64,000 bases of DNA, taken from NCBI RefSeq assembly GCF_001027925.1, contig NZ_LECT01000007.1, forward strand, positions 62,001 through 126,000, written 5' to 3'. Shown one piece after another: positions 1 through 64,000 of the stretch. The notes beneath the pieces are model-generated. The model had not been told where the DNA came from, did no database searches, and saw only the letters and a list, made by a program, of their open reading frames with translations. The DNA comes from Rhodopirellula islandica (GTDB lineage: Bacteria > Planctomycetota > Planctomycetia > Pirellulales > Pirellulaceae). The translations under genes and the position numbers were made by a program. How positions within the stretch are numbered: position 1 is the first letter of the stretch; every line of letters starts with the position of its first letter.

Positions 1-1588
1 CACCGACGGTGGCTGATTCGGCACAAGGCGTGAAGGATTCTTCGACCAAGGTCGGAACCATCTTGCAGACTTGGACCTTCTTTTCCTGGGTCACGGTGAC
101 GGGAACACTGACGGTGTATTCTTCGATCACTTGTTCAGCGACTTGGTCGTAACGAGTGGTCGAGTAAGGTTCGACGGTGTATTCCGGAACGTTGTAAGTG
201 AAGCTGACTTCCTTGGTGCGTTCTTCGGTTTTGTAGGTGACGTAGGGAATCGTTTCGGTTTTGGTGACCGAGGTGTAAGTCAATTGCTTACGAATGCGAG
301 TCCGGGTTTCGTCGTTGTACTGGACTTCTTTGCGAGTGCGAGTGCGAGCTTCGTCGACGTACTGCACAACTTGTTTGGTACCAGTCCGAGTTTCGGGTTG
401 GTAGACGATTGTCGTGCACTCGTAAGGAACTTCGGTCGCTTGTTGTTCGTAAACGGTGTAGTTCACGATTTGCGATTCGGTGGTGCTGGTCGTGACAGGA
501 ACTTCTTCCGTCACAACGTTGGGAACCCAAACGCGTTTGGTGATGGTGCTGGTCGTCGATCCACAGGCGGTGGATGCAGGCGACGAGTAGGAAACCCCGC
601 CACCGCAACCGGCGAGGACTTGCCCGCAGCCGTTGCCGCAGCCGCCACATTTGGAAACGCAACCGCCGCACGAGCGGCATCCGCTGCAACGGCGTCCGCA
701 CGATCCGCCGCAAGCGGAGGAGACCGACGAAGTCGAACCGCAACCGCCGACGTAAGTGACGTTGGTCGCAACCGGTGCTGCGGCGACTTCAACGACCTGT
801 TGTTCCCAGTGACCGTAGTCCTTGGTGACGGTTTGCATGGTGGTCTTTGGAACCGCCACTTCGATGGTGCGGCTCTTGGTGACTGGCACAGCGTTGACAA
901 CGGTGCGAGTCTTTTGAGTCGTCACGGCTTGAGGCACGTTGACCGTGTAGGTGAAGGTTTCGTCGACCAACTTAGGAACCTTGACGGTGTACGTTTCTGG
1001 AACGTCGACCAGGGTTGGCACGCGAACGGTGTACTCTTCAGGGATTTCGGACCACTGAGGAACCGACTCCGTGACTTCGACTTGTTTCTCTTCTTTCACG
1101 GGAACCAAGACGGAGTAAGTGATCGTCTTGGTGTCCGTCTTGGGAACGTTGACGACTGTCGTGCGATACTTTTCTTCCGTCACGGGAACCGTCTTGTAAA
1201 CGGTTTTGGTGCGGAAGCGAGTTTCGGGTTGGTTTTCGGTCACGTTGACCATGCGTGATTCGGTCACGTAGGTCGGTTTCATGACCACGCGATAACCGAC
1301 CACTGGTTCGCAGATGGTTTCGCGAAGAGGGGCCGAGGAGGTGACGACTGAACCGCCCATCACCGATGCGCCGCTGCTGTAAACAACGCCGGTTGAATAC
1401 GTGTGGCTCGGGACGACATAGCCTTGGCCGCAACCAACCGCGCCGCCGCAACCGCTGCTGACAACGGGAGCCGATGCACCGCACGGATCGGAGCATCCGC
1501 CGCATGGCACGCATTGGGCCATGGTGGTGGCAACCATGGAAGCGAAACAGGTCGCGACGATGGCTGCGAAAGTGGATCCAAACTTCAC
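1..1588 (-). CDS. YTV-repeat, cysteine-rich cell-envelope protein (3' end outside window)
   Basis: The minus strand is open from a GTG at 1588 to the left edge, at least 529 codons, with the stop outside the window. A GAGGAA Shine-Dalgarno sits about 8 bases before the GTG, and the N-terminus looks like a signal peptide ending near residue 24 (TTMAQC). The body is a run of short beta-type repeats rich in Val, Thr, Tyr and Pro (YTVRVP, YTVKVP, YTVNVP, TKTITYSV). A Cys/Gly-rich insert spans about residues 281-342 (CGGC, CSGC, CGGCGNGC). This matches the YTV family described from Rhodopirellula, whose members are linked to the proteinaceous cell wall. Disulphide cross-linking through the Cys block is inference. 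Nearby plus-strand open frames are antisense shadows. Confidence 0.85.
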   Translation of the reverse strand, partial: MKFGSTFAAIVATCFASMVATTMAQCVPCGGCSDPCGASAPVVSSGCGGAVGCGQGYVVPSHTYSTGVVYSSGASVMGGSVVTSSAPLRETICEPVVGYRVVMKPTYVTESRMVNVTENQPETRFRTKTVYKTVPVTEEKYRTTVVNVPKTDTKTITYSVLVPVKEEKQVEVTESVPQWSEIPEEYTVRVPTLVDVPETYTVKVPKLVDETFTYTVNVPQAVTTQKTRTVVNAVPVTKSRTIEVAVPKTTMQTVTKDYGHWEQQVVEVAAAPVATNVTYVGGCGSTSSVSSACGGSCGRRCSGCRSCGGCVSKCGGCGNGCGQVLAGCGGGVSYSSPASTACGSTTSTITKRVWVPNVVTEEVPVTTSTTESQIVNYTVYEQQATEVPYECTTIVYQPETRTGTKQVVQYVDEARTRTRKEVQYNDETRTRIRKQLTYTSVTKTETIPYVTYKTEERTKEVSFTYNVPEYTVEPYSTTRYDQVAEQVIEEYTVSVPVTVTQEKKVQVCKMVPTLVEESFTPCAESATVG

Positions 1589-2119
1589 TGGAGAATTCCT
1601 CAAAGAGTCTTAAACAACGATGGATACGAATGCCAATCGAGGTCCGACGGCACACGGGAAGGGGTGATTTGATACTCTGGGACGAGCCCGGAGAGTGTTC
1701 CTTTGTCCATCTCCTGCGGGTGGTTGTCGCAGCGTCGATGGGGGCATGTCCTTGTTCCGATGCAACAGATTAGATCAGTCCCGAAAGGTTACAATCGTTC
1801 AGGTCCTAAAAAAGCACCTAATTGTTGCAATGAGCACAATCCTTGCAACCGACGCAATCATCCTACAGCACGCAGGTTTCGCGTGGTCAACCAGCCGGGG
1901 CTCCTAGATCGGGGGGCCCAAACGATCGCGGGTGGGAAATCCTAGGAACATTTGCTTTTCCCCGGCGGCGTCCCTCGTGAGAGAAGATTCTGGTTGATAA
2001 ATTTCTTCTTTCGCACACTCAGTCCCTTCAGCGATTGGATCGTCCGGGGGACTCCGTTGTGAGGCCGGCAGCCACTGATGGCTTGGTCTCGACCGAACTT
2101 GCACCTTCCGAAGAAATCT
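1589..2119. other. Intergenic region between divergent envelope-protein genes
   Basis: About 530 bases separate the YTV gene (leftward) from the TPR gene (rightward), so it should hold both promoters. It contains an AT-richer patch around 1790-1860 with short TTGCAA motifs. I see no convincing -35/-10 pair, RNA gene or coding frame. Confidence 0.4.
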
Positions 2120-3517
2120 ATGAACGCCCTGTTAGACTCCCTCCGTTGGGCCGCCCGCACCGGATCGTCCGCCATCGTCATCGCGGTGGCGTGCGGGATC
2201 ACGCCTGCCATCAGCTTTGCTGCCAAACCGGGGCAACCCGTGGTCGCTCGCGTGGAAATGCAATTTGCGAAGGATGACAAGGTCGTTGATGTCATCGCCA
2301 AAGGTGACTTGTTGACGGTCGTGGAAGATCGCGGCGAGGACTACGTGATCGTCACCCACGATGGGACGCGGGGGGCAGTGGACAAGGTCAACGCCTTGGA
2401 ATTAGCGGAATCGACTGAGATTTACACCGATTTGATCGAAGAATTCCCCGAGGAAGGCCGCTACCACACGCTTCGTGCCTCGGCTTGGTGGGCGTTGGGA
2501 GAACAGGACAAGGCGATGGAGGACTTCAACAAAGCCATCGAAAAGGGCTACGAAGAGGCCCACGCTTACAGCAGTCGCGGTTTGTTCTACGCCGCTCGCG
2601 GTGAACATGACGAGGCCATCAAGGATTACGAGCGTGCCTTGCAGCTGGATCCCGAAGACATCACGCCGATCATCAATCGTGCCGCTGTCCGGATGGCTCA
2701 GCGTGAATTCGAGGCGGCAATTGGGGATTACACCGAGGCTCTGGAGGTTCGGGAGGGGAACGCCGGCCTGCTTCGCCAGAGAGCGCTGGCGTACAAGTCC
2801 GCGGGCGAAATGGAAAAGGCAATCCAGGACTACGATGCGATCGTGGACGACAACCCGGAAGATGTCGCTGCGGTCATGGGACGCGGCTACATCCGATTTC
2901 AACAGCATGAGTACGCGGCTGCGGCGGCTGATTTTTCAGCGGCGATCGAGCTGAATGAAAAGGATCCTGTGGCTTGGAACAACCGTGGCTACAACCGCTA
3001 CCAACTCGGCAAAGCCAAGGAAGCTCTCACGGATTACGAGCGGGCGATTGAGTTGGCGCCGGAGTACGGATTGGCTCACCAGAACCGGGCTTGGTTGCTG
3101 GCCACGACCGAGGATGAATCATTGCGGGACGCGGATGCCGCCGTGGAAGCGGCGAAAAAGGCTTGCGAGCTGAACGGCTATGGCAACATCAGCGATCTGT
3201 CTGCACTCGCGGCCGCCTTGGCAGCTCAAGGCGAATTCAAGGAGGCAGTGGGCTGGCAAGAAAAGGTGGTTGAGTCGGCTCCGGAGGACGCGAAGGAGTT
3301 TGCTGGCAAAATCTTGGATCGATACCGAGCTGAAAAGCCTTACATCGCGGATCCGATTGCGGCTGAAAAAGCGGAACTTGCTGCCGCCGAAAAGGAGGCC
3401 AAGAAGAAAGCTGATCAAGAGAACGCGGAAGCGAAGAAGGCCGCTGCGAAACAGTTGGCGGAGCAGGCTGAGAAGGAGGCCGAAGCCACGGGCCTGGAAA
3501 AGGCCGAGTCGCGTTGA
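2120..3517 (+). CDS. Exported TPR-repeat protein with N-terminal SH3-like domain
   Basis: This is a secreted or periplasmic scaffold protein of about 465 residues. The ATG at 2120 begins a good signal peptide (MNALLDSLRW, then a hydrophobic stretch ending PAISFA); an in-frame ATG at 2078 would only add a polar leader. After the signal, residues 36-95 look like a bacterial SH3-type beta domain (KGDLLTVVEDRGEDYVIV). Roughly seven tetratricopeptide repeats follow, with typical signatures such as AYSSRGLFYAARGEHDEAI and AWNNRGYNRYQLGKAKEAL. The last 65 residues are a Lys/Ala/Glu-rich probable coiled coil. TPRs mediate protein-protein contacts; no enzymatic residue is visible and the partner is unknown. 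Confidence 0.85.
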   Translation: MNALLDSLRWAARTGSSAIVIAVACGITPAISFAAKPGQPVVARVEMQFAKDDKVVDVIAKGDLLTVVEDRGEDYVIVTHDGTRGAVDKVNALELAESTEIYTDLIEEFPEEGRYHTLRASAWWALGEQDKAMEDFNKAIEKGYEEAHAYSSRGLFYAARGEHDEAIKDYERALQLDPEDITPIINRAAVRMAQREFEAAIGDYTEALEVREGNAGLLRQRALAYKSAGEMEKAIQDYDAIVDDNPEDVAAVMGRGYIRFQQHEYAAAAADFSAAIELNEKDPVAWNNRGYNRYQLGKAKEALTDYERAIELAPEYGLAHQNRAWLLATTEDESLRDADAAVEAAKKACELNGYGNISDLSALAAALAAQGEFKEAVGWQEKVVESAPEDAKEFAGKILDRYRAEKPYIADPIAAEKAELAAAEKEAKKKADQENAEAKKAAAKQLAEQAEKEAEATGLEKAESR

Positions 3518-3833
3518 GAGCGTCTTAGCAGACGAATTCCAGTGCCGATTGAGAACGCTGGCCTTGGCACGTGGACGGCACACTCTCGTCACGATCTTGG
3601 TGTGGATGCCCCCCACACGAACTTCGTACGCTCCACTTTTTTAGAAATTCTCGGCAGAAAGACTCAAGAATTGGCGGACCGCCGAATCAATTGGGGTTGC
3701 CGTGGTTCCCGCCGATGTCCGACCATCGCGCGGCGGACACAAGGCTGTTCTCTTCGTCTCCAAGGATGGTGAAGAAGAGAACCCAAACGCTTTGTGCTGA
3801 TTGAACTTTTCCATCGTCCAAGGAGGGACGAGA
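3518..3833. other. Intergenic region
   Basis: About 315 bases follow the TPR gene. A small hairpin just after its stop (CGTCT/AGACG near 3523-3536) lacks a T tract, so it is a poor terminator candidate. The only other clear signal is the AAGGAGG Shine-Dalgarno at 3820-3826 that serves the next gene. Confidence 0.4.
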
Positions 3834-5372
3834 GTGCAAACGACTCATCAACTGGCTGGCGTTCTCGATCGATCACGGCAAATTCGTTGGTTTGCTCAGC
3901 ACCTCATGATTCAGTTCATGACGGCGTGCTTTGCGCTTTCGGCTTTGGCATCGTCCGCTGCGGGCAACGACGCTGTTTTGCTGGAGTTCTCTTCGGCTCA
4001 GTGCGGCCCGTGTTTGGCGATGAAACCGGTCGTCTCCGAATTGATCGCTCGCGGTGTTCCCGTCCGCCAAGTGGACGTCAACAAAGAAGCCCATTTGACC
4101 CGCCGCTTCGGAATCCGCAGCACGCCAACCTACGTGGTGCTTCGGGAAGGCGAAGAAGTCACGCGATTGTTGGGCGTTCAATCGGTGAGCGAACTTTCCG
4201 CCGCGTTGAACCAAACCGCTGCCGGGCCGTTGATTCCGACACGCAGCACTTCGACCGAGCCGGCGTGGAGCGAACCTCAAACCCGCTTGGCTCCCCTGAC
4301 CTCCGGGCAAAATGCAGTCGATCGCAGTCCACGACGCGCGATTCGCAAGGAACGAGCCGACAGCGATTCGAATCCTGCGAACGATTGGCAGGCAATGAAC
4401 AACGCTGCTGCACCGTCCGCTCAATTGGTGAGCTCACGAGACGCGGCGATGGAGCCCATGCCCAGCATGTCTCTGGCTGATGCGATCGAAAAGGCAAAGG
4501 CCGCGACGGTACGCCTGCGAGTGTTCGACGGTCGTGGCTACGGAGCTGGTACAGGAACGATCATCGATACCAACGGCGATGAAGCCTTGGTGCTGACCTG
4601 CGGTCACCTTTTCCGTGACGGCGAAGGCAAAGATCGAATTGAAGTGGATTTGTTCGTCGCGGGGGAAGTTCGGACCGTCGCTGGACAAGTCGTCGACTAC
4701 GACGCGGGCGATCGTGACATTGGCTTGGTCGCCATTCGGCCCGGGTTTGCGGTGGAGCCTGTGAAAGTGATTCAAGAAGGCGAGACCGTCAAAGTGGGGC
4801 AGACGGCATTCAGTTTTGGATGCGATCGCGGCGATGATCCCAGCCGCCGTGACACCCGCATCACGGGGGTCGACAAATACAATCAAAATCTCGGTGCATC
4901 CAATCTTGAGATCGATGGCGCTCCGATCGATGGCCGTAGCGGAGGTGGCTTGTTCGATGACCGTGGTGTGTTGATCGGTGTTTGCAACGCCGCCGATTAC
5001 AAGTCCGATCTCGGGATCTACACTGGACCGGGGTCGGTTCACTGGCAGTTGGAGCGAATTCAGCTGGGACGTTTGTATCAAGGCAGTCCCGCGGCTCCCG
5101 TCAGCAACCAATTGGCAGCGACGCAGTCCAGTCCTGCAGCACCTGCGAACCAATTCGTTAACGAACCAGCACTCAATGCTCCCAGTCAGTTCGGTGCCAA
5201 CGTCGCAGCGGCGGCAGCCTCTGCGCCAGCCATGGCATCCGCCGGAACGGCGACCGAGATGATCGTGATTTTGCGGGATCCTGACGGCCAGCAACGCGAA
5301 CAGGTGATGACGTTGAGCAGTCCCGATGCCGATCTGGTCCGACAAATTCGCCAAGCTGCGATGAGCCGGTAG
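3834..5372 (+). CDS. Exported thioredoxin-like / trypsin-like serine protease fusion
   Basis: A strong AAGGAGG Shine-Dalgarno at 3820-3826 lies 7 bases before a GTG at 3834, which decides the start (512 residues). A long basic n-region and a hydrophobic core ending ASSAAG form the signal peptide. A thioredoxin-fold domain follows, with an intact CGPC redox motif near residues 57-60 and a cis-Pro TPTY segment. After a Ser/Pro/Arg-rich linker comes a trypsin/HtrA-like domain with a full triad: His in TCGHLF (about 258), Asp in DRDIGLV (about 294) and Ser in GRSGGG (about 369). The C-terminal 130 residues are Ala/Gln/Pro-rich low complexity. It could couple thiol status to proteolysis in the periplasm; that role is inference, while the two domains are clear. 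Confidence 0.88.
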   Translation: MQTTHQLAGVLDRSRQIRWFAQHLMIQFMTACFALSALASSAAGNDAVLLEFSSAQCGPCLAMKPVVSELIARGVPVRQVDVNKEAHLTRRFGIRSTPTYVVLREGEEVTRLLGVQSVSELSAALNQTAAGPLIPTRSTSTEPAWSEPQTRLAPLTSGQNAVDRSPRRAIRKERADSDSNPANDWQAMNNAAAPSAQLVSSRDAAMEPMPSMSLADAIEKAKAATVRLRVFDGRGYGAGTGTIIDTNGDEALVLTCGHLFRDGEGKDRIEVDLFVAGEVRTVAGQVVDYDAGDRDIGLVAIRPGFAVEPVKVIQEGETVKVGQTAFSFGCDRGDDPSRRDTRITGVDKYNQNLGASNLEIDGAPIDGRSGGGLFDDRGVLIGVCNAADYKSDLGIYTGPGSVHWQLERIQLGRLYQGSPAAPVSNQLAATQSSPAAPANQFVNEPALNAPSQFGANVAAAAASAPAMASAGTATEMIVILRDPDGQQREQVMTLSSPDADLVRQIRQAAMSR

Positions 5373-5455
5373 TGATGGCAGGTCGAGGCCTGCGATACAC
5401 ACTTGGTATCCTGTTTTGCCGCGTCATCCCAGCATCGATCTTCCGGTATCGCTGC

Positions 5456-6187
5456 ATGGAAATCGTGCGGCTCGACGATGTGTCAAAGAAAGATGTGCCA
5501 AAGAACCAAGGGGCGAATCAGCGATCGGAAGAGGCTCCTTACCGAGTTCGGCTGGCTGAGTCATCCGACGAGCTTGCGAAGATCGAACGTGTGACGCTAT
5601 TTGATCGATGTTCGTATCAGCAAAGTGCGGGCTCCGGCATTGCTTCCGATTCAGACGAGCCATCCCTTTCCGCGTACGGATTGGCTCGGGACACCGTTTC
5701 GGGATCCAAAGTCGGGGCAACCGAGCCGGCTCAGTCCTGGAGTGAAATCGTTGGGGGCGTTTGGATCGCAACCGACCGATTCATTGAATCGGACCTGCAT
5801 TTGCAAATCGACTTGGCCAAGCATCAACGCTGGCTTTTCGCGGCGAGATTGTCGCCTGAGGTTCGCGGTCGCGGCGCCTATTCAACGCTGCTTCACGAAG
5901 TGCTCGCGGCAGAATCCCCGACTGGATCCGGAGCGGCCAGTCAAGTGACTGCTCGCGATGAGGTGACGGCGGTTTGGGCCGCGATCAATCCAACGAACCA
6001 CCGCAGCGTGAGGGCTCATGCTCGATTCCGAATCGCGACCGCCGGGCGGATTCACTTGATTCGGATTGGATCACTCGCCGTTGGTTGGCGAGGCAGATCG
6101 TCCGCTGGATTCCAGTTGTCGATCAATCGAAGCTGGACGATTCGTGGAACCGAGTTTCCGATTTTGATGCGGGTCACAAAGGTTTGA
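5456..6187 (+). CDS. GNAT-like acetyltransferase family protein
   Basis: This predicted cytoplasmic protein has about 243 residues from the ATG at 5456 (MEIVRLDDVS); upstream in-frame starts reach back to 5372, beside the previous stop. The middle of the protein shows the GNAT motif A loop, RLSPEVRGRGAYSTLLHEVL, which binds the acetyl-CoA pyrophosphate. It is followed by an INPTNHRSVRAHARFRI segment typical of GNAT motif B. The N-terminal third is variable and has a polar insert around residues 55-90. The substrate cannot be told from the sequence. It lies 83 bases downstream of the protease fusion and runs convergently into the response regulator. Confidence 0.65.
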   Translation: MEIVRLDDVSKKDVPKNQGANQRSEEAPYRVRLAESSDELAKIERVTLFDRCSYQQSAGSGIASDSDEPSLSAYGLARDTVSGSKVGATEPAQSWSEIVGGVWIATDRFIESDLHLQIDLAKHQRWLFAARLSPEVRGRGAYSTLLHEVLAAESPTGSGAASQVTARDEVTAVWAAINPTNHRSVRAHARFRIATAGRIHLIRIGSLAVGWRGRSSAGFQLSINRSWTIRGTEFPILMRVTKV

Positions 6188-6221
6188 AGCGGGCCGCGAT
6201 CGCCCGACTGGTCAAACGCGT

Positions 6222-6719
6222 CTAGACGCCCATCGTTCCAGATCGTGCCGGGCTTGGATTGCCGGCGGCGGCAGACACGGCGGCCTGTTGCAGGTGGATC
6301 ATCAATTTCTTGTGGTCGCGAACGACTCGCAGGAACTCGTCTTCGCTGACGGGTTTTTGAATGTAGTCGCAAACTCCCAGTTCATCGCATCGAGTTCGAT
6401 ACGAAGCTTCCTCGCAGGCGGTCAACACCACAGTGGTGACACGTGCGGCGTCAGACTGCAGTTCTCGCATTTCTTCCAGCACGTCGATTCCAGTGCCATC
6501 GGGCAGGATCATGTCCAGGAGCAGCAAGTCCAATCGCGGGGCGCGTGCGAAGATGCCGGTTCGTTTCATGAACAAGATCGCTTCATGAACGCTGCGAACC
6601 AGCGTCAATCGGTGGTGCAGACCGCTTCGTCGCAGCGCGTGGATTGTCACCCGCGCGTCAACCAAACCGTCTTCGACCAACAGAATTTCCATTGGTTTGG
6701 TGCGTGAATCGCCTAGCAT
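6222..6719 (-). CDS. Single-domain response regulator (CheY-like receiver)
   Basis: The 165-residue protein is a stand-alone receiver domain. The acidic pair E16-D17 (LLVEDG), the phospho-acceptor Asp69 (LLLLDMILPDG), the switch Thr100 and the invariant Lys122 (YIQKP) are all present, so it should be phosphorylatable. No output domain follows; about 30 mostly Ala/Gly/Pro residues form the tail. A second in-frame ATG at 6692 (MEILLVEDG) could be the true start. It begins just after the stop of the helical protein at 6721, so the two are probably translated together. The cognate kinase is not in the window. Confidence 0.9.
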   Translation of the reverse strand: MLGDSRTKPMEILLVEDGLVDARVTIHALRRSGLHHRLTLVRSVHEAILFMKRTGIFARAPRLDLLLLDMILPDGTGIDVLEEMRELQSDAARVTTVVLTACEEASYRTRCDELGVCDYIQKPVSEDEFLRVVRDHKKLMIHLQQAAVSAAAGNPSPARSGTMGV

Positions 6720-6720
6720 T

Positions 6721-7284
6721 CTACAACTCCCTTTCGATCAGTTCGGCTTCGAGACGTTCATGACGGGTCATCTGACGTGTGAAGTGGGCAACCTGTTCGG
6801 CAAAGCTGACCACAGCCGATCGATCACAACCTCGATATTGTAATTCCTCCGACTGCTCCACGAGATCACAAAGGTCCAGGTACAGCCTTTGATGCTGTTC
6901 GAGGGCCAATTGAAGCTGTTGCTGCACCTCTGCAAAGTCAGGCGAGGCATTGGCCAGTTGGGGGGTTGGGCCGACGGTTCTCAGGTAGCCGTAGGACTCT
7001 TCCAGGCCAAATTGAAAGGCGATGAGGTCTCTCAATTCGCCAAGGGCACGCACAAATTGCTTGATTAGAGCTTGGCTGGTCGTGTCGGGGTCCCAGTGTT
7101 CCGCCTCGCAGAGAGCTCTCAATTCACTGGCTGCGAGCCAGAGATTGGGATTGCTGTCCTTGATTTCTTGCAGAAAAGCCGCGTTGATCAAGATTGTTTG
7201 GGAGGTGTTGTCACCGTCCCGGACCATCGCAGGCGGGGCGATCATTGGTACCACCCTCCGAAGATCGGGTTTTGCGCTCGTCAT
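6721..7284 (-). CDS. Alpha-helical protein partnered with response regulator (hemerythrin-like?)
   Basis: The 187-residue protein is predicted almost entirely helical, with no membrane segment or signal peptide. The order of its segments (LRDLIAFQFGLEESYG in the middle, HFTRQMTRHERLEAELIE at the end) resembles a hemerythrin HHE four-helix bundle. However, the usual His in the central HFxxEE motif is replaced (FQFGLEE), so metal binding is doubtful. It is immediately upstream of, and probably translationally coupled to, the CheY-like receiver at 6222-6719. A role as phosphotransfer or interaction partner is possible but unproven; I would not assign a function. Confidence 0.55.
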   Translation of the reverse strand: MTSAKPDLRRVVPMIAPPAMVRDGDNTSQTILINAAFLQEIKDSNPNLWLAASELRALCEAEHWDPDTTSQALIKQFVRALGELRDLIAFQFGLEESYGYLRTVGPTPQLANASPDFAEVQQQLQLALEQHQRLYLDLCDLVEQSEELQYRGCDRSAVVSFAEQVAHFTRQMTRHERLEAELIEREL

Positions 7285-7671
7285 GCCAGTGTTATTCCTC
7301 CGTGCTTTGGTGGCCCGTGCTCTGGAAGATCATGCCCAGCAATCGAGTCCAGGGCAGAGACAGTGAGAGTACGACTGTGGGATCATGTCGTCAAGGAATT
7401 TTGCCAGGGGGGTGGCGTGGAATGTCACCTCATCGCAGGTTGTCGAGGAGCAGAGTTCCCCTAATCGTTGCGGTTTGACGGAACGAAGACGACAACTGGG
7501 GGTGACGCCGTGATCATCTGTCATGCATCGATCGAATTCTGAGGACACTTCTGAACCGATTCTTATTAGGATCTTTGCAATTGCCCCGTTTGACGAGTGG
7601 ACTTTTGAAGACATGATGTCACTTTGTCCGGTGCCCTGCCTCCCACGCCCCCTTCAAAGTTCCGTGAATCA
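7285..7671. other. Intergenic region between divergent genes
   Basis: About 385 bases lie between the leftward helical-protein gene and the rightward alkaline phosphatase, so promoters in both directions are expected. I found no RNA gene, clear inverted repeat or credible coding frame. Confidence 0.35.
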
Positions 7672-9441
7672 ATGATCTCGACGCGTTTGCTGCCGGTTGC
7701 TTGCTTGCTTCTCTCCTCGTTGGCAGGGCTGGCCGTCACGCCAGTTGTTGCCGAGGAAACCGTTGGGAAGATTCTTGAGAAGGCCAAGAGTTTGGTCGAC
7801 GTCGATGATTCGAGAGCTCCCGGAACGACGGCTTCCGGGGAGCCAATTGTCGATCCGATGCGAGACATGCAGTCCAACGCGATCAAGAAACAATCCGCAC
7901 CTTGGGGACATTGGGGCAGCAACCCCAAGAAGTACAGTACCTGGACCAACCACAGCAATCGGATGGTGCCGCTCTACACGTTCGGCTTCACGCTGAATGA
8001 ATTGCGAGAAAGAGGAAGCCTGTACAGCAACCCGGGTCGCATGCGCGAGCACTTCGGACGCGTGGATGAAAAGACGCTGAACCCCAACGCCAACTACCAC
8101 GATCAAGTTGACGTTCATGATTTGCAGATGGCCGCAGCGAAGGCGGGCAAACGGCATGTGATCCTGATGGTCTTTGACGGAATGGATTGGCCAACGACGC
8201 GTGCGGCGGCTCTGTATCACAATCAAAGCAATCGCTATGACACTGGCCGGGGGACTGGGTTGTTGTTCCAAGACTATCGTGGCGTGAAGACCGATTTCGC
8301 GTTCATCGTCACGACACCGTTTTCGTCCGGCACGAAGTATGACGTCAACTCACAAACCGTCACGGCACCCAATTCCGAGTCCACCGGTGGCTTCTCCGCC
8401 GAGCATGGGGGAGCGAAGCCATGGCATGAGCAATCTCGTCGTGAATATGTGATTGGACAAGACCGCTTGGTCCCGCACACAGTCGCTGATTCGGCTGCGA
8501 CGGCAACTAGCCTGATGGCCGGCGTGAAGACTTACAACGGTTCGATCAACGTGCTGCCTGATGGATCACACGCCGTGCCAGTCGCTCAAAAATTGCAAGC
8601 CGATGGCTTCAAGGTGGGGGCGGTGACCAGTGTTCCGGTCAGCCATGCCACTCCCGCGGCTTCGTATGCAAACAACGTCATTCGTCAGGACTATCAAGAC
8701 ATCAGCCGAGACTTGGTTGGGCTGCCATCATCCTCCCATCGCAACGACCCGCTGCCTGGATTGGACTTGTTGATCGGCGGCGGATGGGGCGAAGGCACCG
8801 GGGAAGACAAATCCCAAGGCGACAACTTCATGGAAGGAAACAAATACTTCCACGAGTCGGATCGTGATGCGTTGAAGAAGGCTTACGCAGAGGGAAAGCC
8901 TCATTCGTACGTGTTGGTTGAACGGACCGAGGGTCGCCCCGGCGCGGACGTGTTGCAAGAAGCGACCGAAAAAGCCATCGCGGAAGACACTCGCTTGATG
9001 GGCTACTTCGGAACCAAAGGCGGACACCTCCCCTTCCAAACTGCCGATGGCAATTTCAATCCGACCTTTGACGTCAAGGGAACAGAGCGATACACCCAAG
9101 CCGATGTGGTTGAAAATCCAACGCTGTCTGACATGACTCAGTCCGCCTTGCAGTTCTTGTCGGCCCCGAAGAAGGGCGCCGATGAACGATCCAAATTCTG
9201 GTTGCTGGTCGAAGCTGGCGATGTTGACTGGGCCAACCACGCGAATAATTTGGACAGCAGCATCGGTGCGGTGCTCAGTGGCGACAAAGCCTTTGCAACC
9301 ATCGTGAACTGGGTCGAAGAGAATGAGGCATGGGACGACACCGCAGTCTTCGTCACCAGTGACCACGGTCACTTCTTGGTGATCGAAAACGTCGACGCGA
9401 TCAGCAACGCAGCCCAGAAAGCCGCGGCTGCGAATCGCTGA
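7672..9441 (+). CDS. Exported alkaline phosphatase (PhoA superfamily)
   Basis: This is a secreted phosphomonoesterase of about 589 residues. The ATG at 7672 starts a clean signal peptide (MISTRLLPVA, cleavage near VVAEE). Metal-site and catalytic motifs appear in order: VFDGMDW (about 168), the nucleophile signature TVADSAATATS with Ser near 274, VEAGDVDWANHANN (about 518) and FVTSDHGH (about 562). It should release phosphate from organic esters in the periplasm. It is odd that the chain ends about 25 residues after SDHGH. Classical E. coli PhoA has another zinc-binding His about 40 residues past that motif, and none is present here or in the downstream frames. Confidence 0.9.
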   Translation: MISTRLLPVACLLLSSLAGLAVTPVVAEETVGKILEKAKSLVDVDDSRAPGTTASGEPIVDPMRDMQSNAIKKQSAPWGHWGSNPKKYSTWTNHSNRMVPLYTFGFTLNELRERGSLYSNPGRMREHFGRVDEKTLNPNANYHDQVDVHDLQMAAAKAGKRHVILMVFDGMDWPTTRAAALYHNQSNRYDTGRGTGLLFQDYRGVKTDFAFIVTTPFSSGTKYDVNSQTVTAPNSESTGGFSAEHGGAKPWHEQSRREYVIGQDRLVPHTVADSAATATSLMAGVKTYNGSINVLPDGSHAVPVAQKLQADGFKVGAVTSVPVSHATPAASYANNVIRQDYQDISRDLVGLPSSSHRNDPLPGLDLLIGGGWGEGTGEDKSQGDNFMEGNKYFHESDRDALKKAYAEGKPHSYVLVERTEGRPGADVLQEATEKAIAEDTRLMGYFGTKGGHLPFQTADGNFNPTFDVKGTERYTQADVVENPTLSDMTQSALQFLSAPKKGADERSKFWLLVEAGDVDWANHANNLDSSIGAVLSGDKAFATIVNWVEENEAWDDTAVFVTSDHGHFLVIENVDAISNAAQKAAAANR

Positions 9442-9568
9442 TTCCGTGAGCCCATCGGGGCTGGACTGGAAAGGTTGAAGTGCCTTTGCAATCACCCCGC
9501 CTTCCCGCCGCCATCAAAGTCCCTTGCAGTGTTGCCGAGTTCGTCGGATCAAAAGGAAGTGAATCTCA

Positions 9569-10555
9569 ATGACAATCCGCTGGGGACTGATCGGCACGGG
9601 TGACATTGCCCACAAACGCGTTGCCGCGGCGATCAAGGACGACCCTCGTTCCGAATTGGTCGCCGTTTGCCGGCGCAGCGAACTGGAACTGAATCAGTTT
9701 GCGGATCAGCACTGCGTTCCACACCGATTCACCGACGCGGAGCAATTGATCGCATCACCAGAAGTGGATGCGGTTTACATCGCCACACCCGTCGATTGCC
9801 ATTGCCCGCAAACCATCGCGGCGGCCGAGGCGGGCAAGCATGTTTTGGTTGAAAAACCAATGGCGATCGATCCGGAACAATGCCAACGCATGATCACTGC
9901 CTGCGAACGCGCGGGGGTGACCCTGGGCGTCGCCTATTACCGACGTTTCTATCCTGCCGTTGAACGGATCCAACAACTGATCCAGTCAGGGACTTTGGGC
10001 CGTGTGCTGTCGATCGCTTGCGTGACCGGCAACCCCAACCGGTTTCCTGCTGATGATTGGCGGGTGGTGCTTGCCCGAGGTGGCGGAGGACCGTTGATGG
10101 ACATCGGGAGTCACCGGTTGGATTTGTTCCTGCACTTGATCGGCGATATCCGATCGGTTCAATCCAGCCGAATCGATTCCGCTGACTTCGAAGCGGAACA
10201 GGTGGCGACGTTGTTGATGCAATTCAACAACGGTGTCCACGGTGTGTTGCAAAGTTACTTTGGCACCGTCAACGCTCCCGATCGCTTGGAGGTCATTGGA
10301 ACGGACGGTCGGGTCACCATCGAAGAACTCAACGGCGACGAACTGAAGTTGTTCACCGCGGACGGACTCACGCGAGAATCCCATCCACCGGCGGACAACC
10401 TGCACGCGCCGTTGATCGAAGACTTCACGCTGGCGTTGGAAGAAAATCGCGAGCCGGGAATCACTGGATCGCGTGGCAAGCAAACCAACGACATCATCGA
10501 AATGGCTTACGCAAACGCCGACGATTCCAAAGGAGTCGTTGACGTTCGGTCTTGA
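9569..10555 (+). CDS. Gfo/Idh/MocA family NAD(P)-dependent oxidoreductase
   Basis: The 328-residue cytoplasmic enzyme has an N-terminal Rossmann fold (RWGLIGTGDIAHKRVAAA) and the family EKP motif (VLVEKPMAID, about residues 93-102). The C-terminal half is the alpha/beta dehydrogenase domain with MDIGSHRLDLFLHL near residue 178. An AAGGAAG Shine-Dalgarno precedes the ATG at 9569. Members act on sugars, inositols and related polyols, and planctomycetes carry many paralogues; the substrate is not evident. Its stop is one base from the stop of the convergent rtcB gene. Confidence 0.88.
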   Translation: MTIRWGLIGTGDIAHKRVAAAIKDDPRSELVAVCRRSELELNQFADQHCVPHRFTDAEQLIASPEVDAVYIATPVDCHCPQTIAAAEAGKHVLVEKPMAIDPEQCQRMITACERAGVTLGVAYYRRFYPAVERIQQLIQSGTLGRVLSIACVTGNPNRFPADDWRVVLARGGGGPLMDIGSHRLDLFLHLIGDIRSVQSSRIDSADFEAEQVATLLMQFNNGVHGVLQSYFGTVNAPDRLEVIGTDGRVTIEELNGDELKLFTADGLTRESHPPADNLHAPLIEDFTLALEENREPGITGSRGKQTNDIIEMAYANADDSKGVVDVRS

Positions 10556-10556
10556 G

Positions 10557-12053
10557 TCAATCGTCAGCGGGGGCACCGTCTTTGAGCACGAACTTGGCTG
10601 TGAGTCGGGCAACTTCCTCTGCCAAGCCCGCTTCCGTCACGCTCTTGAGAACCTCGGTGAAGTCCTTGTAGGCATCCGGCGCTTCGTCCCGCGGGTACAC
10701 TCGGCAGTTGCTGATCACGTCGTGGTCGAGCAGGTTTTTGTCGACGACCATTTGGTTGAGATTCTTCTTCGCTTTGGTTCGACTGAGTTGTCGTCCCGCA
10801 CCGTGATTGACGCTGAACGCCGACACGGATGCACCGGGTCGAGCGACCATGATGGAGGAGCCATCGCGAGGGTTCCCCGGCAGCAGGATCGGGTGACCGG
10901 TCGATTCAAAATCGGTGCCCGCCAATTGTTCATGCCCCGCCGGGAACGCTCGCGTCGCGCCTTTTCGATGGACCCATTGTTGGCGTCCGTCGACCGGTTC
11001 TTGGCGAGCGATGTTGTGGCTGATGAAGTAGATCAATTCGCCTCGAATTCCCGGGAACACTTCACGGAAGGATTCGAGCACCAATTGATTGATCAGCAGG
11101 TGATTGACCGTTGCGAAGTTAGCTCCCATGGCCATGTCGCACAGGTACCGCTGGCCTTCGGGGGAGTTCGCTTCGGCGTAACACAGTTGCGGATCGCCAG
11201 CGGGAAACGCCAGGCCACTGGATTGGAAATGCGACTTCATCGCGCGGAATTGTCCCATCGCTAAATCGTGACCGAAACCACGTGACCCGCAATGAGACAA
11301 GAACGCGACGCGACCGTGTCGCAGTCCCCACTGTTCACCAACGGATCGTAGTTTGGGGCATTGTGACAACGACACGACCTCGGCTTCACCAAAATGGTTG
11401 CCCCCGCCGTAGCTCCCCAGTTGCCGAAACTTGCTTTCAATTCGATCGCGTTTGTCTCGGTCGCGTCCCATCCATTCCAATCTCGCTGCAAGCGTGTCGG
11501 TTGATCCATCGGGAGCGGAATGCGATGCGTCTTCGCAGCGGTTTGCCCAGGCCTTAGGGATGCCCAACTTCTTGAGCACCGACTTCGAGGCACCTTCGGT
11601 CGCCACCTGGAAACCAAGCGGTCCGTCAACACTGCGGCTTTTGGGGACATGTCGTTGACCACGGCCTGCGCCGGTGGGGACTCGTTTCGCAATCGCTTGG
11701 ATCACCCGGCGACGAATTTTCCAATCCGCGATTTCCTTTTCCGGTAGATCCGTTTGCAGCAAGCTCATGCTGCACTTGATATCGACCCCCACAGGACCAG
11801 GATAAACGTGGGTCGGGGAGACCATCACACAACCCACCGGCGCACCGTAACCGACGTGGGCGTCCGGGTTCAGCACGACTTGCGAAACGCCAGGAGCCAA
11901 GCGACTGTTGATGGCTTGTTGAAAGGTTTGACTTCCAAACGATTGCCGGATGGGATCGGTCCCGATCACGGTGATGGGCGAGCAGTTATCGCCGACCGGC
12001 AAACTTGCCATCGCTGGGCCGCTGATCTGCAGCATTTCGTGCATGGTGTCCAT
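10557..12053 (-). CDS. rtcB: RNA-splicing ligase RtcB
   Basis: RtcB joins 2',3'-cyclic phosphate or 3'-phosphate RNA ends to 5'-OH ends using GTP and manganese. About 498 residues are encoded from the ATG at 12053, chosen because AGAGGACA precedes it at good spacing; in-frame starts extend to 12107. Conserved segments are NPDAHVGYGAPVGCV, the metal Cys in GVDIKCSM, GGNHFGE, SHCGSRGFGHDLA, and the guanylylated His in VNHGAGRQLSR near residue 416. All catalytic elements look intact. No archease or RtcA gene lies beside it, so its role (tRNA repair or RNA recovery after damage) cannot be refined here. Confidence 0.93.
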   Translation of the reverse strand: MDTMHEMLQISGPAMASLPVGDNCSPITVIGTDPIRQSFGSQTFQQAINSRLAPGVSQVVLNPDAHVGYGAPVGCVMVSPTHVYPGPVGVDIKCSMSLLQTDLPEKEIADWKIRRRVIQAIAKRVPTGAGRGQRHVPKSRSVDGPLGFQVATEGASKSVLKKLGIPKAWANRCEDASHSAPDGSTDTLAARLEWMGRDRDKRDRIESKFRQLGSYGGGNHFGEAEVVSLSQCPKLRSVGEQWGLRHGRVAFLSHCGSRGFGHDLAMGQFRAMKSHFQSSGLAFPAGDPQLCYAEANSPEGQRYLCDMAMGANFATVNHLLINQLVLESFREVFPGIRGELIYFISHNIARQEPVDGRQQWVHRKGATRAFPAGHEQLAGTDFESTGHPILLPGNPRDGSSIMVARPGASVSAFSVNHGAGRQLSRTKAKKNLNQMVVDKNLLDHDVISNCRVYPRDEAPDAYKDFTEVLKSVTEAGLAEEVARLTAKFVLKDGAPADD

Positions 12054-12168
12054 CGCACTTGTCCTCTTGAGTTCTTTCATGAGCTTGATTGAACAACAAG
12101 AGAACACGAGTTTTCAAAGGTTCGCGGCGAATCCTTTGAAACCGAAGCTACATCAAGAAGCGACCTGG

Positions 12169-13632
12169 TCAATCAGCTCGCGTGGGAAGCGTTCCGCGGA
12201 ACAATTCGATCAGTTCTGTTTGGCGATTGAACAGATCTTTGGAGAGGGGTTGTTCGACTTTCGGCAAACGCCGGGGGCGGTCCCCACCTTGGCTTTCAGT
12301 CGGGGCGAGGGCTGGGGTTTCGCTCGGTGAAAGTTTGACGTCGCTGTTTGCGAGTGGCGACCATGAGGGGGACGTTTCAAATTCTTCCTTGGACGTTTGG
12401 ACCCCAAGTGATTCTTTTACAAACGAGGCCGCTGCGACCTGTTTGAGAGGCACTGCGTTTGGTGATGTTGGGGAGTTGGACTCAGGGCGAGTTTCTTTCA
12501 ATTCGCTGAGTCGTGGAAGCTGATCAATAAAGCTTTCCAAGGTTTTTAGGAGCGCCGAATCGCTGGGCAAGGACGTCGTGTGTTGGCGATGGGAAGTCTT
12601 CTGGCCATGGTCTTGCTGGGCCATTCTCACCAAAGGGCTCGCCGCGGGATCGCCTGGCACACAGTGCTTCAAGATTTCCCGCAGGTTGGCCTCGGTGATT
12701 CGGCGGGTTGGACGACTGGAATGAATCGGACGAATCAGCTGGAGATCGCCGGCATCGTCACTCAGGCTTTGATCGTGACATTGAGCGCACCGGGCCAAAA
12801 GGATGGGTTGAATTCGTGCTGTGAAGGCATGCAGCAACCAAGAGTCCATGACCTCTTCGTGCAGTCGGTCGGTCGGGGTGGACTTCGGTGGAGCAATCGG
12901 CAAATCATGGTTTTCATGAATGCTCGTTGAAGACACCGCCAGGACGTGCTCTTCGGTCGTCTCGACGTAGCTGGCCTGTTGAACATCACTTGGCGGAGAA
13001 TCGGAGGAGTCTGGGCGGGCGATGTTCCGAAGTCGTGATTCCAGGTGTTGAGCTTCGGTGTTGTTGGGATCGAGTTGATAGACGTCCATCAACTGCTGAA
13101 CCGCCTGAGGATGCAGTCCTTGGTCGACACACCAACGGGCAGCAGACAAGGCTCGCGGCAGTGGTCGTGGCGATGTTCTGGCGGCGAGCCATTCCTGGCG
13201 AAGTTCAAAGAGTGCCTCCAGGTTGTCTCGTGCACCGATCACCTCTTTGGCAGGGAGTCGGATTTCCGAACCGCCCCGACGGATGACGATGGATTCACCA
13301 GCGATTTGCACGTCACCCCGGAGGACGCGGTCATTGCGAAGCAGGATGAAATCGGATTGGTCGTCGGGTGAATTCGATGCCTTTGAGTGCCCTGACGCGT
13401 TGTTTTCGGAGGCATTCGTCACGGACGCAACGGATTGTGCCATGAGGTCGTGGGATGGGCGAATCCCGCCGATCATGATCCCTGCCAGCACGAACCAACT
13501 GGCGCACCACAGGAACCAACGCGGAGTGTCAAAACGCTCTGACGCAAAACGCGGAGGCACCCATCGACCTGCCGCGAAAATTTTTCGCGTTGGAGCGGGG
13601 TGGACTTCTACATGCGGGAAAAACTGGTTCAT
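12169..13632 (-). CDS. Membrane-anchored planctomycete protein with a single CxxCH motif
   Basis: This is a planctomycete-type hypothetical protein of about 488 residues from the ATG at 13632 (MNQFFPHVEV); the frame stays open upstream to a GTG at 13836 and no start has a good Shine-Dalgarno. A transmembrane segment (WFLWCASWFVLAGIMIGGI) near residues 41-60 anchors it. A beta-type region with VLRGDVQIAGESIVIRRGG follows, then a helical region. The haem-type motif CAQCH appears in the context IQPILLARCAQCHD, as in the planctomycete cytochrome c-like (PSCyt) domains that often accompany PSD proteins. Those partners are absent here. The C-terminus is Ser/Pro-rich. It is divergent from the MscS gene. 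Confidence 0.7.
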   Translation of the reverse strand: MNQFFPHVEVHPAPTRKIFAAGRWVPPRFASERFDTPRWFLWCASWFVLAGIMIGGIRPSHDLMAQSVASVTNASENNASGHSKASNSPDDQSDFILLRNDRVLRGDVQIAGESIVIRRGGSEIRLPAKEVIGARDNLEALFELRQEWLAARTSPRPLPRALSAARWCVDQGLHPQAVQQLMDVYQLDPNNTEAQHLESRLRNIARPDSSDSPPSDVQQASYVETTEEHVLAVSSTSIHENHDLPIAPPKSTPTDRLHEEVMDSWLLHAFTARIQPILLARCAQCHDQSLSDDAGDLQLIRPIHSSRPTRRITEANLREILKHCVPGDPAASPLVRMAQQDHGQKTSHRQHTTSLPSDSALLKTLESFIDQLPRLSELKETRPESNSPTSPNAVPLKQVAAASFVKESLGVQTSKEEFETSPSWSPLANSDVKLSPSETPALAPTESQGGDRPRRLPKVEQPLSKDLFNRQTELIELFRGTLPTRAD

Positions 13633-13899
13633 ATTCGACGCAGCTACCAAAACGGAGGGCTCGGAGTCAACGTACGACCTTGCATTTTCAGCATTCGGAC
13701 TGAATTGGCACATGATTTGACTGACTTTGACACTGGCGTGTATTCCGCGGTTGAGAACCTTCTCGGGAAATTGAGGCTTTGAAACACGAGGGCGCCCGGG
13801 TTTGGGCTTTCGGTCGTGTGCTGCTTTTCGAGACACTCGCCGGGCTTGGTTTCAACGTAATTTTCAGTGCTCACCGACCCCTCGTTTCGACGATCCACC

Positions 13900-16800
13900 A
13901 TGCTCCTTGACGGACCATCCATTCGCTCCGGTCGTTCTCGAACTGTTCGGCAGTCTGCGATATCAAAGTCGCTTGGCTGGGGACTGGCGATTTGCTTCTG
14001 TGCAGGGGTTGCGTGCAGAGCGAATGGTCAGGGCGCTGTTCCAAATTCGTCGGCCGTTCCAACGCCAGCAGCGTCCGAGCAATCCATTCTGCAGGTCGCG
14101 GCCTACGCACCGTTTCAAGCCGATGAGTCGTCTGGCACCGCGGCGACCGGAGGGGGAACCGCAGAAGCCACTCCCAAGCCGAAGAACGACCTGAGCAGCG
14201 TGGAAGCGGTTGTCGCGGAAATTGAATCCGTGAACAACGACGCGATCTTGGATCCGATGTTGAAGAATCGGTTGCTGGAGTCTCTCAAGAGTCTGCAGGC
14301 CGTCTTGACCGCGCGGCAAGAATTCGGCAATCGCGTGGCGTCGTATGAAAAGTCGCTGCTGTCGATCGCGGAAGAAAAGAAACGTTACAAAACGCTCGCC
14401 GCGCAAGAAGTTGTGGTCACGCCAATCGAAGCGGATCGCTACATGGCGATTGAGCAAATTCAGCAGAGACAAGCGGAAGCCAGCCTCAGCTTGGATGCTG
14501 CGCGCAGCAAGTTGCAGAAAATCGAGTCGGACATCACGACTCGGAAAGAGACCTTGGAGAAACTGCCCGAGCAAATTGTTCAGACCCGGAAAGAAATTGA
14601 ACGACTGTCTGGCGAAACGATCGGCGAAATCAATGATGATCCCGACGGACGTTTGCGCCATATTCGGGAGATTGAACTGAAGGCAAAGCTGGAAGAAGCA
14701 CGCCAACGTTTGGCGGCGTATCAGCAACAGCAGACGCTCTTCGAATCACAGGGCGACCTCTTGCCGTTGATGAAAACGGCAGCGGAAAAGGAATTGGCCG
14801 AAGCGGAAGCAAAGGCGCAAGCCTGGTCGGCAACCTTGGCAAAGAAACGCCAAAGCGAAATCGGCAAGGATCTGAAAGATTTCAAACGACAATTGGAAGC
14901 CAAGGGCGATGACCCCGAAGACTCATTGATCTTATCGCTCCAAGATCGCTGGATACGGATCGCCGGCGAGAAAGATCGCATCAGCCGAACGCTCAACGAC
15001 GAGAGGGCGGAACTCGACAAGCTGTCCGAACGCCGCACGAAAATCGAGAAGGACATTGAAGAGAACATCGCGACGTCCGGTGGGTTGACCAGCACGTTGG
15101 GGGTCGAGTTGCTGTTGCTCAAGAACAAACTCCCTGCCCTGACGCCCATCAGTGCTCGCATTACCGAGTTGCGGCAAAGCATTGAGAGCAATCGGGCGCT
15201 TCAAACGCAATTGGAGTTGACCCTGGAAGGGATTCTGGACAACTCATCGATCGGGCTCTCACTGGAGAACATCGAAGGCGTTTCGATGCCACAAGGAAAA
15301 CTGACTGAAGATGAAATTCGGTTGGTCAACAAATTCATCTCCGATTTGAGCGACTACATCGTTCAGATGGTCAGCCTGCAAAGCCAGTTGGAGCAAAAGC
15401 AAAGGCTGGTTCTGAATCTGAATTCGATCATCGATACAAAAATCGTCTGGATCAAAAGTCAGCCAGCCTTTCGGTTGAACGACCTGGTGGTTTCATGGCA
15501 GGTCTTTCGCGCGATCGTTCACCCCGACAATTTGCTGCTCATCGGACGCTGCGTGCTCAAGGGGCTGCTCAATCGCCCCGAGCTGATCGCGATCGCAATG
15601 ATTGCAATCTTCACGATTCTTTACGCTGGGGCACGCTTGCGTCGACGAATCGCGACGCACGGGGAACGTGCCCGCAGTCGGCAAAGCGTCTCTTTGAAAC
15701 CCACTTTGGCGGCGACCGTGCTGTCGTGGGCGTTGGTGCTGCCGTTGGTCGGGTTGCTGTGGATCCTCGGGGACGCGTTGCTGGCGTCCGGTGCCAGCGA
15801 AGCGATTGTCCGGGCCACGGCCAAGGCATTTCATTTGGCGGCGGTGGCGGTGACTCCGATTGAATTGTTGCGTCAATGTCTGCGTCGGGAAGGGTTGGCC
15901 GTGGCGCACTTTGGTGCCGATGAAACGTCCATCGGGCCGCTTCGAAAATGGTTGCGATTGATGATCGACATCGGCGTGCCACTTTTGATTTTCTACGGCA
16001 TTGCAGAGAACCTCGGTCGCTGGCAAGCCGCCGCGGCGCTGAGTCGCGTGATGTTGGTGCTGGGGATGATTCTGGTCAGCGTCGTGTTGTGGCGATCGTT
16101 TTCGCCCGCCACAGGAGTCTTTTCCAAACACATTCAGCTCAATCCAAACGGTTGGATGTCTCGGCTGAGGTACATCTGGTTTGGATTCATCCTGGTGGTG
16201 CCGCTGGCCCTTGCTTTCATCGCCTTGATTGGCCTGAGCAGCGGTGCGCGTGTCTTGGTCGAACAACTCTATCTGACGCTGTGGCTCTGTTTGCTGACTT
16301 ACTACATCAGCGGATTCGTCAACCGTTGGCTGCTGACCAATCGCCGTCGGTTGACGATGGCAGTTCACAGGGAACGCTTGGAAGAATCGGAGCGTTTGGG
16401 AGCGGGCGGAGTCGAAATCGAACCGAGCACTTCGATGGAAGCCTCCGAAATCAATGCACAGACAACTCGATTGTTGCAGACCATTCTGTTCATCGTTGCT
16501 TTGGTGGGGGTGGCGTTGGTGTGGTCGCCGGTGTTGCCCGCGGTCGAGTACTTGGACCAAGTCAAACTGGGGTGGACCACCACCGACGGTGACGGCAACG
16601 TTTCTCCGGTCACGCTGAAGAACATTGTTTTTGCGATCCCGATCATCGTGTTGACTTGGGTGTCGGTGCGGAACTTGCCTGGCTTGATTGAAGGCGTGTT
16701 GCTGGAACGGTTGCCGTTGGACAAACCGGCTCGGTACGCGATCACGACGCTCGGGACCTACGCCTTGATCACCTTTGGCATTTTGATGACGGCCAAGGCA

Positions 16801-17427
16801 CTTGGACTGCACTGGCAGAACATTCAGTGGCTGGTTGCGGCGCTGGGGGTCGGCCTCGGGTTTGGGTTGCAAGAAATTTTTGCGAACTTCGTCAGCGGTT
16901 TGATTTTGTTGTTCGAACAGCCCATCCGCGTCGGCGACGTGGTCACGCTCGGCGACACGACGGGCGTGGTGGCTCGGATTCGAATACGTGCGACCACCGT
17001 GACCAACTGGGATCGCCAGGAACTGGTGATCCCCAACAAGGATTTGATCACCGGGCGACTGGTCAACTGGACTCTGACCGACAGCACGAACCGGATTGTG
17101 GTCAACGTGGGAGTTGCCTACGGCAGTGACACGGAAGTCGCCTGTGAATTGCTGCGAACCATTTGCGATGAGCATCTTAAAATCTCGAAGGATCCCGGTC
17201 CGGTGGTGACATTCGAGGGCTTTGGGGATTCGACCCTGAACTTGGTGCTCAGGTGTTATCTGGCGACGCTGGATGATCGTTTGAAGACCATTCATGAGTT
17301 GCACACGGAGATCAACAAACGCTTCAATGCAGCAGGGTTGGAGATCGCTTTCCCACAACGCGACTTGCATCTGCGTTCCTTGCCACCCGAATTGATGGAA
17401 CGGCTGGGGACGTCGCAGAAGAGCTGA
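13900..17427 (+). CDS. Large MscS-family mechanosensitive channel with coiled-coil periplasmic domain
   Basis: The protein has about 1175 residues from the ATG at 13900 (a GTG at 13867 is the alternative). An N-terminal signal segment is followed by about 450 residues of charged heptad-like sequence (EIESDITTRKETLEKLPEQI and similar), a predicted periplasmic coiled coil. Roughly ten membrane segments run from about residue 560. The pore helix and MscS core lie near residues 975-1060 (LGVGLGFGLQEIFANFVSG, FEQPIRVGDVV, VIPNKDLITGRLVNW). The architecture is that of KefA/MscK-like channels, which open when membrane tension rises in hypo-osmotic shock. The divergent neighbour at 12169-13632 is another envelope protein. 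Confidence 0.9.
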   Translation: MLLDGPSIRSGRSRTVRQSAISKSLGWGLAICFCAGVACRANGQGAVPNSSAVPTPAASEQSILQVAAYAPFQADESSGTAATGGGTAEATPKPKNDLSSVEAVVAEIESVNNDAILDPMLKNRLLESLKSLQAVLTARQEFGNRVASYEKSLLSIAEEKKRYKTLAAQEVVVTPIEADRYMAIEQIQQRQAEASLSLDAARSKLQKIESDITTRKETLEKLPEQIVQTRKEIERLSGETIGEINDDPDGRLRHIREIELKAKLEEARQRLAAYQQQQTLFESQGDLLPLMKTAAEKELAEAEAKAQAWSATLAKKRQSEIGKDLKDFKRQLEAKGDDPEDSLILSLQDRWIRIAGEKDRISRTLNDERAELDKLSERRTKIEKDIEENIATSGGLTSTLGVELLLLKNKLPALTPISARITELRQSIESNRALQTQLELTLEGILDNSSIGLSLENIEGVSMPQGKLTEDEIRLVNKFISDLSDYIVQMVSLQSQLEQKQRLVLNLNSIIDTKIVWIKSQPAFRLNDLVVSWQVFRAIVHPDNLLLIGRCVLKGLLNRPELIAIAMIAIFTILYAGARLRRRIATHGERARSRQSVSLKPTLAATVLSWALVLPLVGLLWILGDALLASGASEAIVRATAKAFHLAAVAVTPIELLRQCLRREGLAVAHFGADETSIGPLRKWLRLMIDIGVPLLIFYGIAENLGRWQAAAALSRVMLVLGMILVSVVLWRSFSPATGVFSKHIQLNPNGWMSRLRYIWFGFILVVPLALAFIALIGLSSGARVLVEQLYLTLWLCLLTYYISGFVNRWLLTNRRRLTMAVHRERLEESERLGAGGVEIEPSTSMEASEINAQTTRLLQTILFIVALVGVALVWSPVLPAVEYLDQVKLGWTTTDGDGNVSPVTLKNIVFAIPIIVLTWVSVRNLPGLIEGVLLERLPLDKPARYAITTLGTYALITFGILMTAKALGLHWQNIQWLVAALGVGLGFGLQEIFANFVSGLILLFEQPIRVGDVVTLGDTTGVVARIRIRATTVTNWDRQELVIPNKDLITGRLVNWTLTDSTNRIVVNVGVAYGSDTEVACELLRTICDEHLKISKDPGPVVTFEGFGDSTLNLVLRCYLATLDDRLKTIHELHTEINKRFNAAGLEIAFPQRDLHLRSLPPELMERLGTSQKS

Positions 17428-17517
17428 TCAGTTCGGCTCGGATATTCTTCCCTTTCCGGAGCCGATATCGTGCCGTTTTCTGGTGCTGCTTTTCGGCAGA
17501 ATTCCACATGGCGCACC

Positions 17518-17707
17518 TCTCCCGAAACGAAGTTTGGGGAGAGGTCGAGCGACGCCGTTCAGGCGTACGCGAGGGTGAGGGCCGGGCATGGGAAGTGGCG
17601 CGGATGGACCTCCCCCGGAAATCTCGCTGAACGCTCGTTTTTCGACCCCTCCCGTTGGCAACGGGCGGGGTTCTCAAGGCGTTACTGGCACCGCGTTTAA
17701 AACTGCA
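17518..17707. repeat. Dispersed mosaic repeat, copy 1 (modules A and B)
   Basis: The 380-base gap between the MscS and FG-GAP genes holds two modules that recur at 55412-55582. Module A (17518-17589) contains 46 bases at 17544-17589 that are identical to the reverse complement of 55412-55457. The neighbouring 26 bases (17518-17543) match 55475-55500 with one mismatch and carry CTCTCC/GGAGAG-type ends. Module B (17662-17707) matches 55536-55582 in the same orientation at close to 90 per cent. Relative orientation of A and B is therefore flipped between copies. No transposase is present and short open frames here are not credible genes. Confidence 0.85.
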
Positions 17708-17807
17708 CGACCTCAGCCAGCGGATTGCGATGGCGATGCCTGCGTGAGACCGCTTTGAACTACAATGGCCAGGAAAAGTGGCGTTCTTCTTCTGGAGTGA
17801 TTGTTTG

Positions 17808-18992
17808 ATGCGGTTTCGTACCTTGTTTGCTGGTTGTTGTTTGCTCGGATCATTGTCGGCCCCGGTCGCTGAGTTGTCAGCGGAAGAGGCGTCGGCGTTT
17901 GAGATTCGTTTGTTGACCCTGGATGCCAATGAAGGCATCGCCGCGGGGGACGTCGATGGCGATGGCAAGACCGACTTGGTCGCCGGACGCAACTGGTTTC
18001 GCAACGGCGATTGGGCTCCTCGTCCCTTGCGAGCGATCGAAGACTGGAACGGCTACGTTCAGAGCAATGGCGACTACCTGTTTGACGTTGACTCCGACGG
18101 GAAGTTGGATGTGATTGCGGGATCGTTTTTACCCACCGAGGTGAAGTGGTATCGCAATCCAGGCGACGAAGCGTTGCAACTGGGGAAAATGTGGCCCGAG
18201 TCCACTTTGGTCGACACAGGGGCCTCCGCCAACGAAGGCCAATTGTTCGAGGACATCGATGGCGATGGCCGTCCCGAATGGATTGTGAACAGCTGGAAGA
18301 ATGAGGTTCCGACGGTGATTTGGCGGCTTGAACCGACCGAATCGAAGGAGGCCGGAAAGCCAGCCTATGAATTGAAACGTCAGGTCTTAGGAGAACAATT
18401 CAATGGCCACGGAATTGGCGTCGGCGACATCAACGGCGACGGTCGAAACGACATCCTGGTCGGTTGGGGATGGTATGAGCAACCCGCCGAAGATCCATGG
18501 GGACAACCGTGGATCGCCCACCAAGATTGGAAATTGCACGCCAGTTTGCCAATGCTGATTGAAGACATCGATCAAGATGGCGACCAAGACCTGATCTATG
18601 GCGAAGGACACAACTTCGGATTGCAGTGGTGGGAGAACACCGGGGTGGATGAGTCGGGATCCATCGAGTGGAAAGAGCATGAAATTGATCGTCGGTTCAG
18701 CCAGCCACACTCGATGATCTGGGTGGACTTGGATGGTGATGGCAGCAAGGATCTTGTGACCGGCAAACGCTACTACGCTCACAACGGAAACGATCCGGGC
18801 GGAAAAGAAGTTCCGTGTCTGTACTGGTACTCGTTCGATGTTGCGTCAAAATCGTTTCAGCGGCACGTGATTGACGAAGGCCGCGTGGGAACCGGGTTGC
18901 AGATCATTGCCGAAGATCTGAACGACGACGGCAAAATGGACCTGGCAGTGGCCGGAAAAAGCGGCACTTACCTCTTGTTAGCCAAACCCTGA
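17808..18992 (+). CDS. Exported FG-GAP/VCBS repeat protein
   Basis: This secreted beta-propeller protein of about 394 residues starts at the ATG at 17808, with a signal peptide (MRFRTLFAGCCLLGSLSAP) cut before AEEAS. Calcium-binding FG-GAP motifs of the form DxDxDGxxD recur about seven times: DVDGDGKTDLVAG, DVDSDGKLDVIAG, DIDGDGRPEW, DINGDGRNDILVG, DIDQDGDQDLIYG, DLDGDGSKDLVTG and DLNDDGKMDLAV. Such proteins are abundant in planctomycetes and are thought to work outside the cytoplasm in adhesion or ligand binding; no catalytic motif is seen. It leads a plus-strand cluster, the next gene starting 19 bases downstream. Confidence 0.87.
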   Translation: MRFRTLFAGCCLLGSLSAPVAELSAEEASAFEIRLLTLDANEGIAAGDVDGDGKTDLVAGRNWFRNGDWAPRPLRAIEDWNGYVQSNGDYLFDVDSDGKLDVIAGSFLPTEVKWYRNPGDEALQLGKMWPESTLVDTGASANEGQLFEDIDGDGRPEWIVNSWKNEVPTVIWRLEPTESKEAGKPAYELKRQVLGEQFNGHGIGVGDINGDGRNDILVGWGWYEQPAEDPWGQPWIAHQDWKLHASLPMLIEDIDQDGDQDLIYGEGHNFGLQWWENTGVDESGSIEWKEHEIDRRFSQPHSMIWVDLDGDGSKDLVTGKRYYAHNGNDPGGKEVPCLYWYSFDVASKSFQRHVIDEGRVGTGLQIIAEDLNDDGKMDLAVAGKSGTYLLLAKP

Positions 18993-19011
18993 CGCTCGCT
19001 CGAAACCATTG

Positions 19012-19425
19012 ATGACGCAATCTTCCACGGACCCCGTTGAATCCCCTTCTCCGGCCATCACGATTGCGGACGCGCAGGAACAGGTCGACCAATGGATTCA
19101 AACCATTGGCGTGCGGTACTTTGATGAAATGACCAATTTGGCTCAGTTGGTCGAGGAGGTTGGCGAGGTCGCTCGCATCCTTTCACGCACCAAGGGCGAG
19201 CAGTCCACCAAGTCGGGGGTGGTGCTGGGGGAGTTGTCCGATGAGCTCGCCGATGTGATGTTCGTCGTGATCTGCCTGGCCAATCAATCGGGCATCGATT
19301 TGACGGACGCCCTGCGGCGAAACCTCGAAAAGAAAACCAAACGGGATGAGTCTCGGCATCGCAACAATGCGAAGCTGGTGGGAGACGGGGAAGCGGCAAG
19401 ATCTAAGTCGCCGGAATCCAAGTGA
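19012..19425 (+). CDS. MazG-like nucleotide pyrophosphohydrolase
   Basis: The small cytoplasmic protein (137 residues) starts at the ATG at 19012. It has the all-alpha NTP-PPase metal motifs: the first helix with NLAQLVEEVGEVAR (ExxE) and the second with GELSDELADVMFVVI (ExxxD). Family enzymes hydrolyse non-canonical or damaged nucleoside triphosphates to monophosphates and pyrophosphate. The size fits a single-domain MazG-like or dCTPase-type member rather than two-domain E. coli MazG. The tail is charged and probably disordered. Its stop overlaps the GTG start of the TauE/SafE gene (GTGA), implying coupled translation. Confidence 0.82.
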   Translation: MTQSSTDPVESPSPAITIADAQEQVDQWIQTIGVRYFDEMTNLAQLVEEVGEVARILSRTKGEQSTKSGVVLGELSDELADVMFVVICLANQSGIDLTDALRRNLEKKTKRDESRHRNNAKLVGDGEAARSKSPESK

Positions 19426-20198
19426 GCTTTCTTGAAATCCTGGCTCAGCCGGAAACGTGGCGTTTGGTGAGCATCTTGTGCTTGGGCATCTTCGTGCAAG
19501 CCGCCGCAGGATTCGCGGGCGGGTTGGTGATCGTGCCCTTGCTGCTGTGGGCGGGGTATTCGATTCCAGAAGCCCAGACGTCGTTGTTGGTCGCGACGAT
19601 CCCTCAGAATCTGTGGGGAGTGATTTCGTTTCGGGATTCGCTGGAGCCCAAACGCCTGGTGTGGCCGGGGGCGGCGCGTTTGCTGTTCTTGCCGTTGGGC
19701 GTGTTGACGCTGCAGTGGATGGAATCGTTTTCGATGATGACGTTGCGGCAAGTCGTCGGCGCGGCGGTGTTGACGGCCACCCTGACGACGATGTTGTTTC
19801 GACCTCGACCGCGAGATCAAGTCGATCCGATGTGGAGCTACCTCGTGTTCCCGCTCTCAGGTTTTTTGCAGGGTTTGGTCGGGATGGGCGGGCCGCCGAT
19901 GGTGCTTTGGGTGCAAGCTCACGACTGGGACACACGGCGAATGCGTGGGTTTCTGTTCTCGATGTACCTGATCAGTTTGGCACCGGGGATCGCCGTGCTG
20001 GCTTGGTTCTTCGGTTCACGTGTGATTCCACCGGCGTTGATTGCTGCCGCTGCGATCCCTCTTTTGCTGGTCGTCACCTTGGTCGGGCTGAAAGTCGGCA
20101 CGGCCTTGGGGACGCAGCGTCTACGGCGGATCACGATGGCATTGTTATTGCTCATGGGGGTGGCTGGTTTGGCCGCACCTTGGTTGTCGCCCGTCTGA
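19422..20198 (+). CDS. TauE/SafE (DUF81) family membrane permease
   Basis: The 258-residue integral membrane protein has about eight hydrophobic segments in the two-fold arrangement of the TauE/SafE family. It includes the conserved GFAGGLVIVPLLLWAGYS-like first half and the GLVGMGGPPMVLWV motif that begins the second half. Members export or import sulfite, sulfonates or organic anions. The GTG start at 19422 overlaps the MazG-like stop by four bases. Nothing in the neighbourhood points to sulfur metabolism, so the substrate is open. Confidence 0.85.
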   Translation: MSFLEILAQPETWRLVSILCLGIFVQAAAGFAGGLVIVPLLLWAGYSIPEAQTSLLVATIPQNLWGVISFRDSLEPKRLVWPGAARLLFLPLGVLTLQWMESFSMMTLRQVVGAAVLTATLTTMLFRPRPRDQVDPMWSYLVFPLSGFLQGLVGMGGPPMVLWVQAHDWDTRRMRGFLFSMYLISLAPGIAVLAWFFGSRVIPPALIAAAAIPLLLVVTLVGLKVGTALGTQRLRRITMALLLLMGVAGLAAPWLSPV

Positions 20199-20291
20199 TT
20201 TTTAAGTGAATGTCACGGTGTCAGGTTGGCTGAGCCGAATGGCTGCGTCTTGTATTTGTGTTGCGGGTTTGAAAGTCCTTTTGTGAGTCCC

Positions 20292-21146
20292 ATGATGGAT
20301 CTGATTTTGTCGTCGGTTGAGGTCGCGGCGGAAGCGCCGCTGTGGTCGGTGCCATCCTTGATTGCGCTGTTCGCGTTGACGCTGATGGAAATCGTGTTGG
20401 GCATCGACAACATTGTGTTCATCGCGATTCTGACCGGTAAATTGCCCGCCGAGAAACGTTCCTTCGCTCGGCGGTTTGGATTGTTTCTCGCGATGGGGAT
20501 GCGCATCCTGCTGCTGTTGATGATCGGTTGGCTGATGAGTCTGCAGTCGCCGATTTTTGAACTGTCGTCGCTGGTCCCGGTGGAGACGCTGAAAGAGCAC
20601 TTGATCGCCGACCCTGAGATCAACGAGATCAGCGGTCGCGATTTGATCTTGTTGTTCGGTGGTATGTTTTTGATGTTCACCGCGGTTCGAGAAATTCACC
20701 ACAAAGTGGAAGGGGAGCACGACGACGACCCGCAGATGGACATGGATTTGCCCGAGGCCGATGCGGCGGTGAAATCGCGAAAACCGGTGACCGTGACTTC
20801 GGTGTTGGTTCAGATCGCGGTGATGGACGTGATCTTTTCGCTTGATAGCGTGATCACTGCGGTCGGGATGGCATCGCACCTGCCGATCATGATCGCGGCG
20901 GTGGTGATCAGTGTGGGGGTGATGATCACGTTTGCCAATCAAATCAGTGACTTCGTTCAGGAGCACCCAACTGTCAAAATGTTGGCGTTGTCATTCCTGA
21001 TTCTGATTTCGGTGGTGCTGCTCAGCGAAGCCGTCGGAACGCCGATCAACAAAGGCTACGTTTACTTCGCGATGGCATTCTCAATGATGGTCGAGTTTTT
21101 GAACCTTCGCACAACGAAAAAAGTGGTCGTCCAGCCCGCTCAGTGA
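20292..21146 (+). CDS. TerC family integral membrane protein
   Basis: About 284 residues are encoded from the ATG at 20292 (MMDLILSSVEV). There are seven or so membrane helices and the two conserved acidic membrane motifs of TerC: MEIVLGIDNIVFIAIL near residue 36 and DVIFSLDSVITAVGMA near residue 185. TerC proteins are implicated in metal-ion (notably manganese) efflux at the membrane and in tellurite resistance. A His/Asp-rich cytoplasmic loop (HHKVEGEHDDDPQMDMD) separates the halves and could bind metal (inference). Its last 7 bases overlap the 3' end of the convergent ASPIC gene. Confidence 0.9.
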   Translation: MMDLILSSVEVAAEAPLWSVPSLIALFALTLMEIVLGIDNIVFIAILTGKLPAEKRSFARRFGLFLAMGMRILLLLMIGWLMSLQSPIFELSSLVPVETLKEHLIADPEINEISGRDLILLFGGMFLMFTAVREIHHKVEGEHDDDPQMDMDLPEADAAVKSRKPVTVTSVLVQIAVMDVIFSLDSVITAVGMASHLPIMIAAVVISVGVMITFANQISDFVQEHPTVKMLALSFLILISVVLLSEAVGTPINKGYVYFAMAFSMMVEFLNLRTTKKVVVQPAQ

Positions 21147-24100
21147 GCCTGTGCTTGGCTTCGACGCTCCGGTGTCATCTCGCCACGCGACCAGAATTGC
21201 CGGAACGGTTGTTCCCGCGAAAGGTGGTTGGCGTTGGTTTGACGTGAATTGGCCGCCTCGCTGATCTGCGAAGTGGTGGGCGGGTACTTGCTCATGGATT
21301 GAAATGGCAACGGCAGCGTTGATTGACCAGCCAACGTGTTCAGGTCGGCGTCCTTGTCCCAACCCACCCCGTGCAAGACGAAGTCGCGTTGCTTGGAAGC
21401 GGCCAGTGGTTCCTTGGGAACCGCGAAACGCAACCGGATCTCATCGCCGCCGCTGATGACAACCATGGAATCATCCCAGTCGGCGATCAAGTCCTCGACG
21501 GGGCCGTACTGGGTCAGTGGACCGTCCAGAGGCGGCCATCGCGGAGCATCCTGCGCCGTTTGGTAGTCGTAGGTCTCGGGTTGTTTGGAACCGGGGTGGA
21601 TGCGTCGAGAAAAACCGTGCCAAGCCACTTCTGCAGACTGCAGTTGCAGCGGTCGCACGTCCACCAGGTCACGGAGTCGCTCGATCTCGGCCACTGTGCG
21701 AACGGACACCGCGGCCGAGTCCCAATAGATCTGGTTGGTGGTTCGGATTCGCACGCGAGGGTCGTCTCGGTTCATGAAATCGGTGACATCGACCACGATG
21801 GTTTTGTTCTTGCCGCCAGGGAACCCAATGAAAGGCGAGGCCATTTTCCAGCCGGATTCAGAGGCGTCATCAGGGACCCACAGCGAAGGAGGTTCGGGCG
21901 ATGCAAGTTCAGGGTTCTGGTCAATTTGGATGTTCAGCGAGGTGTCTGTCGGAAGGATCCAACCGTTGAGAACCAAATGGATTTTTGCATCCCCGGAGGT
22001 CTCATTGGAGACACGATCACTGAGGTCCAGGTCGATCCAGTGGGGCGGGCAGAGGCCTTGTCGAAAGCGGTGTTCGAACCCTTGCACGTGCTCGCCATCC
22101 GTTTCGCGGAGGAGTGACGTGACATCGGTTCCCGCGGTATCGGTGGCTTTCAAAATCGGGCGAAGTTCCGATCGATCGAAGGCGTGGATCGTTGGTTCGG
22201 CGATCGAGGGTGGGCCCACCTTCTCATTGGTGAACACCACGATGTCTTCGGGGTGGTCAATCGCGGCCAATCCCAATTGGTCGAAGTAGGCGACTTCCCA
22301 AAGCTCTTCCGTGATTCGAAGTTCGTAGGCTCCGTCGTTGGGGGCCAAGAACTTTCCTTCGACCAGCAAGTGTTCCCAAGGTCGGTCAGGCACGACCACA
22401 CCGGGGGACGTTTGCAGTCCCAGCGGCGCGGCCCACAAACAGTCGGTGACAAATTCAAATCGCTCGCCGTTGAAGGCATACAGGTAAGGGCAAGATCCTT
22501 TGAGCGTTTGTTCTTCTTCGATCATGACGCCAGGTTCAATCTTGGGAACCGATTGCGTCAGGCCGTTGGGGAAGATGACTCGCAGGTTCCCTGGGCCGAC
22601 CAGACCATCAAGCCCAAAATGGGTGGTGGGTTCCGTAACAATGCGAGAGCGATAGTGCGGGCCAAAACGAAGTTCCAAAACCGAGCCCACGGCATAGTGG
22701 TTGACTCGTCCGCTGTTCGCATTGTTGTCATCAATGCCTTTGAAGCGAACGGAGACGGCTTTGCCGTCCAGTTCCGTTGAGTTGGAGGCGATGGAAATGG
22801 TGGATGCTTGGGGTTCACTCGCTTCCGACCAACCCGCTAAATCAAGACGCAAGTCACCATCGAAGTCGACGGCCGAGCGAATGTGAACCGCTGGATGGTC
22901 GGTCGCGTTTTTCCATTGCAGTTCTTGTTGCGGGCCGAAAGCGGAAGGCGAATCTTCGGAAATCGAGGTGGCTGAAAGTTCCAGCGCGGAGGAGGCGATT
23001 CCGCCACGAAGGCATTCGAAGAAACTGTCGTTGTCCAAGTCCGCAACGATGAGTGAGCCTGGTTGGGGTGCCGTTGGCTGTGTTGCGTCTTCCGTTGTCG
23101 GCCAGGAGAAAGGTGTGACCGCATCCACTCGCCAGACACCGATGTCGCCGGTGTGCGACAACACGAGTTGGCCTATTTCAGGCGACCCCAGCACGATGTC
23201 CCAGGACACATTGCCGTCGATGTCTTCGATGGCCAGCGAATCGACTCCTGGCAGAACCGGGATGTCGTCGAAGTACGAGAAGCGAAACTGCAGGTGAAGC
23301 AAGTTTTCGATCCAGCCGACGCGACCGGATTGAGGATGAACGGTCACGACGTCCAGGTCCAAATCGCGATCCAAGTCCGCGATCGCGAAAGCGACGGGGG
23401 GATCCTTTGGGTCCCACTCGCTTGCTTGTTGGTCATTCGTCGGCAACGGGAAGAACGTTCGGTTGCCACGGTTGACCAGCAATTCCCAGCCCCGCTGAGT
23501 TGCGGCCATGAGGTCGAGGTCACCGTCGCCTTCGAAGTCGCCACTGATCATTGCGTGGACGTTCTGGAGTGTCTCCAGCCCGTCGGCGGTGTCCGTTTTC
23601 AGAGCGTTTTCAGCCGTCGCGTCGGGGGTGCCGAAGTCTCTTCCGTCGACAACGACCAATTGAGCGCCCGAGTCGCCATAGAGGATCAGACTTCGAATTG
23701 TATTGTGGCTGCGTGAGGTTGTGTTTTGCCGAAGCCGCCCAGATGAACTGGAGTCAACCATGAACAGATCCGCGACCATCATGCCGGTCCACCGGCCGTC
23801 CACGTTCAAGGTTCCGTGGTTCTGCCAGCCCTCGTCACCTTGCATCCAAAGAAGCAACTGCGCGGAGTCCTCGCCGGGGTGCATCGAGACCAAGTCCATT
23901 CGGAAATCGAGGTTGGCGTCGATGGGAATCATCTCGGCCGGCACAGGGAGTTTTCCATCGGCGGAATCCGCCGCGGCCTCCACGCTCAGTGATTCCACTG
24001 CAAAAGACAACGCTCCTGAGGCCGATGGGATGCGAGATTGCTCGGAAACTTGCGCAGACAGACGACGCAGGGATTCAAACTGAATCAGATCCAAGGGGTG

Positions 24101-25150
24101 TGGTGACGCTCGACGACGATCGGTTTTAATCAGCTCGGTTGAGTTCAGCAGATTGAACCAGAGCATCATTTGGTTGTCGGCAGCTTCAAATTCACCGGCT
24201 TCCACCGAGGCCACAATTCCATCGACCAATTCACCAGGTGTCTTTCCGATCGGGGCGGTTTGTTGGCGAAGGGTGGGTTCGATCGACGCGGCCAGTGTTT
24301 GTGTCCGCCGGATCGCATCGACGGCTGATTTGGATTGATTCGCGATTCCAAGGCGGGCGGCTCGGACTGCCAGATAAAGGTTGTTGGGTTGTTGATCGGA
24401 AAGCTGTGTCAACGCGTTCGCGGCGGGATCCAGGATCGTGGCCGGAATCCCACGGATGGGATCTTCCAACACATCGATGACTTGGGTCAGCGTGCCCGCC
24501 AATAAAATGGAATTGTTCTTGCTGCCGTCGCTTTCAGTTGTGTTTTGGATCGATTCGATCAGTCTCGCAAAAACTTCCTTGCGGATGGACTGCATCACCG
24601 AGCGTGGCAGCAGTTTGGCTTCGTTCAGATCGACGCGGGCGTTCATCCATGTGGCAAGATTGGAATCGCCACCGAGTTCAACATACTTTTGGATCAGACC
24701 GCGAGTTTCGGATAGCAACGCTGCCAGACGCTGACGGGCAGCCTGCTTTTCGTCTTGTTTGGCGGAGGCGTCAGTGGCGACGGCCGTCAATTCGTCGATC
24801 GTCAGGGCTCGGTTCAGGGCCCGGTTCAGGGCGATCGAGAGATCCTCGGGACGAGTCTTGGAGAGCGAGGACCATGCCGTTTCGGCTTGGTCGGTTTCCA
24901 AGTTCTCCATCGAGGCCAGCGCAACTCGGTTCAGATCAAGGTTCTGCGACGCGAGCTGATTGGCATCTTCGTCGACCTCCGTGAGGGTGTCATCGTCGGC
25001 AACATCGGCTGGCCCGCGACTGAACCAATACCCTGCCCCAGCGAGCACACCAAGAGCGACGAGGGCGATCCCCCAGACGCTGGAAGTGGGCTGTTTGTTG
25101 GCCTGAGATTGCTGGTTGGCGGGGGATTGAGATGAAGTCACCGATAGCAT
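21140..25150 (-). CDS. Giant membrane-anchored FG-GAP / ASPIC-UnbV protein
   Basis: The protein has about 1336 residues from the ATG at 25150. A GTG at 25141 has better Shine-Dalgarno spacing to AAGGA and may be the real start. One N-terminal transmembrane segment (GIALVALGVLAGAGYWF) places the rest outside the cytoplasm. Residues about 60-400 are helical, with an ALNRALNRAL mini-repeat. Then come FG-GAP repeats (DFEGDGDLDLMAA, DLDRDLDLDVVTV, DLDNDSFFE, DFDGDLRLDLAGW). An ASPIC/UnbV region lies near residues 790-890 (LELRFG, HFGLDG, NLRVIFPNG). The C-terminal 400 residues are beta-rich and unassigned. ASPIC proteins are common in planctomycetes and their role is poorly known. It follows the Hsp70 operon by 87 bases. 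Confidence 0.82.
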   Translation of the reverse strand: MLSVTSSQSPANQQSQANKQPTSSVWGIALVALGVLAGAGYWFSRGPADVADDDTLTEVDEDANQLASQNLDLNRVALASMENLETDQAETAWSSLSKTRPEDLSIALNRALNRALTIDELTAVATDASAKQDEKQAARQRLAALLSETRGLIQKYVELGGDSNLATWMNARVDLNEAKLLPRSVMQSIRKEVFARLIESIQNTTESDGSKNNSILLAGTLTQVIDVLEDPIRGIPATILDPAANALTQLSDQQPNNLYLAVRAARLGIANQSKSAVDAIRRTQTLAASIEPTLRQQTAPIGKTPGELVDGIVASVEAGEFEAADNQMMLWFNLLNSTELIKTDRRRASPHPLDLIQFESLRRLSAQVSEQSRIPSASGALSFAVESLSVEAAADSADGKLPVPAEMIPIDANLDFRMDLVSMHPGEDSAQLLLWMQGDEGWQNHGTLNVDGRWTGMMVADLFMVDSSSSGRLRQNTTSRSHNTIRSLILYGDSGAQLVVVDGRDFGTPDATAENALKTDTADGLETLQNVHAMISGDFEGDGDLDLMAATQRGWELLVNRGNRTFFPLPTNDQQASEWDPKDPPVAFAIADLDRDLDLDVVTVHPQSGRVGWIENLLHLQFRFSYFDDIPVLPGVDSLAIEDIDGNVSWDIVLGSPEIGQLVLSHTGDIGVWRVDAVTPFSWPTTEDATQPTAPQPGSLIVADLDNDSFFECLRGGIASSALELSATSISEDSPSAFGPQQELQWKNATDHPAVHIRSAVDFDGDLRLDLAGWSEASEPQASTISIASNSTELDGKAVSVRFKGIDDNNANSGRVNHYAVGSVLELRFGPHYRSRIVTEPTTHFGLDGLVGPGNLRVIFPNGLTQSVPKIEPGVMIEEEQTLKGSCPYLYAFNGERFEFVTDCLWAAPLGLQTSPGVVVPDRPWEHLLVEGKFLAPNDGAYELRITEELWEVAYFDQLGLAAIDHPEDIVVFTNEKVGPPSIAEPTIHAFDRSELRPILKATDTAGTDVTSLLRETDGEHVQGFEHRFRQGLCPPHWIDLDLSDRVSNETSGDAKIHLVLNGWILPTDTSLNIQIDQNPELASPEPPSLWVPDDASESGWKMASPFIGFPGGKNKTIVVDVTDFMNRDDPRVRIRTTNQIYWDSAAVSVRTVAEIERLRDLVDVRPLQLQSAEVAWHGFSRRIHPGSKQPETYDYQTAQDAPRWPPLDGPLTQYGPVEDLIADWDDSMVVISGGDEIRLRFAVPKEPLAASKQRDFVLHGVGWDKDADLNTLAGQSTLPLPFQSMSKYPPTTSQISEAANSRQTNANHLSREQPFRQFWSRGEMTPERRSQAQAH

Positions 25151-25237
25151 CCTTGAAAAACAAACTGACACGAGCTCGAGAGCGGATGCAGTCTAACAAA
25201 TGCGAGGGATTTCGATGCGGCAGACGATCGAATCTGC

Positions 25238-28132
25238 CTACCCTCGCAATTCGATTCCCAGCGGCAAGGTGTCTCCAAAGACGGCCTGTTGTTCTTCGTG
25301 GTCGAGTTGGCCGCCGTTCTTGACCAGTTCGGTCCAGTGATCCGGGGCGTCCAGCCGATCCAGCAGACTCAGGGCGCGGTCACGTGTGGGGTGATCGACA
25401 TCACGAAAACGGTCGTCGCAGCGTCGGGTCATCTGCGTGATCGCGAATGCGGCTGGCCGCCTGGTTGCGTCGTCCTTGGTTTCAAGCGAGCGAGAATGAG
25501 CGAGTTTTTGGATCCAGTGCGAGACGTCCGTGGCTGGGACGATCAAATTCAGCGGCCCATATGCCAACACGCGAGACGCGAGACGGCCAAGCGTCCAAAA
25601 CAAACTGGGGTACAGCGGCGACGCTTTCTTGCGATCCAGCGAGTCCATGACGGCGGTTGCAAAGCTTCGTTTCTGATCGATTGGAAGCCATTCCAGGGAA
25701 CCGATGGTACGCCACGCTTCATTGGCTTCGGCCATGTCCTGGTTGCTGGTTCCTGCCAGCAGCCATTTGCCCAGCGATGTCGCCAGTTGGCTTTGCTGGC
25801 CCGCGGTCATCCCGCCCGCGATGCGTCGCCACATCACATAGGATTCAGCGCGGACTTGATGGTCCGGGTGGGAGATCTTTCCGTAGATCATTCGCCAGGT
25901 CTGAGAGGTTCGCCAGTCATCGACCGCGACGCCATATCCAGGACGCAACGCGAAACCGGCCAGGTTCAACCACCGCGACTCGTGGGCAGGTGAGCGTCGG
26001 CGGTTGTCTTGAACCTCCATCAGCGTTTCCCACAACTGACGCAGGAGCGCCGGTGGCCATTGATCGCGAGAATTGCCCAGTGTGGTTTGCAGGCGTTTGA
26101 TCAGCAGCGACGGCTTGAGTGATCCGTCCACAAAGACACGTGAAATCAGCTGCCGGCATTCATCGAGCGTTTCTTCATCGACGATCCCGGCCGATTCACC
26201 GGCGTAGTCGTGCGATTCTCGGTCGGTTTCCAATGTTCCCCGAATATCAAATTCCAGCCGCCATCGTTTGTCATTGGAAACGCAGAAGAGTCCAACGGTG
26301 CCAATTTCAGAGAGTTCTGATTCGATCACGATTTGCATCGTGGATTGGTCGCGGCGTTTGCGATCTTTGAGTGCCGTTTGGATGGGCGGCAACGCGGTCA
26401 TGGTGTTGGGGTCGATGTCGACGATGTCACCCGGACGGTCGGCCAAACGTGTGCTGCTGACCCAGAGTGGAAAACTGACGGGCACGCCAACTCGCAAATC
26501 CATTGGGACTTGGTCGATGCGATAGGATTGCCCGGCTTGCGCGTCCGCGGGGATCACGCACACGGCTCGCGGCGGGTTCTGTTCGATCTGCATGAAGTAA
26601 GTTCGTGCCAGGTTCGCGGCGATCCGAACCCCGTGCCCCCGACGAACCATGGCGTAGTGGGCGGCACCTTGAGCAACTGCCAGATCCAAGCGAGCGGATT
26701 CCAAGACGGCTGGTTCGGAAAACCACTTCGTCAGCGAACCGACCACTCGTTTGCGAATCGCCGGCGCGGTGAGCACGCCACCGTTGAAGAGGACCAAGTT
26801 GACTTGGTCGCTGTCCACGGAATTCGCCGCGTCCGCCGGTTGGTCATCCAGACCGGTGCGACGATGTTCGCGAAGAAATTCAGCGAGGTGTTTGGTGACG
26901 GCGGGGTCCGCTGCGTAAGGCAAGCCAACCTCTTGGAATCCGCTCTGTTGCGAATCGACTTCCGAGGTCATCTCGACGTCGGGGAAAAATCCGTCGAGCA
27001 ACAGAGCGTCGACTTCCTCTGCGGTCATCTCAACGCTGAGTCCGCCACCGATCAACGAGGAGCCCTCGCCGGGCAAGTGAATGGTCGTGCACTCCGGTCG
27101 CGGTTCTGACAGGAACGTTTCTTTGGTTTGGCGTGCCGCAGCCAACAGTTGTTGCCATTGCCGTGGTGACAGCGTGCGTCCAAGTTTGGCTTCCGCTGCT
27201 TTCGCGACGGCCAGGTCCAGGTTGTCTCCGCCGAGAATCAGGTGTTTTCCCACGGCAACGCGGTGGAACTGAACCACGTTGGATTGATCGTCTTTGTCCG
27301 CAGGACGCACTCGAATGAGGGTCAGGTCGGTGGTGCCTCCGCCGATGTCGCAGACCAGGATGAGCTGGCCGACCTGAACCAATTCTTGCCATTCGTCGCG
27401 GTGCCGATCCAGCCAGGCGTAAAAGGCAGCCTGGGGTTCTTCGATCAATTGAATGCGGGGCAACCCAGCCATCTTTGCGGCGTGGATGGTGAGTTCACGT
27501 GCGACTTCGTCGAAGGAGGCTGGCAACGTGATGACGATGTCTTGTTGGGACATCGGATGCGCGGGGTGTTCCGCGTCCCAAGCATCGGCCAGATGTTTCA
27601 GGTAGCTGGCCGATGCGTCGGCGGGAGAGCGGCGTGGAACATCGTGATCTCCGTGCCATGGCAGTAGGTCCGCGGTGCGATCCACGCCTTCATGAGACAG
27701 CCAGCTTTTGGCCGAAGCAATTTGACGTCCGGGATGCAGCAGGCCAGCCACGCGGGCGTACTCACCGACGCAGGATGCCAGGCCAGCGTCCGTTGGGTTC
27801 AGCCACGGATGGGCGTCGCTGTGGGGGAGCTGTTCTGACGGGTGAAGCGTGTAGTGAAACGAAGGCAACGTGGGTCTGGATTCCGCCACGCCCAGATCGA
27901 CCCATTGCGGCACCAAAAACGTGCGGACGGCAAAGTCCGTGTTCGCACCTTCCCTCGCTTCATTTTGCGAGACACTCTCCGGGGAAGAGGGATGTTTGGG
28001 ATCGGATTCCGTTCCCGTGGCTTCGGTATCGACGTATGCCAGCACGCAATTGGTCGTGCCGAGGTCGATGCCGATGCAGTAGCGTGAGGGAAGCTGGTCG
28101 TCTGGTTCGGACGATGGGACGCGTGAATTCAT
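25238..28132 (-). CDS. Hsp70-like ATPase with long C-terminal helical extension
   Basis: This 964-residue cytoplasmic protein has an N-terminal actin/Hsp70 ATPase domain. Signatures are phosphate-1 YCIGIDLGTTNCVLAYV (about 17-33), phosphate-2 LILVCDIGGGTTDLTLI (about 253) and the adenosine motif LVLFNGGVLTAP (about 448). A substrate-domain-like beta region follows, ending WRLEFDIRG. About 300 more residues are helical and look like the DUF3731 region found in some bacterial Hsp70 relatives. An AGGAA Shine-Dalgarno lies in the 9-base gap to the preceding Hsp70-like gene. It lacks a classical DnaK lid and C-terminal EEVD-type tail. It is probably a specialised chaperone or signalling ATPase; the client is unknown. 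Confidence 0.85.
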   Translation of the reverse strand: MNSRVPSSEPDDQLPSRYCIGIDLGTTNCVLAYVDTEATGTESDPKHPSSPESVSQNEAREGANTDFAVRTFLVPQWVDLGVAESRPTLPSFHYTLHPSEQLPHSDAHPWLNPTDAGLASCVGEYARVAGLLHPGRQIASAKSWLSHEGVDRTADLLPWHGDHDVPRRSPADASASYLKHLADAWDAEHPAHPMSQQDIVITLPASFDEVARELTIHAAKMAGLPRIQLIEEPQAAFYAWLDRHRDEWQELVQVGQLILVCDIGGGTTDLTLIRVRPADKDDQSNVVQFHRVAVGKHLILGGDNLDLAVAKAAEAKLGRTLSPRQWQQLLAAARQTKETFLSEPRPECTTIHLPGEGSSLIGGGLSVEMTAEEVDALLLDGFFPDVEMTSEVDSQQSGFQEVGLPYAADPAVTKHLAEFLREHRRTGLDDQPADAANSVDSDQVNLVLFNGGVLTAPAIRKRVVGSLTKWFSEPAVLESARLDLAVAQGAAHYAMVRRGHGVRIAANLARTYFMQIEQNPPRAVCVIPADAQAGQSYRIDQVPMDLRVGVPVSFPLWVSSTRLADRPGDIVDIDPNTMTALPPIQTALKDRKRRDQSTMQIVIESELSEIGTVGLFCVSNDKRWRLEFDIRGTLETDRESHDYAGESAGIVDEETLDECRQLISRVFVDGSLKPSLLIKRLQTTLGNSRDQWPPALLRQLWETLMEVQDNRRRSPAHESRWLNLAGFALRPGYGVAVDDWRTSQTWRMIYGKISHPDHQVRAESYVMWRRIAGGMTAGQQSQLATSLGKWLLAGTSNQDMAEANEAWRTIGSLEWLPIDQKRSFATAVMDSLDRKKASPLYPSLFWTLGRLASRVLAYGPLNLIVPATDVSHWIQKLAHSRSLETKDDATRRPAAFAITQMTRRCDDRFRDVDHPTRDRALSLLDRLDAPDHWTELVKNGGQLDHEEQQAVFGDTLPLGIELRG

Positions 28133-28141
28133 GCCGTCTTC

Positions 28142-30028
28142 CTAGGACTCATCTTCTTGGCGAGCGTTGAATTCGAGTTTCCAACGACGGTCACCCCGTT
28201 TGTCGTGGCACCAGAGTTCAAACATCCCCAGTTCGGTCACGCGAGATTCGAATTGCACCGGGACGAAGCTGTGGGCCGCTTCGTTTTCAGCGGCAGGTGA
28301 ATTGGGATCCCCGCCTTCGGATCGATGGTGATCCAATGTCAATTCAATGGGTTCGCTCTCTTGCAATTCGGTGGGACTCCAGCGGTCCAAGCGATCGCCG
28401 GGTTTGTCGCTGGCGCGCGTCGTGGAGGAGAAGAATCGGAATCGAGCGGGGGTGCCAACGACGACTCCCACCTCTTGTCCTGGAACTTCCGCTTGGGTTC
28501 CTTCTTCCATGCCTTGTGCTGCCACACAGACCGCACGCAGGGGACGGGGAGCCCCAGGGATCGCCATGCCGGCGGTTTCAATGCCAATGTAAAACGCTTT
28601 GGCTGTGCCGCCGCGAATTCGGATGCCGCCATTGGATTTGGTCCAACCATAGTAGGCCGCACCGATCGCAACGGCGTCGTTGAGGTCATCAGTGGAGGAC
28701 AACGTTTGGACGTCTGTGTCGGTCCAAGAGGAGAGCGTCGACTCCAGTCTTTCACGCATCACGGGACTTCGAAACACGCCGCCGTTGAGCAGCAGGTGCG
28801 TGACCGGCCCGTGGCTTTGATCGTCTTCTGGTTCACCCTTGTGATTGAGAACCGATTGATCCGATAGAAACGCTGCGATGTGTTTGGTGATCGCCGGATC
28901 CGACTCATATGGCAACCCCACGTCTTGAAAGCCGCTGACCACGTTGGCTTGCGGGCGTTCCTGCGGAGCGCACTGAGGGAAGAACCCGTCCAGCAAAAGC
29001 GTTGCCGCATCGCTGCGTTTCATCTCGGTGGTGATCGTGCCACCGATCAGTGAGCTGCCGCGACCGAGAACGGAAATCGATTGGGAATCGGGACCGTCGT
29101 GGCTGAGCAATCGTTCTTTGGCATCGCGACAGGCGTGCCAGAGAGAAGTGCTTTGCCAAGGGTCCAAGTCATGACCGGACTGCCGGAATTGCTCGGCGGC
29201 TTGATAGGCCAGGGCGAGGTCCATGTTGTCACCACCGACCAACAAGTGATTGCCGACGGCGACTCGTTGCAGTGTCAATTCGCCGTCTTCTTCGTGCACG
29301 CCAACGAGTGTCAGGTCGGTGGTCCCACCACCAACGTCAACGACCAACAACGTGTCTCCGTTGTTGAGTGATTTTCGCCAACTGCCGTCGGTCGATGCGA
29401 GGTAGCGATAGACGGCGGCTTGAGGTTCTTCCAGCAGGACAAAGTTTTCATTCAGTCCTGCGCGGATGGCCGCGCGGCGTGTCAATTCGCGTGCGGCGGG
29501 GTCAAAGGAGGCTGGAACGGTCAGCACGACCTGTTGTTGATCGATGGGGGCATCCGGGAACTGAGACTGCCAGGCAGCCACCAAGTGACGCAGGAAAATG
29601 CCGGTGCATTCGACCGCTGAAACTCGCGGGATCTCATCGGGCGATTGCCATGGGAGAACGGGCGAATCAGGATCGACCTTGCGTTGACACAACCAACTTT
29701 TCGCGGCCACGATGACGCGTTGTGGGTTGTCAGCGGCTTGTTGCCGCGCGTAAACGCCAGCGACGCCTTCGGTGGACGACGGGAACCGAGCGTGATCGCT
29801 GGTGACTTCCAGCGAGTCGACTTCTTGATCCCGGGGCAAGTAGAGAAACGACGGCAACGAGGTTCGCGATTCGACCTGGCCGGACGCGACGACCTGGGGG
29901 ATCGGCAGCAGTTGGATCTCAGGGGCTTGGTCCGCCCCGTGGGCTTCCACATCGGATTGGGGGACGTAGGCAACCACACTGTTGGTCGTGCCCAGGTCGA
30001 TCCCGATGCAATATTTTTGCTCGCTCAT
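28142..30028 (-). CDS. Hsp70-like ATPase, shorter paralogue
   Basis: The 628-residue protein is a paralogue of the downstream gene. It has YCIGIDLGTTNSVVAYVP at the N-terminus, TLLVVDVGGGTTDLTLVGV near residue 228 and HLLLNGGVFRSPVM near residue 410. It ends after the segment equivalent to WRLEFDIRG (WKLEFNARQEDES), so it lacks the long helical C-terminus of its neighbour. It sits 6 bases after the peroxiredoxin stop and 9 bases before the second Hsp70-like start, so the three form one operon. No DnaJ or GrpE gene is nearby, which suggests a system separate from the housekeeping DnaK machine. Confidence 0.87.
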   Translation of the reverse strand: MSEQKYCIGIDLGTTNSVVAYVPQSDVEAHGADQAPEIQLLPIPQVVASGQVESRTSLPSFLYLPRDQEVDSLEVTSDHARFPSSTEGVAGVYARQQAADNPQRVIVAAKSWLCQRKVDPDSPVLPWQSPDEIPRVSAVECTGIFLRHLVAAWQSQFPDAPIDQQQVVLTVPASFDPAARELTRRAAIRAGLNENFVLLEEPQAAVYRYLASTDGSWRKSLNNGDTLLVVDVGGGTTDLTLVGVHEEDGELTLQRVAVGNHLLVGGDNMDLALAYQAAEQFRQSGHDLDPWQSTSLWHACRDAKERLLSHDGPDSQSISVLGRGSSLIGGTITTEMKRSDAATLLLDGFFPQCAPQERPQANVVSGFQDVGLPYESDPAITKHIAAFLSDQSVLNHKGEPEDDQSHGPVTHLLLNGGVFRSPVMRERLESTLSSWTDTDVQTLSSTDDLNDAVAIGAAYYGWTKSNGGIRIRGGTAKAFYIGIETAGMAIPGAPRPLRAVCVAAQGMEEGTQAEVPGQEVGVVVGTPARFRFFSSTTRASDKPGDRLDRWSPTELQESEPIELTLDHHRSEGGDPNSPAAENEAAHSFVPVQFESRVTELGMFELWCHDKRGDRRWKLEFNARQEDES

Positions 30029-30034
30029 GATGAT

Positions 30035-30517
30035 TTAGTTTTGCTCTGAGAGTGCAGCGAGGGCGTCGAGGACCTGTTGGTCGTGGCCGTCGACGCGAAC
30101 ACGTTTCCAGACCTTGACCACTTTGCCGTCGGCGTCGATCAAATAGGTCGAGCGTTGGATTCCCATCGATTTCTTGCCGTAGAGGTTCTTCTCTCGATAG
30201 GCACCGTATTTCTCGCTCATGGCATGGTCTTCATCGACCAGCAATGGAAACGGCAGCTCAAATTTTTCGCGAAACTTGACATGGCTTTCGGCGGAATCGG
30301 TGCTGATTCCGAATAGCTGTGCTCCGGCCGCCTGCAAGTCGCCGTATCGATCTCGGAAGGCGCAGGCCTCTTTGGTGCAGCCAGGCGTGTTGTCCTTCGG
30401 GTAGAAGAACAAAACGACCGGGGAACCAGCCAGATCCTTCAATTGGACGGTTTGCCCGTCTTGGTCTTGGAGCGCGAAGGCGGGGGCCTTTTTGCCGGGA
30501 TCGATGAAATCAGCCAT
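30035..30517 (-). CDS. bcp: Thioredoxin-dependent peroxiredoxin (Bcp/PrxQ type)
   Basis: The enzyme has about 160 residues from the ATG at 30517 (MADFIDPGKKAP); an in-frame ATG at 30592 is possible. It has the AhpC/TSA fold with peroxidatic Cys47 and resolving Cys52 in KDNTPGCTKEAC, the five-residue spacing typical of Bcp/PrxQ. The active-site Thr and Pro are present in the same motif. It reduces hydrogen peroxide and organic hydroperoxides using thioredoxin. It is the first gene of an operon with two Hsp70-like proteins, which hints at a response to oxidative protein damage (inference). Confidence 0.92.
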   Translation of the reverse strand: MADFIDPGKKAPAFALQDQDGQTVQLKDLAGSPVVLFFYPKDNTPGCTKEACAFRDRYGDLQAAGAQLFGISTDSAESHVKFREKFELPFPLLVDEDHAMSEKYGAYREKNLYGKKSMGIQRSTYLIDADGKVVKVWKRVRVDGHDQQVLDALAALSEQN

Positions 30518-30836
30518 GATGAGACGCCCCATTTGGGGGCATATGGATTGAAAGGAGGCGGATGGATCAACGCATTGTTTTCGATCGGTCAACTTGTCGC
30601 CAGCGGGGGCGGTTGGGCCAAACCAATGGATCGCATCCGAAGCGGGAAATCAGGCCAGATTCAGCCGTTGGAAAGGCAATTGCCGGGTGCCCCCCACAAA
30701 TAAACGCGTTACACTACGGGGCAATTCCAAGACGTGGGATTGCTCCACCCTCTTCCTTCACCACTCGCATGAAAGTTGTTTGAACTTGTCTGATCAACCG
30801 ACCTCTTCCTCCAACGACACCCCATCAGTTGATCCC

Positions 30837-31241
30837 ATGGCTCATCCCAGTCGGGCGATTCGGCCGCACGGATTGGAAGAAGCGCGCAAACTGGCGACGG
30901 AAGCCGCTCGAGTCGCGTTGGACAACAATGGTCAAGACGTGACGGTCTTGGACGTGAGTGAGCAATCCGCCGAGTTTGATTTCTTCGTCATCGCCACGGG
31001 AACCAGTCGCCGTCAATTGCACGCCATCAGCGAGCAGACCGACGACGCGCTTGAAAAAGGGTTGGGTGACCACCGGCAAGGAATCGAGGGCTATCAGGAA
31101 AGCAGCTGGATCGTGCTGGATTATGGCAGCGTTGTGGTTCATCTGTTTGATGAAGAGACTCGTGAGTACTACGACCTGGAGTCCTTGTGGGCGGATGCCA
31201 CGCCCATTCCGTTGGCGGATCTTGGTTTGACCCAACGCTGA
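30837..31241 (+). CDS. rsfS: Ribosomal silencing factor RsfS (Iojap family)
   Basis: The protein has about 134 residues from the ATG at 30837; TTG codons at 30780 and 30786 could extend it. It carries the family core: VTVLDVSEQSAEFDFFVIAT, GTSRRQLHAISEQ, and the C-terminal WIVLDYGSVVVHLFDEETRE followed by YYDLESLWADA. RsfS binds ribosomal protein L14 (uL14) and blocks subunit joining during nutrient limitation. It lies 61 bases upstream of argS on the same strand. In many bacteria it neighbours nadD, which is not seen here. Confidence 0.92.
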   Translation: MAHPSRAIRPHGLEEARKLATEAARVALDNNGQDVTVLDVSEQSAEFDFFVIATGTSRRQLHAISEQTDDALEKGLGDHRQGIEGYQESSWIVLDYGSVVVHLFDEETREYYDLESLWADATPIPLADLGLTQR

Positions 31242-31302
31242 ATTGCGTTTGGATGTCCCATTTCTTTTTCTTCCCCACCTCCTCTCCAGGTGTGTAGGTT
31301 CG

Positions 31303-33318
31303 ATGCATCTACCCAATGTTCTTCAGGCTCGTTTTGTCCAAGCCCTCGAGTCGTTGACGGACTCCCCGGGCGATTTCGCAGGCATGATTCGCGCGGCCGC
31401 GGATCCCAAGTTTGGCGACTACCAATCCAATGCTGCGATGCCCTTGGCGAAAAAAGTGGGGAAATCGTCTCGAGACGTTGCTGCGGAATTGGTCCAAAAT
31501 CTCAATGTGACGGACCTCTTTGAGGAACCTGAGGTTGCCGGACCTGGGTTCATCAACCTGCGTTTGAAGGACTCGGTCCTGTTTGATTCGATTCAGCAAA
31601 TGTTGTTGGACGATCGAGTGGGCGTGTCCAAGACCTCCGCCCCCAAGAAAGTCGTCGTTGACTTCTCCTCGCCCAATGTGGCGAAACCCATGCATGTGGG
31701 GCACATTCGCAGCACCGTGATCGGGGATTGCTTGGCCCGGACGCTGCGGTTCTATGGTGAAGAGGTCATCACCGACAACCATTTGGGGGATTGGGGCACC
31801 CAGTTTGGCATCATCATTTATGGTTACCGTCACTTTGGTGACCCCGGAAAAGTCGCGGCCAACCCTGTGCCGGAATTGTCCTCGCTCTATCGGCTTACCA
31901 ATCAACTGATTGAATATCAAAAGGCCAAACGATCTTTGGTGACGATCGCGGACAAGTTGATTGCCGCGAAACAGGATGCTGCGGACGCGAAGTTGGCCGC
32001 CGATCAGGCGGAATCCGATGAAAGTCTGAAGCCCAAAGACAAGAAGAAGTTGCGGAAGAACGCAGACGCAGCGAGTCGGCGAATTGCTTCCACGGAAGCG
32101 GAACTCAAGTCCTTGCAGGACAAAGTTGCCGCGGTCGACAACGACCCCGACTTGTCCAAATTGGCGGCGGAGCACTCCGAGGTGGATGTGGCTGTCCTTC
32201 GAGAAACGGCCAAATTGCACGAAGGCGACGCTGAGAACTTGGCGTTGTGGAAGGAGTTCTTGCCGCATTGCCAAGACGAGATCAACCGCATTTACGACCG
32301 GCTGAACGTTCAGTTTGATCATACGCTCGGTGAGAGCTTCTATCACGACCGTTTGGCAGGCGTGGTGGAGGAACTGACGAAACTTGGTTTGACAACCAAG
32401 AGCGACGGGGCGATCTGTGTCTTCCTTGAGGGCTTTGACAGCCCCATGATCATCCAGAAACGCGATGGAGCATTTCTATACGCCACGACGGACTTGGCGA
32501 CTCTCCAGTACCGTCGTGACGAGTTCCAGCCGGACGAGATTCTCTATGTGGTGGATTCACGACAGGGCGAACACTTCCGAAAGTTCTTCGCCATGGCGGA
32601 ACCACTGGGCATGGAAGGCGTTCAATTGGTCCATGTCAATTTCGGAACGGTGTTGGGGCCTGATGGTCGTCCCATGAAGACTCGCAGTGGATCTTTGATT
32701 GGCTTGGAAAGCTTATTGAATGACGCCGTGAATCGGGCGAAAGAAGTGGTTTGCAATCCGGACCGATTGGCGACGATGGATCCCCCAATGGGCGGAGAGG
32801 AACAGCAGCAGATCGCCGAAATCGTCGGCATTGGCGCGATCAAGTACGCTGATCTCTCACATCATCGGACCAGTGACTACAAATTTGACGTCGATAAAAT
32901 GGTTGCTCTTGAGGGCAACACGGCGACCTATGTGCAGTACTCTTACGCACGAACTCAAAGCATTTTAAGGCGGGCCTCGGATGGCAAAGCCCTGCCCGCA
33001 TTTGAACAAACGATTGAGCAAGCCAGCGCCACTCAAACGATGAACTTCACGCATCCCAATGAGCGTTCTCTGGCCTTGATGCTGATGCGATTTGAAGAAG
33101 CGGTCGAACTCGTGCGACTGAATTATGCCCCCAACGCGCTTTGTGATTACTTGTTTGAAACCGCCAAGACCTACTCTTCTTTCAATGAAAGTTGCCGTGT
33201 GCTTGGCAATGATGACCCCGCTGTGATGCAGACTCGATTGGCCCTCGTGGTGTTGACCGGTCGGGTGCTTAAGAAGGGTTTGTCGCTGTTGGGAATTGAC
33301 GTTGCCGAACGTATGTAA
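31303..33318 (+). CDS. argS: Arginyl-tRNA synthetase with coiled-coil insertion
   Basis: Class I arginyl-tRNA synthetase, 671 residues from the ATG at 31303. The N-terminal ArgS domain contains KFGDYQSNAAMPLAKK. The HIGH motif is PMHVGHIRS near residue 131, followed by DNHLGDWGTQFG. In place of KMSK there is GRPMKTRSG, as is usual for many ArgS enzymes. The anticodon-binding domain with YVQYSYARTQSI and the C-terminal LLGIDVAERM are intact. A Lys/Ala/Asp-rich predicted coiled coil of about 80-90 residues is inserted around residues 205-295, between the catalytic segments GYRHFGD and WKEFLPHC. This explains the excess length over the usual 550-600. Confidence 0.95.
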   Translation: MHLPNVLQARFVQALESLTDSPGDFAGMIRAAADPKFGDYQSNAAMPLAKKVGKSSRDVAAELVQNLNVTDLFEEPEVAGPGFINLRLKDSVLFDSIQQMLLDDRVGVSKTSAPKKVVVDFSSPNVAKPMHVGHIRSTVIGDCLARTLRFYGEEVITDNHLGDWGTQFGIIIYGYRHFGDPGKVAANPVPELSSLYRLTNQLIEYQKAKRSLVTIADKLIAAKQDAADAKLAADQAESDESLKPKDKKKLRKNADAASRRIASTEAELKSLQDKVAAVDNDPDLSKLAAEHSEVDVAVLRETAKLHEGDAENLALWKEFLPHCQDEINRIYDRLNVQFDHTLGESFYHDRLAGVVEELTKLGLTTKSDGAICVFLEGFDSPMIIQKRDGAFLYATTDLATLQYRRDEFQPDEILYVVDSRQGEHFRKFFAMAEPLGMEGVQLVHVNFGTVLGPDGRPMKTRSGSLIGLESLLNDAVNRAKEVVCNPDRLATMDPPMGGEEQQQIAEIVGIGAIKYADLSHHRTSDYKFDVDKMVALEGNTATYVQYSYARTQSILRRASDGKALPAFEQTIEQASATQTMNFTHPNERSLALMLMRFEEAVELVRLNYAPNALCDYLFETAKTYSSFNESCRVLGNDDPAVMQTRLALVVLTGRVLKKGLSLLGIDVAERM

Positions 33319-33372
33319 GCGTTCTTCTATGACTATGTTATCTAATTTATGTCAGTTATTGCCTTTGAAGCA

Positions 33373-33400
33373 TTGACAGTAACAGCGTTTTTTATAACGT
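33373..33400 (+). promoter_or_regulatory. Candidate promoter of the H1-like gene
   Basis: A consensus TTGACA hexamer at 33373-33378 lies in an AT-rich stretch unlike its surroundings. Possible -10 boxes are TATAAC at 33393-33398 (14-base spacer, short) or TAACGT at 33395-33400 (16-base spacer). This suggests a strong separate promoter for the small basic protein downstream, but the -10 assignment is uncertain. Confidence 0.35.
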
Positions 33401-33442
33401 GTGGCGAAATAGAGTTTTCGAAACACACTTATGGAGTTAAAC

Positions 33443-33829
33443 GTGGCCAAAAAATCTGGTGGACCCAACAAGTCGCAATCGATTCGTGATTACTACGGTG
33501 CCAACCCCGACGCCAAGCCAATGGAAGTTGCAGCTGAGCTGAGCAAGAAGGGAATCGTTGTCACGCCTGCTTTTGTTAGCACAGTGAAGTCCACCACGAT
33601 GGGCAAATCCGCGAAGAAGTCCGCTCGCAAATCGGCCAAGAAGCCGGCCGCCAGCGTGAAGAAGACCACCGGTGCGAAACGCGGCCGACCAGTCGGTAGC
33701 ACCAACAAAGCCACCAGCAATGAAGTTTCGCTGGATTCGCTGATTCAAGTGAAGAAGATTGTGGAAGAAATGGGCAGCGTGCAGGATGCCAAGAACGCCT
33801 TGACCGCGCTTGAAAAATTGATGGGCTGA
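33443..33829 (+). CDS. Histone-H1-like basic DNA-binding protein with AT-hook
   Basis: This small, very basic protein has about 128 residues from the GTG at 33443, chosen because GGAG (33433-33436) lies 6 bases upstream; the ATG at 33431 has no Shine-Dalgarno. The N-terminal 45 residues look like a compact helix-turn-helix (KSQSIRDYYGANPDAKPMEV, then GIVVTPAFVSTVKS). A Lys/Ala/Ser tract resembling histone H1 tails (KSAKKSARKSAKKPAAS) follows, then an AT-hook core (AKRGRPVGS) and a short C-terminal helix. It is probably a nucleoid-associated protein that compacts or bridges DNA. It has its own AT-rich leader and terminator, so it is likely monocistronic and possibly abundant. Confidence 0.8.
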   Translation: MAKKSGGPNKSQSIRDYYGANPDAKPMEVAAELSKKGIVVTPAFVSTVKSTTMGKSAKKSARKSAKKPAASVKKTTGAKRGRPVGSTNKATSNEVSLDSLIQVKKIVEEMGSVQDAKNALTALEKLMG

Positions 33830-33884
33830 GACTCACTGAATTGAGTCCCCTTCATTGCACCATCCGAATGACGGATTGCATTTG

Positions 33885-33918
33885 CAGCGAACCAGTCTCC
33901 TTGGTTCGCTGTTTTTTT
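33885..33918 (+). terminator. Intrinsic terminator after the H1-like gene
   Basis: A perfect 10-bp stem (33885-33894 with 33902-33911, core AGCGAACCA/TGGTTCGCT) encloses a 7-base loop and is followed at once by seven T residues. It is a textbook rho-independent terminator 55 bases past the stop codon. Confidence 0.9.
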
Positions 33919-34018
33919 ATGCGCCATCACCGACGTCTTCCTGGAGTCCTTGCAGATCCCCTGCTCAACCCGGATGGACCATCCTTTTGGGCGCCCGGTG
34001 ACGATCCCTGCAGGGCGA

Positions 34019-36142
34019 CTATTTCGGGAAGTCGAGGATGCCTTCCCAGCCTGGTGGGGCGATTCGATGGTGTTGGAGGATCAAACGAAGGAGAACGTCT
34101 TTGGGCCGGTCCCAAGCGGGAAGTTCCAGGAGCCGTTGGTAGGCCGAATCCCAGTCCCCGCTGGCAAATTCGTCCCAGCCCTTTTGATAGGCGTCGATTT
34201 GAGAGTCTGTCAAATTCTGGTGCTGGCCGCTGGGGACGACCAATTGATAGACGTCGACCGGGGTCTTCATTCCTGCGACTCGGACCCGTCCCAATTTGCG
34301 TCGTCGAAACCTCTGGCTGTCTTCCGAGGTGGAGGTCATGTCGAGCCATGCCTGCAGCGCGTTGGCGGACACATCGTCCATCAGGACTTCGACCCCGAAG
34401 TGTTTCGTCAGGCCTTCTAAACGACTGGCCAAGTTCACGACCGGTCCAAAGGCCGTGACTTTGACTTGGTCGACCGTTCCAATTCGCCCCGCGACGGCGG
34501 ACCCGGAGGCGATGCCAATGCCGCACCGGAATTCGGTTTGTCCGGTGGCGTAGTCCATCCGGATTCCCGCCGCAGCACGAGCGGCCGCGAGCACACTGGC
34601 GACCAGCGGTGCGGAGGCCGTGAGGTCTTGATGGGGTTCGGGCAGCTGCAGTTCAATGGGCCAGCCCCAGAATCCCATTGCGGCATCACCATGGAAATCG
34701 CCAATCACACCCCCGGTGTCGAGGATGTGACGTGTCATCACACCGAGCGCCGCGCTGACCTGCTCGAGCAACAACAGCAATTGATCGCTCTTCATTTCTG
34801 AGGTGCGTGAAAAACCTCGAAGGTCACAGAACATCACGGAGAGTTCGCATTGGCGGGGTTGCAGCCAACTCTGGGGGTCCTGTCCTGAGAGAGCGTCCAA
34901 AACCACGGGAGCGAAGAAACGACGCATCGCCAAGTGGCGTTGTTGGAAGTGAGAGGTTTGCCGAATTCCTGAGATCAGCGACCCCACCACTTCGGCAAAC
35001 TTGACGTCGTCGCCCAAGCGATCCGCCAGGGTGGCAGAGTCGTCGGCGAGTTCTTTCCAGTTGGATCCGAGTGCACGCGACCCCGCCACGTAGATGGCCC
35101 ATCCGGCACAAGCTTCGCTGCTCAGGGGCACGCAGAACGCCCAGTCCACGTTTTCCGCGGCGGTGAATTCGACGCCGCCGCTGCGTTCGGTTTCCCAAAG
35201 ATGCAGGACGCTTTCTCGGCGCTGCAGCGCGGTGGTGACCAAGCGAGAGCTGACCGCATGTTGTTGCAGGTCATTCTCTCGACAATCGTAATGCAACACT
35301 TTCATATCGGAAGGTTTCGCCGCCGAGGATCCCGTTTGATTGGCAAGCGGTTCGTCGGTTCCGGTTCGATCAGCGACCTGGGCACGGACGATCGCAACGG
35401 CCGAAGCAGAGGGAGTCGCTCGCAACAGAGTGTCCGAAACTCGCACCAAGAGTTCCTCGTCATCGACGCTGCCGGCGACGATGTCGGGAAGGCGAGCCAA
35501 CAACTGGATGCGTCGCCGGGTGTCGCGGAAGTCTCGTTCACGCAAAGCGGAGGAGGCGAAGGCCATTTCCGTGACACCTTCTGCGCTGCGGTTCATGTCC
35601 TCGCGCTGAGCGTGCGGGAGGGGCCCGGGACGCGGCGTGGACGAATCGACGGCCCGTTCCTGGATGGACTGGTCGCGGGAGGCTTGATCGACTTGGTCGG
35701 TGAATCCAGGGCGACGAGCCAGTGTGAAGGTGGTTTCGCCGATCACGAAGTGCTCCCCCGGAACGACCACGAACCGGTCTCGCGGACGCCCTCGAAAAAA
35801 GACAGGGTTGCGTGCTCGAGCGTCCCGGTGAACTTGGACGCGATCGTTGCTCAGCACAGTCAAGATCGCGTGACAACGCGAGATCGATGGGTCCCAGGGG
35901 ACTTGCCAGTGGATGGTTCGGGTTCGACGTCGATCACGCTGGGGAAGGTGTTCGCGTTCCGATGAATCGGGATCCGCCGAGTCGGTGTCTGAGGCACCGC
36001 CAGCTGAAGGTTGGATCTCCATTGGTTCCGGAGTGCCGGATGATTGTCGGCCCAAGAGGACTTCGGCGCCGGCAATCAGATCGGGAAGGCCTTTCCGCCA
36101 TCGGAATCCATCCCCGGCACCTTGAGCGATCAAATCAGGCAT
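34019..36142 (-). CDS. FHA-GAF-class III nucleotidyl cyclase-like protein
   Basis: The 707-residue cytoplasmic signalling protein starts with an FHA domain: LLGRQ near residue 30, a polar insert of about 50 residues, then the phosphothreonine-binding motif SISRCHAIL. The middle (about 210-390) looks like a GAF domain. The C-terminal part is a class III cyclase homology domain. The metal aspartates are present in MFCDLRGFS and HGDAAMGFWG, and the transition-state Asn/Arg in VVNLASRLE. The positions that normally select the purine appear changed: the Lys before FxGD is Asp (GDFHGD) and the Asp in GDxVN is Pro (GPVVN). A role in phosphorylation-controlled cyclic nucleotide signalling is plausible, but activity is uncertain. 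Confidence 0.83.
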   Translation of the reverse strand: MPDLIAQGAGDGFRWRKGLPDLIAGAEVLLGRQSSGTPEPMEIQPSAGGASDTDSADPDSSEREHLPQRDRRRTRTIHWQVPWDPSISRCHAILTVLSNDRVQVHRDARARNPVFFRGRPRDRFVVVPGEHFVIGETTFTLARRPGFTDQVDQASRDQSIQERAVDSSTPRPGPLPHAQREDMNRSAEGVTEMAFASSALRERDFRDTRRRIQLLARLPDIVAGSVDDEELLVRVSDTLLRATPSASAVAIVRAQVADRTGTDEPLANQTGSSAAKPSDMKVLHYDCRENDLQQHAVSSRLVTTALQRRESVLHLWETERSGGVEFTAAENVDWAFCVPLSSEACAGWAIYVAGSRALGSNWKELADDSATLADRLGDDVKFAEVVGSLISGIRQTSHFQQRHLAMRRFFAPVVLDALSGQDPQSWLQPRQCELSVMFCDLRGFSRTSEMKSDQLLLLLEQVSAALGVMTRHILDTGGVIGDFHGDAAMGFWGWPIELQLPEPHQDLTASAPLVASVLAAARAAAGIRMDYATGQTEFRCGIGIASGSAVAGRIGTVDQVKVTAFGPVVNLASRLEGLTKHFGVEVLMDDVSANALQAWLDMTSTSEDSQRFRRRKLGRVRVAGMKTPVDVYQLVVPSGQHQNLTDSQIDAYQKGWDEFASGDWDSAYQRLLELPAWDRPKDVLLRLILQHHRIAPPGWEGILDFPK

Positions 36143-36418
36143 GTTTCGAAGGCTTCCGTGAATGAACCATGAGGCAGGTTGGTGACGCGACCGTTCTTTT
36201 CAATGTCCTGCAAAGCACCCGGTCCCGCAGAGTACCCGATCGAGAAGTGTCCGGCAGAACTGGGGGCGAATCGGTGGGGGACACCTCGCTGCATTGAGCG
36301 GAGACGAATGGTCGTTTTTGCGATGTGAAAGGGGGCTCGTCGTGTTCGGCACGATGTTGATCTTGGAGACGCGACGTTCGCATTGACGGGGCAGGTGCAA
36401 CAGGAATGAAAGGCCTTG

Positions 36419-37864
36419 CTAGGCGTCGTCCCATTGTGCGGCAGCCCTTCCTGCGGCGCGGCCGGTGCTGAACGCTGCCTGGAAGTTGTAGCCGCCAATC
36501 CAGCCATCGACGTCAAGGATTTCTCCGGCGATGTAGAGTCCCTTCGCCAGCCGGCTTTGCATGGTCCGCGGATCGACCTCACTGAGTTGAACACCGCCGG
36601 CGGTGACTTCCGCTTTGGCAAACCCACGTGTTCCATTGACGGGAAGGTGCCAGCGTTTGAGTTTTTCGATCATGAGGTTGCATTCTTTGCCGGGCAGTTC
36701 CGCCAGTTTGCATTGGGCATTCGCCGGATGGCTTTGTTCGCATATGGCCAGTGCCAATCGAGATGGCACCCATTGTTGAAGAATGGTCGCAATGGTTCGC
36801 TTCCCTGCATCGCCTGATCGCTTGCTCAGGATCTCCCGAATTTCCGCTTCGCTAGTTTGAGGCGTGAGATCCAGACGCATCGTGGAGTCTTGAATTCGGT
36901 CGTAGGCGGTCATGACGCCGCTGACATCCATCGCGGCGGGGCCTGAGAATCCAAAGTGGGTGAACAGCCAGGAGGATCGGCGTTCCAGTTTGGGTTTCTT
37001 GCCCGCTCGGTGGTCAGGGGTGAAGACCGAGACATTGACGTCTGGCAGGGTGAGGCCGGAGAGTGCGTGCGTCGCTTCGTTGCCGCCAACCAGTGGAACC
37101 AATGCGGGGCGTGGAGCCACGATGGTGTGCCCCAGGGCTCGCAACCAGTCGTATCCGTCGCCTGTGGTGCCGCAGCCGGGCCAGCTCTTGCCTCCGGAGG
37201 TCACGATGACACGGTCGGCCTGGAATTCTTGAGCGTTCCCGTCCGATTCGGTGGCAACGCACCATCTGTGTTGGTCCCCCGAAGGTGGCTGGATGCGTTG
37301 GACGGAGCAGCGGAGTTCCAATCGGGCGCCCGCGTCCAGCATGGATTGATGCAGCGCGTCTCGAACGTCCACCGCTCGGTTGCTGACCGGAAAAATTTTG
37401 CCGGTCTCTTCGCGTTTGGTGGCCACACCGAGACCGTGAAACATCTCGATCACCTCGGAGGGGCCGAATTTGCCAATGCTCGGCTGCAAGAAACGTTTCG
37501 CGTGCCCGAAGGCTTGGGTGATTCCTTTGGCGTCTGTGTCGTGCGTGATGTTGCAGCGCGTGCCACCGGACATCAGGATTTTGACGCCTGTTTTGGTGTT
37601 CTTTTCCAGGACGGTGACGCGAGCACCCGAGCGGGCAGCTTCCGCTGCCGCCATCATCCCCGCGGCTCCGGCACCCACAACGACAACGTGGGGCTCGGTC
37701 GATTGGTTTGCCGCGGGTGTCAAAGTTCTCGGGTCCTGTGGGGTTCGGCGGGGCCTGTGCGATCCGGCAGAGAGGATGGGGGAAAGTCCCGATTCAGCCT
37801 TCAATACGTCTGGGTGAGAGACATTGTGTCGCGGCCCCTGCCATTCGGTGGGGCGGAACGGCAA
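36419..37864 (-). CDS. HI0933/BaiN-like FAD-dependent oxidoreductase
   Basis: The flavoprotein has up to 481 residues. The dinucleotide-binding motif HVVVVGAGAAGMMAAAEAAR begins only at about residue 58. The true start may therefore lie downstream of the ATG at 37864, for example a TTG near 37723. Family features include VTVLEKNTKTGVKILMSGGTRCNIT, the CGTTGDGYDWLRALGH segment and a C-terminal LYIAGEILDVDGWIGGYNFQ with AFSTGRAAG. The family (HI0933-like, YhiN/BaiN) has a two-domain Rossmann fold and poorly known substrates; BaiN acts on bile-acid intermediates in clostridia, which is unlikely here. It stands alone on the minus strand. Confidence 0.87.
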   Translation of the reverse strand: MPFRPTEWQGPRHNVSHPDVLKAESGLSPILSAGSHRPRRTPQDPRTLTPAANQSTEPHVVVVGAGAAGMMAAAEAARSGARVTVLEKNTKTGVKILMSGGTRCNITHDTDAKGITQAFGHAKRFLQPSIGKFGPSEVIEMFHGLGVATKREETGKIFPVSNRAVDVRDALHQSMLDAGARLELRCSVQRIQPPSGDQHRWCVATESDGNAQEFQADRVIVTSGGKSWPGCGTTGDGYDWLRALGHTIVAPRPALVPLVGGNEATHALSGLTLPDVNVSVFTPDHRAGKKPKLERRSSWLFTHFGFSGPAAMDVSGVMTAYDRIQDSTMRLDLTPQTSEAEIREILSKRSGDAGKRTIATILQQWVPSRLALAICEQSHPANAQCKLAELPGKECNLMIEKLKRWHLPVNGTRGFAKAEVTAGGVQLSEVDPRTMQSRLAKGLYIAGEILDVDGWIGGYNFQAAFSTGRAAGRAAAQWDDA

Positions 37865-37954
37865 ATCTGAATTGCATTTTGCTGCTTGATTAACTAATTC
37901 TGATCTTACCTTACAAGCGATGACTCGTTCACACCCTCAATTTCCCAAAGTGAA

Positions 37955-39082
37955 ATGAGCAGTTCCAGTCCAGACGCCTCCTGCGATGCATTCCGTTTTT
38001 CAGAGGCTCGCGCTCTCATCGGAGACTTGCAGCGGCCCAATCAAGCCATCTACTGGGTGGACTTTTTGGGCTCGATTTTGGTGGGCCACGTGTTCCTGCA
38101 CGGCATCTTTTTGTTGCCTTGGTTTTATGGATTCACGCCGCAGGTCTGGGCGGGGATGGCTGTTTGCTATGTGCTGACCCTGATTCTCTACATGCGGGCA
38201 CTGATGTTCATTCACGAACTGGTGCACCTGCCGGAGAAAGGCTTCACCGCGTTTCGGGTCGCCTGGAATGCTCTGTGTGGGATCTTTTTCTTTGTGCCCT
38301 CGTTTCTCTATTACCCGCACGTCGACCATCACCGGCGGAAGCACTACGGGACGGAGCATGACGGCGAGTACTTGCCGTTGAGCAACCGCGGTCCCTGGCT
38401 GATTGCTGTTTTCATCGGGCAAGCATTGGTTCTGCCGCTGTTGGCCATCTTTCGTTTCGCGGTGATCAGCCCCATGTGCTGGGTCGTGCCTCGGTTGCGG
38501 CCGATCGTTCACAGACACCTGTCGACGATGGTCGTTGATCCATTTTATGAGCGGCCTGATGCTTCGCCCAAAGTGATGCGAATCGTGTTGCTGCAGGAAG
38601 CATTGTGCTTTGCCTGGTGCGTTTGGTTTTTGATTCGTGGTGGCATTCTTCGCGATCAATGGCTGGATCCGTTTTGGTTGATTGCCTATGCCGTGGGAGT
38701 GGGCATCTTGGTGCTCAACGAAGTCCGCACGCTCGGTGCCCATCGGTGGACCAATGACGGCGGCGAAATGAGTTTTTCAGAGCAGTTGCTGGATTCGGTG
38801 AATTACCCCAAGCACGCCTGGGCGAGCGAATTGTGGGGGCCAATCGGCACCCGCTATCACGCTTTGCATCACTTGTTCCCAAGACTTCCGTATCACAACC
38901 TCGGCAAAGCTCACCGTCGGCTCACGGAAGGTTTGCCAGCGGAGTCGATCTATCACCAAACCTCCGCGGAATCGCTGGTCTCTGAAATTGCGGCGCTCTG
39001 GGCGCGGGCGAGAGAAGCCAAGGAACGCAAGGCGGTTTCGGCGAATGCTTCCGAGTCCACCAACGTGGTTGCGTCCACTTGA
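37955..39082 (+). CDS. Membrane fatty acid desaturase / hydroxylase family protein
   Basis: The 375-residue membrane protein has four to six hydrophobic helices and the three histidine boxes of the membrane di-iron desaturase superfamily. These are HELVHL (about residue 86), HVDHHRRKHYG (about 122) and a C-terminal HALHHLFPRLPYHNL (about 302). It should insert double bonds into, or hydroxylate, acyl chains with oxygen and reduced ferredoxin or cytochrome b5-type donors. Its stop codon overlaps the TTG start of the next gene by four bases (TTGA), so the two are translationally coupled. Confidence 0.88.
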   Translation: MSSSSPDASCDAFRFSEARALIGDLQRPNQAIYWVDFLGSILVGHVFLHGIFLLPWFYGFTPQVWAGMAVCYVLTLILYMRALMFIHELVHLPEKGFTAFRVAWNALCGIFFFVPSFLYYPHVDHHRRKHYGTEHDGEYLPLSNRGPWLIAVFIGQALVLPLLAIFRFAVISPMCWVVPRLRPIVHRHLSTMVVDPFYERPDASPKVMRIVLLQEALCFAWCVWFLIRGGILRDQWLDPFWLIAYAVGVGILVLNEVRTLGAHRWTNDGGEMSFSEQLLDSVNYPKHAWASELWGPIGTRYHALHHLFPRLPYHNLGKAHRRLTEGLPAESIYHQTSAESLVSEIAALWARAREAKERKAVSANASESTNVVAST

Positions 39083-39999
39083 ACGCGGGGCCGATCGTCT
39101 CGGGAACTCAGGATCTGTTTTCAGGCCACCAGGCCTACTTTTGCTGTCCCGCCAGAGACGTCTGCGGGTGGCGGTCATTCCATGAAATCTCATTGCCCAT
39201 CGACGATCTCGGCTTTCGTCAGGGAGTGACGGCGGTGGAGCGACTTCGGACTTATGGCGGAGTGGTGTTCTGTCCTGAGTTGCATCTGCAACGTCTATCC
39301 GAAACGCTTCGGCTGATCAAAATCGCTGGCGGACCGTCCACGGAAACACTCCGCGAACTGATCGCGGAATGCCTGCGGCAGAATGCGGAACTGGTTCAGC
39401 AAATGGATGTGGGCATGACCATCTGGGTGACCGGTGGCAGTCGTCCATCGGGCCCGACCTGGGCGGTCCATCTCAATCCGATCGATCACCGCGCGGTCAC
39501 CGATCGCCAACTTCATGGCCAGCCCGTGGTCATCACGGAAGTGGTTCAGCCGCCCAACGAGTCCTGGCCGCGGCATGCGAAAGTACGAAATCGTTTGCAC
39601 TATTACCTGGCCGACCTGGAAGCCAAGCGGCAAAATCCGGCGGCGACCGGGGTGCTGTTGGATGCCGATGGCAGCGTGACTGAGTCGAATGTGGCGAATG
39701 TAGCGATTGTAGAAGACGGGCATCTGGTCTTCCCACCACAAAAATCTGTGCTCAAAGGGGTGACAATGCATTATCTCCGTCAGCAGGCGGCTAGGATGGG
39801 GATCACCTGCCAGGAGGCACCTTTGATGCCTCTCGACCTCCATCAGGCAGACGAAGTGCTACTGATGGGGACCGATACAGGCGTGTGGTTTGCCAGTAGT
39901 CTTGGTTACGGGCGTCCTGTTTTTCAAAGAGGGTGTGTCTGTTCGCAGTTGCAGGCCTGTTTTCCAGCTCCCGCGACCGGAGAGGGGGGGGCTCGCTGA
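39079..39999 (+). CDS. Class IV PLP-dependent aminotransferase-like enzyme
   Basis: The 306-residue protein belongs to fold-type IV PLP enzymes (branched-chain aminotransferase, D-amino acid aminotransferase, aminodeoxychorismate lyase). The PLP lysine is probably in AKVRNRLHYYLAD near residue 168. The cofactor phosphate loop appears as GSVTESNVANVAIVEDGHLV, and LPIDDLGFRQGVTAVERLRT marks the N-terminal domain. The TTG start overlaps the desaturase stop. The reaction cannot be assigned, since the residues that separate BCAT from PabC are not decisive by eye. Linkage to a lipid desaturase is unusual and may indicate a lipid-linked amino compound (speculative). Confidence 0.78.
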   Translation: MNAGPIVSGTQDLFSGHQAYFCCPARDVCGWRSFHEISLPIDDLGFRQGVTAVERLRTYGGVVFCPELHLQRLSETLRLIKIAGGPSTETLRELIAECLRQNAELVQQMDVGMTIWVTGGSRPSGPTWAVHLNPIDHRAVTDRQLHGQPVVITEVVQPPNESWPRHAKVRNRLHYYLADLEAKRQNPAATGVLLDADGSVTESNVANVAIVEDGHLVFPPQKSVLKGVTMHYLRQQAARMGITCQEAPLMPLDLHQADEVLLMGTDTGVWFASSLGYGRPVFQRGCVCSQLQACFPAPATGEGGAR

Positions 40000-40435
40000 T
40001 CGTTTGTTTAGGTGCCATGGGGGGAATATCGGGCTTGTCATTTGTTCCTTCATTGCGCATATTCACATATCCGATGCTCCTTCTGTTCGCATATGCGAAT
40101 CAAAGTTTGGCTTGACATCGCTTGCCCCGCGATGTTGAGCCTCTTTGGAAGGTGGTTCTGTGGGGACTGCATTGTGCCCCATTGGCAGTCTCCACAGGCC
40201 ACCACTTCTTCGTATCTGGTCAAAAAGATGACATGAGGGCTCATTGATTCCATGGTCTTCTTCAAATTGAATGTCCTGAAATTCTGAACGCACCAGTTCA
40301 GCTGTCGGATGGCCTTTCAGAGGTGTTACCAGACAGCTACCCTGGGGAGTCGCCAGCTCGTGACCGCCTTGAGCGAATCTGAACTGATTGGATTCTTCCG
40401 CGGTGTTTTTCTCCCCATGGGGGGCGAGGCTTGGC
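40000..40435. promoter_or_regulatory. Long leader with a perfect palindrome and a stable hairpin
   Basis: The region before the LuxR-type gene holds a 14-bp perfect palindrome, TTCGCATATGCGAA, at 40086-40099, with related CATAT sequences just upstream; this is a credible operator. A 13-bp hairpin follows (40158-40170 pairing with 40185-40197, one G-U pair, 14-base loop) without a T tract. A GAGG Shine-Dalgarno precedes the ATG at 40436. There is no credible coding frame. Confidence 0.5.
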
Positions 40436-41203
40436 ATGGTCCAGCAACTAGTCACCGCAATGCATCGCATCGCATACCGCCGCCCATTCGCCGAAGATCG
40501 GCTGGGGGTGGATCGATGGTTGAGCACTCAGTTCAGCACCTGTTCGAGCGCTGGATTGTCGGGCGGCGACTCCGCAGTTGATTGGACGAAGGTTCCGCTT
40601 CAATCCTTTCGTGTCTCGCTCACAGAATTGCGTCTTGAGTCAGGGGTTTTGATACTGGATCAAGGTTGCCGGTTGGTCGCCTGGAATCAAACACTCGAAG
40701 ATCTGTTTGTGGAGGTTGAATTCCGTGCCATGGAGTTCTTGCCTGATAGTCTTCCCGCGGCGATTGTCCAGATGCTGGGGCTTGGAAGCGAGCTTGTCTC
40801 GTCGGGCGCGACTGATTTGGACTACTCCTTCCAAGCAGAAGATGATCGCGACCGAAGATGCCTGTGGGATGTGTCCAGCATACGACTCGATCTCAATCTG
40901 GGTGCCGGTGCGATCTGTGCGATGTTGATCCGGCCGGTTGCGCTGTTGAAGACCGACGCGGCGGAGGAAGGGCCATCCTTGAGCGAATCGCTGTTGGTGT
41001 TCCAGCAATTTGACTCCGTCGATCGGCAGATTTGCGAGGCCATCGCGATGGGGGACACAACCAGCGAAATTGCCACCGTGGTCGGTCTCACCCGTCGCTC
41101 CGTTGAGGTGAGACGAGCCAAGATTCTGGAGCGTCTTCAGTTCACCCGTCCGGTTGAGATTGTTCGTTTGGTGGTCCGGTTGGAAGAAAACGGTTTGCTA
41201 TAG
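40436..41203 (+). CDS. LuxR-type HTH transcriptional regulator with PAS-like sensor region
   Basis: About 255 residues are encoded from the ATG at 40436, supported by GCGAGG about 7 bases upstream; a TTG at 40388 is an alternative. The middle (LRLESGVLILDQGCRLVAWN and onward) resembles a PAS fold. The C-terminus is a GerE/LuxR helix-turn-helix: DRQICEAIAMGDTTSEIATV then GLTRRSVEVRRAKILERL. There is no receiver domain, so it probably senses a ligand directly or through the PAS-like region. It is convergent with the GAF/degenerate-GGDEF protein. The palindrome at 40086-40099 could be its own operator (inference). Confidence 0.8.
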   Translation: MVQQLVTAMHRIAYRRPFAEDRLGVDRWLSTQFSTCSSAGLSGGDSAVDWTKVPLQSFRVSLTELRLESGVLILDQGCRLVAWNQTLEDLFVEVEFRAMEFLPDSLPAAIVQMLGLGSELVSSGATDLDYSFQAEDDRDRRCLWDVSSIRLDLNLGAGAICAMLIRPVALLKTDAAEEGPSLSESLLVFQQFDSVDRQICEAIAMGDTTSEIATVVGLTRRSVEVRRAKILERLQFTRPVEIVRLVVRLEENGLL

Positions 41204-41329
41204 GGACCGAGTTCTTGGCGGGCATGCCAGCGTGGTGTCGAAGAGGTGTTGTCTGAATGCCTTGGTTGGAATCGGGATGTGTGGCGAATGCCAACGCAGC
41301 TCTTCTGTCGGGGGACTGCTGCTGACCTG

Positions 41330-42193
41330 CTAGACCTTGGCGGTCTCAGCAACCTTGAGATTGAAGGCTTCGCAATCGGATGTGATACCGCGGATTGCCA
41401 AGCGGTCCTGAATCGATCGCCCTCGTTGGATCACCAATGACATCTCGTGGTCTTCCAGCAAAATTTGAAACTGGTCGGCGGCGATGTGCCCGATCAAATG
41501 GTCCGAGCCAAATTCGTCTTTGAGCGCCGCGACGACCTGCGACAAATCCGTCTGAGCGGTGAGTTGGATGTCCACTTGCAGGACATTGGAGGGGCGTCCC
41601 AGGCGATTGGCACGTTCGCGTTCTCTTTGAATGAGGCGACTCCAGCCTTCTCGATTGAAATAGGTGGTGGTTGGATCCACCATTTGATGCAGCGATGAGC
41701 GATCACTTTTTCGCTGCAATGCTTGCAACTGCAATTCCATCGAAAGGAAGCCACCGAGCAACCGGGCGAGCAGTTGAATCAGGGGCAGATGGGATTCAAA
41801 TTCTTCGGGCTGGATTTCCGGATCGATGCCACACAGCGTGCCGAAGAGTTCGCCATCTCGATCCAGAATCGGAACGCCAGCGTAGGACCCAATGCGAAGC
41901 TTTTTTGAAATCGTCGATCCGGCAAACTTCGGGATCTGCTGGGCGTGCCGAGCGATCTGAGGTGCGGTTCCCTCAATCATGTGCTGACAAAAAGAATCGG
42001 ACCACTGAATCATGTCGCCGGAGTCCACGGCATACACGTGATTTGGATCCGCGCGATCGAGCACGATCCAGGCCTCGTCCTCGGTGCGTGTGATCATCCA
42101 CAGGGCCAACCCGGTGGTTGACTGCAGATGTTCTAAAACCACGCGGCTGGCTTCGCGAAAGTCCAGCGTTGGGGAAAGCAATTCAAGAATCAT
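41330..42193 (-). CDS. GAF protein with degenerate GGDEF-like domain
   Basis: The 287-residue protein has an N-terminal GAF domain (about 10-150; LRIGSYAGVPILDRDGELFG and TLCGIDPEIQ are typical). Its C-terminal domain has the layout of a diguanylate cyclase. DPTTTYFNREGWSRLIQRER corresponds to the DxLTxLxNRR start, and IGHIAADQFQILLED to the GGDEF loop. The catalytic signature reads AADQF and key acidic residues are missing. It is therefore almost certainly inactive as a cyclase and may bind a nucleotide or act as a regulatory partner. An ATG at 42193 fits the domain start. Confidence 0.75.
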   Translation of the reverse strand: MILELLSPTLDFREASRVVLEHLQSTTGLALWMITRTEDEAWIVLDRADPNHVYAVDSGDMIQWSDSFCQHMIEGTAPQIARHAQQIPKFAGSTISKKLRIGSYAGVPILDRDGELFGTLCGIDPEIQPEEFESHLPLIQLLARLLGGFLSMELQLQALQRKSDRSSLHQMVDPTTTYFNREGWSRLIQRERERANRLGRPSNVLQVDIQLTAQTDLSQVVAALKDEFGSDHLIGHIAADQFQILLEDHEMSLVIQRGRSIQDRLAIRGITSDCEAFNLKVAETAKV

Positions 42194-42452
42194 GGCAAAT
42201 CATTTGCAACATGGATGACGGGTGGAGGCGGACGACCGCAACCCACCCAAATTCTTCACTATCACGCAATTGTGGCAGAGAGTCCGCTCATGATACTCCC
42301 TGAACGATCGCAGGTAGGATCCCAATGTTGTGAGAAAAATGCACTCTCCTGCCGGGGGTGCAAAAAAAGCCGGAAAAAGCAGCCATCAACAAAATGGCGA
42401 TTTCTGAGGGGCCCTGATTCTGTAAAGTCGCCAGGTTCGTTATCTTACCACC

Positions 42453-42851
42453 ATGCCTGCGGATCCCGATCTCGATACGAACGAATGCCGAACTGCCATT
42501 GAGCAGCGTGATGCTGCGTGTTTGGCGGATTGCCTGATGGCTCACTCCTACGTCTTGATTCATCTTCGCGAAGAGGATCCGTCGGACGAATTGGGGGCCC
42601 TGACGGCTGAGTTAGAGGGAACGCCGTATCTGGTGGCGTTCACAGGGCAAGCCCAGGCTGCGGAATTCGTGGAGTTGCGGGCCGATCTGTTTGGCGATGA
42701 CGAAGTCGGCGGTTTCATCGTCGATGGCGAGACTTTGTTGGATTACGTGGCGGATGGGCATGGCTTGCTGCTCAATGCCGATCTGAAATCCATGTGCCGG
42801 GTCGATGCCGAATTGATCTCCGATGTCCTGGACGAATTGAACCTGGACTGA
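42453..42851 (+). CDS. Small acidic protein, possibly SseB-like
   Basis: The 132-residue, strongly acidic cytoplasmic protein has no membrane segment. The segment SYVLIHLREEDPSDELGALT and PYLVAFTGQAQAAEFVELRA resembles the SseB N-terminal fold, a beta-strand followed by a self-regulating loop in small regulatory proteins. The C-terminal part (GGFIVDGETLLDYVADGHGL, LLLNADLKSMC) also fits that fold. The similarity is by eye and the function is unassigned. It is convergent with the kinase operon and ends 57 bases before the inverted repeat. Confidence 0.55.
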   Translation: MPADPDLDTNECRTAIEQRDAACLADCLMAHSYVLIHLREEDPSDELGALTAELEGTPYLVAFTGQAQAAEFVELRADLFGDDEVGGFIVDGETLLDYVADGHGLLLNADLKSMCRVDAELISDVLDELNLD

Positions 42852-42907
42852 CGGTTTTGATTGCGGAGCTTTCCGTTGTCAGGCAAGCGTTCGCTCGGAA
42901 CTACTTT

Positions 42908-43036
42908 TAAGCAGGTCGGCAGGAGTCTTTCGGCATTTGGACTGTTTCGGTAAGCGTTGTTGCTCCCACGTACAGTCCAGGCCAACGCCCAAACGGCTCA
43001 CATGATGATGCCCGATCATTCCTGCCGACCTGCTTA
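42908..43036. repeat. Small element bounded by 17-bp perfect inverted repeats
   Basis: The 17 bases at 42908-42924 (TAAGCAGGTCGGCAGGA) are exactly the reverse complement of 43020-43036. They flank 95 bases without a coding frame, between two convergent genes. The right arm contains the stop codon of the kinase gene (TTA at 43034-43036). The layout fits a MITE-like element or a long bidirectional terminator stem; no target-site duplication is obvious. Confidence 0.7.
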
Positions 43037-44623
43037 GACAGGGCGGCGAGGGCTCGGTCCGTCGATCACGGCGGGTTCGTCGAGTCCTAATTCCAATCGC
43101 TCGGACAAAGGGACGAGTGCCCGGAAAGTTTCCAGCGCTGCGGATTGATCGTTCTTCAGTTCTTCGACCAGATTGCGAAGATTGGTTTTGGTTTGGCTGG
43201 CTTCGCGTCGCGCACCGATTTCCATTTGAATTTGATATCGCATGACCAATGCCAGGGCACGGTACAGTCGTGACGTGTTGCCCGATTGCTCGACGCTGGC
43301 AAGTGCTTCTGAAGCTTCTCGCCAACGGTTCTCATCCATCAGCAAACGGGTCAGCTGAAGCGCCGCTTTGAGATGATAGATTTCTTCTTTGGAATCGATG
43401 TCATCCTTCGGGAAGTACTCTGCCACCGCCTTCCAAGCGGGCACGCTATTGAGCGAGATCGCTTGCCAGTACTGGTCTTGGATGGTGGACGCACGGGCGA
43501 CCAAGGGGGCCCCAATCGATTGAGAGACCGAGGGAGCTTTGGTGAGATTGGAGATTCCCCAGCCCGCCAGCGCGGCGAGGAGTGCCAAGCCGATCACGCC
43601 GACCCAGCGCATGAAATCGTATCGTCGGTCATCGGCAATTGCGTCGGTGACACGTTGCAACTGAATGGTGGCGGAGGTGGATCCGAGGTAGTTGACCGCT
43701 GCGGAGGAACGCCCCGATTCCAGGGTTGTGGAGGACCCGGAGCCGTTGCTCGCTGGGATCGCCTTGAGACTGGATTCTGATGGTGCCACGTTGGCCCGAA
43801 TGACGTCCAACAATTCCATCGCGGAAGCAAAGCGTTCGTCGGGCGTTTTGCGAAGCAAACGCATGATCGTCGCGACCAACCACGGCGGGAGGTCGGCGGA
43901 TCCACGAGTGTGATCAAGCGGTTGCGGCATCTCGTGGAGGTGCTTGACCGCGAGCGCCAGCGGTTCTTCTGCGTCAAATGGTGGTTGGCCGGCCAACAGG
44001 TGGTAAAGCGTCACGCCGAGCGAATACAGATCGCTTCTTCCGTCGACTTTGTGCCCTTGGATTTGTTCGGGGCTCATGTAGCGAGGTGTCCCGAGCGTCA
44101 ATCCAGCCCGGGTCAGATCCACCGCGCTGGCATCTGTGTTGGACAGCACGCGAGCCAAACCGAAGTCCGTGACTTTGATCGCACCCTCGCCCGATCGCAT
44201 GATGTTTTCGGGTTTGATATCGCGATGGGTGACTCCTGCCGAGTGAGCCACCACCAAGGCTTCTGTCACGCAGCGGAGGATCTCAATCCCTTCTTTCGCT
44301 GTGAATTGACCGGATTGTTGCAGGCACTGTTTCAGGTTGGAGCCATCGATCAATTCTTGAGCGATGAAGTGCGTGCCTTGGTGATCGCCGATCTCATAGA
44401 CCTGCACAATGCTGGGGTGATTCAAACAAGCGGCGGCTTGTGCCTCGCGTTCAAAGCGTCTCAGATCTTCTTGGCTGGTTTGTGGTGTGCGACGCAGCAC
44501 TTTCAAGGCCGCATCACGCCGCAATTTCAAATGTTTGGCTGCATACACATCGGCCATGCCTCCGCTGCCCAAGCGGCGCAAGACCTGGTAGTCACCCACG
44601 CGACAGCCAACTAAATCGCTCAC
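43034..44623 (-). CDS. Transmembrane serine/threonine protein kinase (Pkn type)
   Basis: The 529-residue protein has an N-terminal Hanks-type kinase domain with all main motifs. These are the glycine loop GSGGMADVY, the ATP-binding Lys41 (AALKVLRR), catalytic HRDIKPENIM (about 134), the DFG motif VTDFGLARV, and an activation segment ending GTPRYMSPEQIQG. A Ser/Gly-rich linker and one transmembrane helix (GVIGLALLAALAGWGI, about 342-357) follow. A helical extracytoplasmic region of about 150 residues completes it. The GTG start at 44623 overlaps the larE stop (GTGA). The last codon lies in the inverted repeat at 43020-43036. Confidence 0.9.
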   Translation of the reverse strand: MSDLVGCRVGDYQVLRRLGSGGMADVYAAKHLKLRRDAALKVLRRTPQTSQEDLRRFEREAQAAACLNHPSIVQVYEIGDHQGTHFIAQELIDGSNLKQCLQQSGQFTAKEGIEILRCVTEALVVAHSAGVTHRDIKPENIMRSGEGAIKVTDFGLARVLSNTDASAVDLTRAGLTLGTPRYMSPEQIQGHKVDGRSDLYSLGVTLYHLLAGQPPFDAEEPLALAVKHLHEMPQPLDHTRGSADLPPWLVATIMRLLRKTPDERFASAMELLDVIRANVAPSESSLKAIPASNGSGSSTTLESGRSSAAVNYLGSTSATIQLQRVTDAIADDRRYDFMRWVGVIGLALLAALAGWGISNLTKAPSVSQSIGAPLVARASTIQDQYWQAISLNSVPAWKAVAEYFPKDDIDSKEEIYHLKAALQLTRLLMDENRWREASEALASVEQSGNTSRLYRALALVMRYQIQMEIGARREASQTKTNLRNLVEELKNDQSAALETFRALVPLSERLELGLDEPAVIDGPSPRRPV

Positions 44624-45540
44624 GAACGTGCCTTTGTGCTGTTTGAGAATGACTCGTCACTCACGGTGGAGTGAGGCGAGGGGGAATCGGACTGGCGAAG
44701 AATTTGAGCAGGGGAAAGTTGCACCAATTCTGGTGTGGACAACCCACGGTTCTGGCTCCCGCTGGACAGGCCACCCAGTTCCATGGTGACATATCGAAAC
44801 CCCATTGTAATGAAAGATTCAACCAGCTCGTCGGTTTGCGTCCAGAGCAGTACCTGAGGCAACTCTTGGCGGGGGACTTCAATCCGCGCCAACTCGTCAG
44901 CGTGCAATCGCACCCGACAGTCTGAAACACCGCGTTTGCGGAGCCAGGCTTCGGCGGTTTCGATGCGTTTCAATCTTTCAGGCGTGACTTCCACCTGATA
45001 GGCAATCCGGCTGGCCAGGCAAGGCGAGGCGGGGAGAGCCGCGTTTTCGAGCCCAAAATGAGCGGCCAGTTGGCGGACCGCTGCCTTGCCGAGCTTTCGA
45101 TCGGCAAGCGGGGTTCGGACACGTGCCTGGGTTCCCGCGACGATCCCTGGCCGGTGGTCTCCAAGGTCATCGGCATTGGTGCCGGACACGATGGTTGCGC
45201 CGCGTTGTTCCGCAATGGGGGTCAGGAATTCATACAGGGTTTGTTTGCAATAGAAGCAACGATCCGAGTGGTTGCGTCGGTAGTCCGCGCGATCCGATTC
45301 ATCGGTGGAAACAAATTGGTGCGGGATTCCAATCTGCTCCGCAATGCGGCGTGCCCAGTCGAGTTGCCACTCCGCCACGGCTGGGGATTCAGCGGTGACG
45401 GCGAGGACTTCGCAATCCGATTGATAGGCAGCCGCGGCCACGACGCTGCTGTCAACTCCGCCGGAAAATGCCACCACCAAATCGCCGATCTCGTTCAGAT
45501 GCGCGACGAGTTGGTCGGCCAATCGTTGGACATCGCTCAT
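44620..45540 (-). CDS. larE: ATP-dependent sacrificial sulfur transferase LarE
   Basis: The LarE family protein has about 306 residues from the ATG at 45540, chosen because it overlaps the preceding stop (ATGA). It has the PP-loop SGGVDSSV for ATP, the DRCFYCKQTLYEF segment, and the Cys in ASPCLASRI that corresponds to the sulfur-donating Cys176 of lactobacillar LarE. In the known pathway LarE adds sulfur to a pyridinium bis-mononucleotide for the nickel-pincer cofactor of lactate racemase. No larA, larB or larC is in the window. Some LarE relatives use an iron-sulfur cluster with extra Cys residues; whether this one does is not clear. Confidence 0.9.
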   Translation of the reverse strand: MSDVQRLADQLVAHLNEIGDLVVAFSGGVDSSVVAAAAYQSDCEVLAVTAESPAVAEWQLDWARRIAEQIGIPHQFVSTDESDRADYRRNHSDRCFYCKQTLYEFLTPIAEQRGATIVSGTNADDLGDHRPGIVAGTQARVRTPLADRKLGKAAVRQLAAHFGLENAALPASPCLASRIAYQVEVTPERLKRIETAEAWLRKRGVSDCRVRLHADELARIEVPRQELPQVLLWTQTDELVESFITMGFRYVTMELGGLSSGSQNRGLSTPELVQLSPAQILRQSDSPSPHSTVSDESFSNSTKARS

Positions 45541-46595
45541 CGACGAGGACTCGTCATTTGCATCTCGCAAATCGCCAAGGCATCGGTCGCGAGTTGCGCG
45601 TCGAGCACCGGATGCATGGGGCCGCCGGCAACCACCTGGGCAACCGCATCCATCTCACTGACGAAACCATCGATTGGATCTTGTTCACCCAGATCAGGCC
45701 GTTCCAAACGCCCGTCGTTGTGCATCACCGTCAAGGCAATCGTGTCGGTGGAATCATCGTTGTACGCTGCGAACTCGAATCGGACGGTGGCCTGTTCGAA
45801 TGACACCTCGTAGCCGTGCGTGAATCCGCGGGCTGGCGAATCAATGACGCCACCGGCCAGGCTCACAACGGGGACCAATTCATCGGGACCAGCTGGTGAT
45901 CCGTAGTCCAGGACGGTTTCATATCGCTTGGGAACACCTTGTTGTTTGTGGCTGACGCAGTGGGCTGCGGTGGGCATGCCAAACAACACGCGAGCCAAGT
46001 GGGCATCGTGAACTTGCAGGTCAATCAGTGGACCGCCGACACGCTCGGGATCGTAGAAGTCAGGGATCCAATCCGGCGGACTGATGGTTCGCGAGAATCG
46101 ACCGGTGATGGGGCGACCAAAACGGCCGTCTGACTGAGCTTCGACCAGGAAACGATAGGCCGGCATGAATGGCAAGATGTGTGCGACCATCAGTTGGCCC
46201 GGGGCCGCTGTCTCCAGCAACGAGCGGGCGGCGTCAGCACTCAGTGCCAGCGGCTTTTCGCACAGGACCTTCTTGCCTGACGCCAGGATTTGTTGGATCG
46301 CGTCGACGTGCAAATGAGGTGGCAAGCACACATCGATCAGGTCGATGGAATCGTCCGACAACAGCCCGTCCAGGTTTTCGCTGACGTTCATCCCTGAAAC
46401 ATCGATTTGTTCGCCTGGGGGACCGAAGTTGCCCTGGATACCTCGCCAATCGCCGCTGCGCTTCTTGGCATCTCGGCTGGCGAAACCGACTAATTCAGCG
46501 GTTTGGCTTCGTTGGTAGGCGAGCGTGTGAATCCAGCCCATGAATCCGACGCCCAAAATGGCGGCTCGCATGGGTTTGTTAGCGTTAGAAGACAT
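45537..46595 (-). CDS. Gfo/Idh/MocA family oxidoreductase
   Basis: The 352-residue enzyme has a Rossmann N-terminus (MRAAILGVGFMGWIHTLAYQ), the EKP motif (KKVLCEKPLALS, about residue 125), and a C-terminal domain with GGPLIDLQVHDAHLARVLFG. An AGGA Shine-Dalgarno precedes the ATG at 46595. It is the first gene of a minus-strand operon: its stop overlaps the larE start and larE overlaps the kinase start. The substrate is unknown. It is only distantly similar to the paralogue at 9569-10555. Confidence 0.88.
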   Translation of the reverse strand: MSSNANKPMRAAILGVGFMGWIHTLAYQRSQTAELVGFASRDAKKRSGDWRGIQGNFGPPGEQIDVSGMNVSENLDGLLSDDSIDLIDVCLPPHLHVDAIQQILASGKKVLCEKPLALSADAARSLLETAAPGQLMVAHILPFMPAYRFLVEAQSDGRFGRPITGRFSRTISPPDWIPDFYDPERVGGPLIDLQVHDAHLARVLFGMPTAAHCVSHKQQGVPKRYETVLDYGSPAGPDELVPVVSLAGGVIDSPARGFTHGYEVSFEQATVRFEFAAYNDDSTDTIALTVMHNDGRLERPDLGEQDPIDGFVSEMDAVAQVVAGGPMHPVLDAQLATDALAICEMQMTSPRR

Positions 46596-46810
46596 TCACT
46601 GTCCTGGCAAAAGGAAGGATGATGGCACGCGATTGGATTGCCTTCGGTTACAAGTGGATGGCGATCCTCTCGCTCGCACCGCCGGTGATCAAAGGTCACG
46701 GTGGCAGTGTTTCAAGTTGGACAAAGTTGTCGAGTTGCACAAGGCAGCCGTCGCGCTGACGGAACGACTGGAGCCCATGATGACAGAAGGCTCGTGTCCT
46801 TGCGTTGCAA

Positions 46811-47551
46811 TCACGAGCTGCGAAGTTGAGCCGCCTGCAGTTGAGTCAAATCGGCGATGCCCATTTTGCCCAACCGCAACAGTTCGGCCAGCTGAGCGTC
46901 ATCAAATGTCGCTTCTTCGCCGGTGCCCTGCAACTCAATGAAACGCCCTGACCCGGTCATGATCACATTCATGTCCACATCAGCAGCGGAGTCCAGTTTG
47001 TAATCCAGGTCCAGGACAACGTCCTCGCCGATCACACCCACGCTGATTGCCGCGACGGAATCGCGAAGGACGGCCGCAGGGTCCACGGCAGGGTCCAGTT
47101 CTGGATTGGATGCCAACTGAGACACCGCCAGCGACAACGCGATGTAACCGCCGGTGATCGACGCGGTGCGAGTGCCGCCATCGGCTTGCAAAACATCGCA
47201 GTCAACCGTGATGGATCGTTCGCCCAAAGCATGAAGATCGACGATGGCTCGCAAGCTGCGGCCGATCAGACGCTGGATTTCGGTGGTGCGGCCATCCACT
47301 TTGCCGCTGCGATCGCGACGTTTTCGCGGGCTCGTGCTACCGGGCAGCATGTTGTATTCCGCTGTGACCCACCCTTTTCCTCGGCCTTCCATCCACGGTG
47401 GAACGTTTGTTTCGACCGAAGCGGTGCACAGCACGATCGTTTTGCCGCTTTTGTAGAGGACGCTGGCGGGGTTGGATTCCAAGTAACCGCATTCGATTTC
47501 GACGGGGCGGATTTGATCATGAGGGCGTGCAAGATCGGCAGCAGAGTTCAT
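46811..47551 (-). CDS. rph: Ribonuclease PH
   Basis: The 246-residue phosphorolytic 3'-5' exoribonuclease trims tRNA 3' ends and takes part in RNA decay. Family landmarks are PVEIECGYLESNPASVLYKS, GKGWVTAEYNMLPGST, the RDR-containing basic stretch RKRRDRSGKVDGRTTEIQRL, GRSLRAIVDL, and the phosphate-binding CDVLQADGGTRTASITGG. The length matches the family and it should assemble as a hexameric ring. It is a single gene with no obvious operon partner. Confidence 0.95.
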   Translation of the reverse strand: MNSAADLARPHDQIRPVEIECGYLESNPASVLYKSGKTIVLCTASVETNVPPWMEGRGKGWVTAEYNMLPGSTSPRKRRDRSGKVDGRTTEIQRLIGRSLRAIVDLHALGERSITVDCDVLQADGGTRTASITGGYIALSLAVSQLASNPELDPAVDPAAVLRDSVAAISVGVIGEDVVLDLDYKLDSAADVDMNVIMTGSGRFIELQGTGEEATFDDAQLAELLRLGKMGIADLTQLQAAQLRSS

Positions 47552-47889
47552 GCGAAGGGTGACGGCGCGAGCAAACGGGTGGGGAAACGGGGAAGCCTAT
47601 CGGACTTTCGATCAAAAATGGATGGGCGACTCTAAAAAGTAGCGCTGGAAAGATAACGCTGGCACACCCAATGCCTCTTCACTGCACCTGGCGGAAGACA
47701 GATCAAACAGGGGGGTTTTTAGGGAAGGGGCACGAATGCAGGCGGTGTCGATCATTCAAAACGCATTTTGAAGGGGAGAATGATGAAGATGGGGTGAAAT
47801 TAGCATTTGTATTGAATGTATTTGATTGCTAACGTTAATCCTGCCGAAAGTTGGTTAAGTCCCCGTTGTCTGTTGATGGAGGTTCCTGC
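47552..47889. other. Intergenic region between divergent genes
   Basis: About 338 bases separate rph and the C39-like gene. The part at 47790-47840 is markedly AT-rich and has TTAGCA and TGCTAA half-sites about 30 bases apart, a possible promoter or operator. GGAGG at 47879-47883 is the Shine-Dalgarno for the C39-like gene. No RNA gene is seen. Confidence 0.4.
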
Positions 47890-48774
47890 ATGGACCTTGA
47901 ATTCGCTCGCCCCGATCTCGAACTGGCCTTGGCTGTGGTCGTGGTGACGCTGCTGACCTTGGGGGCTTACCGCTTGGGATGCCGCTCTCGAACGTCCTCG
48001 GATCGCTGGGTGTTTGTGGGGCTGATCGGAATTTCGTTTCTATTTGCTTGGAGTTTCTTCGGCCGTCTGATTTGGGCCGAGGCCATCACGTCATCGGCGG
48101 CCCTGTACTGGTCCAACGTGACGCCCGTTGTGTTGGCTTTTTCGGCCGGGATGGCGGGACATGCCGTCGATTTGCGTCGTCGATTTCGGCCGGCGGTCGC
48201 GGGAATTCTGATGACTTTGGCGGTTTCCTTTGTGATTACGCCGATCGCTCGCCCGGTGCTGTTCCCGTTGGACTGGGATCAACCTCGTGAGCCGCAATGG
48301 ATGGCGCAGTGGCAAGATGGGGTTTACATGCAGTCCAACTCAGCCAGCTGCGCGCCCGCCGCTGCTGTCACCTTGTTGGGCACATCGGGGATCTCGGCCA
48401 GTGAACGAGACCTCGCTTCAGCTTGTTTGAGCAGTTCGCTGGGGACCGCCCCGTTGGGGCTTTATCGAGGGTTGTCGACGGTGGCTCACGAGCACAATCT
48501 CAAGGCCAAGGTTGCATCGCGAGATCCCAGCAAGTGGCATCAGCGGGGCCAGTTGCCCAACGTGGCATTGGTTCGGTTTGGATTGAGTGGTGACGATCTG
48601 CAGGACACAGGCTTCGTCGGCAACGTCACCGTCGGGCATGTCGTGACGGTGCTGGGTCAAACCGACAGCGGACGCTGGCTGATCGGCGATCCCGCGGTGG
48701 GCAAGGTTTCTTGGAGCGATGAAGACCTTCGGAAACGATTCACTGGCGAAGCGATCTACTTGTCCCGACCGTAG
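47890..48774 (+). CDS. Membrane-bound C39-like cysteine peptidase
   Basis: About 294 residues are encoded from the ATG at 47890, with GGAGG 6-7 bases upstream. Four membrane helices fill the first 140 residues. A C39-type papain-fold domain follows, with the catalytic Cys in QSNSASCAPAAAVTLLG, the His in TVGHVVTVLGQ and an Asp in LIGDPAVGKVSW, which completes the expected triad. C39 domains usually cleave double-glycine leader peptides within bacteriocin ABC exporters; here no ABC domain or peptide gene is present. It may process a planctomycete surface peptide (inference). Confidence 0.83.
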   Translation: MDLEFARPDLELALAVVVVTLLTLGAYRLGCRSRTSSDRWVFVGLIGISFLFAWSFFGRLIWAEAITSSAALYWSNVTPVVLAFSAGMAGHAVDLRRRFRPAVAGILMTLAVSFVITPIARPVLFPLDWDQPREPQWMAQWQDGVYMQSNSASCAPAAAVTLLGTSGISASERDLASACLSSSLGTAPLGLYRGLSTVAHEHNLKAKVASRDPSKWHQRGQLPNVALVRFGLSGDDLQDTGFVGNVTVGHVVTVLGQTDSGRWLIGDPAVGKVSWSDEDLRKRFTGEAIYLSRP

Positions 48775-48948
48775 CCGCGCAACTGATGAGTGGTTGGTTT
48801 CACCGGCGGTGGTTGTTTCAACAGCAAGTGCCGCGTCACAGCTTCGTCGTCTGGTTGGCCGTCTTGGCCGCTAGCCACGGTTTCATCGCAATCAGCCGGG
48901 GCGATCGCCGAATGGCCAAACTCATCACCCCTCATTCCAAGCTGTGAC

Positions 48949-49800
48949 TCAGCACTCGTCGGGAGGCGTGACAATCGGATCTGCCAAACGCGAATACATT
49001 TCCGGACGACGATCGGCAAAGCGATCGATGACATGTTTTCCGGGCGTTCGCTCGATCCGTTTGTTGCGGGCTTGTTCCAGGTCGACATCGACAATCAGTT
49101 CGGTTTCCTCGGCGCCCTTGGCACGAGCCAATTCGACGCCATCGGGCCCACAGATGGAACTCATGCCGCAGTATTCAAATCCTCGCTCGGTTCCAATGCG
49201 GTTGGCGGCGACGAAGAACAGGTGATTTTCCATGCTGCGAGCAGGCGGAACGATCTCGGCCGTTCGAGACGCCGCCACGGGCCAGTTGGTGCCGAGTGCA
49301 ATGATGTCGGCACCAGCCAGTCCCAGCGCCCGCATCGGTTCGGGAAAGGAACTGTCGTAGCAGATCCCCAGCCCCACTTTGCAACCTGATTGCGTTGTCA
49401 AGATTTGGTCGCAGGCTTGGCCACGATCAACGAACCGGTCCACCCCCAGATGCGGCAGGTGGACTTTGTTGTAGCGACCGACCAGCCCAGATCCATCGAT
49501 CATCAGCGCCGAGTTGTGCAGTTCGTCGCGATCTTTCCGAAGCAACGTCCCGATTGTGATCGTTAATTGGTTGACTTGGCAGGCTTCGACAAGAGTCGTG
49601 ATAGCGGCGGAGTCGATCGTGGGAGCGGCGTCGAGCGCTTCTTCACGACTTTCGTAGCCGTAACCGGTCAGCGTGCACTCGGGGAAAACCGCGAGCTGGA
49701 CGCCTTGTTTGCCAAGGCGATTGATCTTTTGACAGACGTCGTCAACGTTTTGATCGACGGAAGCAAAATGGACACCGGTCTGGACGCAAGCAATCAACAT
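48949..49800 (-). CDS. Carbon-nitrogen hydrolase (nitrilase superfamily)
   Basis: The amidase has about 283 residues from the ATG at 49800 (MLIACVQTGVHF); in-frame starts run upstream to 49887. The catalytic triad is complete: Glu in VFPECTLTGYG, Lys in RYNKVHLPHLG and the nucleophile Cys in GLGICYDSSFPE. The family hydrolyses amides, carbamoyl compounds or nitriles; this member is not close enough to AguB, NitFhit or beta-ureidopropionase to name. It is divergent from sthA. A second family member is cut by the right edge of the window. Confidence 0.87.
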   Translation of the reverse strand: MLIACVQTGVHFASVDQNVDDVCQKINRLGKQGVQLAVFPECTLTGYGYESREEALDAAPTIDSAAITTLVEACQVNQLTITIGTLLRKDRDELHNSALMIDGSGLVGRYNKVHLPHLGVDRFVDRGQACDQILTTQSGCKVGLGICYDSSFPEPMRALGLAGADIIALGTNWPVAASRTAEIVPPARSMENHLFFVAANRIGTERGFEYCGMSSICGPDGVELARAKGAEETELIVDVDLEQARNKRIERTPGKHVIDRFADRRPEMYSRLADPIVTPPDEC

Positions 49801-49964
49801 CGTACAAACAAGACTTATTCGACGGGGTGACGGAATCTTTCGAGCCATGATTCGAACAGAATTCGACGGTCCGTGGTACCCAATCACGTCGAGACACGAA
49901 GCGTTCGGTGAGGCGGCCGACGCTCAATTGACTCGCAATTCATTGCATTTTCAGGGAACGAGGC

Positions 49965-51458
49965 ATGTCATCAGCGACCGAATCCTCCTCGGCAAACGGG
50001 GCGGCGTCGCCCCCCGAAACGCCGGACGTCAATCTGCCCGCCCAAGAGACGAAGCCGGCCGCCAAGCCAGCTCGCGACAAATTTGATTTCGATTTATTCG
50101 TGATTGGTACCGGCCCGGGGGGGGAAGGTGCCGCGATGCAAGCCTCCAAGGGTGGTTTGCGGGTTGGCGTCGCCGAGCGATACCGGCAAATCGGTGGTGG
50201 CTGCACTCACTGGGGCACGATCCCCAGCAAAGCGTTGCGGTACGCCGTGACGAGTACGATGAAGTCATTGAAGAATCCCGTGATGCGCGAAATGGGATTC
50301 GCCGCCAGCCCCAGCATGGAACAACTCAATCGTGGCACTCAAGCCATCATTGGCCGGCAAGTTTCGATGCGGCAATCGTTTTACGATCGCAATGCGGTTC
50401 CGATTTATCGTGGGCAAGCACGCTTTGTCGATGAGCACACGATCACCATCGACAATGGCGAGGTGATCACTGCCGGAGCGTTTGTGATCTCGACCGGATC
50501 ACGGCCTTACCGTCCCAAAGGGGTCGACTTTTCGCATCCCAGAATCTTCGACAGCGACACGATTTTGGAGATGAAGGACAAACCCGGTTCGATCACCGTT
50601 TATGGCGCTGGTGTGATCGGGACGGAATACGCCTCAATGTTTCGCAACTTGGGGATCAAGGTCAACTTGATCAACACGCGCGAAAAACTGCTCGAGTTCT
50701 TGGACGATGAGATCATTGATGCGTTGTCGTATCACTTGCGTGACCAGGGAGTGATCATTCGTCACAACGAGACGATGGAGAGCATCGAGGGGCTGGATGA
50801 CGGCGTGATTTTGCGTCTCAAAAGTGGCAAGGTTCTCAAGACCGACGTATTCCTGTGGGCCAATGGTCGGCAGGGGAACACGGATGATCTGGGGTTGAAC
50901 AGCCTTCCGATCGAGGCCAACAGCCGCGGCCAAATTGTGGTCGACGAGCATTTTCAAACTTGTTTGCCGCACGTCTATGCGGTGGGTGATGTGATCGGAA
51001 TTCCGTCGCTTGCCAGTGCGGCTTACACGCAGGGTCGGGCTGCGGGGATGCATATGTTGGGTCGGGCTGACGGCAACCTACGGCTCAATGACATTCCCAC
51101 GGGAATCTACACGAGTCCTGAAATCAGCTCGGTTGGTGCGACGGAACGTGAGTTGACCGATCAGTGTGTGCCTTATGAGGTCGGCCAGGCTCAGTTCCGT
51201 TCGCTGGCCCGTGCTCAGATCACGGGTGAAACCACCGGGATGCTGAAATTGTTGTTCCATCGGGAGACCAAAGAGATCCTGGGGGTCCATTGCTTTGGCG
51301 CCAACGCATCGGAGATCGTGCACATTGGTCAAGCGATCATGAATCAACCCGGGCGTCAGAACACGATCGATTACTTCATTGAGACCACATTCAATTACCC
51401 GACCATGGCGGAGGCCTATCGGGTCGCGGCTCTCAACGGGATCAACCGGCTTTTTTGA
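49965..51458 (+). CDS. sthA: Soluble pyridine nucleotide transhydrogenase SthA
   Basis: The 497-residue flavoprotein closely follows E. coli Sth[19 protein letters not shown] for [19 protein letters not shown], the NAD-binding [38 protein letters not shown], and a C-terminus ending [17 protein letters not shown]. As in SthA, the position after the first redox Cys is THWG, without the second Cys of dihydrolipoamide dehydrogenases. So it transfers hydride between NADPH and NAD rather than reducing disulphides. An Ala/Pro-rich N-terminal extension of about 38 residues is unusual. A DUF202 gene follows 2 bases after its stop. Confidence 0.93.
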
Positions 51459-51460
51459 GC

Positions 51461-51757
51461 ATGAGCGAATCTGAATCGGACCCCAATCCCGAACCGGTGG
51501 GCGATTCGCTCGCACGCAAACGCAATGACTTGGCGGTGATTCGCACGGATCTCGCCAATGAACGGACGTTGCTGGCTTACCTGCGAACATCGTTGATGAT
51601 GGTCGGAACGGGAGGAACGCTGATCAAGTTCTTCGGCGAATCGCGAGAGTTGTTGTTCGCCGGTTATGTTGCGATCGGAATCGGTGCGGTCGTGCTGTTG
51701 GCGGGGTGCATCCGATTCCTGCAAACGATGCGGCGGGTGCGATTGGACCACCAGTGA
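51461..51757 (+). CDS. DUF202 family small membrane protein
   Basis: The 98-residue protein starts at the ATG at 51461, two bases after the sthA stop, so it is very probably cotranscribed. It has the family motif LANERTLLAYLRTSLMMVG and two hydrophobic helices (the second GYVAIGIGAVVLLAGCIRF). Function of DUF202 (YidH-like) proteins is unknown. A short acidic N-terminal tail precedes the domain. Confidence 0.85.
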   Translation: MSESESDPNPEPVGDSLARKRNDLAVIRTDLANERTLLAYLRTSLMMVGTGGTLIKFFGESRELLFAGYVAIGIGAVVLLAGCIRFLQTMRRVRLDHQ

Positions 51758-51765
51758 GCCGACCC

Positions 51766-51816
51766 GTCTGAAACAACACCTCCGCTCGTTGCGGCGCAGC
51801 ACGAGTGGGGTCAGAC
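51766..51816. terminator. Imperfect hairpin between convergent genes
   Basis: GTCTG at 51766-51770 pairs with CAGAC at 51812-51816, and ACCTCCGCTCGT with ACGAGTGGGGT inside it, around a GC-rich loop. The hairpin lies between the 3' ends of the DUF202 gene and the zinc-ribbon protein. There is no T tract, so intrinsic termination is only possible, not shown. Confidence 0.4.
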
Positions 51817-52443
51817 GCCGGCGTACAGCAATGAGTCTTCGATGACGGCTTCGAATTCCGTGTCGGTTAGCTCCAACAGGTCTTTCATTCGGCCGAGTTG
51901 TCGAACCTTGGCGTCGGAGATGTTCTTTTCTCCGGAAGAGGCGGCCAAGAACATGGCTTGAATTGCCAGCAAACGTTGTTGCATGGTCCAACGTTTGGAA
52001 ACGGTCATGACGTAGTTCTGCGTTTCGATTCCCGAATGCATGGCGACGGAACACAGACGCCCTAATTCTTCTCGTTCGATTGGGTTGTTGAGGATCACGC
52101 GACTGATCCGCAGCAACGACTGTATTTCCGGCTCCGTGATCTCTTCGTCTTCGAGTGCCATCAACACGCAGGACCGGATCGCTTCATTGCGGAACTGATT
52201 CTCGCGGACCTTCTTGTGCGTGCGCTCATCGATATGCAGCACGCTCAGGTCCCAGGGCGATTTGCAGTGATCGCACTGGATGAACGGTTCGGGGGCACTG
52301 ATCGGAATGGTTGGAATGAAGTACAGCGTCAAAAACGTTCGTTTGGACCGCAGTCGGTATCCCTGGATGGATTCGCAGGTGGGACAGAAGAACTCGCCCC
52401 GTTCCAGGGTCCGAGTCAGTTGCATGGTGCTGATGAAAATCAT
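51811..52443 (-). CDS. Zinc-ribbon protein with TerB-like helical domain
   Basis: The 210-residue cytoplasmic protein has an N-terminal zinc ribbon: CPTC (FFCPTCESIQGYRLR) paired with CDHC (FIQCDHCKSPWDL). About 140 residues of helical sequence follow (IRSCVLMALEDEEITEPEIQ, then FLAASSGEKNISDAKVRQLG) that resemble a TerB/TerD-associated tellurite-type fold. The segment between the two CxxC pairs is hydrophobic (FLTLYFIPTIPISAPEPF), which is typical of this arrangement. Function is unknown. It is divergent from flgL, 170 bases away. Confidence 0.65.
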   Translation of the reverse strand: MIFISTMQLTRTLERGEFFCPTCESIQGYRLRSKRTFLTLYFIPTIPISAPEPFIQCDHCKSPWDLSVLHIDERTHKKVRENQFRNEAIRSCVLMALEDEEITEPEIQSLLRISRVILNNPIEREELGRLCSVAMHSGIETQNYVMTVSKRWTMQQRLLAIQAMFLAASSGEKNISDAKVRQLGRMKDLLELTDTEFEAVIEDSLLYAGV

Positions 52444-52613
52444 GTTCTTTCTCGCTGCGGAGTCCTGCTGGACCGTGCCTCGGCCACGCCGGAACCAATC
52501 CCCATGGGATTGATCTTCAGTCGTGAAGTCAATTGTGCCGATTACAACGATACCGAAAATGCTTGCACCGTGTTCTCGGACGGTGTTTTCGAACCATTTC
52601 GCATCGTTGAATC

Positions 52614-54569
52614 ATGTCATTACTTCCCGTCGCAACGAACCGAACGAGCACGCCGCTGCAAAATCAGCGGTTGATGTATCAGCTCAACAGCGATCAATTG
52701 GCGATTCAGCGTCAGTATGATCAGTTGAGCACCGGGCGTCGTGTGCTGACCATCAGCGATGACCCTGCGGCGGCGGCCCGCGCGATCGGGCTGCAGCGTG
52801 AAGTTTCACGAACGGACCAGATGGTTCGGAACGCAGATGCCGCGGAGGCGTTTTACCAATCCGCCGATGTGACGTTGGACAAAGTCGATTCGGCCATCAT
52901 TGAAGCACGGGGGGCCGCTGTCGAAGCCGCCCAAAGCGTGTTGTCGGATGACCAGAGGGAAGCTCTGGCAATGACGATCCGCCAACAAATGGAGTCGATC
53001 GTTAGCGCCGGCAATGGCATGTTCGCCGATCACCAACTGCTAGGCGGTGTGCTGCAGACCGATTTGGCGCTGGAACACGTCAGCGGAACGGTGCGATTCA
53101 ATGGCAATCAGGCGATTGGATTGACCAAGGTGGGCGATGGGACTCAGGCCGAATTCACTGTCAGCGCTGCGACGGCGATCGGAGTGGGCGAGCCATTCAT
53201 CGAGGGCGAATCGCTGGACGCGGCGCTGAATGCAGACACCCGGTTGATCGACATGAAACAAGGGGAAGGTGTCCAAGCTGGCGTCTTGACCGTTTCAGAT
53301 GGCGACCATTTCGTGGAGTTGGACCTTCGACAGGCAGCGACGATTGGCGACGTGGCGGATGTCTTGCGGACCGTTGATTTGGACGGTCGATCCTTGTCTG
53401 TCACGCTGGGAGCCGATTCCATCACGGTCCAGTACGCTGACGGATTGCCTGGGACATTGGCAATCAAAGACGCGGCGGGCAGTCGTTTGGCGTCGGATCT
53501 GTTGATCTCCAATCCTGACGGATTTCGGGCTCCACCGTTGGTCGGAGATCGCCTGGCACCTCAGGTCACTTTGGCAACCTCGATTTCAGATTTGAACGAC
53601 GGTGCCGGGTTGGATTTGACCGACGGGTTGGTCATTGATCGTGGCGACCAACGCTACGAAATTGATTTTTCGAATGCCGAAACCGTGGGCGACGTGATCA
53701 TCGCGATCAATCGGAGCGATGCGGAAGTCAAAGCGGTTCTCAATGAAACGGCGGGCCGGATCGAATTGCATGCACTTCGGTCAGGCGTGGATTACAGCGT
53801 TGGCGAAAATGGTGGTTCTGCCGCGACCGAGCTGGGCATTCGCACCGCAGATGAGGACACGTTGGTCAGTGAATTGGCCCGAGAACGCGGCTTGAACTAC
53901 AACCCCGAAGGCCCCGATTTGGTGATCACTCGCCCGGACGGTGTCGAGCTGGAATTCGAGCTCGAAGACGCCGAGACCGTGGGCGAGATCATCGATCTGA
54001 TTCGGAACCATCCCGACAATCAAGACACCCAACGAGTTTTGGTGTCGCTGAACGAAGTGGGCAATGGGTTGAGGTTAACGGCGCCTCCGGGAGCCGATCC
54101 GATCCGGGTGACACAGCCTGGTTTGAGCGACGCCGGAACGTATCTGGGCTGGATTCCTGAGGACGCCTCGGAAGGCGTTGGGGAATTGGACGGAAGTGTC
54201 GCGGTGTTGAACGGCAGCGATTACCAACCGCGTGACGCCGGTGGCGCGATCGACACGCTGTTGCGTCTCGAATCCGCCATCCGCGACGGGGATATCTCCG
54301 AAATCGGCCGTTTGCAGGCTCGTTTGGACGATGACCTGGACGCCAGCACGCGGACTCGCGGGCGGGTGGGAGTGTGGCACTCTTCCTTGCAGGACTCCCG
54401 AACGGCGGTGGAGAACGAGAATGTTCTCCTGCAGTCGCAGTTGTCCGATGCCATGGACGCGGACCTGGCCTCGGTGATCAGTGAATTGCAGGCCCGGCAG
54501 GTGGCGCTGGAAGCTTCCATGCGTTTCGTCGGGCAAACCTCGGGCATCACGGTCCTGAATTACCTTTGA
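52614..54569 (+). CDS. flgL: Flagellar hook-associated protein FlgL (HAP3), enlarged
   Basis: FlgL joins the hook to the flagellar filament. The N-terminal flagellin-like D0/D1 helices are clear (QNQRLMYQLNSDQLAIQRQY, LSTGRRVLTISDDPAAAARA), as is the C-terminal helical part (LASVISELQARQVALEASM, ending GITVLNYL). At 651 residues it is about twice the usual 300. The central insertion (about 200-510) contains three repeats resembling the Flagellin_IN module, each with a beta hairpin and a TVGDVIIAIN-type helix (ATIGDVADVLR, ETVGDVIIAIN, ETVGEIIDLIR). Such modules form surface-exposed domains. fliW and csrA follow on the same strand. Confidence 0.9.
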   Translation: MSLLPVATNRTSTPLQNQRLMYQLNSDQLAIQRQYDQLSTGRRVLTISDDPAAAARAIGLQREVSRTDQMVRNADAAEAFYQSADVTLDKVDSAIIEARGAAVEAAQSVLSDDQREALAMTIRQQMESIVSAGNGMFADHQLLGGVLQTDLALEHVSGTVRFNGNQAIGLTKVGDGTQAEFTVSAATAIGVGEPFIEGESLDAALNADTRLIDMKQGEGVQAGVLTVSDGDHFVELDLRQAATIGDVADVLRTVDLDGRSLSVTLGADSITVQYADGLPGTLAIKDAAGSRLASDLLISNPDGFRAPPLVGDRLAPQVTLATSISDLNDGAGLDLTDGLVIDRGDQRYEIDFSNAETVGDVIIAINRSDAEVKAVLNETAGRIELHALRSGVDYSVGENGGSAATELGIRTADEDTLVSELARERGLNYNPEGPDLVITRPDGVELEFELEDAETVGEIIDLIRNHPDNQDTQRVLVSLNEVGNGLRLTAPPGADPIRVTQPGLSDAGTYLGWIPEDASEGVGELDGSVAVLNGSDYQPRDAGGAIDTLLRLESAIRDGDISEIGRLQARLDDDLDASTRTRGRVGVWHSSLQDSRTAVENENVLLQSQLSDAMDADLASVISELQARQVALEASMRFVGQTSGITVLNYL

Positions 54570-54596
54570 TCCCAGCGGCTGTTGGTCCGCTGGATC
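54568..54596 (+). terminator. Bulged hairpin after flgL
   Basis: GATCCCAGCGG at 54568-54578 pairs with CCGCTGGATC at 54587-54596 (one bulged C), starting on the flgL stop codon. The right arm is part of a 13-base direct repeat (54585-54597 and 54601-54613), so an alternative hairpin is possible. There is no strong T tract, so it may be a weak terminator or a processing site. Confidence 0.4.
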
Positions 54597-54797
54597 ATTT
54601 GTCCGCTGGATCAACAGTGCCACCGTGTCAGGGGATTCCGATTGTGATGGCTGCAGCGAATTTTCGTCCTTTTTCGATTGTTCGGTGGACTGGCGGGATT
54701 CGATGGTCGATGAGAAGTAGCGACGGAGAACCCGAAGGAACCGTTTGGGACAGGACCGGTCCCGAACACCCAAAAATTCGACGAGTGGAATCAAGTC

Positions 54798-55262
54798 ATG
54801 CGGATCGACAGTCATCGCTTCGGCACGTTGGAACTCAACGCCGACCAGTTGTTTTTGTTCCCGCAGGGTCTGATTGGAATGGAATCGCTTCATCAGTGGG
54901 CGTTGATTCCTGACACAGACAACGCGTCGGTGGCCTGGCTGCAAAGTGCGGCCCGCGGTGACCGAGCACTAGCTGTGATCAGTCCACGAGCGTTTTTCCC
55001 AGACTATCGAGTCCACATCGGGCGGCGTGATCTGTCGAGCTTGCACCTGACGTCGGGCTCGGAAGTCTATGTGATGACCACCGTCGCCGGGCATGTTGGC
55101 AAGTTGACGACGAACCTGCGAGCACCTTTGATGCTGAACCTGGATCGTCGCTTGGGTTGCCAGGTGATCACCAACGACGATCGCCCCATGCGTCAGCCAT
55201 TGCCGACCGTGGCAGCCGAATCGGCCAAGCCATTGCCCACCTCACAGGTGCGTGCCGCCTGA
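54798..55262 (+). CDS. fliW: Flagellar assembly factor FliW
   Basis: The 154-residue FliW family protein shows [20 protein letters not shown] near the start, [20 protein letters not shown], and the C-terminal [20 protein letters not shown]. FliW binds CsrA non-competitively and also binds flagellin, so that CsrA represses flagellin translation only when flagellin has left FliW. Start ATG at 54798. It lies downstream of flgL, and csrA follows about 710 bases later on the same strand, separated by a dispersed repeat. Confidence 0.93.
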
Positions 55263-55294
55263 TTCGAGGCGACGAACTCAGACCAAACAAACGG

Positions 55295-55330
55295 AATGGC
55301 GAGCATTGGATGACAATGCTCGCCATTTTT
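55295..55330 (+). terminator. Intrinsic terminator after fliW
   Basis: A perfect 14-bp stem (55295-55308 with 55314-55327) with a 5-base loop is followed by a T run that ends at 55330. It lies 33 bases past the fliW stop. This should end the flgL-fliW transcript and implies that csrA has its own promoter. Confidence 0.88.
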
Positions 55331-55411
55331 CGTTGGCAAGCGCCGGACGGCAGGCTTTGAGGGGCCGTTGGGAGAAGACGGCCTGGGGAGCGCATTCCGC
55401 GCCGCTTTCCT

Positions 55412-55582
55412 ATGCCCGGCCCTCACCCTCGCGTACGCCTGAACGGCGTCGCTCGACCTAGTGTATCGCTGTTGCTCTCCCCAAACTTCGTTTCAGGAGA
55501 GGTTTTCAAATGCAGAAACCTGCACGACCTCTGCGCGGGCGGGGTTCTCAATGCGTTACTGGCACAGCACTTCAAAACTGCA
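55412..55582. repeat. Dispersed mosaic repeat, copy 2 (module A inverted)
   Basis: The 713-base gap between fliW and csrA contains the second copy of the repeat at 17518-17707. Module A is in reverse orientation (55412-55457, 46 bases identical to the reverse complement of 17544-17589, then 55475-55501). A 17-base segment (55458-55474) absent from copy 1 separates its halves. Module B (55536-55582) keeps the plus orientation. A CTCTCC/GGAGAG pair closes 55475-55501. The rest of the gap to csrA holds no credible gene. Confidence 0.85.
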
Positions 55583-55975
55583 AGCCCTCGGGGACCGCAG
55601 CACCGGGTGGATGGCGCCGCTCTGCAAACCGAGGAAGGTGTTTCGAGCAGCTCCTTCGCGAACCCGATCCAGTCAATCGGTGTCCGGCTTGCAGGATGGA
55701 AATTGGTGGGCGTTGCAAACGGGGTACCAAGTCGAATCGGCACGACCGGCACGTGCCGACCTTCTGACCGATGCGTGAACTATTCCATCCGGTGGGTCGA
55801 TGAGTGGTGTACGCGAGGCGAAGCAACGGGTGTTGTTTCATCAGGTGAACCTCGTCCGAACATTGCGATGGAATGCAACAACTCTCGGCAATGGAATGCC
55901 GCCGTGAACACATTGAAATTCCTGACGAATTGATTCGAAAGCTCTCCCACTCCGACAACTTAAGCCGAGGACACC

Positions 55976-56200
55976 ATGCTCGTCCTTTCCCGACACCGCG
56001 ACGAAAGCATCATGATTGGTGACGATGTGGTCGTAACCATCGTTGATATCCGAGGCGACAAAGTGCGTCTTGGTATCGAAGCTCCCCAAGCGATACCGGT
56101 GCACCGCCAAGAGGTCTATGACGCGATTCAGCGAGAAAATCGCCGCGCGTCACAGACAGGTGCAGGAGCGACAAAAGACGTTCGTCCACCTCGTGACTGA
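55976..56200 (+). CDS. csrA: Carbon storage / translational regulator CsrA
   Basis: The 74-residue CsrA has the canonical start MLVLSRHRDESIMIGDDVVV and core VTIVDIRGDKVRLGIEAPQ, with Arg in GIEAPQAIPVHRQEVYDAI as the RNA-contact region. It is a dimeric RNA-binding protein that recognises GGA in hairpin loops to repress or activate translation. The ATG at 55976 is preceded by GAGG at suitable spacing. The C-terminal tail is a little longer than the E. coli protein (61 residues). Its partner FliW lies upstream. Confidence 0.96.
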   Translation: MLVLSRHRDESIMIGDDVVVTIVDIRGDKVRLGIEAPQAIPVHRQEVYDAIQRENRRASQTGAGATKDVRPPRD

Positions 56201-56255
56201 ACGCCGTCAGAAGTGATGTTTCGCGAAAGTGTCCGGTGGGCATTCTCGTGAAACA

Positions 56256-56762
56256 TCAATGAGTCCTTGGATCGTCCGTCGTGGGTGACGGATGAATCCA
56301 GTGGCACTCGCCAGATTCAAAGTGTTCCTGTTTCCAAATCGGAACGTCTTGTTTCAGCCGGTCCATGATGGCGGCAACCGCATCGAGCGCAGCGACTCGG
56401 TGAGCACTGCTGCATCCCACGATCACGCTGGCTTGTCCAATCGGGACAGTCCCCAGACGATGCCAAATCACAACGCGATGCAAACCGAATTCGTGCACTG
56501 CGTTGTTCGCCAATTCATTCAATTGCTTGACTGCCATTTCACGATGGGCCGTGTACGAAAGTTCTTTCGTGATGGTCACGTGATCGCCCTTCTTCGTCTG
56601 GCGGCGAGTCACGCCATGGAACCAGAGGATCGCACCCGCGTCGGGGTGCGATAGCCAAGGTTCCTCGCAGGAAGTCGCCTGAACCATTGGTTCCAACGGT
56701 TCGTCGGTCAAGCGAATGTTGACGGCACCGAAATTCTCGTCCGTGGATGGGAGGTTCGACAT
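56256..56762 (-). CDS. moaE: Molybdopterin synthase catalytic subunit MoaE
   Basis: The 168-residue large subunit of molybdopterin synthase transfers sulfur from the MoaD thiocarboxylate to precursor Z (cyclic pyranopterin monophosphate). Typical motifs are AILWFHGVTRRQTKKGDHVT, LSYTAHREMAVKQLNELAN, HRLGTVPIGQASVIVG and the active-site Lys region DRLKQDVPIWKQEHFESGE. Residues before about 30 are an N-terminal extension. It is the last gene of the operon, 3 bases after moaD. Confidence 0.93.
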   Translation of the reverse strand: MSNLPSTDENFGAVNIRLTDEPLEPMVQATSCEEPWLSHPDAGAILWFHGVTRRQTKKGDHVTITKELSYTAHREMAVKQLNELANNAVHEFGLHRVVIWHRLGTVPIGQASVIVGCSSAHRVAALDAVAAIMDRLKQDVPIWKQEHFESGECHWIHPSPTTDDPRTH

Positions 56763-56765
56763 CGA

Positions 56766-57026
56766 TCAACCACCACTGACCGGCGGGATCAACGCGACCT
56801 CGGCGTCCGTTTCAATCACATGATCGGGCGAGACGTACCTTTGGTCGACGGCCAATCGAGATCGCTGGACCATCGCTGCCAATTCTGTGTGTTGTTCGGC
56901 CAGTTGCGTCATCAGTTCGTTGGCTGTGGGGCGTGGGTGCGTCTGCACCGTGACTCGGTCGGCACCACCGGCCGATTCGCTGGCACCGGCAAAGAGCAAC
57001 ACGTCGATGGAACAGGGGGGAGTCAT
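56766..57026 (-). CDS. moaD: Molybdopterin synthase sulfur carrier subunit MoaD
   Basis: The 86-residue ubiquitin-fold sulfur carrier ends in the obligatory Gly-Gly (LIPPVSGG), which is adenylated and thiocarboxylated. The N-terminal strand SIDVLLFAGASE and the TDAEVALIPPVSGG end are typical. The ATG at 57026 overlaps the stop of the FAD/Fe-S dehydrogenase (ATGA), so it is translationally coupled to that gene. moaE follows directly. Confidence 0.92.
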   Translation of the reverse strand: MTPPCSIDVLLFAGASESAGGADRVTVQTHPRPTANELMTQLAEQHTELAAMVQRSRLAVDQRYVSPDHVIETDAEVALIPPVSGG

Positions 57027-60000
57027 GCTGGGCTGTCTTCGTTGAGGGGCGTTTTTCCACGCAGATTCAGTGCTGGCAGGCGGCCGTAGGAATGCGCCAG
57101 CAACTTCAGGGGGTGGATCGCTTCGTAGTCACCACCATGTTCCATTTGCAACTTGCATGCACTGCATTCGGTCGTCGGGGCACTGGACGTTGCTTTGCGA
57201 ACGGTGGAAACCATCGGCCAACCGATTCTTAAACTGTTGCGGTAATTCTTTCGCTGCAATCCCCAAGTGCCGGCCATCCCGCTGCATCCCTTGGCGACGA
57301 TGTCGACTTCCAGTTGAGGAATCAGTTGCATCAGGTTAGCCGCGGAGGTGTCACTGTGCAGAACGCGGCTGTGACAAGGTTGGTGATACAGCATCCGGTG
57401 TTGGATGGGTTCAAACTCCAGCGTCAATCGATTTTCTTGATGCAAAGACCAAAGGTAGTGGCACGCTTCGAAGCTGTGCTCGGCAACCAAGTGAGCGTCT
57501 TCGGTATCGAGCAGGTTCGGGTACTCGTGCTTCAAGCAGAGTGCGGCGGCGGGTTCGGTTGCGAGCACGGTGTAGCCTTGCCGAACCGCGTCCGCCAACA
57601 AGCGAACATTGCGTTTGGCAACTCGGCGGGCACCCTTCAGATCGCCGGCGGTGATGCGGCCCATTCCGCTGAGGCTTTGCCCCGTTGGAACATAAAACCC
57701 AATCCGATTGTGTTGCAGGATTTCCGCCAGAGCGCGACCGATCTCGGGATCGTGGTAGTTCGCGAAATGGTCGACAAAGTAAACCACTTTCAATCCGCCG
57801 GCGGGTGAGGCTCGGTGCCAACGTCGTCGCACGGCGTACCGGACGAAGGACTCACTGGCCAACAACGGAATTTCCCGAGAGGCGGACAGCCCCAGGGTTC
57901 GTTCCGCCAACCAGCGCAGAGAACGTCGCCGCAGCATCCAGTTCGAGAGCCAAGCCACGCGTGAGCCGAGCGCGGCCAGCATGTCAATTCGGCCAATCAG
58001 CCAATCCGACAAAGTCAGCCCGTTGGTTGCAACGTACTGGGCTTTGATTTCACCGACCACTTTGGGAATGTTGACCGAGGCGGGGCATTCGACTCGGCAG
58101 GAGTGGCAGTTGAAACACAGGTCGGCGACGGCTTTGGCTCGTTCCCCCGTGAGTTCCGAAACCGGCAACTGGCCACTCAAAACCCCACGCAACAGATTGG
58201 CTTTGGCCCGGGGGGACGCTTCTTCGATGGAGGTGATGCGGAACATCGGGCACTGACGTTCGTCCGAAGCGTCGGCGCGGCATCGCGCGCACCCATTGCA
58301 GGCTCGCGTGGTGGTTGTGATCGGTGCTCCGCCCGGCCAATGCTGAAGGACTTCCAGTTGCGGGGCGGGTTGATGCGGCATCAACGAAGAAACCCATTTG
58401 GCGGGCTCGGGTTCCGTCGATGACTCGTCGTCCGCGATTTCGTTTTCTTTCGCTGGCTGGTCGGGATCAACGATCTCTGCCGAAGTCGCCGACGCCTCGG
58501 TTTCGCTGGCGGGATCTTCGGATGTCATCGTGAGTGACGAGGGGATCACGCTGCGGCCCGAGGCGACAATTTCAATGGTTTGGTCGAGCGGGCGGAGGTT
58601 CTCATCCGGCTTTTGCAGCACTGCACCAAACAGCTTGCCTGGATTGAAACGGTGGTAGGGATCAAACAATCGTTTGACCTGGCCCATCGCTTGCCAGAGT
58701 TCACCAGCTTGCTTGGGCATCAAGTAAGAACGACTCAGGCCTGCGGCGTGTTCGACGCCGATCTGTCCGCCGCGGTCCCAAACGACACTGGCGATTTCTT
58801 CACTGAGTGGGCGGATTTTTCGGCGGTCTTCGTCTTTTTGCAAATCCAACATCGGTCGCACATGCAATTGACCGTGGCCCGCGTGAGCAAAGATCGTGGC
58901 GGTGGTTTGATGGCGTTTGAGAACGTTTTGCACAGCCACCACCATTTCAGGCAGTTGTTCAGGTGGTGAGTGAATGTCCTCCACAAACGGTTGCGGCATT
59001 TGTGTGCCACGAACCCGGTATTGTCGTGGAATCACTCTTCGAAACAGCATCCAGTAAAGATCGCGAATCTCATCTCGGATGGTGTCCACGGATTCGAACG
59101 CCGCGTCGTGGCCGCTGGAAATGGACTGACGCAAAATGGCGAGTCGGTCGTAGAGGTCGCCCAGCGACTCGCCTTGGATTTCGACCAACATCGCCGCTTC
59201 GGCTTCGCGAGGCACCACGTCGGTGAATCGTTTCTCGCCCTCCCGAGCAATTTGCAACAACCGTCGATCCATCACGTCGCACGCGATGGGGCCGTGTTGC
59301 AGGGCGGCAACGGCGGCCCGTGTGGCTGAGTCGAGCCGATGGAAAAAGAACAGCACCACCCCGCGATGCGCCGGGATCGCTTCGGTGCGAAGGGTGGCGT
59401 CGATCATCACGCCCAGCGTGCCTTGCGAGCCGCTGAAGAATTTTGCCAAATCGACTCGATGATTGGCGTCGTAAAGATCGTCCAGGCGATAACCACCGCT
59501 GGCGGGCGACTGGATCACATTGGAATCGAGTTGGGAGTGAAAGCGATTCCGGATCTCAACCAATCCTCGCGAAACGCGGTTCACGAACCCTGCTTCGCCA
59601 GCTTGATCCAAGAGCGAGGCGTTGAGATCTTGGGGGGGATCGAGGTTGCCATGCTCGGGCGTTGCTTCGTCATCCTCGATGGGCAATGGGTCGTGTTGCG
59701 ACAGCTCAACCAGACGACCGTCCGCCGCAATCATACGGAGCGATAGCACGGTGTCCCGTGCCGAACCGCTGCGCAGGTAGTGGCTGCCTGACGCGTTGGT
59801 GGCAATCACCCCGCCCATGGTCGTGATCGAACGTGTGGCTGGATCCGGGCCAAACCAACGTCGATGCCCTTTCAGGAACCGGTTGACGCTCGCCAAGGTC
59901 GCACCGCTTTGGACGGTGACCTGCATCCCATCATCCGACGGTGAAATCCGCTTCATGTGGGCGGACATGTCCACGACGATCCCTGGTCCGACTGATTCGC

Positions 60001-60238
60001 CAGAAACGCCGCTGCCGCTGCCCCGTGCGTGAATGGGCAAGTCGTTTTCGCAGGCGTACTGCACCGTCGTGGAGACATCGGCGGCGGACCGGGGCCGCAC
60101 CACGGCCAGCGGGCGGATTTGATAAATGCTGGCGTCCGAGGCGTACAACTGAGTCGACACGGGATCACACAGGACGTCTCCGGAAACCAATCCGCGGAGG
60201 TCATCGTGAAGTCGCTGGCTATCAATGTCTCTTTGCAT
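57023..60238 (-). CDS. Giant FAD-linked dehydrogenase fused to Fe-S and CCG domains
   Basis: About 1071 residues are encoded from the ATG at 60238 (TTG at 60310 is the alternative). The N-terminal half is a PCMH-type FAD domain (LPIHARGSGSGVSGESVGPG, GVIATNASGSHYLRSGS) with a FAD-oxidase C-terminal domain. A linker leads to two Fe-S cluster motifs: CNGCARCRADASDERQCP and CFNCHSCRVECP. The C-terminal region has a CCG-type domain (MLYHQPCHSR, KGCSGMAGTWG, ECSACKLQM), as in GlpC or LldE-like electron-transfer subunits. The fused layout matches D-2-hydroxyacid (D-lactate/glycolate) dehydrogenases, which pass electrons to quinone. It overlaps moaD and is coupled to a DUF2238 protein upstream. Confidence 0.88.
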   Translation of the reverse strand: MQRDIDSQRLHDDLRGLVSGDVLCDPVSTQLYASDASIYQIRPLAVVRPRSAADVSTTVQYACENDLPIHARGSGSGVSGESVGPGIVVDMSAHMKRISPSDDGMQVTVQSGATLASVNRFLKGHRRWFGPDPATRSITTMGGVIATNASGSHYLRSGSARDTVLSLRMIAADGRLVELSQHDPLPIEDDEATPEHGNLDPPQDLNASLLDQAGEAGFVNRVSRGLVEIRNRFHSQLDSNVIQSPASGGYRLDDLYDANHRVDLAKFFSGSQGTLGVMIDATLRTEAIPAHRGVVLFFFHRLDSATRAAVAALQHGPIACDVMDRRLLQIAREGEKRFTDVVPREAEAAMLVEIQGESLGDLYDRLAILRQSISSGHDAAFESVDTIRDEIRDLYWMLFRRVIPRQYRVRGTQMPQPFVEDIHSPPEQLPEMVVAVQNVLKRHQTTATIFAHAGHGQLHVRPMLDLQKDEDRRKIRPLSEEIASVVWDRGGQIGVEHAAGLSRSYLMPKQAGELWQAMGQVKRLFDPYHRFNPGKLFGAVLQKPDENLRPLDQTIEIVASGRSVIPSSLTMTSEDPASETEASATSAEIVDPDQPAKENEIADDESSTEPEPAKWVSSLMPHQPAPQLEVLQHWPGGAPITTTTRACNGCARCRADASDERQCPMFRITSIEEASPRAKANLLRGVLSGQLPVSELTGERAKAVADLCFNCHSCRVECPASVNIPKVVGEIKAQYVATNGLTLSDWLIGRIDMLAALGSRVAWLSNWMLRRRSLRWLAERTLGLSASREIPLLASESFVRYAVRRRWHRASPAGGLKVVYFVDHFANYHDPEIGRALAEILQHNRIGFYVPTGQSLSGMGRITAGDLKGARRVAKRNVRLLADAVRQGYTVLATEPAAALCLKHEYPNLLDTEDAHLVAEHSFEACHYLWSLHQENRLTLEFEPIQHRMLYHQPCHSRVLHSDTSAANLMQLIPQLEVDIVAKGCSGMAGTWGLQRKNYRNSLRIGWPMVSTVRKATSSAPTTECSACKLQMEHGGDYEAIHPLKLLAHSYGRLPALNLRGKTPLNEDSPA

Positions 60239-60284
60239 TGTCCCATTACGACGCCCAGTGACCGGTTCCGTCAAGACGACCGAA

Positions 60285-60929
60285 TCAGCCTCGTCGCAAT
60301 TCAGCCCCAATCCCGTGGATTCCGACGGCCAGCAGACTGCCCATTCCCGCTAAACAGAGGTCTTTTTGAGCGTCCCAGAGATCTCCTTGTTGGCCGTTGT
60401 AGGCTTCGGCTTGAGCGGGTGAAAAGAACATGGCGATTTGCCATTCCAGCACTTCGTACGCGGCTCCCACTGCCATCACGATGCAAATTGACAGGAACCA
60501 TCCCCATCGCCTGGGCAGCGGCGACGGAGAGTGAGCGGTTCCCCACATTTGCTGGAGCCAATCGAAGGCGACCGGGACGCCCAGGCACCCCGACGCAAAA
60601 TGGACCAGCCGATCGTAGTGGTTGCGTTGCCAGGCAAATTGGTCCGATAGATTCCGCCCAAAAAGTGATTCGCACCAAGCGTCGTAGGGCACGTTGGAAT
60701 AGGTCCAACGTGCCCCGATGATGTGCAACACGATGAACGAGATCGCGCAGGCGAAGGCGATGGATGACAGCCTCGCATTGCTGGTCGACCAAAGCAGGCC
60801 CAGCAACATGGCAACGGTCGGGATGTGTTGCAGCCATTGCTCCGCCGGAAACGGAGCTTTGTAAAGCGAAACAACCATCAGCAGGAATGTCGCCAGGATC
60901 GCGAGCTTCTGTCGATCCATCCGTGTCAC
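60285..60929 (-). CDS. DUF2238 (YjdF-like) integral membrane protein
   Basis: The 214-residue membrane protein has about six helices and the conserved DUF2238 segments: LHIIGARWTYSNVPYD, RNHYDRLVHFASGCLG, and EVLEWQIAMFF followed by YNGQQGDLWDAQKDL. Function is unknown. The GTG start at 60929 overlaps the stop of the TlpA-like gene (GTGA); an ATG at 60920 is also possible. The next gene starts 46 bases after its stop. Conserved His and Trp residues face the membrane surface, so it could bind a cofactor (speculative). Confidence 0.85.
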   Translation of the reverse strand: MTRMDRQKLAILATFLLMVVSLYKAPFPAEQWLQHIPTVAMLLGLLWSTSNARLSSIAFACAISFIVLHIIGARWTYSNVPYDAWCESLFGRNLSDQFAWQRNHYDRLVHFASGCLGVPVAFDWLQQMWGTAHSPSPLPRRWGWFLSICIVMAVGAAYEVLEWQIAMFFSPAQAEAYNGQQGDLWDAQKDLCLAGMGSLLAVGIHGIGAELRRG

Positions 60930-62263
60930 GGCTGAGGGACGCTGGTTTCCGTGTCGGCGTCGTCTGCTTTCTCGGGTGACGTGACGGCGGTGCCCGTCAG
61001 TTCGCTCAGGTACTGCTGAAGTCTTTCCTTTTCATCTTCCGGGGCTGATTCAATCGCACGCGATTGCCACTCCACGGCGGACTCCTTGTCACCCGCAATG
61101 GACTTCAAGTGAGCCATGGTGTCGTAGGCTGGCCACATCGCATCGTTGTCTTCGTTCTCTTCGCTCGCCAAGGCCGATTCGAGAGCCGTCATGGTGGTGC
61201 TTAAGATTTCTTCGTTGCCCTCCAGTCCTGGTTCCACGGCTTCGTAGACTTCCCACGCCCAGCGGTTGATGGAAACGGCGTCTTCGGGGGCCGCGGCAAT
61301 TCTCTCGCGAATGATTTCCAGGGCGATGTCACTTTGCTGAGTGGCTAAGGCGGTCGGAAACCAAATGGTTTTCAGGGCGGATTCATAACGCGTGCCCACG
61401 AACAGGTCGGCGTGTTCCTTCAAGAGTTTCAACGTGGTTTCGTGGTGCCCGGTGCGGTGAGCCATGATGATTTCGCGAACGGCCAGAGCAATCTTTTGTT
61501 CGCGTTCAAATTTCTCTTTTGCCGCTTCGCGATCCCACTCGTTGTGGATGACGGCTTCCAAAGGTTCGTCCATCGACATGGGGTGACCGATCCATTCGAC
61601 GTGTCCATCGGTGCCGACGATGAACGCGGTCGGAATGCCGTTTTGATTGGCGGCTTTCATGTAGTCTGCATTGACCGATCCGTCTGGATCCGTGGTCAGG
61701 CTGTACGCCGATGTCAGCTCGCCAAACGTGATGGGCTTGGTCTCTTCGGTGGCTTCGTCTGCTTCCTCCTCGTTTTCTTTGGGAGCTGGTTCTTTGATTC
61801 CGAGAATGCTTGGGCTGACCGGACGCTTCAAGAAAGTGGTGACTGTTTCCAGGTCTTCCGTGCTGACGCTGACGACTCGGACACCTTGGTCAGCGTACTT
61901 GCTCTGCAATTCGGCCAGGTGAGGCATGCTGTAAAGGCACGGTCCGCACCACGTGGCCCAGAACTCAACCACATACACCTTGCCGGGTTCAAATTTTGAC
62001 ATTGGCGAGGGTGACTCACCCACCCAGTGTTCAATGTCCAGCGATGGGGCGGGCGACCCAATGGTCAACACCTTGGGGGCCTCCTGGGCGGTTTCTTTCG
62101 AAGGCTGTTTCGCCGGTTTTTCGTCGCCGGGACTCGCTTTGGCCGCGACCAGCTTCTTGGCTTCCACGGGCGGGGGCGTTGTGCGGTCGTCCCCCTTGGC
62201 AATCCCGCCGGTACCAATCACAAAGCAACAAACAAACACACGAGCGGTCGAAGAGATTTTCAC
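60926..62263 (-). CDS. TlpA-like periplasmic thioredoxin with TPR-like extension
   Basis: About 445 residues are encoded from a GTG at 62263, supported by GAGG 8 bases upstream; an ATG at 62284 is in frame. A signal peptide (STARVFVCCFVIGTGGIAKG) is followed by an Ala/Pro/Lys linker. A TlpA/ResA-type thioredoxin domain has the redox motif FWATWCGPCLYSMPHL and cis-Pro NGIPTAFIVGTDG. An acidic loop (EEEADEATEETK) is inserted. The C-terminal 200 residues are helical and look TPR-like. It probably reduces disulphides or supports cytochrome or cofactor maturation outside the cytoplasm. It is the first gene of the five-gene operon. Confidence 0.85.
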   Translation of the reverse strand: MKISSTARVFVCCFVIGTGGIAKGDDRTTPPPVEAKKLVAAKASPGDEKPAKQPSKETAQEAPKVLTIGSPAPSLDIEHWVGESPSPMSKFEPGKVYVVEFWATWCGPCLYSMPHLAELQSKYADQGVRVVSVSTEDLETVTTFLKRPVSPSILGIKEPAPKENEEEADEATEETKPITFGELTSAYSLTTDPDGSVNADYMKAANQNGIPTAFIVGTDGHVEWIGHPMSMDEPLEAVIHNEWDREAAKEKFEREQKIALAVREIIMAHRTGHHETTLKLLKEHADLFVGTRYESALKTIWFPTALATQQSDIALEIIRERIAAAPEDAVSINRWAWEVYEAVEPGLEGNEEILSTTMTALESALASEENEDNDAMWPAYDTMAHLKSIAGDKESAVEWQSRAIESAPEDEKERLQQYLSELTGTAVTSPEKADDADTETSVPQP

Positions 62264-62363
62264 GACGAAATCCTCGTTGGGCAAATCGGATGAAGAGTCA
62301 GTGGGATGACTCCCTCACAATAACAGACTGCCGCCACCTCCAAATGCCGAATGAGACTCAAAA

Positions 62364-63206
62364 ATGTCCGAGAACGACCTGAGGCGGGCTGACCTGCTCG
62401 AGACAGCGATCAAGGCTGCGAAAGTCGGCGGTGAGATTCTCCGTCGCTACTTTGAAAATGGCGTGATGATCCGCGACAAGTCCGTGGATGGGGGCAAGGC
62501 TTACGACCTGGTCAGCGACGCGGACTTGGAGAGCGAGCAGGCCGTGGCGACGCTGATCCGAGAGGCCTACCCCGATCATGAATTGCTGGGGGAAGAAGAT
62601 CTTCAGGACGGCGATTCCAGTGCGGAGCATTTGTGGGTGATTGACCCGCTCGACGGAACCAATAACTTCGCCCATCACCTGCCTCATTTCGCTGTTTCGA
62701 TCGCGTACTACGAGTCCGGCGTTCCGATTGTAGGTGTCGTCTACAATCCGATTCGCAATGATTTGTTCACCACCGTTCAAGGGCAAGGTGCGTTTCTAAA
62801 CGGTGAGCGAGTGCATGTCAGCGAGTCCTCTTCGCTGAACCAATCCATGATCGGTTGTGGGTTTTACTACGACCGTGGTGACATGATGCGTGCCACCTTG
62901 GATGCGATCGCGGAATGTTTCCAAAACGAAATTCATGGCATCCGCCGGTTCGGCGCCGCTTCGTTGGACCTGTGCGAAGTCGGCTGCGGCGGTTTCGATG
63001 CATTCTTTGAATACAAGTTGTCCCCGTGGGACTTTGCCGCAGGAGCCCTCTTCATCACTGAAGCGGGAGGCCAGATCACCACCGCGACCGGTGACGCTCT
63101 GCCACTGGAAACAACCAGCGTTCTGGCCAGCAACGGGAAGGTCCACTCGGTAATGCTTGAGATCACCACGCGGCATGCTTTGCCGGACAACCAGCAACCA
63201 ATGTAG
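62364..63206 (+). CDS. Inositol monophosphatase family phosphatase (SuhB-like)
   Basis: The 280-residue enzyme has the lithium-sensitive metal-binding motifs of the FIG superfamily. These are DLVSDADLESEQ, ELLGEED (GEE), the WVIDPLDGTNNFAHHLPHF signature, and WDFAAGALFITEAGGQ near the C-terminus. It hydrolyses inositol-1-phosphate or related sugar phosphates with magnesium; planctomycete members may also act on PAP. The start ATG at 62364 lies in the gap after the divergent TlpA operon promoter. A large palindrome follows downstream. Confidence 0.92.
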   Translation: MSENDLRRADLLETAIKAAKVGGEILRRYFENGVMIRDKSVDGGKAYDLVSDADLESEQAVATLIREAYPDHELLGEEDLQDGDSSAEHLWVIDPLDGTNNFAHHLPHFAVSIAYYESGVPIVGVVYNPIRNDLFTTVQGQGAFLNGERVHVSESSSLNQSMIGCGFYYDRGDMMRATLDAIAECFQNEIHGIRRFGAASLDLCEVGCGGFDAFFEYKLSPWDFAAGALFITEAGGQITTATGDALPLETTSVLASNGKVHSVMLEITTRHALPDNQQPM

Positions 63207-63272
63207 CGTTGCGGCGCAAGCCTGGACTGCTGAATGTTTGGGCTTGTGGCGGCCATGCGTTTGCGCAAGTTT

Positions 63273-63471
63273 TCATCCCGGTAAGGATGTCAGATGGTAG
63301 CCGTCGGTAAGCGATAGCGCCACCGATGGACACGCCCCCCACGCCGCCACACTCCATCCCGCCGTGGCCTTTGGCCACGGCGGGATGGAGTGTTTTTCTG
63401 GGGCTCGCTTTCCGGGGGGACGCTGCTACGCAGCAACCCCCGGCTACCATCTGAAATCCCTACCGGGATGA
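63273..63471. repeat. Nested palindrome with 30-base outer arms and a 21-bp inner hairpin
   Basis: Outer arms 63273-63302 and 63442-63471 are reverse complements at 28 of 30 positions (TCATCCCGGT ends). Inside is a perfect 21-bp stem, 63349-63369 with 63373-63393, with a TTT loop and a T run to 63397. A small GCTGC/GCAGC hairpin lies near 63422-63434. The inner hairpin has the form of a terminator for the phosphatase gene; the whole unit looks like a dispersed palindromic repeat. No credible protein is encoded. Confidence 0.85.
63349..63397 (+). terminator. Strong terminator-like hairpin inside the palindrome
   Basis: The 21-bp perfect, GC-rich stem with a 3-base loop is followed by TTTTT (63393-63397). 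It is 143 bases past the inositol-phosphatase-like stop. It could act on plus-strand transcripts; on the minus strand it lacks a matching T tract. Confidence 0.65.
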
Positions 63472-63752
63472 AGAAAGACAGAAGCCGGAAGAAAAATTGC
63501 ATTCGCGATCAGAACGCCAAAAGCAAACATTTCGCAGCCCAGCGCAAGCCCAATCCCGCCCAATCGAAAACAAATTTTAGCGGAATGTCGCAAGCCATCC
63601 GGTTTTCCGGTGGTGGAGTTTCCTGCGATCCACCGGGCGGCTCGCGCCGCTCCGCTAACAACGCGAAATTCGATTGAGTGGAATTTGTCGTACGCCCTTC
63701 CTCTATGTCACTTGTGCTTCCCGCGATGCATCACATTGATTGACTCAATCGC

Positions 63753-64000
63753 TCAGTCGATCCACCGTTTGGTGAGATCGCCGTAAGCATCGATGCGACG
63801 ATCGCGAAGGAATGGCCAGTGGGTTCGGACGACGTCCATGTCGGCAAGCTGGCAATCCGCGGAAACGATTTGGTCGCTGGAACAATCACCTTGCGAGAGG
63901 ACCTCTCCCCGGGGTGACGCGATGAAGGACGAGCCCCAGAATTCAACTCGGCCTTCGATCCCGACACGATTGGGGGCTCCCAGGTAGATGCCGTTGGCGA
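63753..64000 (-). CDS. Carbon-nitrogen hydrolase, AguB-like (C-terminal part; 5' end outside window)
   Basis: The minus strand reads an open frame from the right edge to a TGA at 63753-63755, the last 82 residues of a protein. Segments NRVGIEGRVEFWGSSFIASP, a GEVLSQ strand and the ending WPFLRDRRIDAYGDLTKRW strongly resemble the C-terminus of N-carbamoylputrescine amidase (AguB) and close nitrilase relatives. The catalytic Glu, Lys and Cys lie outside the window, so the activity is inferred from the C-terminus only. Confidence 0.8.
   Translation of the reverse strand, partial: ANGIYLGAPNRVGIEGRVEFWGSSFIASPRGEVLSQGDCSSDQIVSADCQLADMDVVRTHWPFLRDRRIDAYGDLTKRWID

Follow-up and report, generated by a model that had tools for sequence, protein, structure and literature searches.

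Gene organization of the locus

The genes analysed here lie in a 64,000-nucleotide stretch of a Rhodopirellula islandica contig (hereafter the window). Three of them, designated PRX, HA and HB, are arranged head to tail on the minus strand, which carries all of the features described below for the window. The intergenic gaps of 6 and 9 nt reported in the first-pass annotation were confirmed by the ORF listing, with all three ORFs at their reported positions. PRX (30035..30517), the first gene of the local cluster, encodes a PrxQ/Bcp-type peroxiredoxin (PF00578, E = 4.1e-45) of 160 aa, counted from the ATG at 30517; the ORF listing starts PRX further upstream, at a TTG. The Bcp-type identity proposed for PRX is supported by its score against the thioredoxin-dependent thiol peroxidase model NF006960 (152.6 bits versus a cut-off of 140), and the score against the narrower model NF053650 is below the cut-off (185.9 versus 260 bits). 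HA (28142..30028, 628 aa) consists of a nucleotide-binding domain and a short C-terminal beta region, and HB (25238..28132, 964 aa) is an Hsp70-like protein with a DUF3731 domain (PF12531). Both exceed the Pfam HSP70 cut-off, in agreement with their initial description as two Hsp70-like proteins.

The reported lack of nearby DnaJ and GrpE genes agrees with the scans made: the genome has three J-domain matches, of which one scores below the family cut-off and none lies on the contig of the window (C7), and no GrpE was found among the nine window ORFs scanned close to the genes. Between positions 25000 and 31000, the numbers of predicted promoters (0 versus 1.1 in shuffled sequences) and terminators (4 versus 6.9) are both below those in the shuffles. 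UP4 (21140..25171), which encodes a 1343-aa FG-GAP repeat protein, lies 66 nt downstream of HB and occupies the same position only in five near relatives (loci L097, L099, L100, L102 and L106).

HA and HB as divergent Hsp70 relatives

HA and HB score far below the cut-offs of the DnaK models NF001413 and TIGR02350 (65.9 and 57.5 bits, respectively, versus 648, and 67.1 and 55.2 versus 822.55) and of the HscA models (82.8 bits for each protein versus 620, and 78.1 versus 708.55). We aligned 86 HA and 131 HB sequences, with near-copies left in, and refer to residues by the numbering of E. coli DnaK. The equivalents of the DnaK ATPase residues D8, T11, K70, E171, D194, T199 and D201 are kept in all HA sequences and in the HB sequences, except for two that have cut N-termini and are gapped at D8 and T11. 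At N170, a J-protein contact of DnaK, every HA and every HB sequence has Glu. R167 is kept in 35 of the 131 HB sequences, and the change at the J-protein site is thus not uniform. The linker motif VLLLD was found in none of the 217 sequences; its third position (L391) is never Leu and is occupied by G, A, S or Y in HA and by G, A, S or T in HB. D393 is, like N170, changed in both proteins, whereas the HscC-like Hsp70 of the same genome keeps R167, N170 and D393.

In a tree built from every second locus (41 of the 80 loci with both genes), a branch with full support separates HB from the rest, and the HA and HB distances over these 41 loci are correlated (r = 0.95). At the sequence level, HA and HB represent two paralogous groups of ancient origin.

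Predicted structure of the C-terminal region of HB

The first-pass annotation described a helical extension of 300 residues and proposed that its structure be predicted. An AlphaFold2 model of HB residues 490-964 bears out this extension: residues from about 631 to 951 (25280..26242) are predicted to form a helical, ARM/HEAT-like solenoid, which has conserved Arg/Trp/Asp positions and, at 635-647, a loop of poor prediction quality. The ARM/HEAT fold is widespread and does not reveal a function. HB residues 714-962 (25247..25993) match the DUF3731 model over its full length (1-248 of 248; 257.5 bits versus a cut-off of 25, E = 2.1e-76). This family is named 'DNA-K related protein' and is uncharacterised in Pfam.

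In the same model, a beta domain (residues 511-628; 26249..26602) precedes the solenoid. The HB piece gave weak Foldseek matches to the substrate-binding domains (SBDs) of DnaK and HscA, at E-values of 2.3e-3 and above, with probabilities of 0.97-1.00, low TM-scores and no display of the aligned residues; a sequence-profile search for SBD likeness of the beta domain found none. The beta domain of HB is perhaps similar to Hsp70 SBD-beta. HA residues from about 468 to 625 (28154..28627), whose position is taken from the homologous HB model, are collinear with this domain in the alignment. HA has no lid helices after its beta region and ends where the solenoid of HB would start.

Co-occurrence and gene order with DUF2760

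A third gene, encoding a DUF2760 protein, was found to accompany HA and HB. Among 60 genomes, DUF3731 is present in 40, including that of the window, and a separate HA gene is present in the same 40, counting one as a contig-end fragment (G314) and one split over two contigs (G300). DUF2760 is present in 39 of these 40 genomes and in none of the 20 without HA and HB (Fisher p = 5e-15, uncorrected for kinship); the only exception is G339, whose contig ends inside HA. Larger samples gave similar results, again uncorrected for kinship: both domains are present in 29 of 294 Planctomycetota genomes and only one of them in 5 (p = 1e-34; matches below the cut-off, to DUF3731 in G179 and to DUF2760 in G170 and G285, were dropped), and both are present in 21 of 299 Pseudomonadota genomes and only one of them in 1 (p = 2e-31). 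DUF2760 and DUF3731/HB are rarely found one without the other, and HA joins them in nearly all genomes in which it was sought.

On the best DnaK tree, which covers 57 genomes (G310, G321 and G335, in which no full DnaK match was seen, were left out), no fewer than 14 changes are needed to account for the presence of HB. Its presence is unclustered on this tree (14 changes versus a shuffled mean of 14.9), in which 23 of 54 inner branches are unsupported, and losses, transfers and tree error therefore fit the patchy spread alike. On well supported branches, DUF2760 accompanied HB in a mean of 4.9 of 5 independent pairs (p = 0.06). The HA-HB pair, which occurs across several phyla, tends to be kept or lost together with DUF2760.

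Of 80 loci, which come from several phyla, 54 have the operon DUF2760-HA-HB, as do 48 of the 61 loci with at least 3.2 kb of upstream sequence. The system is also found on plasmids, conjugative ones among them: three of four annotated plasmids inspected, from 11 with a match, have this order, and on a plasmid of Thiodictyon DUF2760-HA is present and HB is absent from the plasmid itself. When 15 genomes containing an HB locus without an adjacent HA were checked, HA was not found in three drafts (two of Desulfobacula and one of Bryobacterales), in all of which DUF2760 is directly followed by HB. This finding suggests that HA may not always be needed. A role in defence was rejected as insufficiently supported: PADLOC models matched the nucleotide-binding domain only weakly, and anti-phage genes were seen close to DUF2760-HA on a single plasmid. 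A phage origin was also rejected, with just two weak HscA-type matches.

In the genome of the window, the DUF2760 gene is unlinked to HA and HB, as it is throughout the genus. It is located on another contig (C3:54882-55424) and contains a match to PF10816 (C3:55056-55418; 119.5 bits versus a cut-off of 25), a family that is uncharacterised in Pfam. In many lineages DUF2760 is predicted to have a membrane segment, and a hydrophobic segment precedes the domain in 21 of 36 DUF2760 proteins; the five planctomycete proteins that were measured have no clear transmembrane segment. The predicted DUF2760 model gave no significant match in the PDB. Our literature searches found no paper that names DUF3731 or DUF2760, nor any description of DUF3731, DUF2760 and HA as a three-part unit.

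Possible functions of HA, HB and DUF2760

We favour, with moderate confidence, the reading that HA, HB and DUF2760 are parts of one ATP-driven Hsp70-type machine and that PRX is a lineage-specific operon neighbour. We read the three proteins as an uncharacterised Hsp70 machine that probably works independently of J-proteins. HA, which has no lid, and HB would work as a heteromeric pair, and the solenoid of HB would dock on a partner, most simply the nucleotide-binding domain of HA or a client. This docking would replace control by a J-protein and GrpE, and DUF2760 may bring the pair to the membrane or to its client.

HA and HB resemble the Hsp70 of the DnaK-DnaJ-GrpE system in having a nucleotide-binding domain with the ATPase motifs and a beta domain behind it. 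It is nevertheless unlikely that they function as ordinary DnaK-like chaperones with the DnaJ and GrpE of the cell, DUF2760 being a client or adaptor. The kept catalytic residues, the weak Foldseek resemblance between the HB piece and DnaK SBDs and the J-domain proteins encoded elsewhere in the genome are consistent with such a role; however, the linker and the N170 equivalent are changed in every aligned sequence, HA is lidless, the scores are far below the DnaK cut-off, and the DUF2760 model has no significant PDB match. Further differences from the DnaK-DnaJ-GrpE system are that the two paralogues usually occur together, that the contig has no J-domain gene and that no GrpE was found among the nine neighbours scanned. 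HscC-type Hsp70s have their own J-protein, HscD. HA and HB are similar to them as extra Hsp70s besides DnaK but, unlike the HscC-like protein of the same genome, which has a J-domain match (below the cut-off) about 1 kb away, have no such neighbour.

It is quite unlikely that the pair is a regulatory or scaffolding ATPase rather than a folding chaperone, in which case HA and HB would serve as nucleotide switches for the assembly or gating of a DUF2760-anchored membrane complex. The divergent linker and beta domain, the lidless HA, the hydrophobic segments of DUF2760 proteins and the patchy spread, including conjugative plasmids, would fit this alternative, but both paralogues have retained the beta domain, as though binding of a substrate were still important, and there is no known client or complex.

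Within the favoured reading of a single Hsp70-type machine, two eukaryotic exchange factors offer an analogy. A 2015 review describes Hsp110 as a relative of Hsp70 that has insertions and a C-terminal extension and works for another Hsp70, HspBP1/Sil1 as an Armadillo fold gripping the Hsp70 nucleotide-binding domain, and GrpE as the sole exchange-factor type known in bacteria (PMC4753570). HB is similar to both in combining an Hsp70-like body with a predicted ARM/HEAT-like solenoid. A profile of HB 490-964 found no Hsp110 or HspBP1/Sil1 chain in the PDB. HspBP1 and Sil1 are absent among the 50 matches listed for the HB piece, which does not speak against a likeness to them, and an exchange role of HB is suggested by analogy. 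As a tentative and rather unlikely extension, HB might be a bacterial, independently evolved counterpart of Hsp110 and the Armadillo exchange factors in one chain, whose fused solenoid would grip the nucleotide-binding domain of HA and drive nucleotide exchange in an HA-HB-DUF2760 cycle without J-protein or GrpE.

The peroxiredoxin gene

The first-pass annotation had combined PRX with the two Hsp70-like proteins as an oxidative-stress chaperone system distinct from DnaK, and had taken missing linkage of the three genes in other planctomycetes as evidence against it, which is the situation outside the genus. In all 13 genomes of the genus, PRX precedes HA, the matches being separated by 7-32 nt and in one case by 773 nt, an adjacency beyond chance within the genus. 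Outside the genus, this adjacency was found in none of the 27 relatives with the HA-HB pair, two of which are cut by a contig end. These counts use the best PRX match per genome, and additional matches, inspected by eye, do not adjoin HA outside the genus either. The complete PRX-HA-HB order is intact in five of the 13 genus members and split at a contig end in a sixth; in the other seven, PRX-HA is present and HB lies elsewhere. PRX matches were found in all 60 genomes, with or without HA and HB, and at 60% identity or more in 12 of the 20 genomes without them.

On the linkage counts we reject PRX as a conserved partner of HA and HB: it is a genus-specific operon neighbour and no conserved part of the system, and within the genus it may be co-expressed with HA. 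The part of the earlier proposal that survives is the distinctness from DnaK, which is supported at the sequence level by the scores, the linker and the joint keeping and loss; neither the oxidative-stress part nor the grouping of a peroxiredoxin with the two Hsp70s is supported.

In passages of a study of Myxococcus xanthus in which six hsp70 genes were tested (not equated with HA or HB here), loss of any of the five non-essential genes lowered peroxide survival (PMC8265645). The passages of an R. baltica stress paper name neither a peroxiredoxin nor these Hsp70s (PMC2754498). A single functional unit, with PRX removing peroxide and HA and HB holding or refolding oxidised proteins, is highly improbable in spite of the constant PRX-HA adjacency within the genus and the M. 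xanthus phenotype, because this adjacency is confined to the genus, HB is often elsewhere, PRX is common without HA and HB, and the phenotype, in the passages of that study, is common to all hsp70 mutants tested and thus unspecific (PMC8265645). The reading that we retain is an HA-HB-DUF2760 machine with PRX as a neighbour.

Conclusions

Few machines in biology have been studied as closely as Hsp70, whose textbook bacterial cycle uses DnaJ and GrpE. An HA-HB pair that is found in several phyla together with one small protein, DUF2760, has no DnaK linker and has a built-in solenoid would be another bacterial way to run or use Hsp70. As there are just three genes, which often lie side by side and occur in cultivable carriers, the question of what HA, HB and DUF2760 do is directly testable.

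Composition of the cluster and other Hsp70s of the genome

As the first-pass annotation stated, three ORFs share the minus strand with gaps of 6 and 9 nt; they encode a peroxiredoxin (PRX, 30035-30517) and two Hsp70-like proteins of 628 and 964 amino acids (HA, 28142-30028; HB, 25238-28132). Profile matches identified PRX as a PrxQ/Bcp peroxiredoxin, both HA and HB matched Pfam HSP70 above its cut-off, and the C-terminal end of HB is a full-length DUF3731 (PF12531) match. The scores of HA and HB are both far from the DnaK cut-off and likewise from that of HscA, in agreement with the earlier view that they are distinct from DnaK. The lack of a nearby DnaJ was also borne out: the J-domain matches of this genome all lie on contigs other than that of the window.

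Besides HA and HB, the genome holds an ordinary DnaK and an HscC-like Hsp70, along with a degenerate Hsp70-like stretch. A sub-cut-off J-domain match (contig C43, 218557-218694) lies ~1 kb downstream of the HscC-like gene (C43, 216162-217568; L067), whose product, judged from sequence, may have a dedicated J-protein, in contrast to HA and HB. The degenerate stretch (contig C45, 11551-12639; L003, L068) lies within a 1046-aa open frame, and its DxGGGT motif is altered. An FG-GAP-repeat protein of 1343 amino acids is encoded 66 nt after HB on the same strand (21140-25171, minus), a position kept in five near relatives with PRX-HA-HB or its contig-split form.

Linkage of PRX is seen only within the genus

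In a set of 60 genomes (this one and 59 relatives), DUF3731 is present in 40, and the same 40 carry a separate HA gene, which is incomplete in two (a contig-end fragment in G314, split over two contigs in G300). PRX-type matches, some distant, occur in all 60, including matches at ≥60% identity in 12 of the 20 genomes without HA and HB. PRX had been proposed to form one system with the two Hsp70s, but when conservation of the order was checked, PRX adjoined HA in all 13 genomes of the genus and in none of the 27 pair-carrying genomes outside it, two of which (G314 and G339) are cut by a contig end upstream of HA. Even within the genus, HA and HB are linked in only 5 of the 13 members, with a sixth (G300) split by a contig end. 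The PRX link therefore looks young and local. PMC8265645 reports that every hsp70 deletion tested in Myxococcus xanthus reduces peroxide survival; thus, a peroxide phenotype would not by itself establish that PRX, HA and HB form an oxidative-stress chaperone system.

DUF2760 as a proposed third component

Named genomes were scanned with the HB alignment, and the best 80 of 259 passing loci were analysed. According to the record titles, these 80, many of them draft metagenome bins, include Planctomycetota, Verrucomicrobia, Lentisphaerae, Desulfobacteraceae and other deltaproteobacteria, Myxococcota, Acidobacteria, Beta- and Gammaproteobacteria, and Chlamydiales. A protein of ~190 amino acids is recurrently encoded just upstream of HA in this best 80 of 259, and all four members scanned matched DUF2760 (PF10816). 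Using profiles for all three, we found DUF2760-HA-HB, ordered and on the same strand, in 54 of the 80 loci, counting one (L184) with an HA-to-HB distance of 2.9 kb. If only the 61 loci with 3.2 kb or more of upstream sequence are counted, this order holds in 48, and the rest consist of HB alone (10), DUF2760-HB (2) and HA-HB (1). Among 15 genomes checked whose HB locus has no adjacent HA, HA was located elsewhere in 12 and not found in 3; another three genomes covered by this check proved to have HA beside HB. The draft loci L164 and L176 (Desulfobacula) and L188 (Bryobacterales), in which HB directly follows DUF2760 and HA was not found, are perhaps a reduced two-part form. In Pirellulaceae KatS3mg110 (L121/L152), HB is interrupted and spread over three frames, owing to mutation or sequencing error.

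DUF2760 adjoins HA in 22 of 27 genomes outside the genus and in none of the 13 within it. In the present genome, the DUF2760 gene (contig C3, 54882-55424) sits next to apparent fusA and ribosomal-protein genes.

A search of 72,556 plasmid records for HB-type proteins gave matches in 11, and three of four plasmids inspected carry the full DUF2760-HA-HB operon (two conjugative Bradyrhizobium plasmids and one from Comamonadaceae). On the Bradyrhizobium plasmids (L226, L228), the operon is near trb transfer genes in one and near groES-groEL in the other. The Thiodictyon plasmid pTs485 (L229) carries DUF2760-HA without HB, in the vicinity of a TIR-domain gene and of genes annotated as anti-phage.

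Co-occurrence of DUF2760 and HB

DUF2760 is present in 39 of the 40 genomes with HB versus none of the 20 without; the sole exception is G339, whose contig stops inside HA. Among 294 Planctomycetota genomes (this one included; scores over cut-off), DUF3731 occurs in 30, DUF2760 in 33 and both in 29, and the five genomes with only one are drafts, 54-86% complete. The corresponding numbers in 299 Pseudomonadota are 21, 22 and 21, and both domains are absent from all 14 control genomes. Six Pseudomonadota (G386, G398, G421, G429, G501 and G517), all with DUF2760, have DUF3731 proteins that score far lower (E 1e-44 to 1e-48, versus 1e-75 to 1e-109 elsewhere) and may form a distinct subfamily.

Fisher tests on these counts take no account of kinship. 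In a DnaK tree built from 57 genomes, HB presence requires 14 or more changes on the best tree, and well supported branches force 5 of them. In these 5 independent pairs, DUF2760 changed together with HB in 4.9 on average (p 0.06, since few pairs sit on supported branches). HB presence is not clustered on this tree (14 changes versus a shuffled mean of 14.9), so both loss and transfer may have shaped it. We conclude that DUF2760 and HB occur jointly or are jointly missing, accompanied by HA in nearly every genome searched for it, and that the three genes are scattered in some genomes and collected in others.

Anatomy of HA and HB and a proposed machine

In a tree of 41 loci, a fully supported branch sets HB on one side; HA needs two changes, and the DnaK/HscC outgroup is not cleanly split from it. 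Therefore, HA and HB are two old paralogous groups, while their being closest kin is not supported. Their tree distances correlate at 0.95 (41 loci), to which the common ancestry of the hosts contributes. DnaK contacts the J-domain through R167, N170 and the linker Asp. Alignment against the genome's own DnaK and HscC-like proteins showed that the ATPase residues are kept in both HA and HB. The equivalent of N170 is Glu in all 217 aligned sequences (86 HA and 131 HB), R167 is missing from 85 of 86 HA and 96 of 131 HB, and a Gly/Ala-rich stretch stands in place of the linker VLLLD. HA ends at the end of the beta domain and thus lacks a lid.

We infer that HA and HB would act as a pair of Hsp70-type ATPases freed of the usual J-protein linker, of which one member would dock through a solenoid, with DUF2760 as a putative anchor or adaptor. 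Three observations speak against this reading: the three genomes with DUF2760-HB and no HA found, the plasmid bearing DUF2760-HA without HB, and the weak likeness of the beta domain to the SBD. PMC4753570 counts the Hsp70-like Hsp110 and the Armadillo proteins HspBP1/Sil1 among the eukaryotic exchange factors and gives GrpE as the only known bacterial one. HB unites both shapes, an Hsp70-like part reminiscent of Hsp110 and a predicted ARM/HEAT-like solenoid reminiscent of HspBP1/Sil1; the boldest reading, an unlikely one drawn by analogy, is that HB may be a bacterial parallel to these exchange factors.
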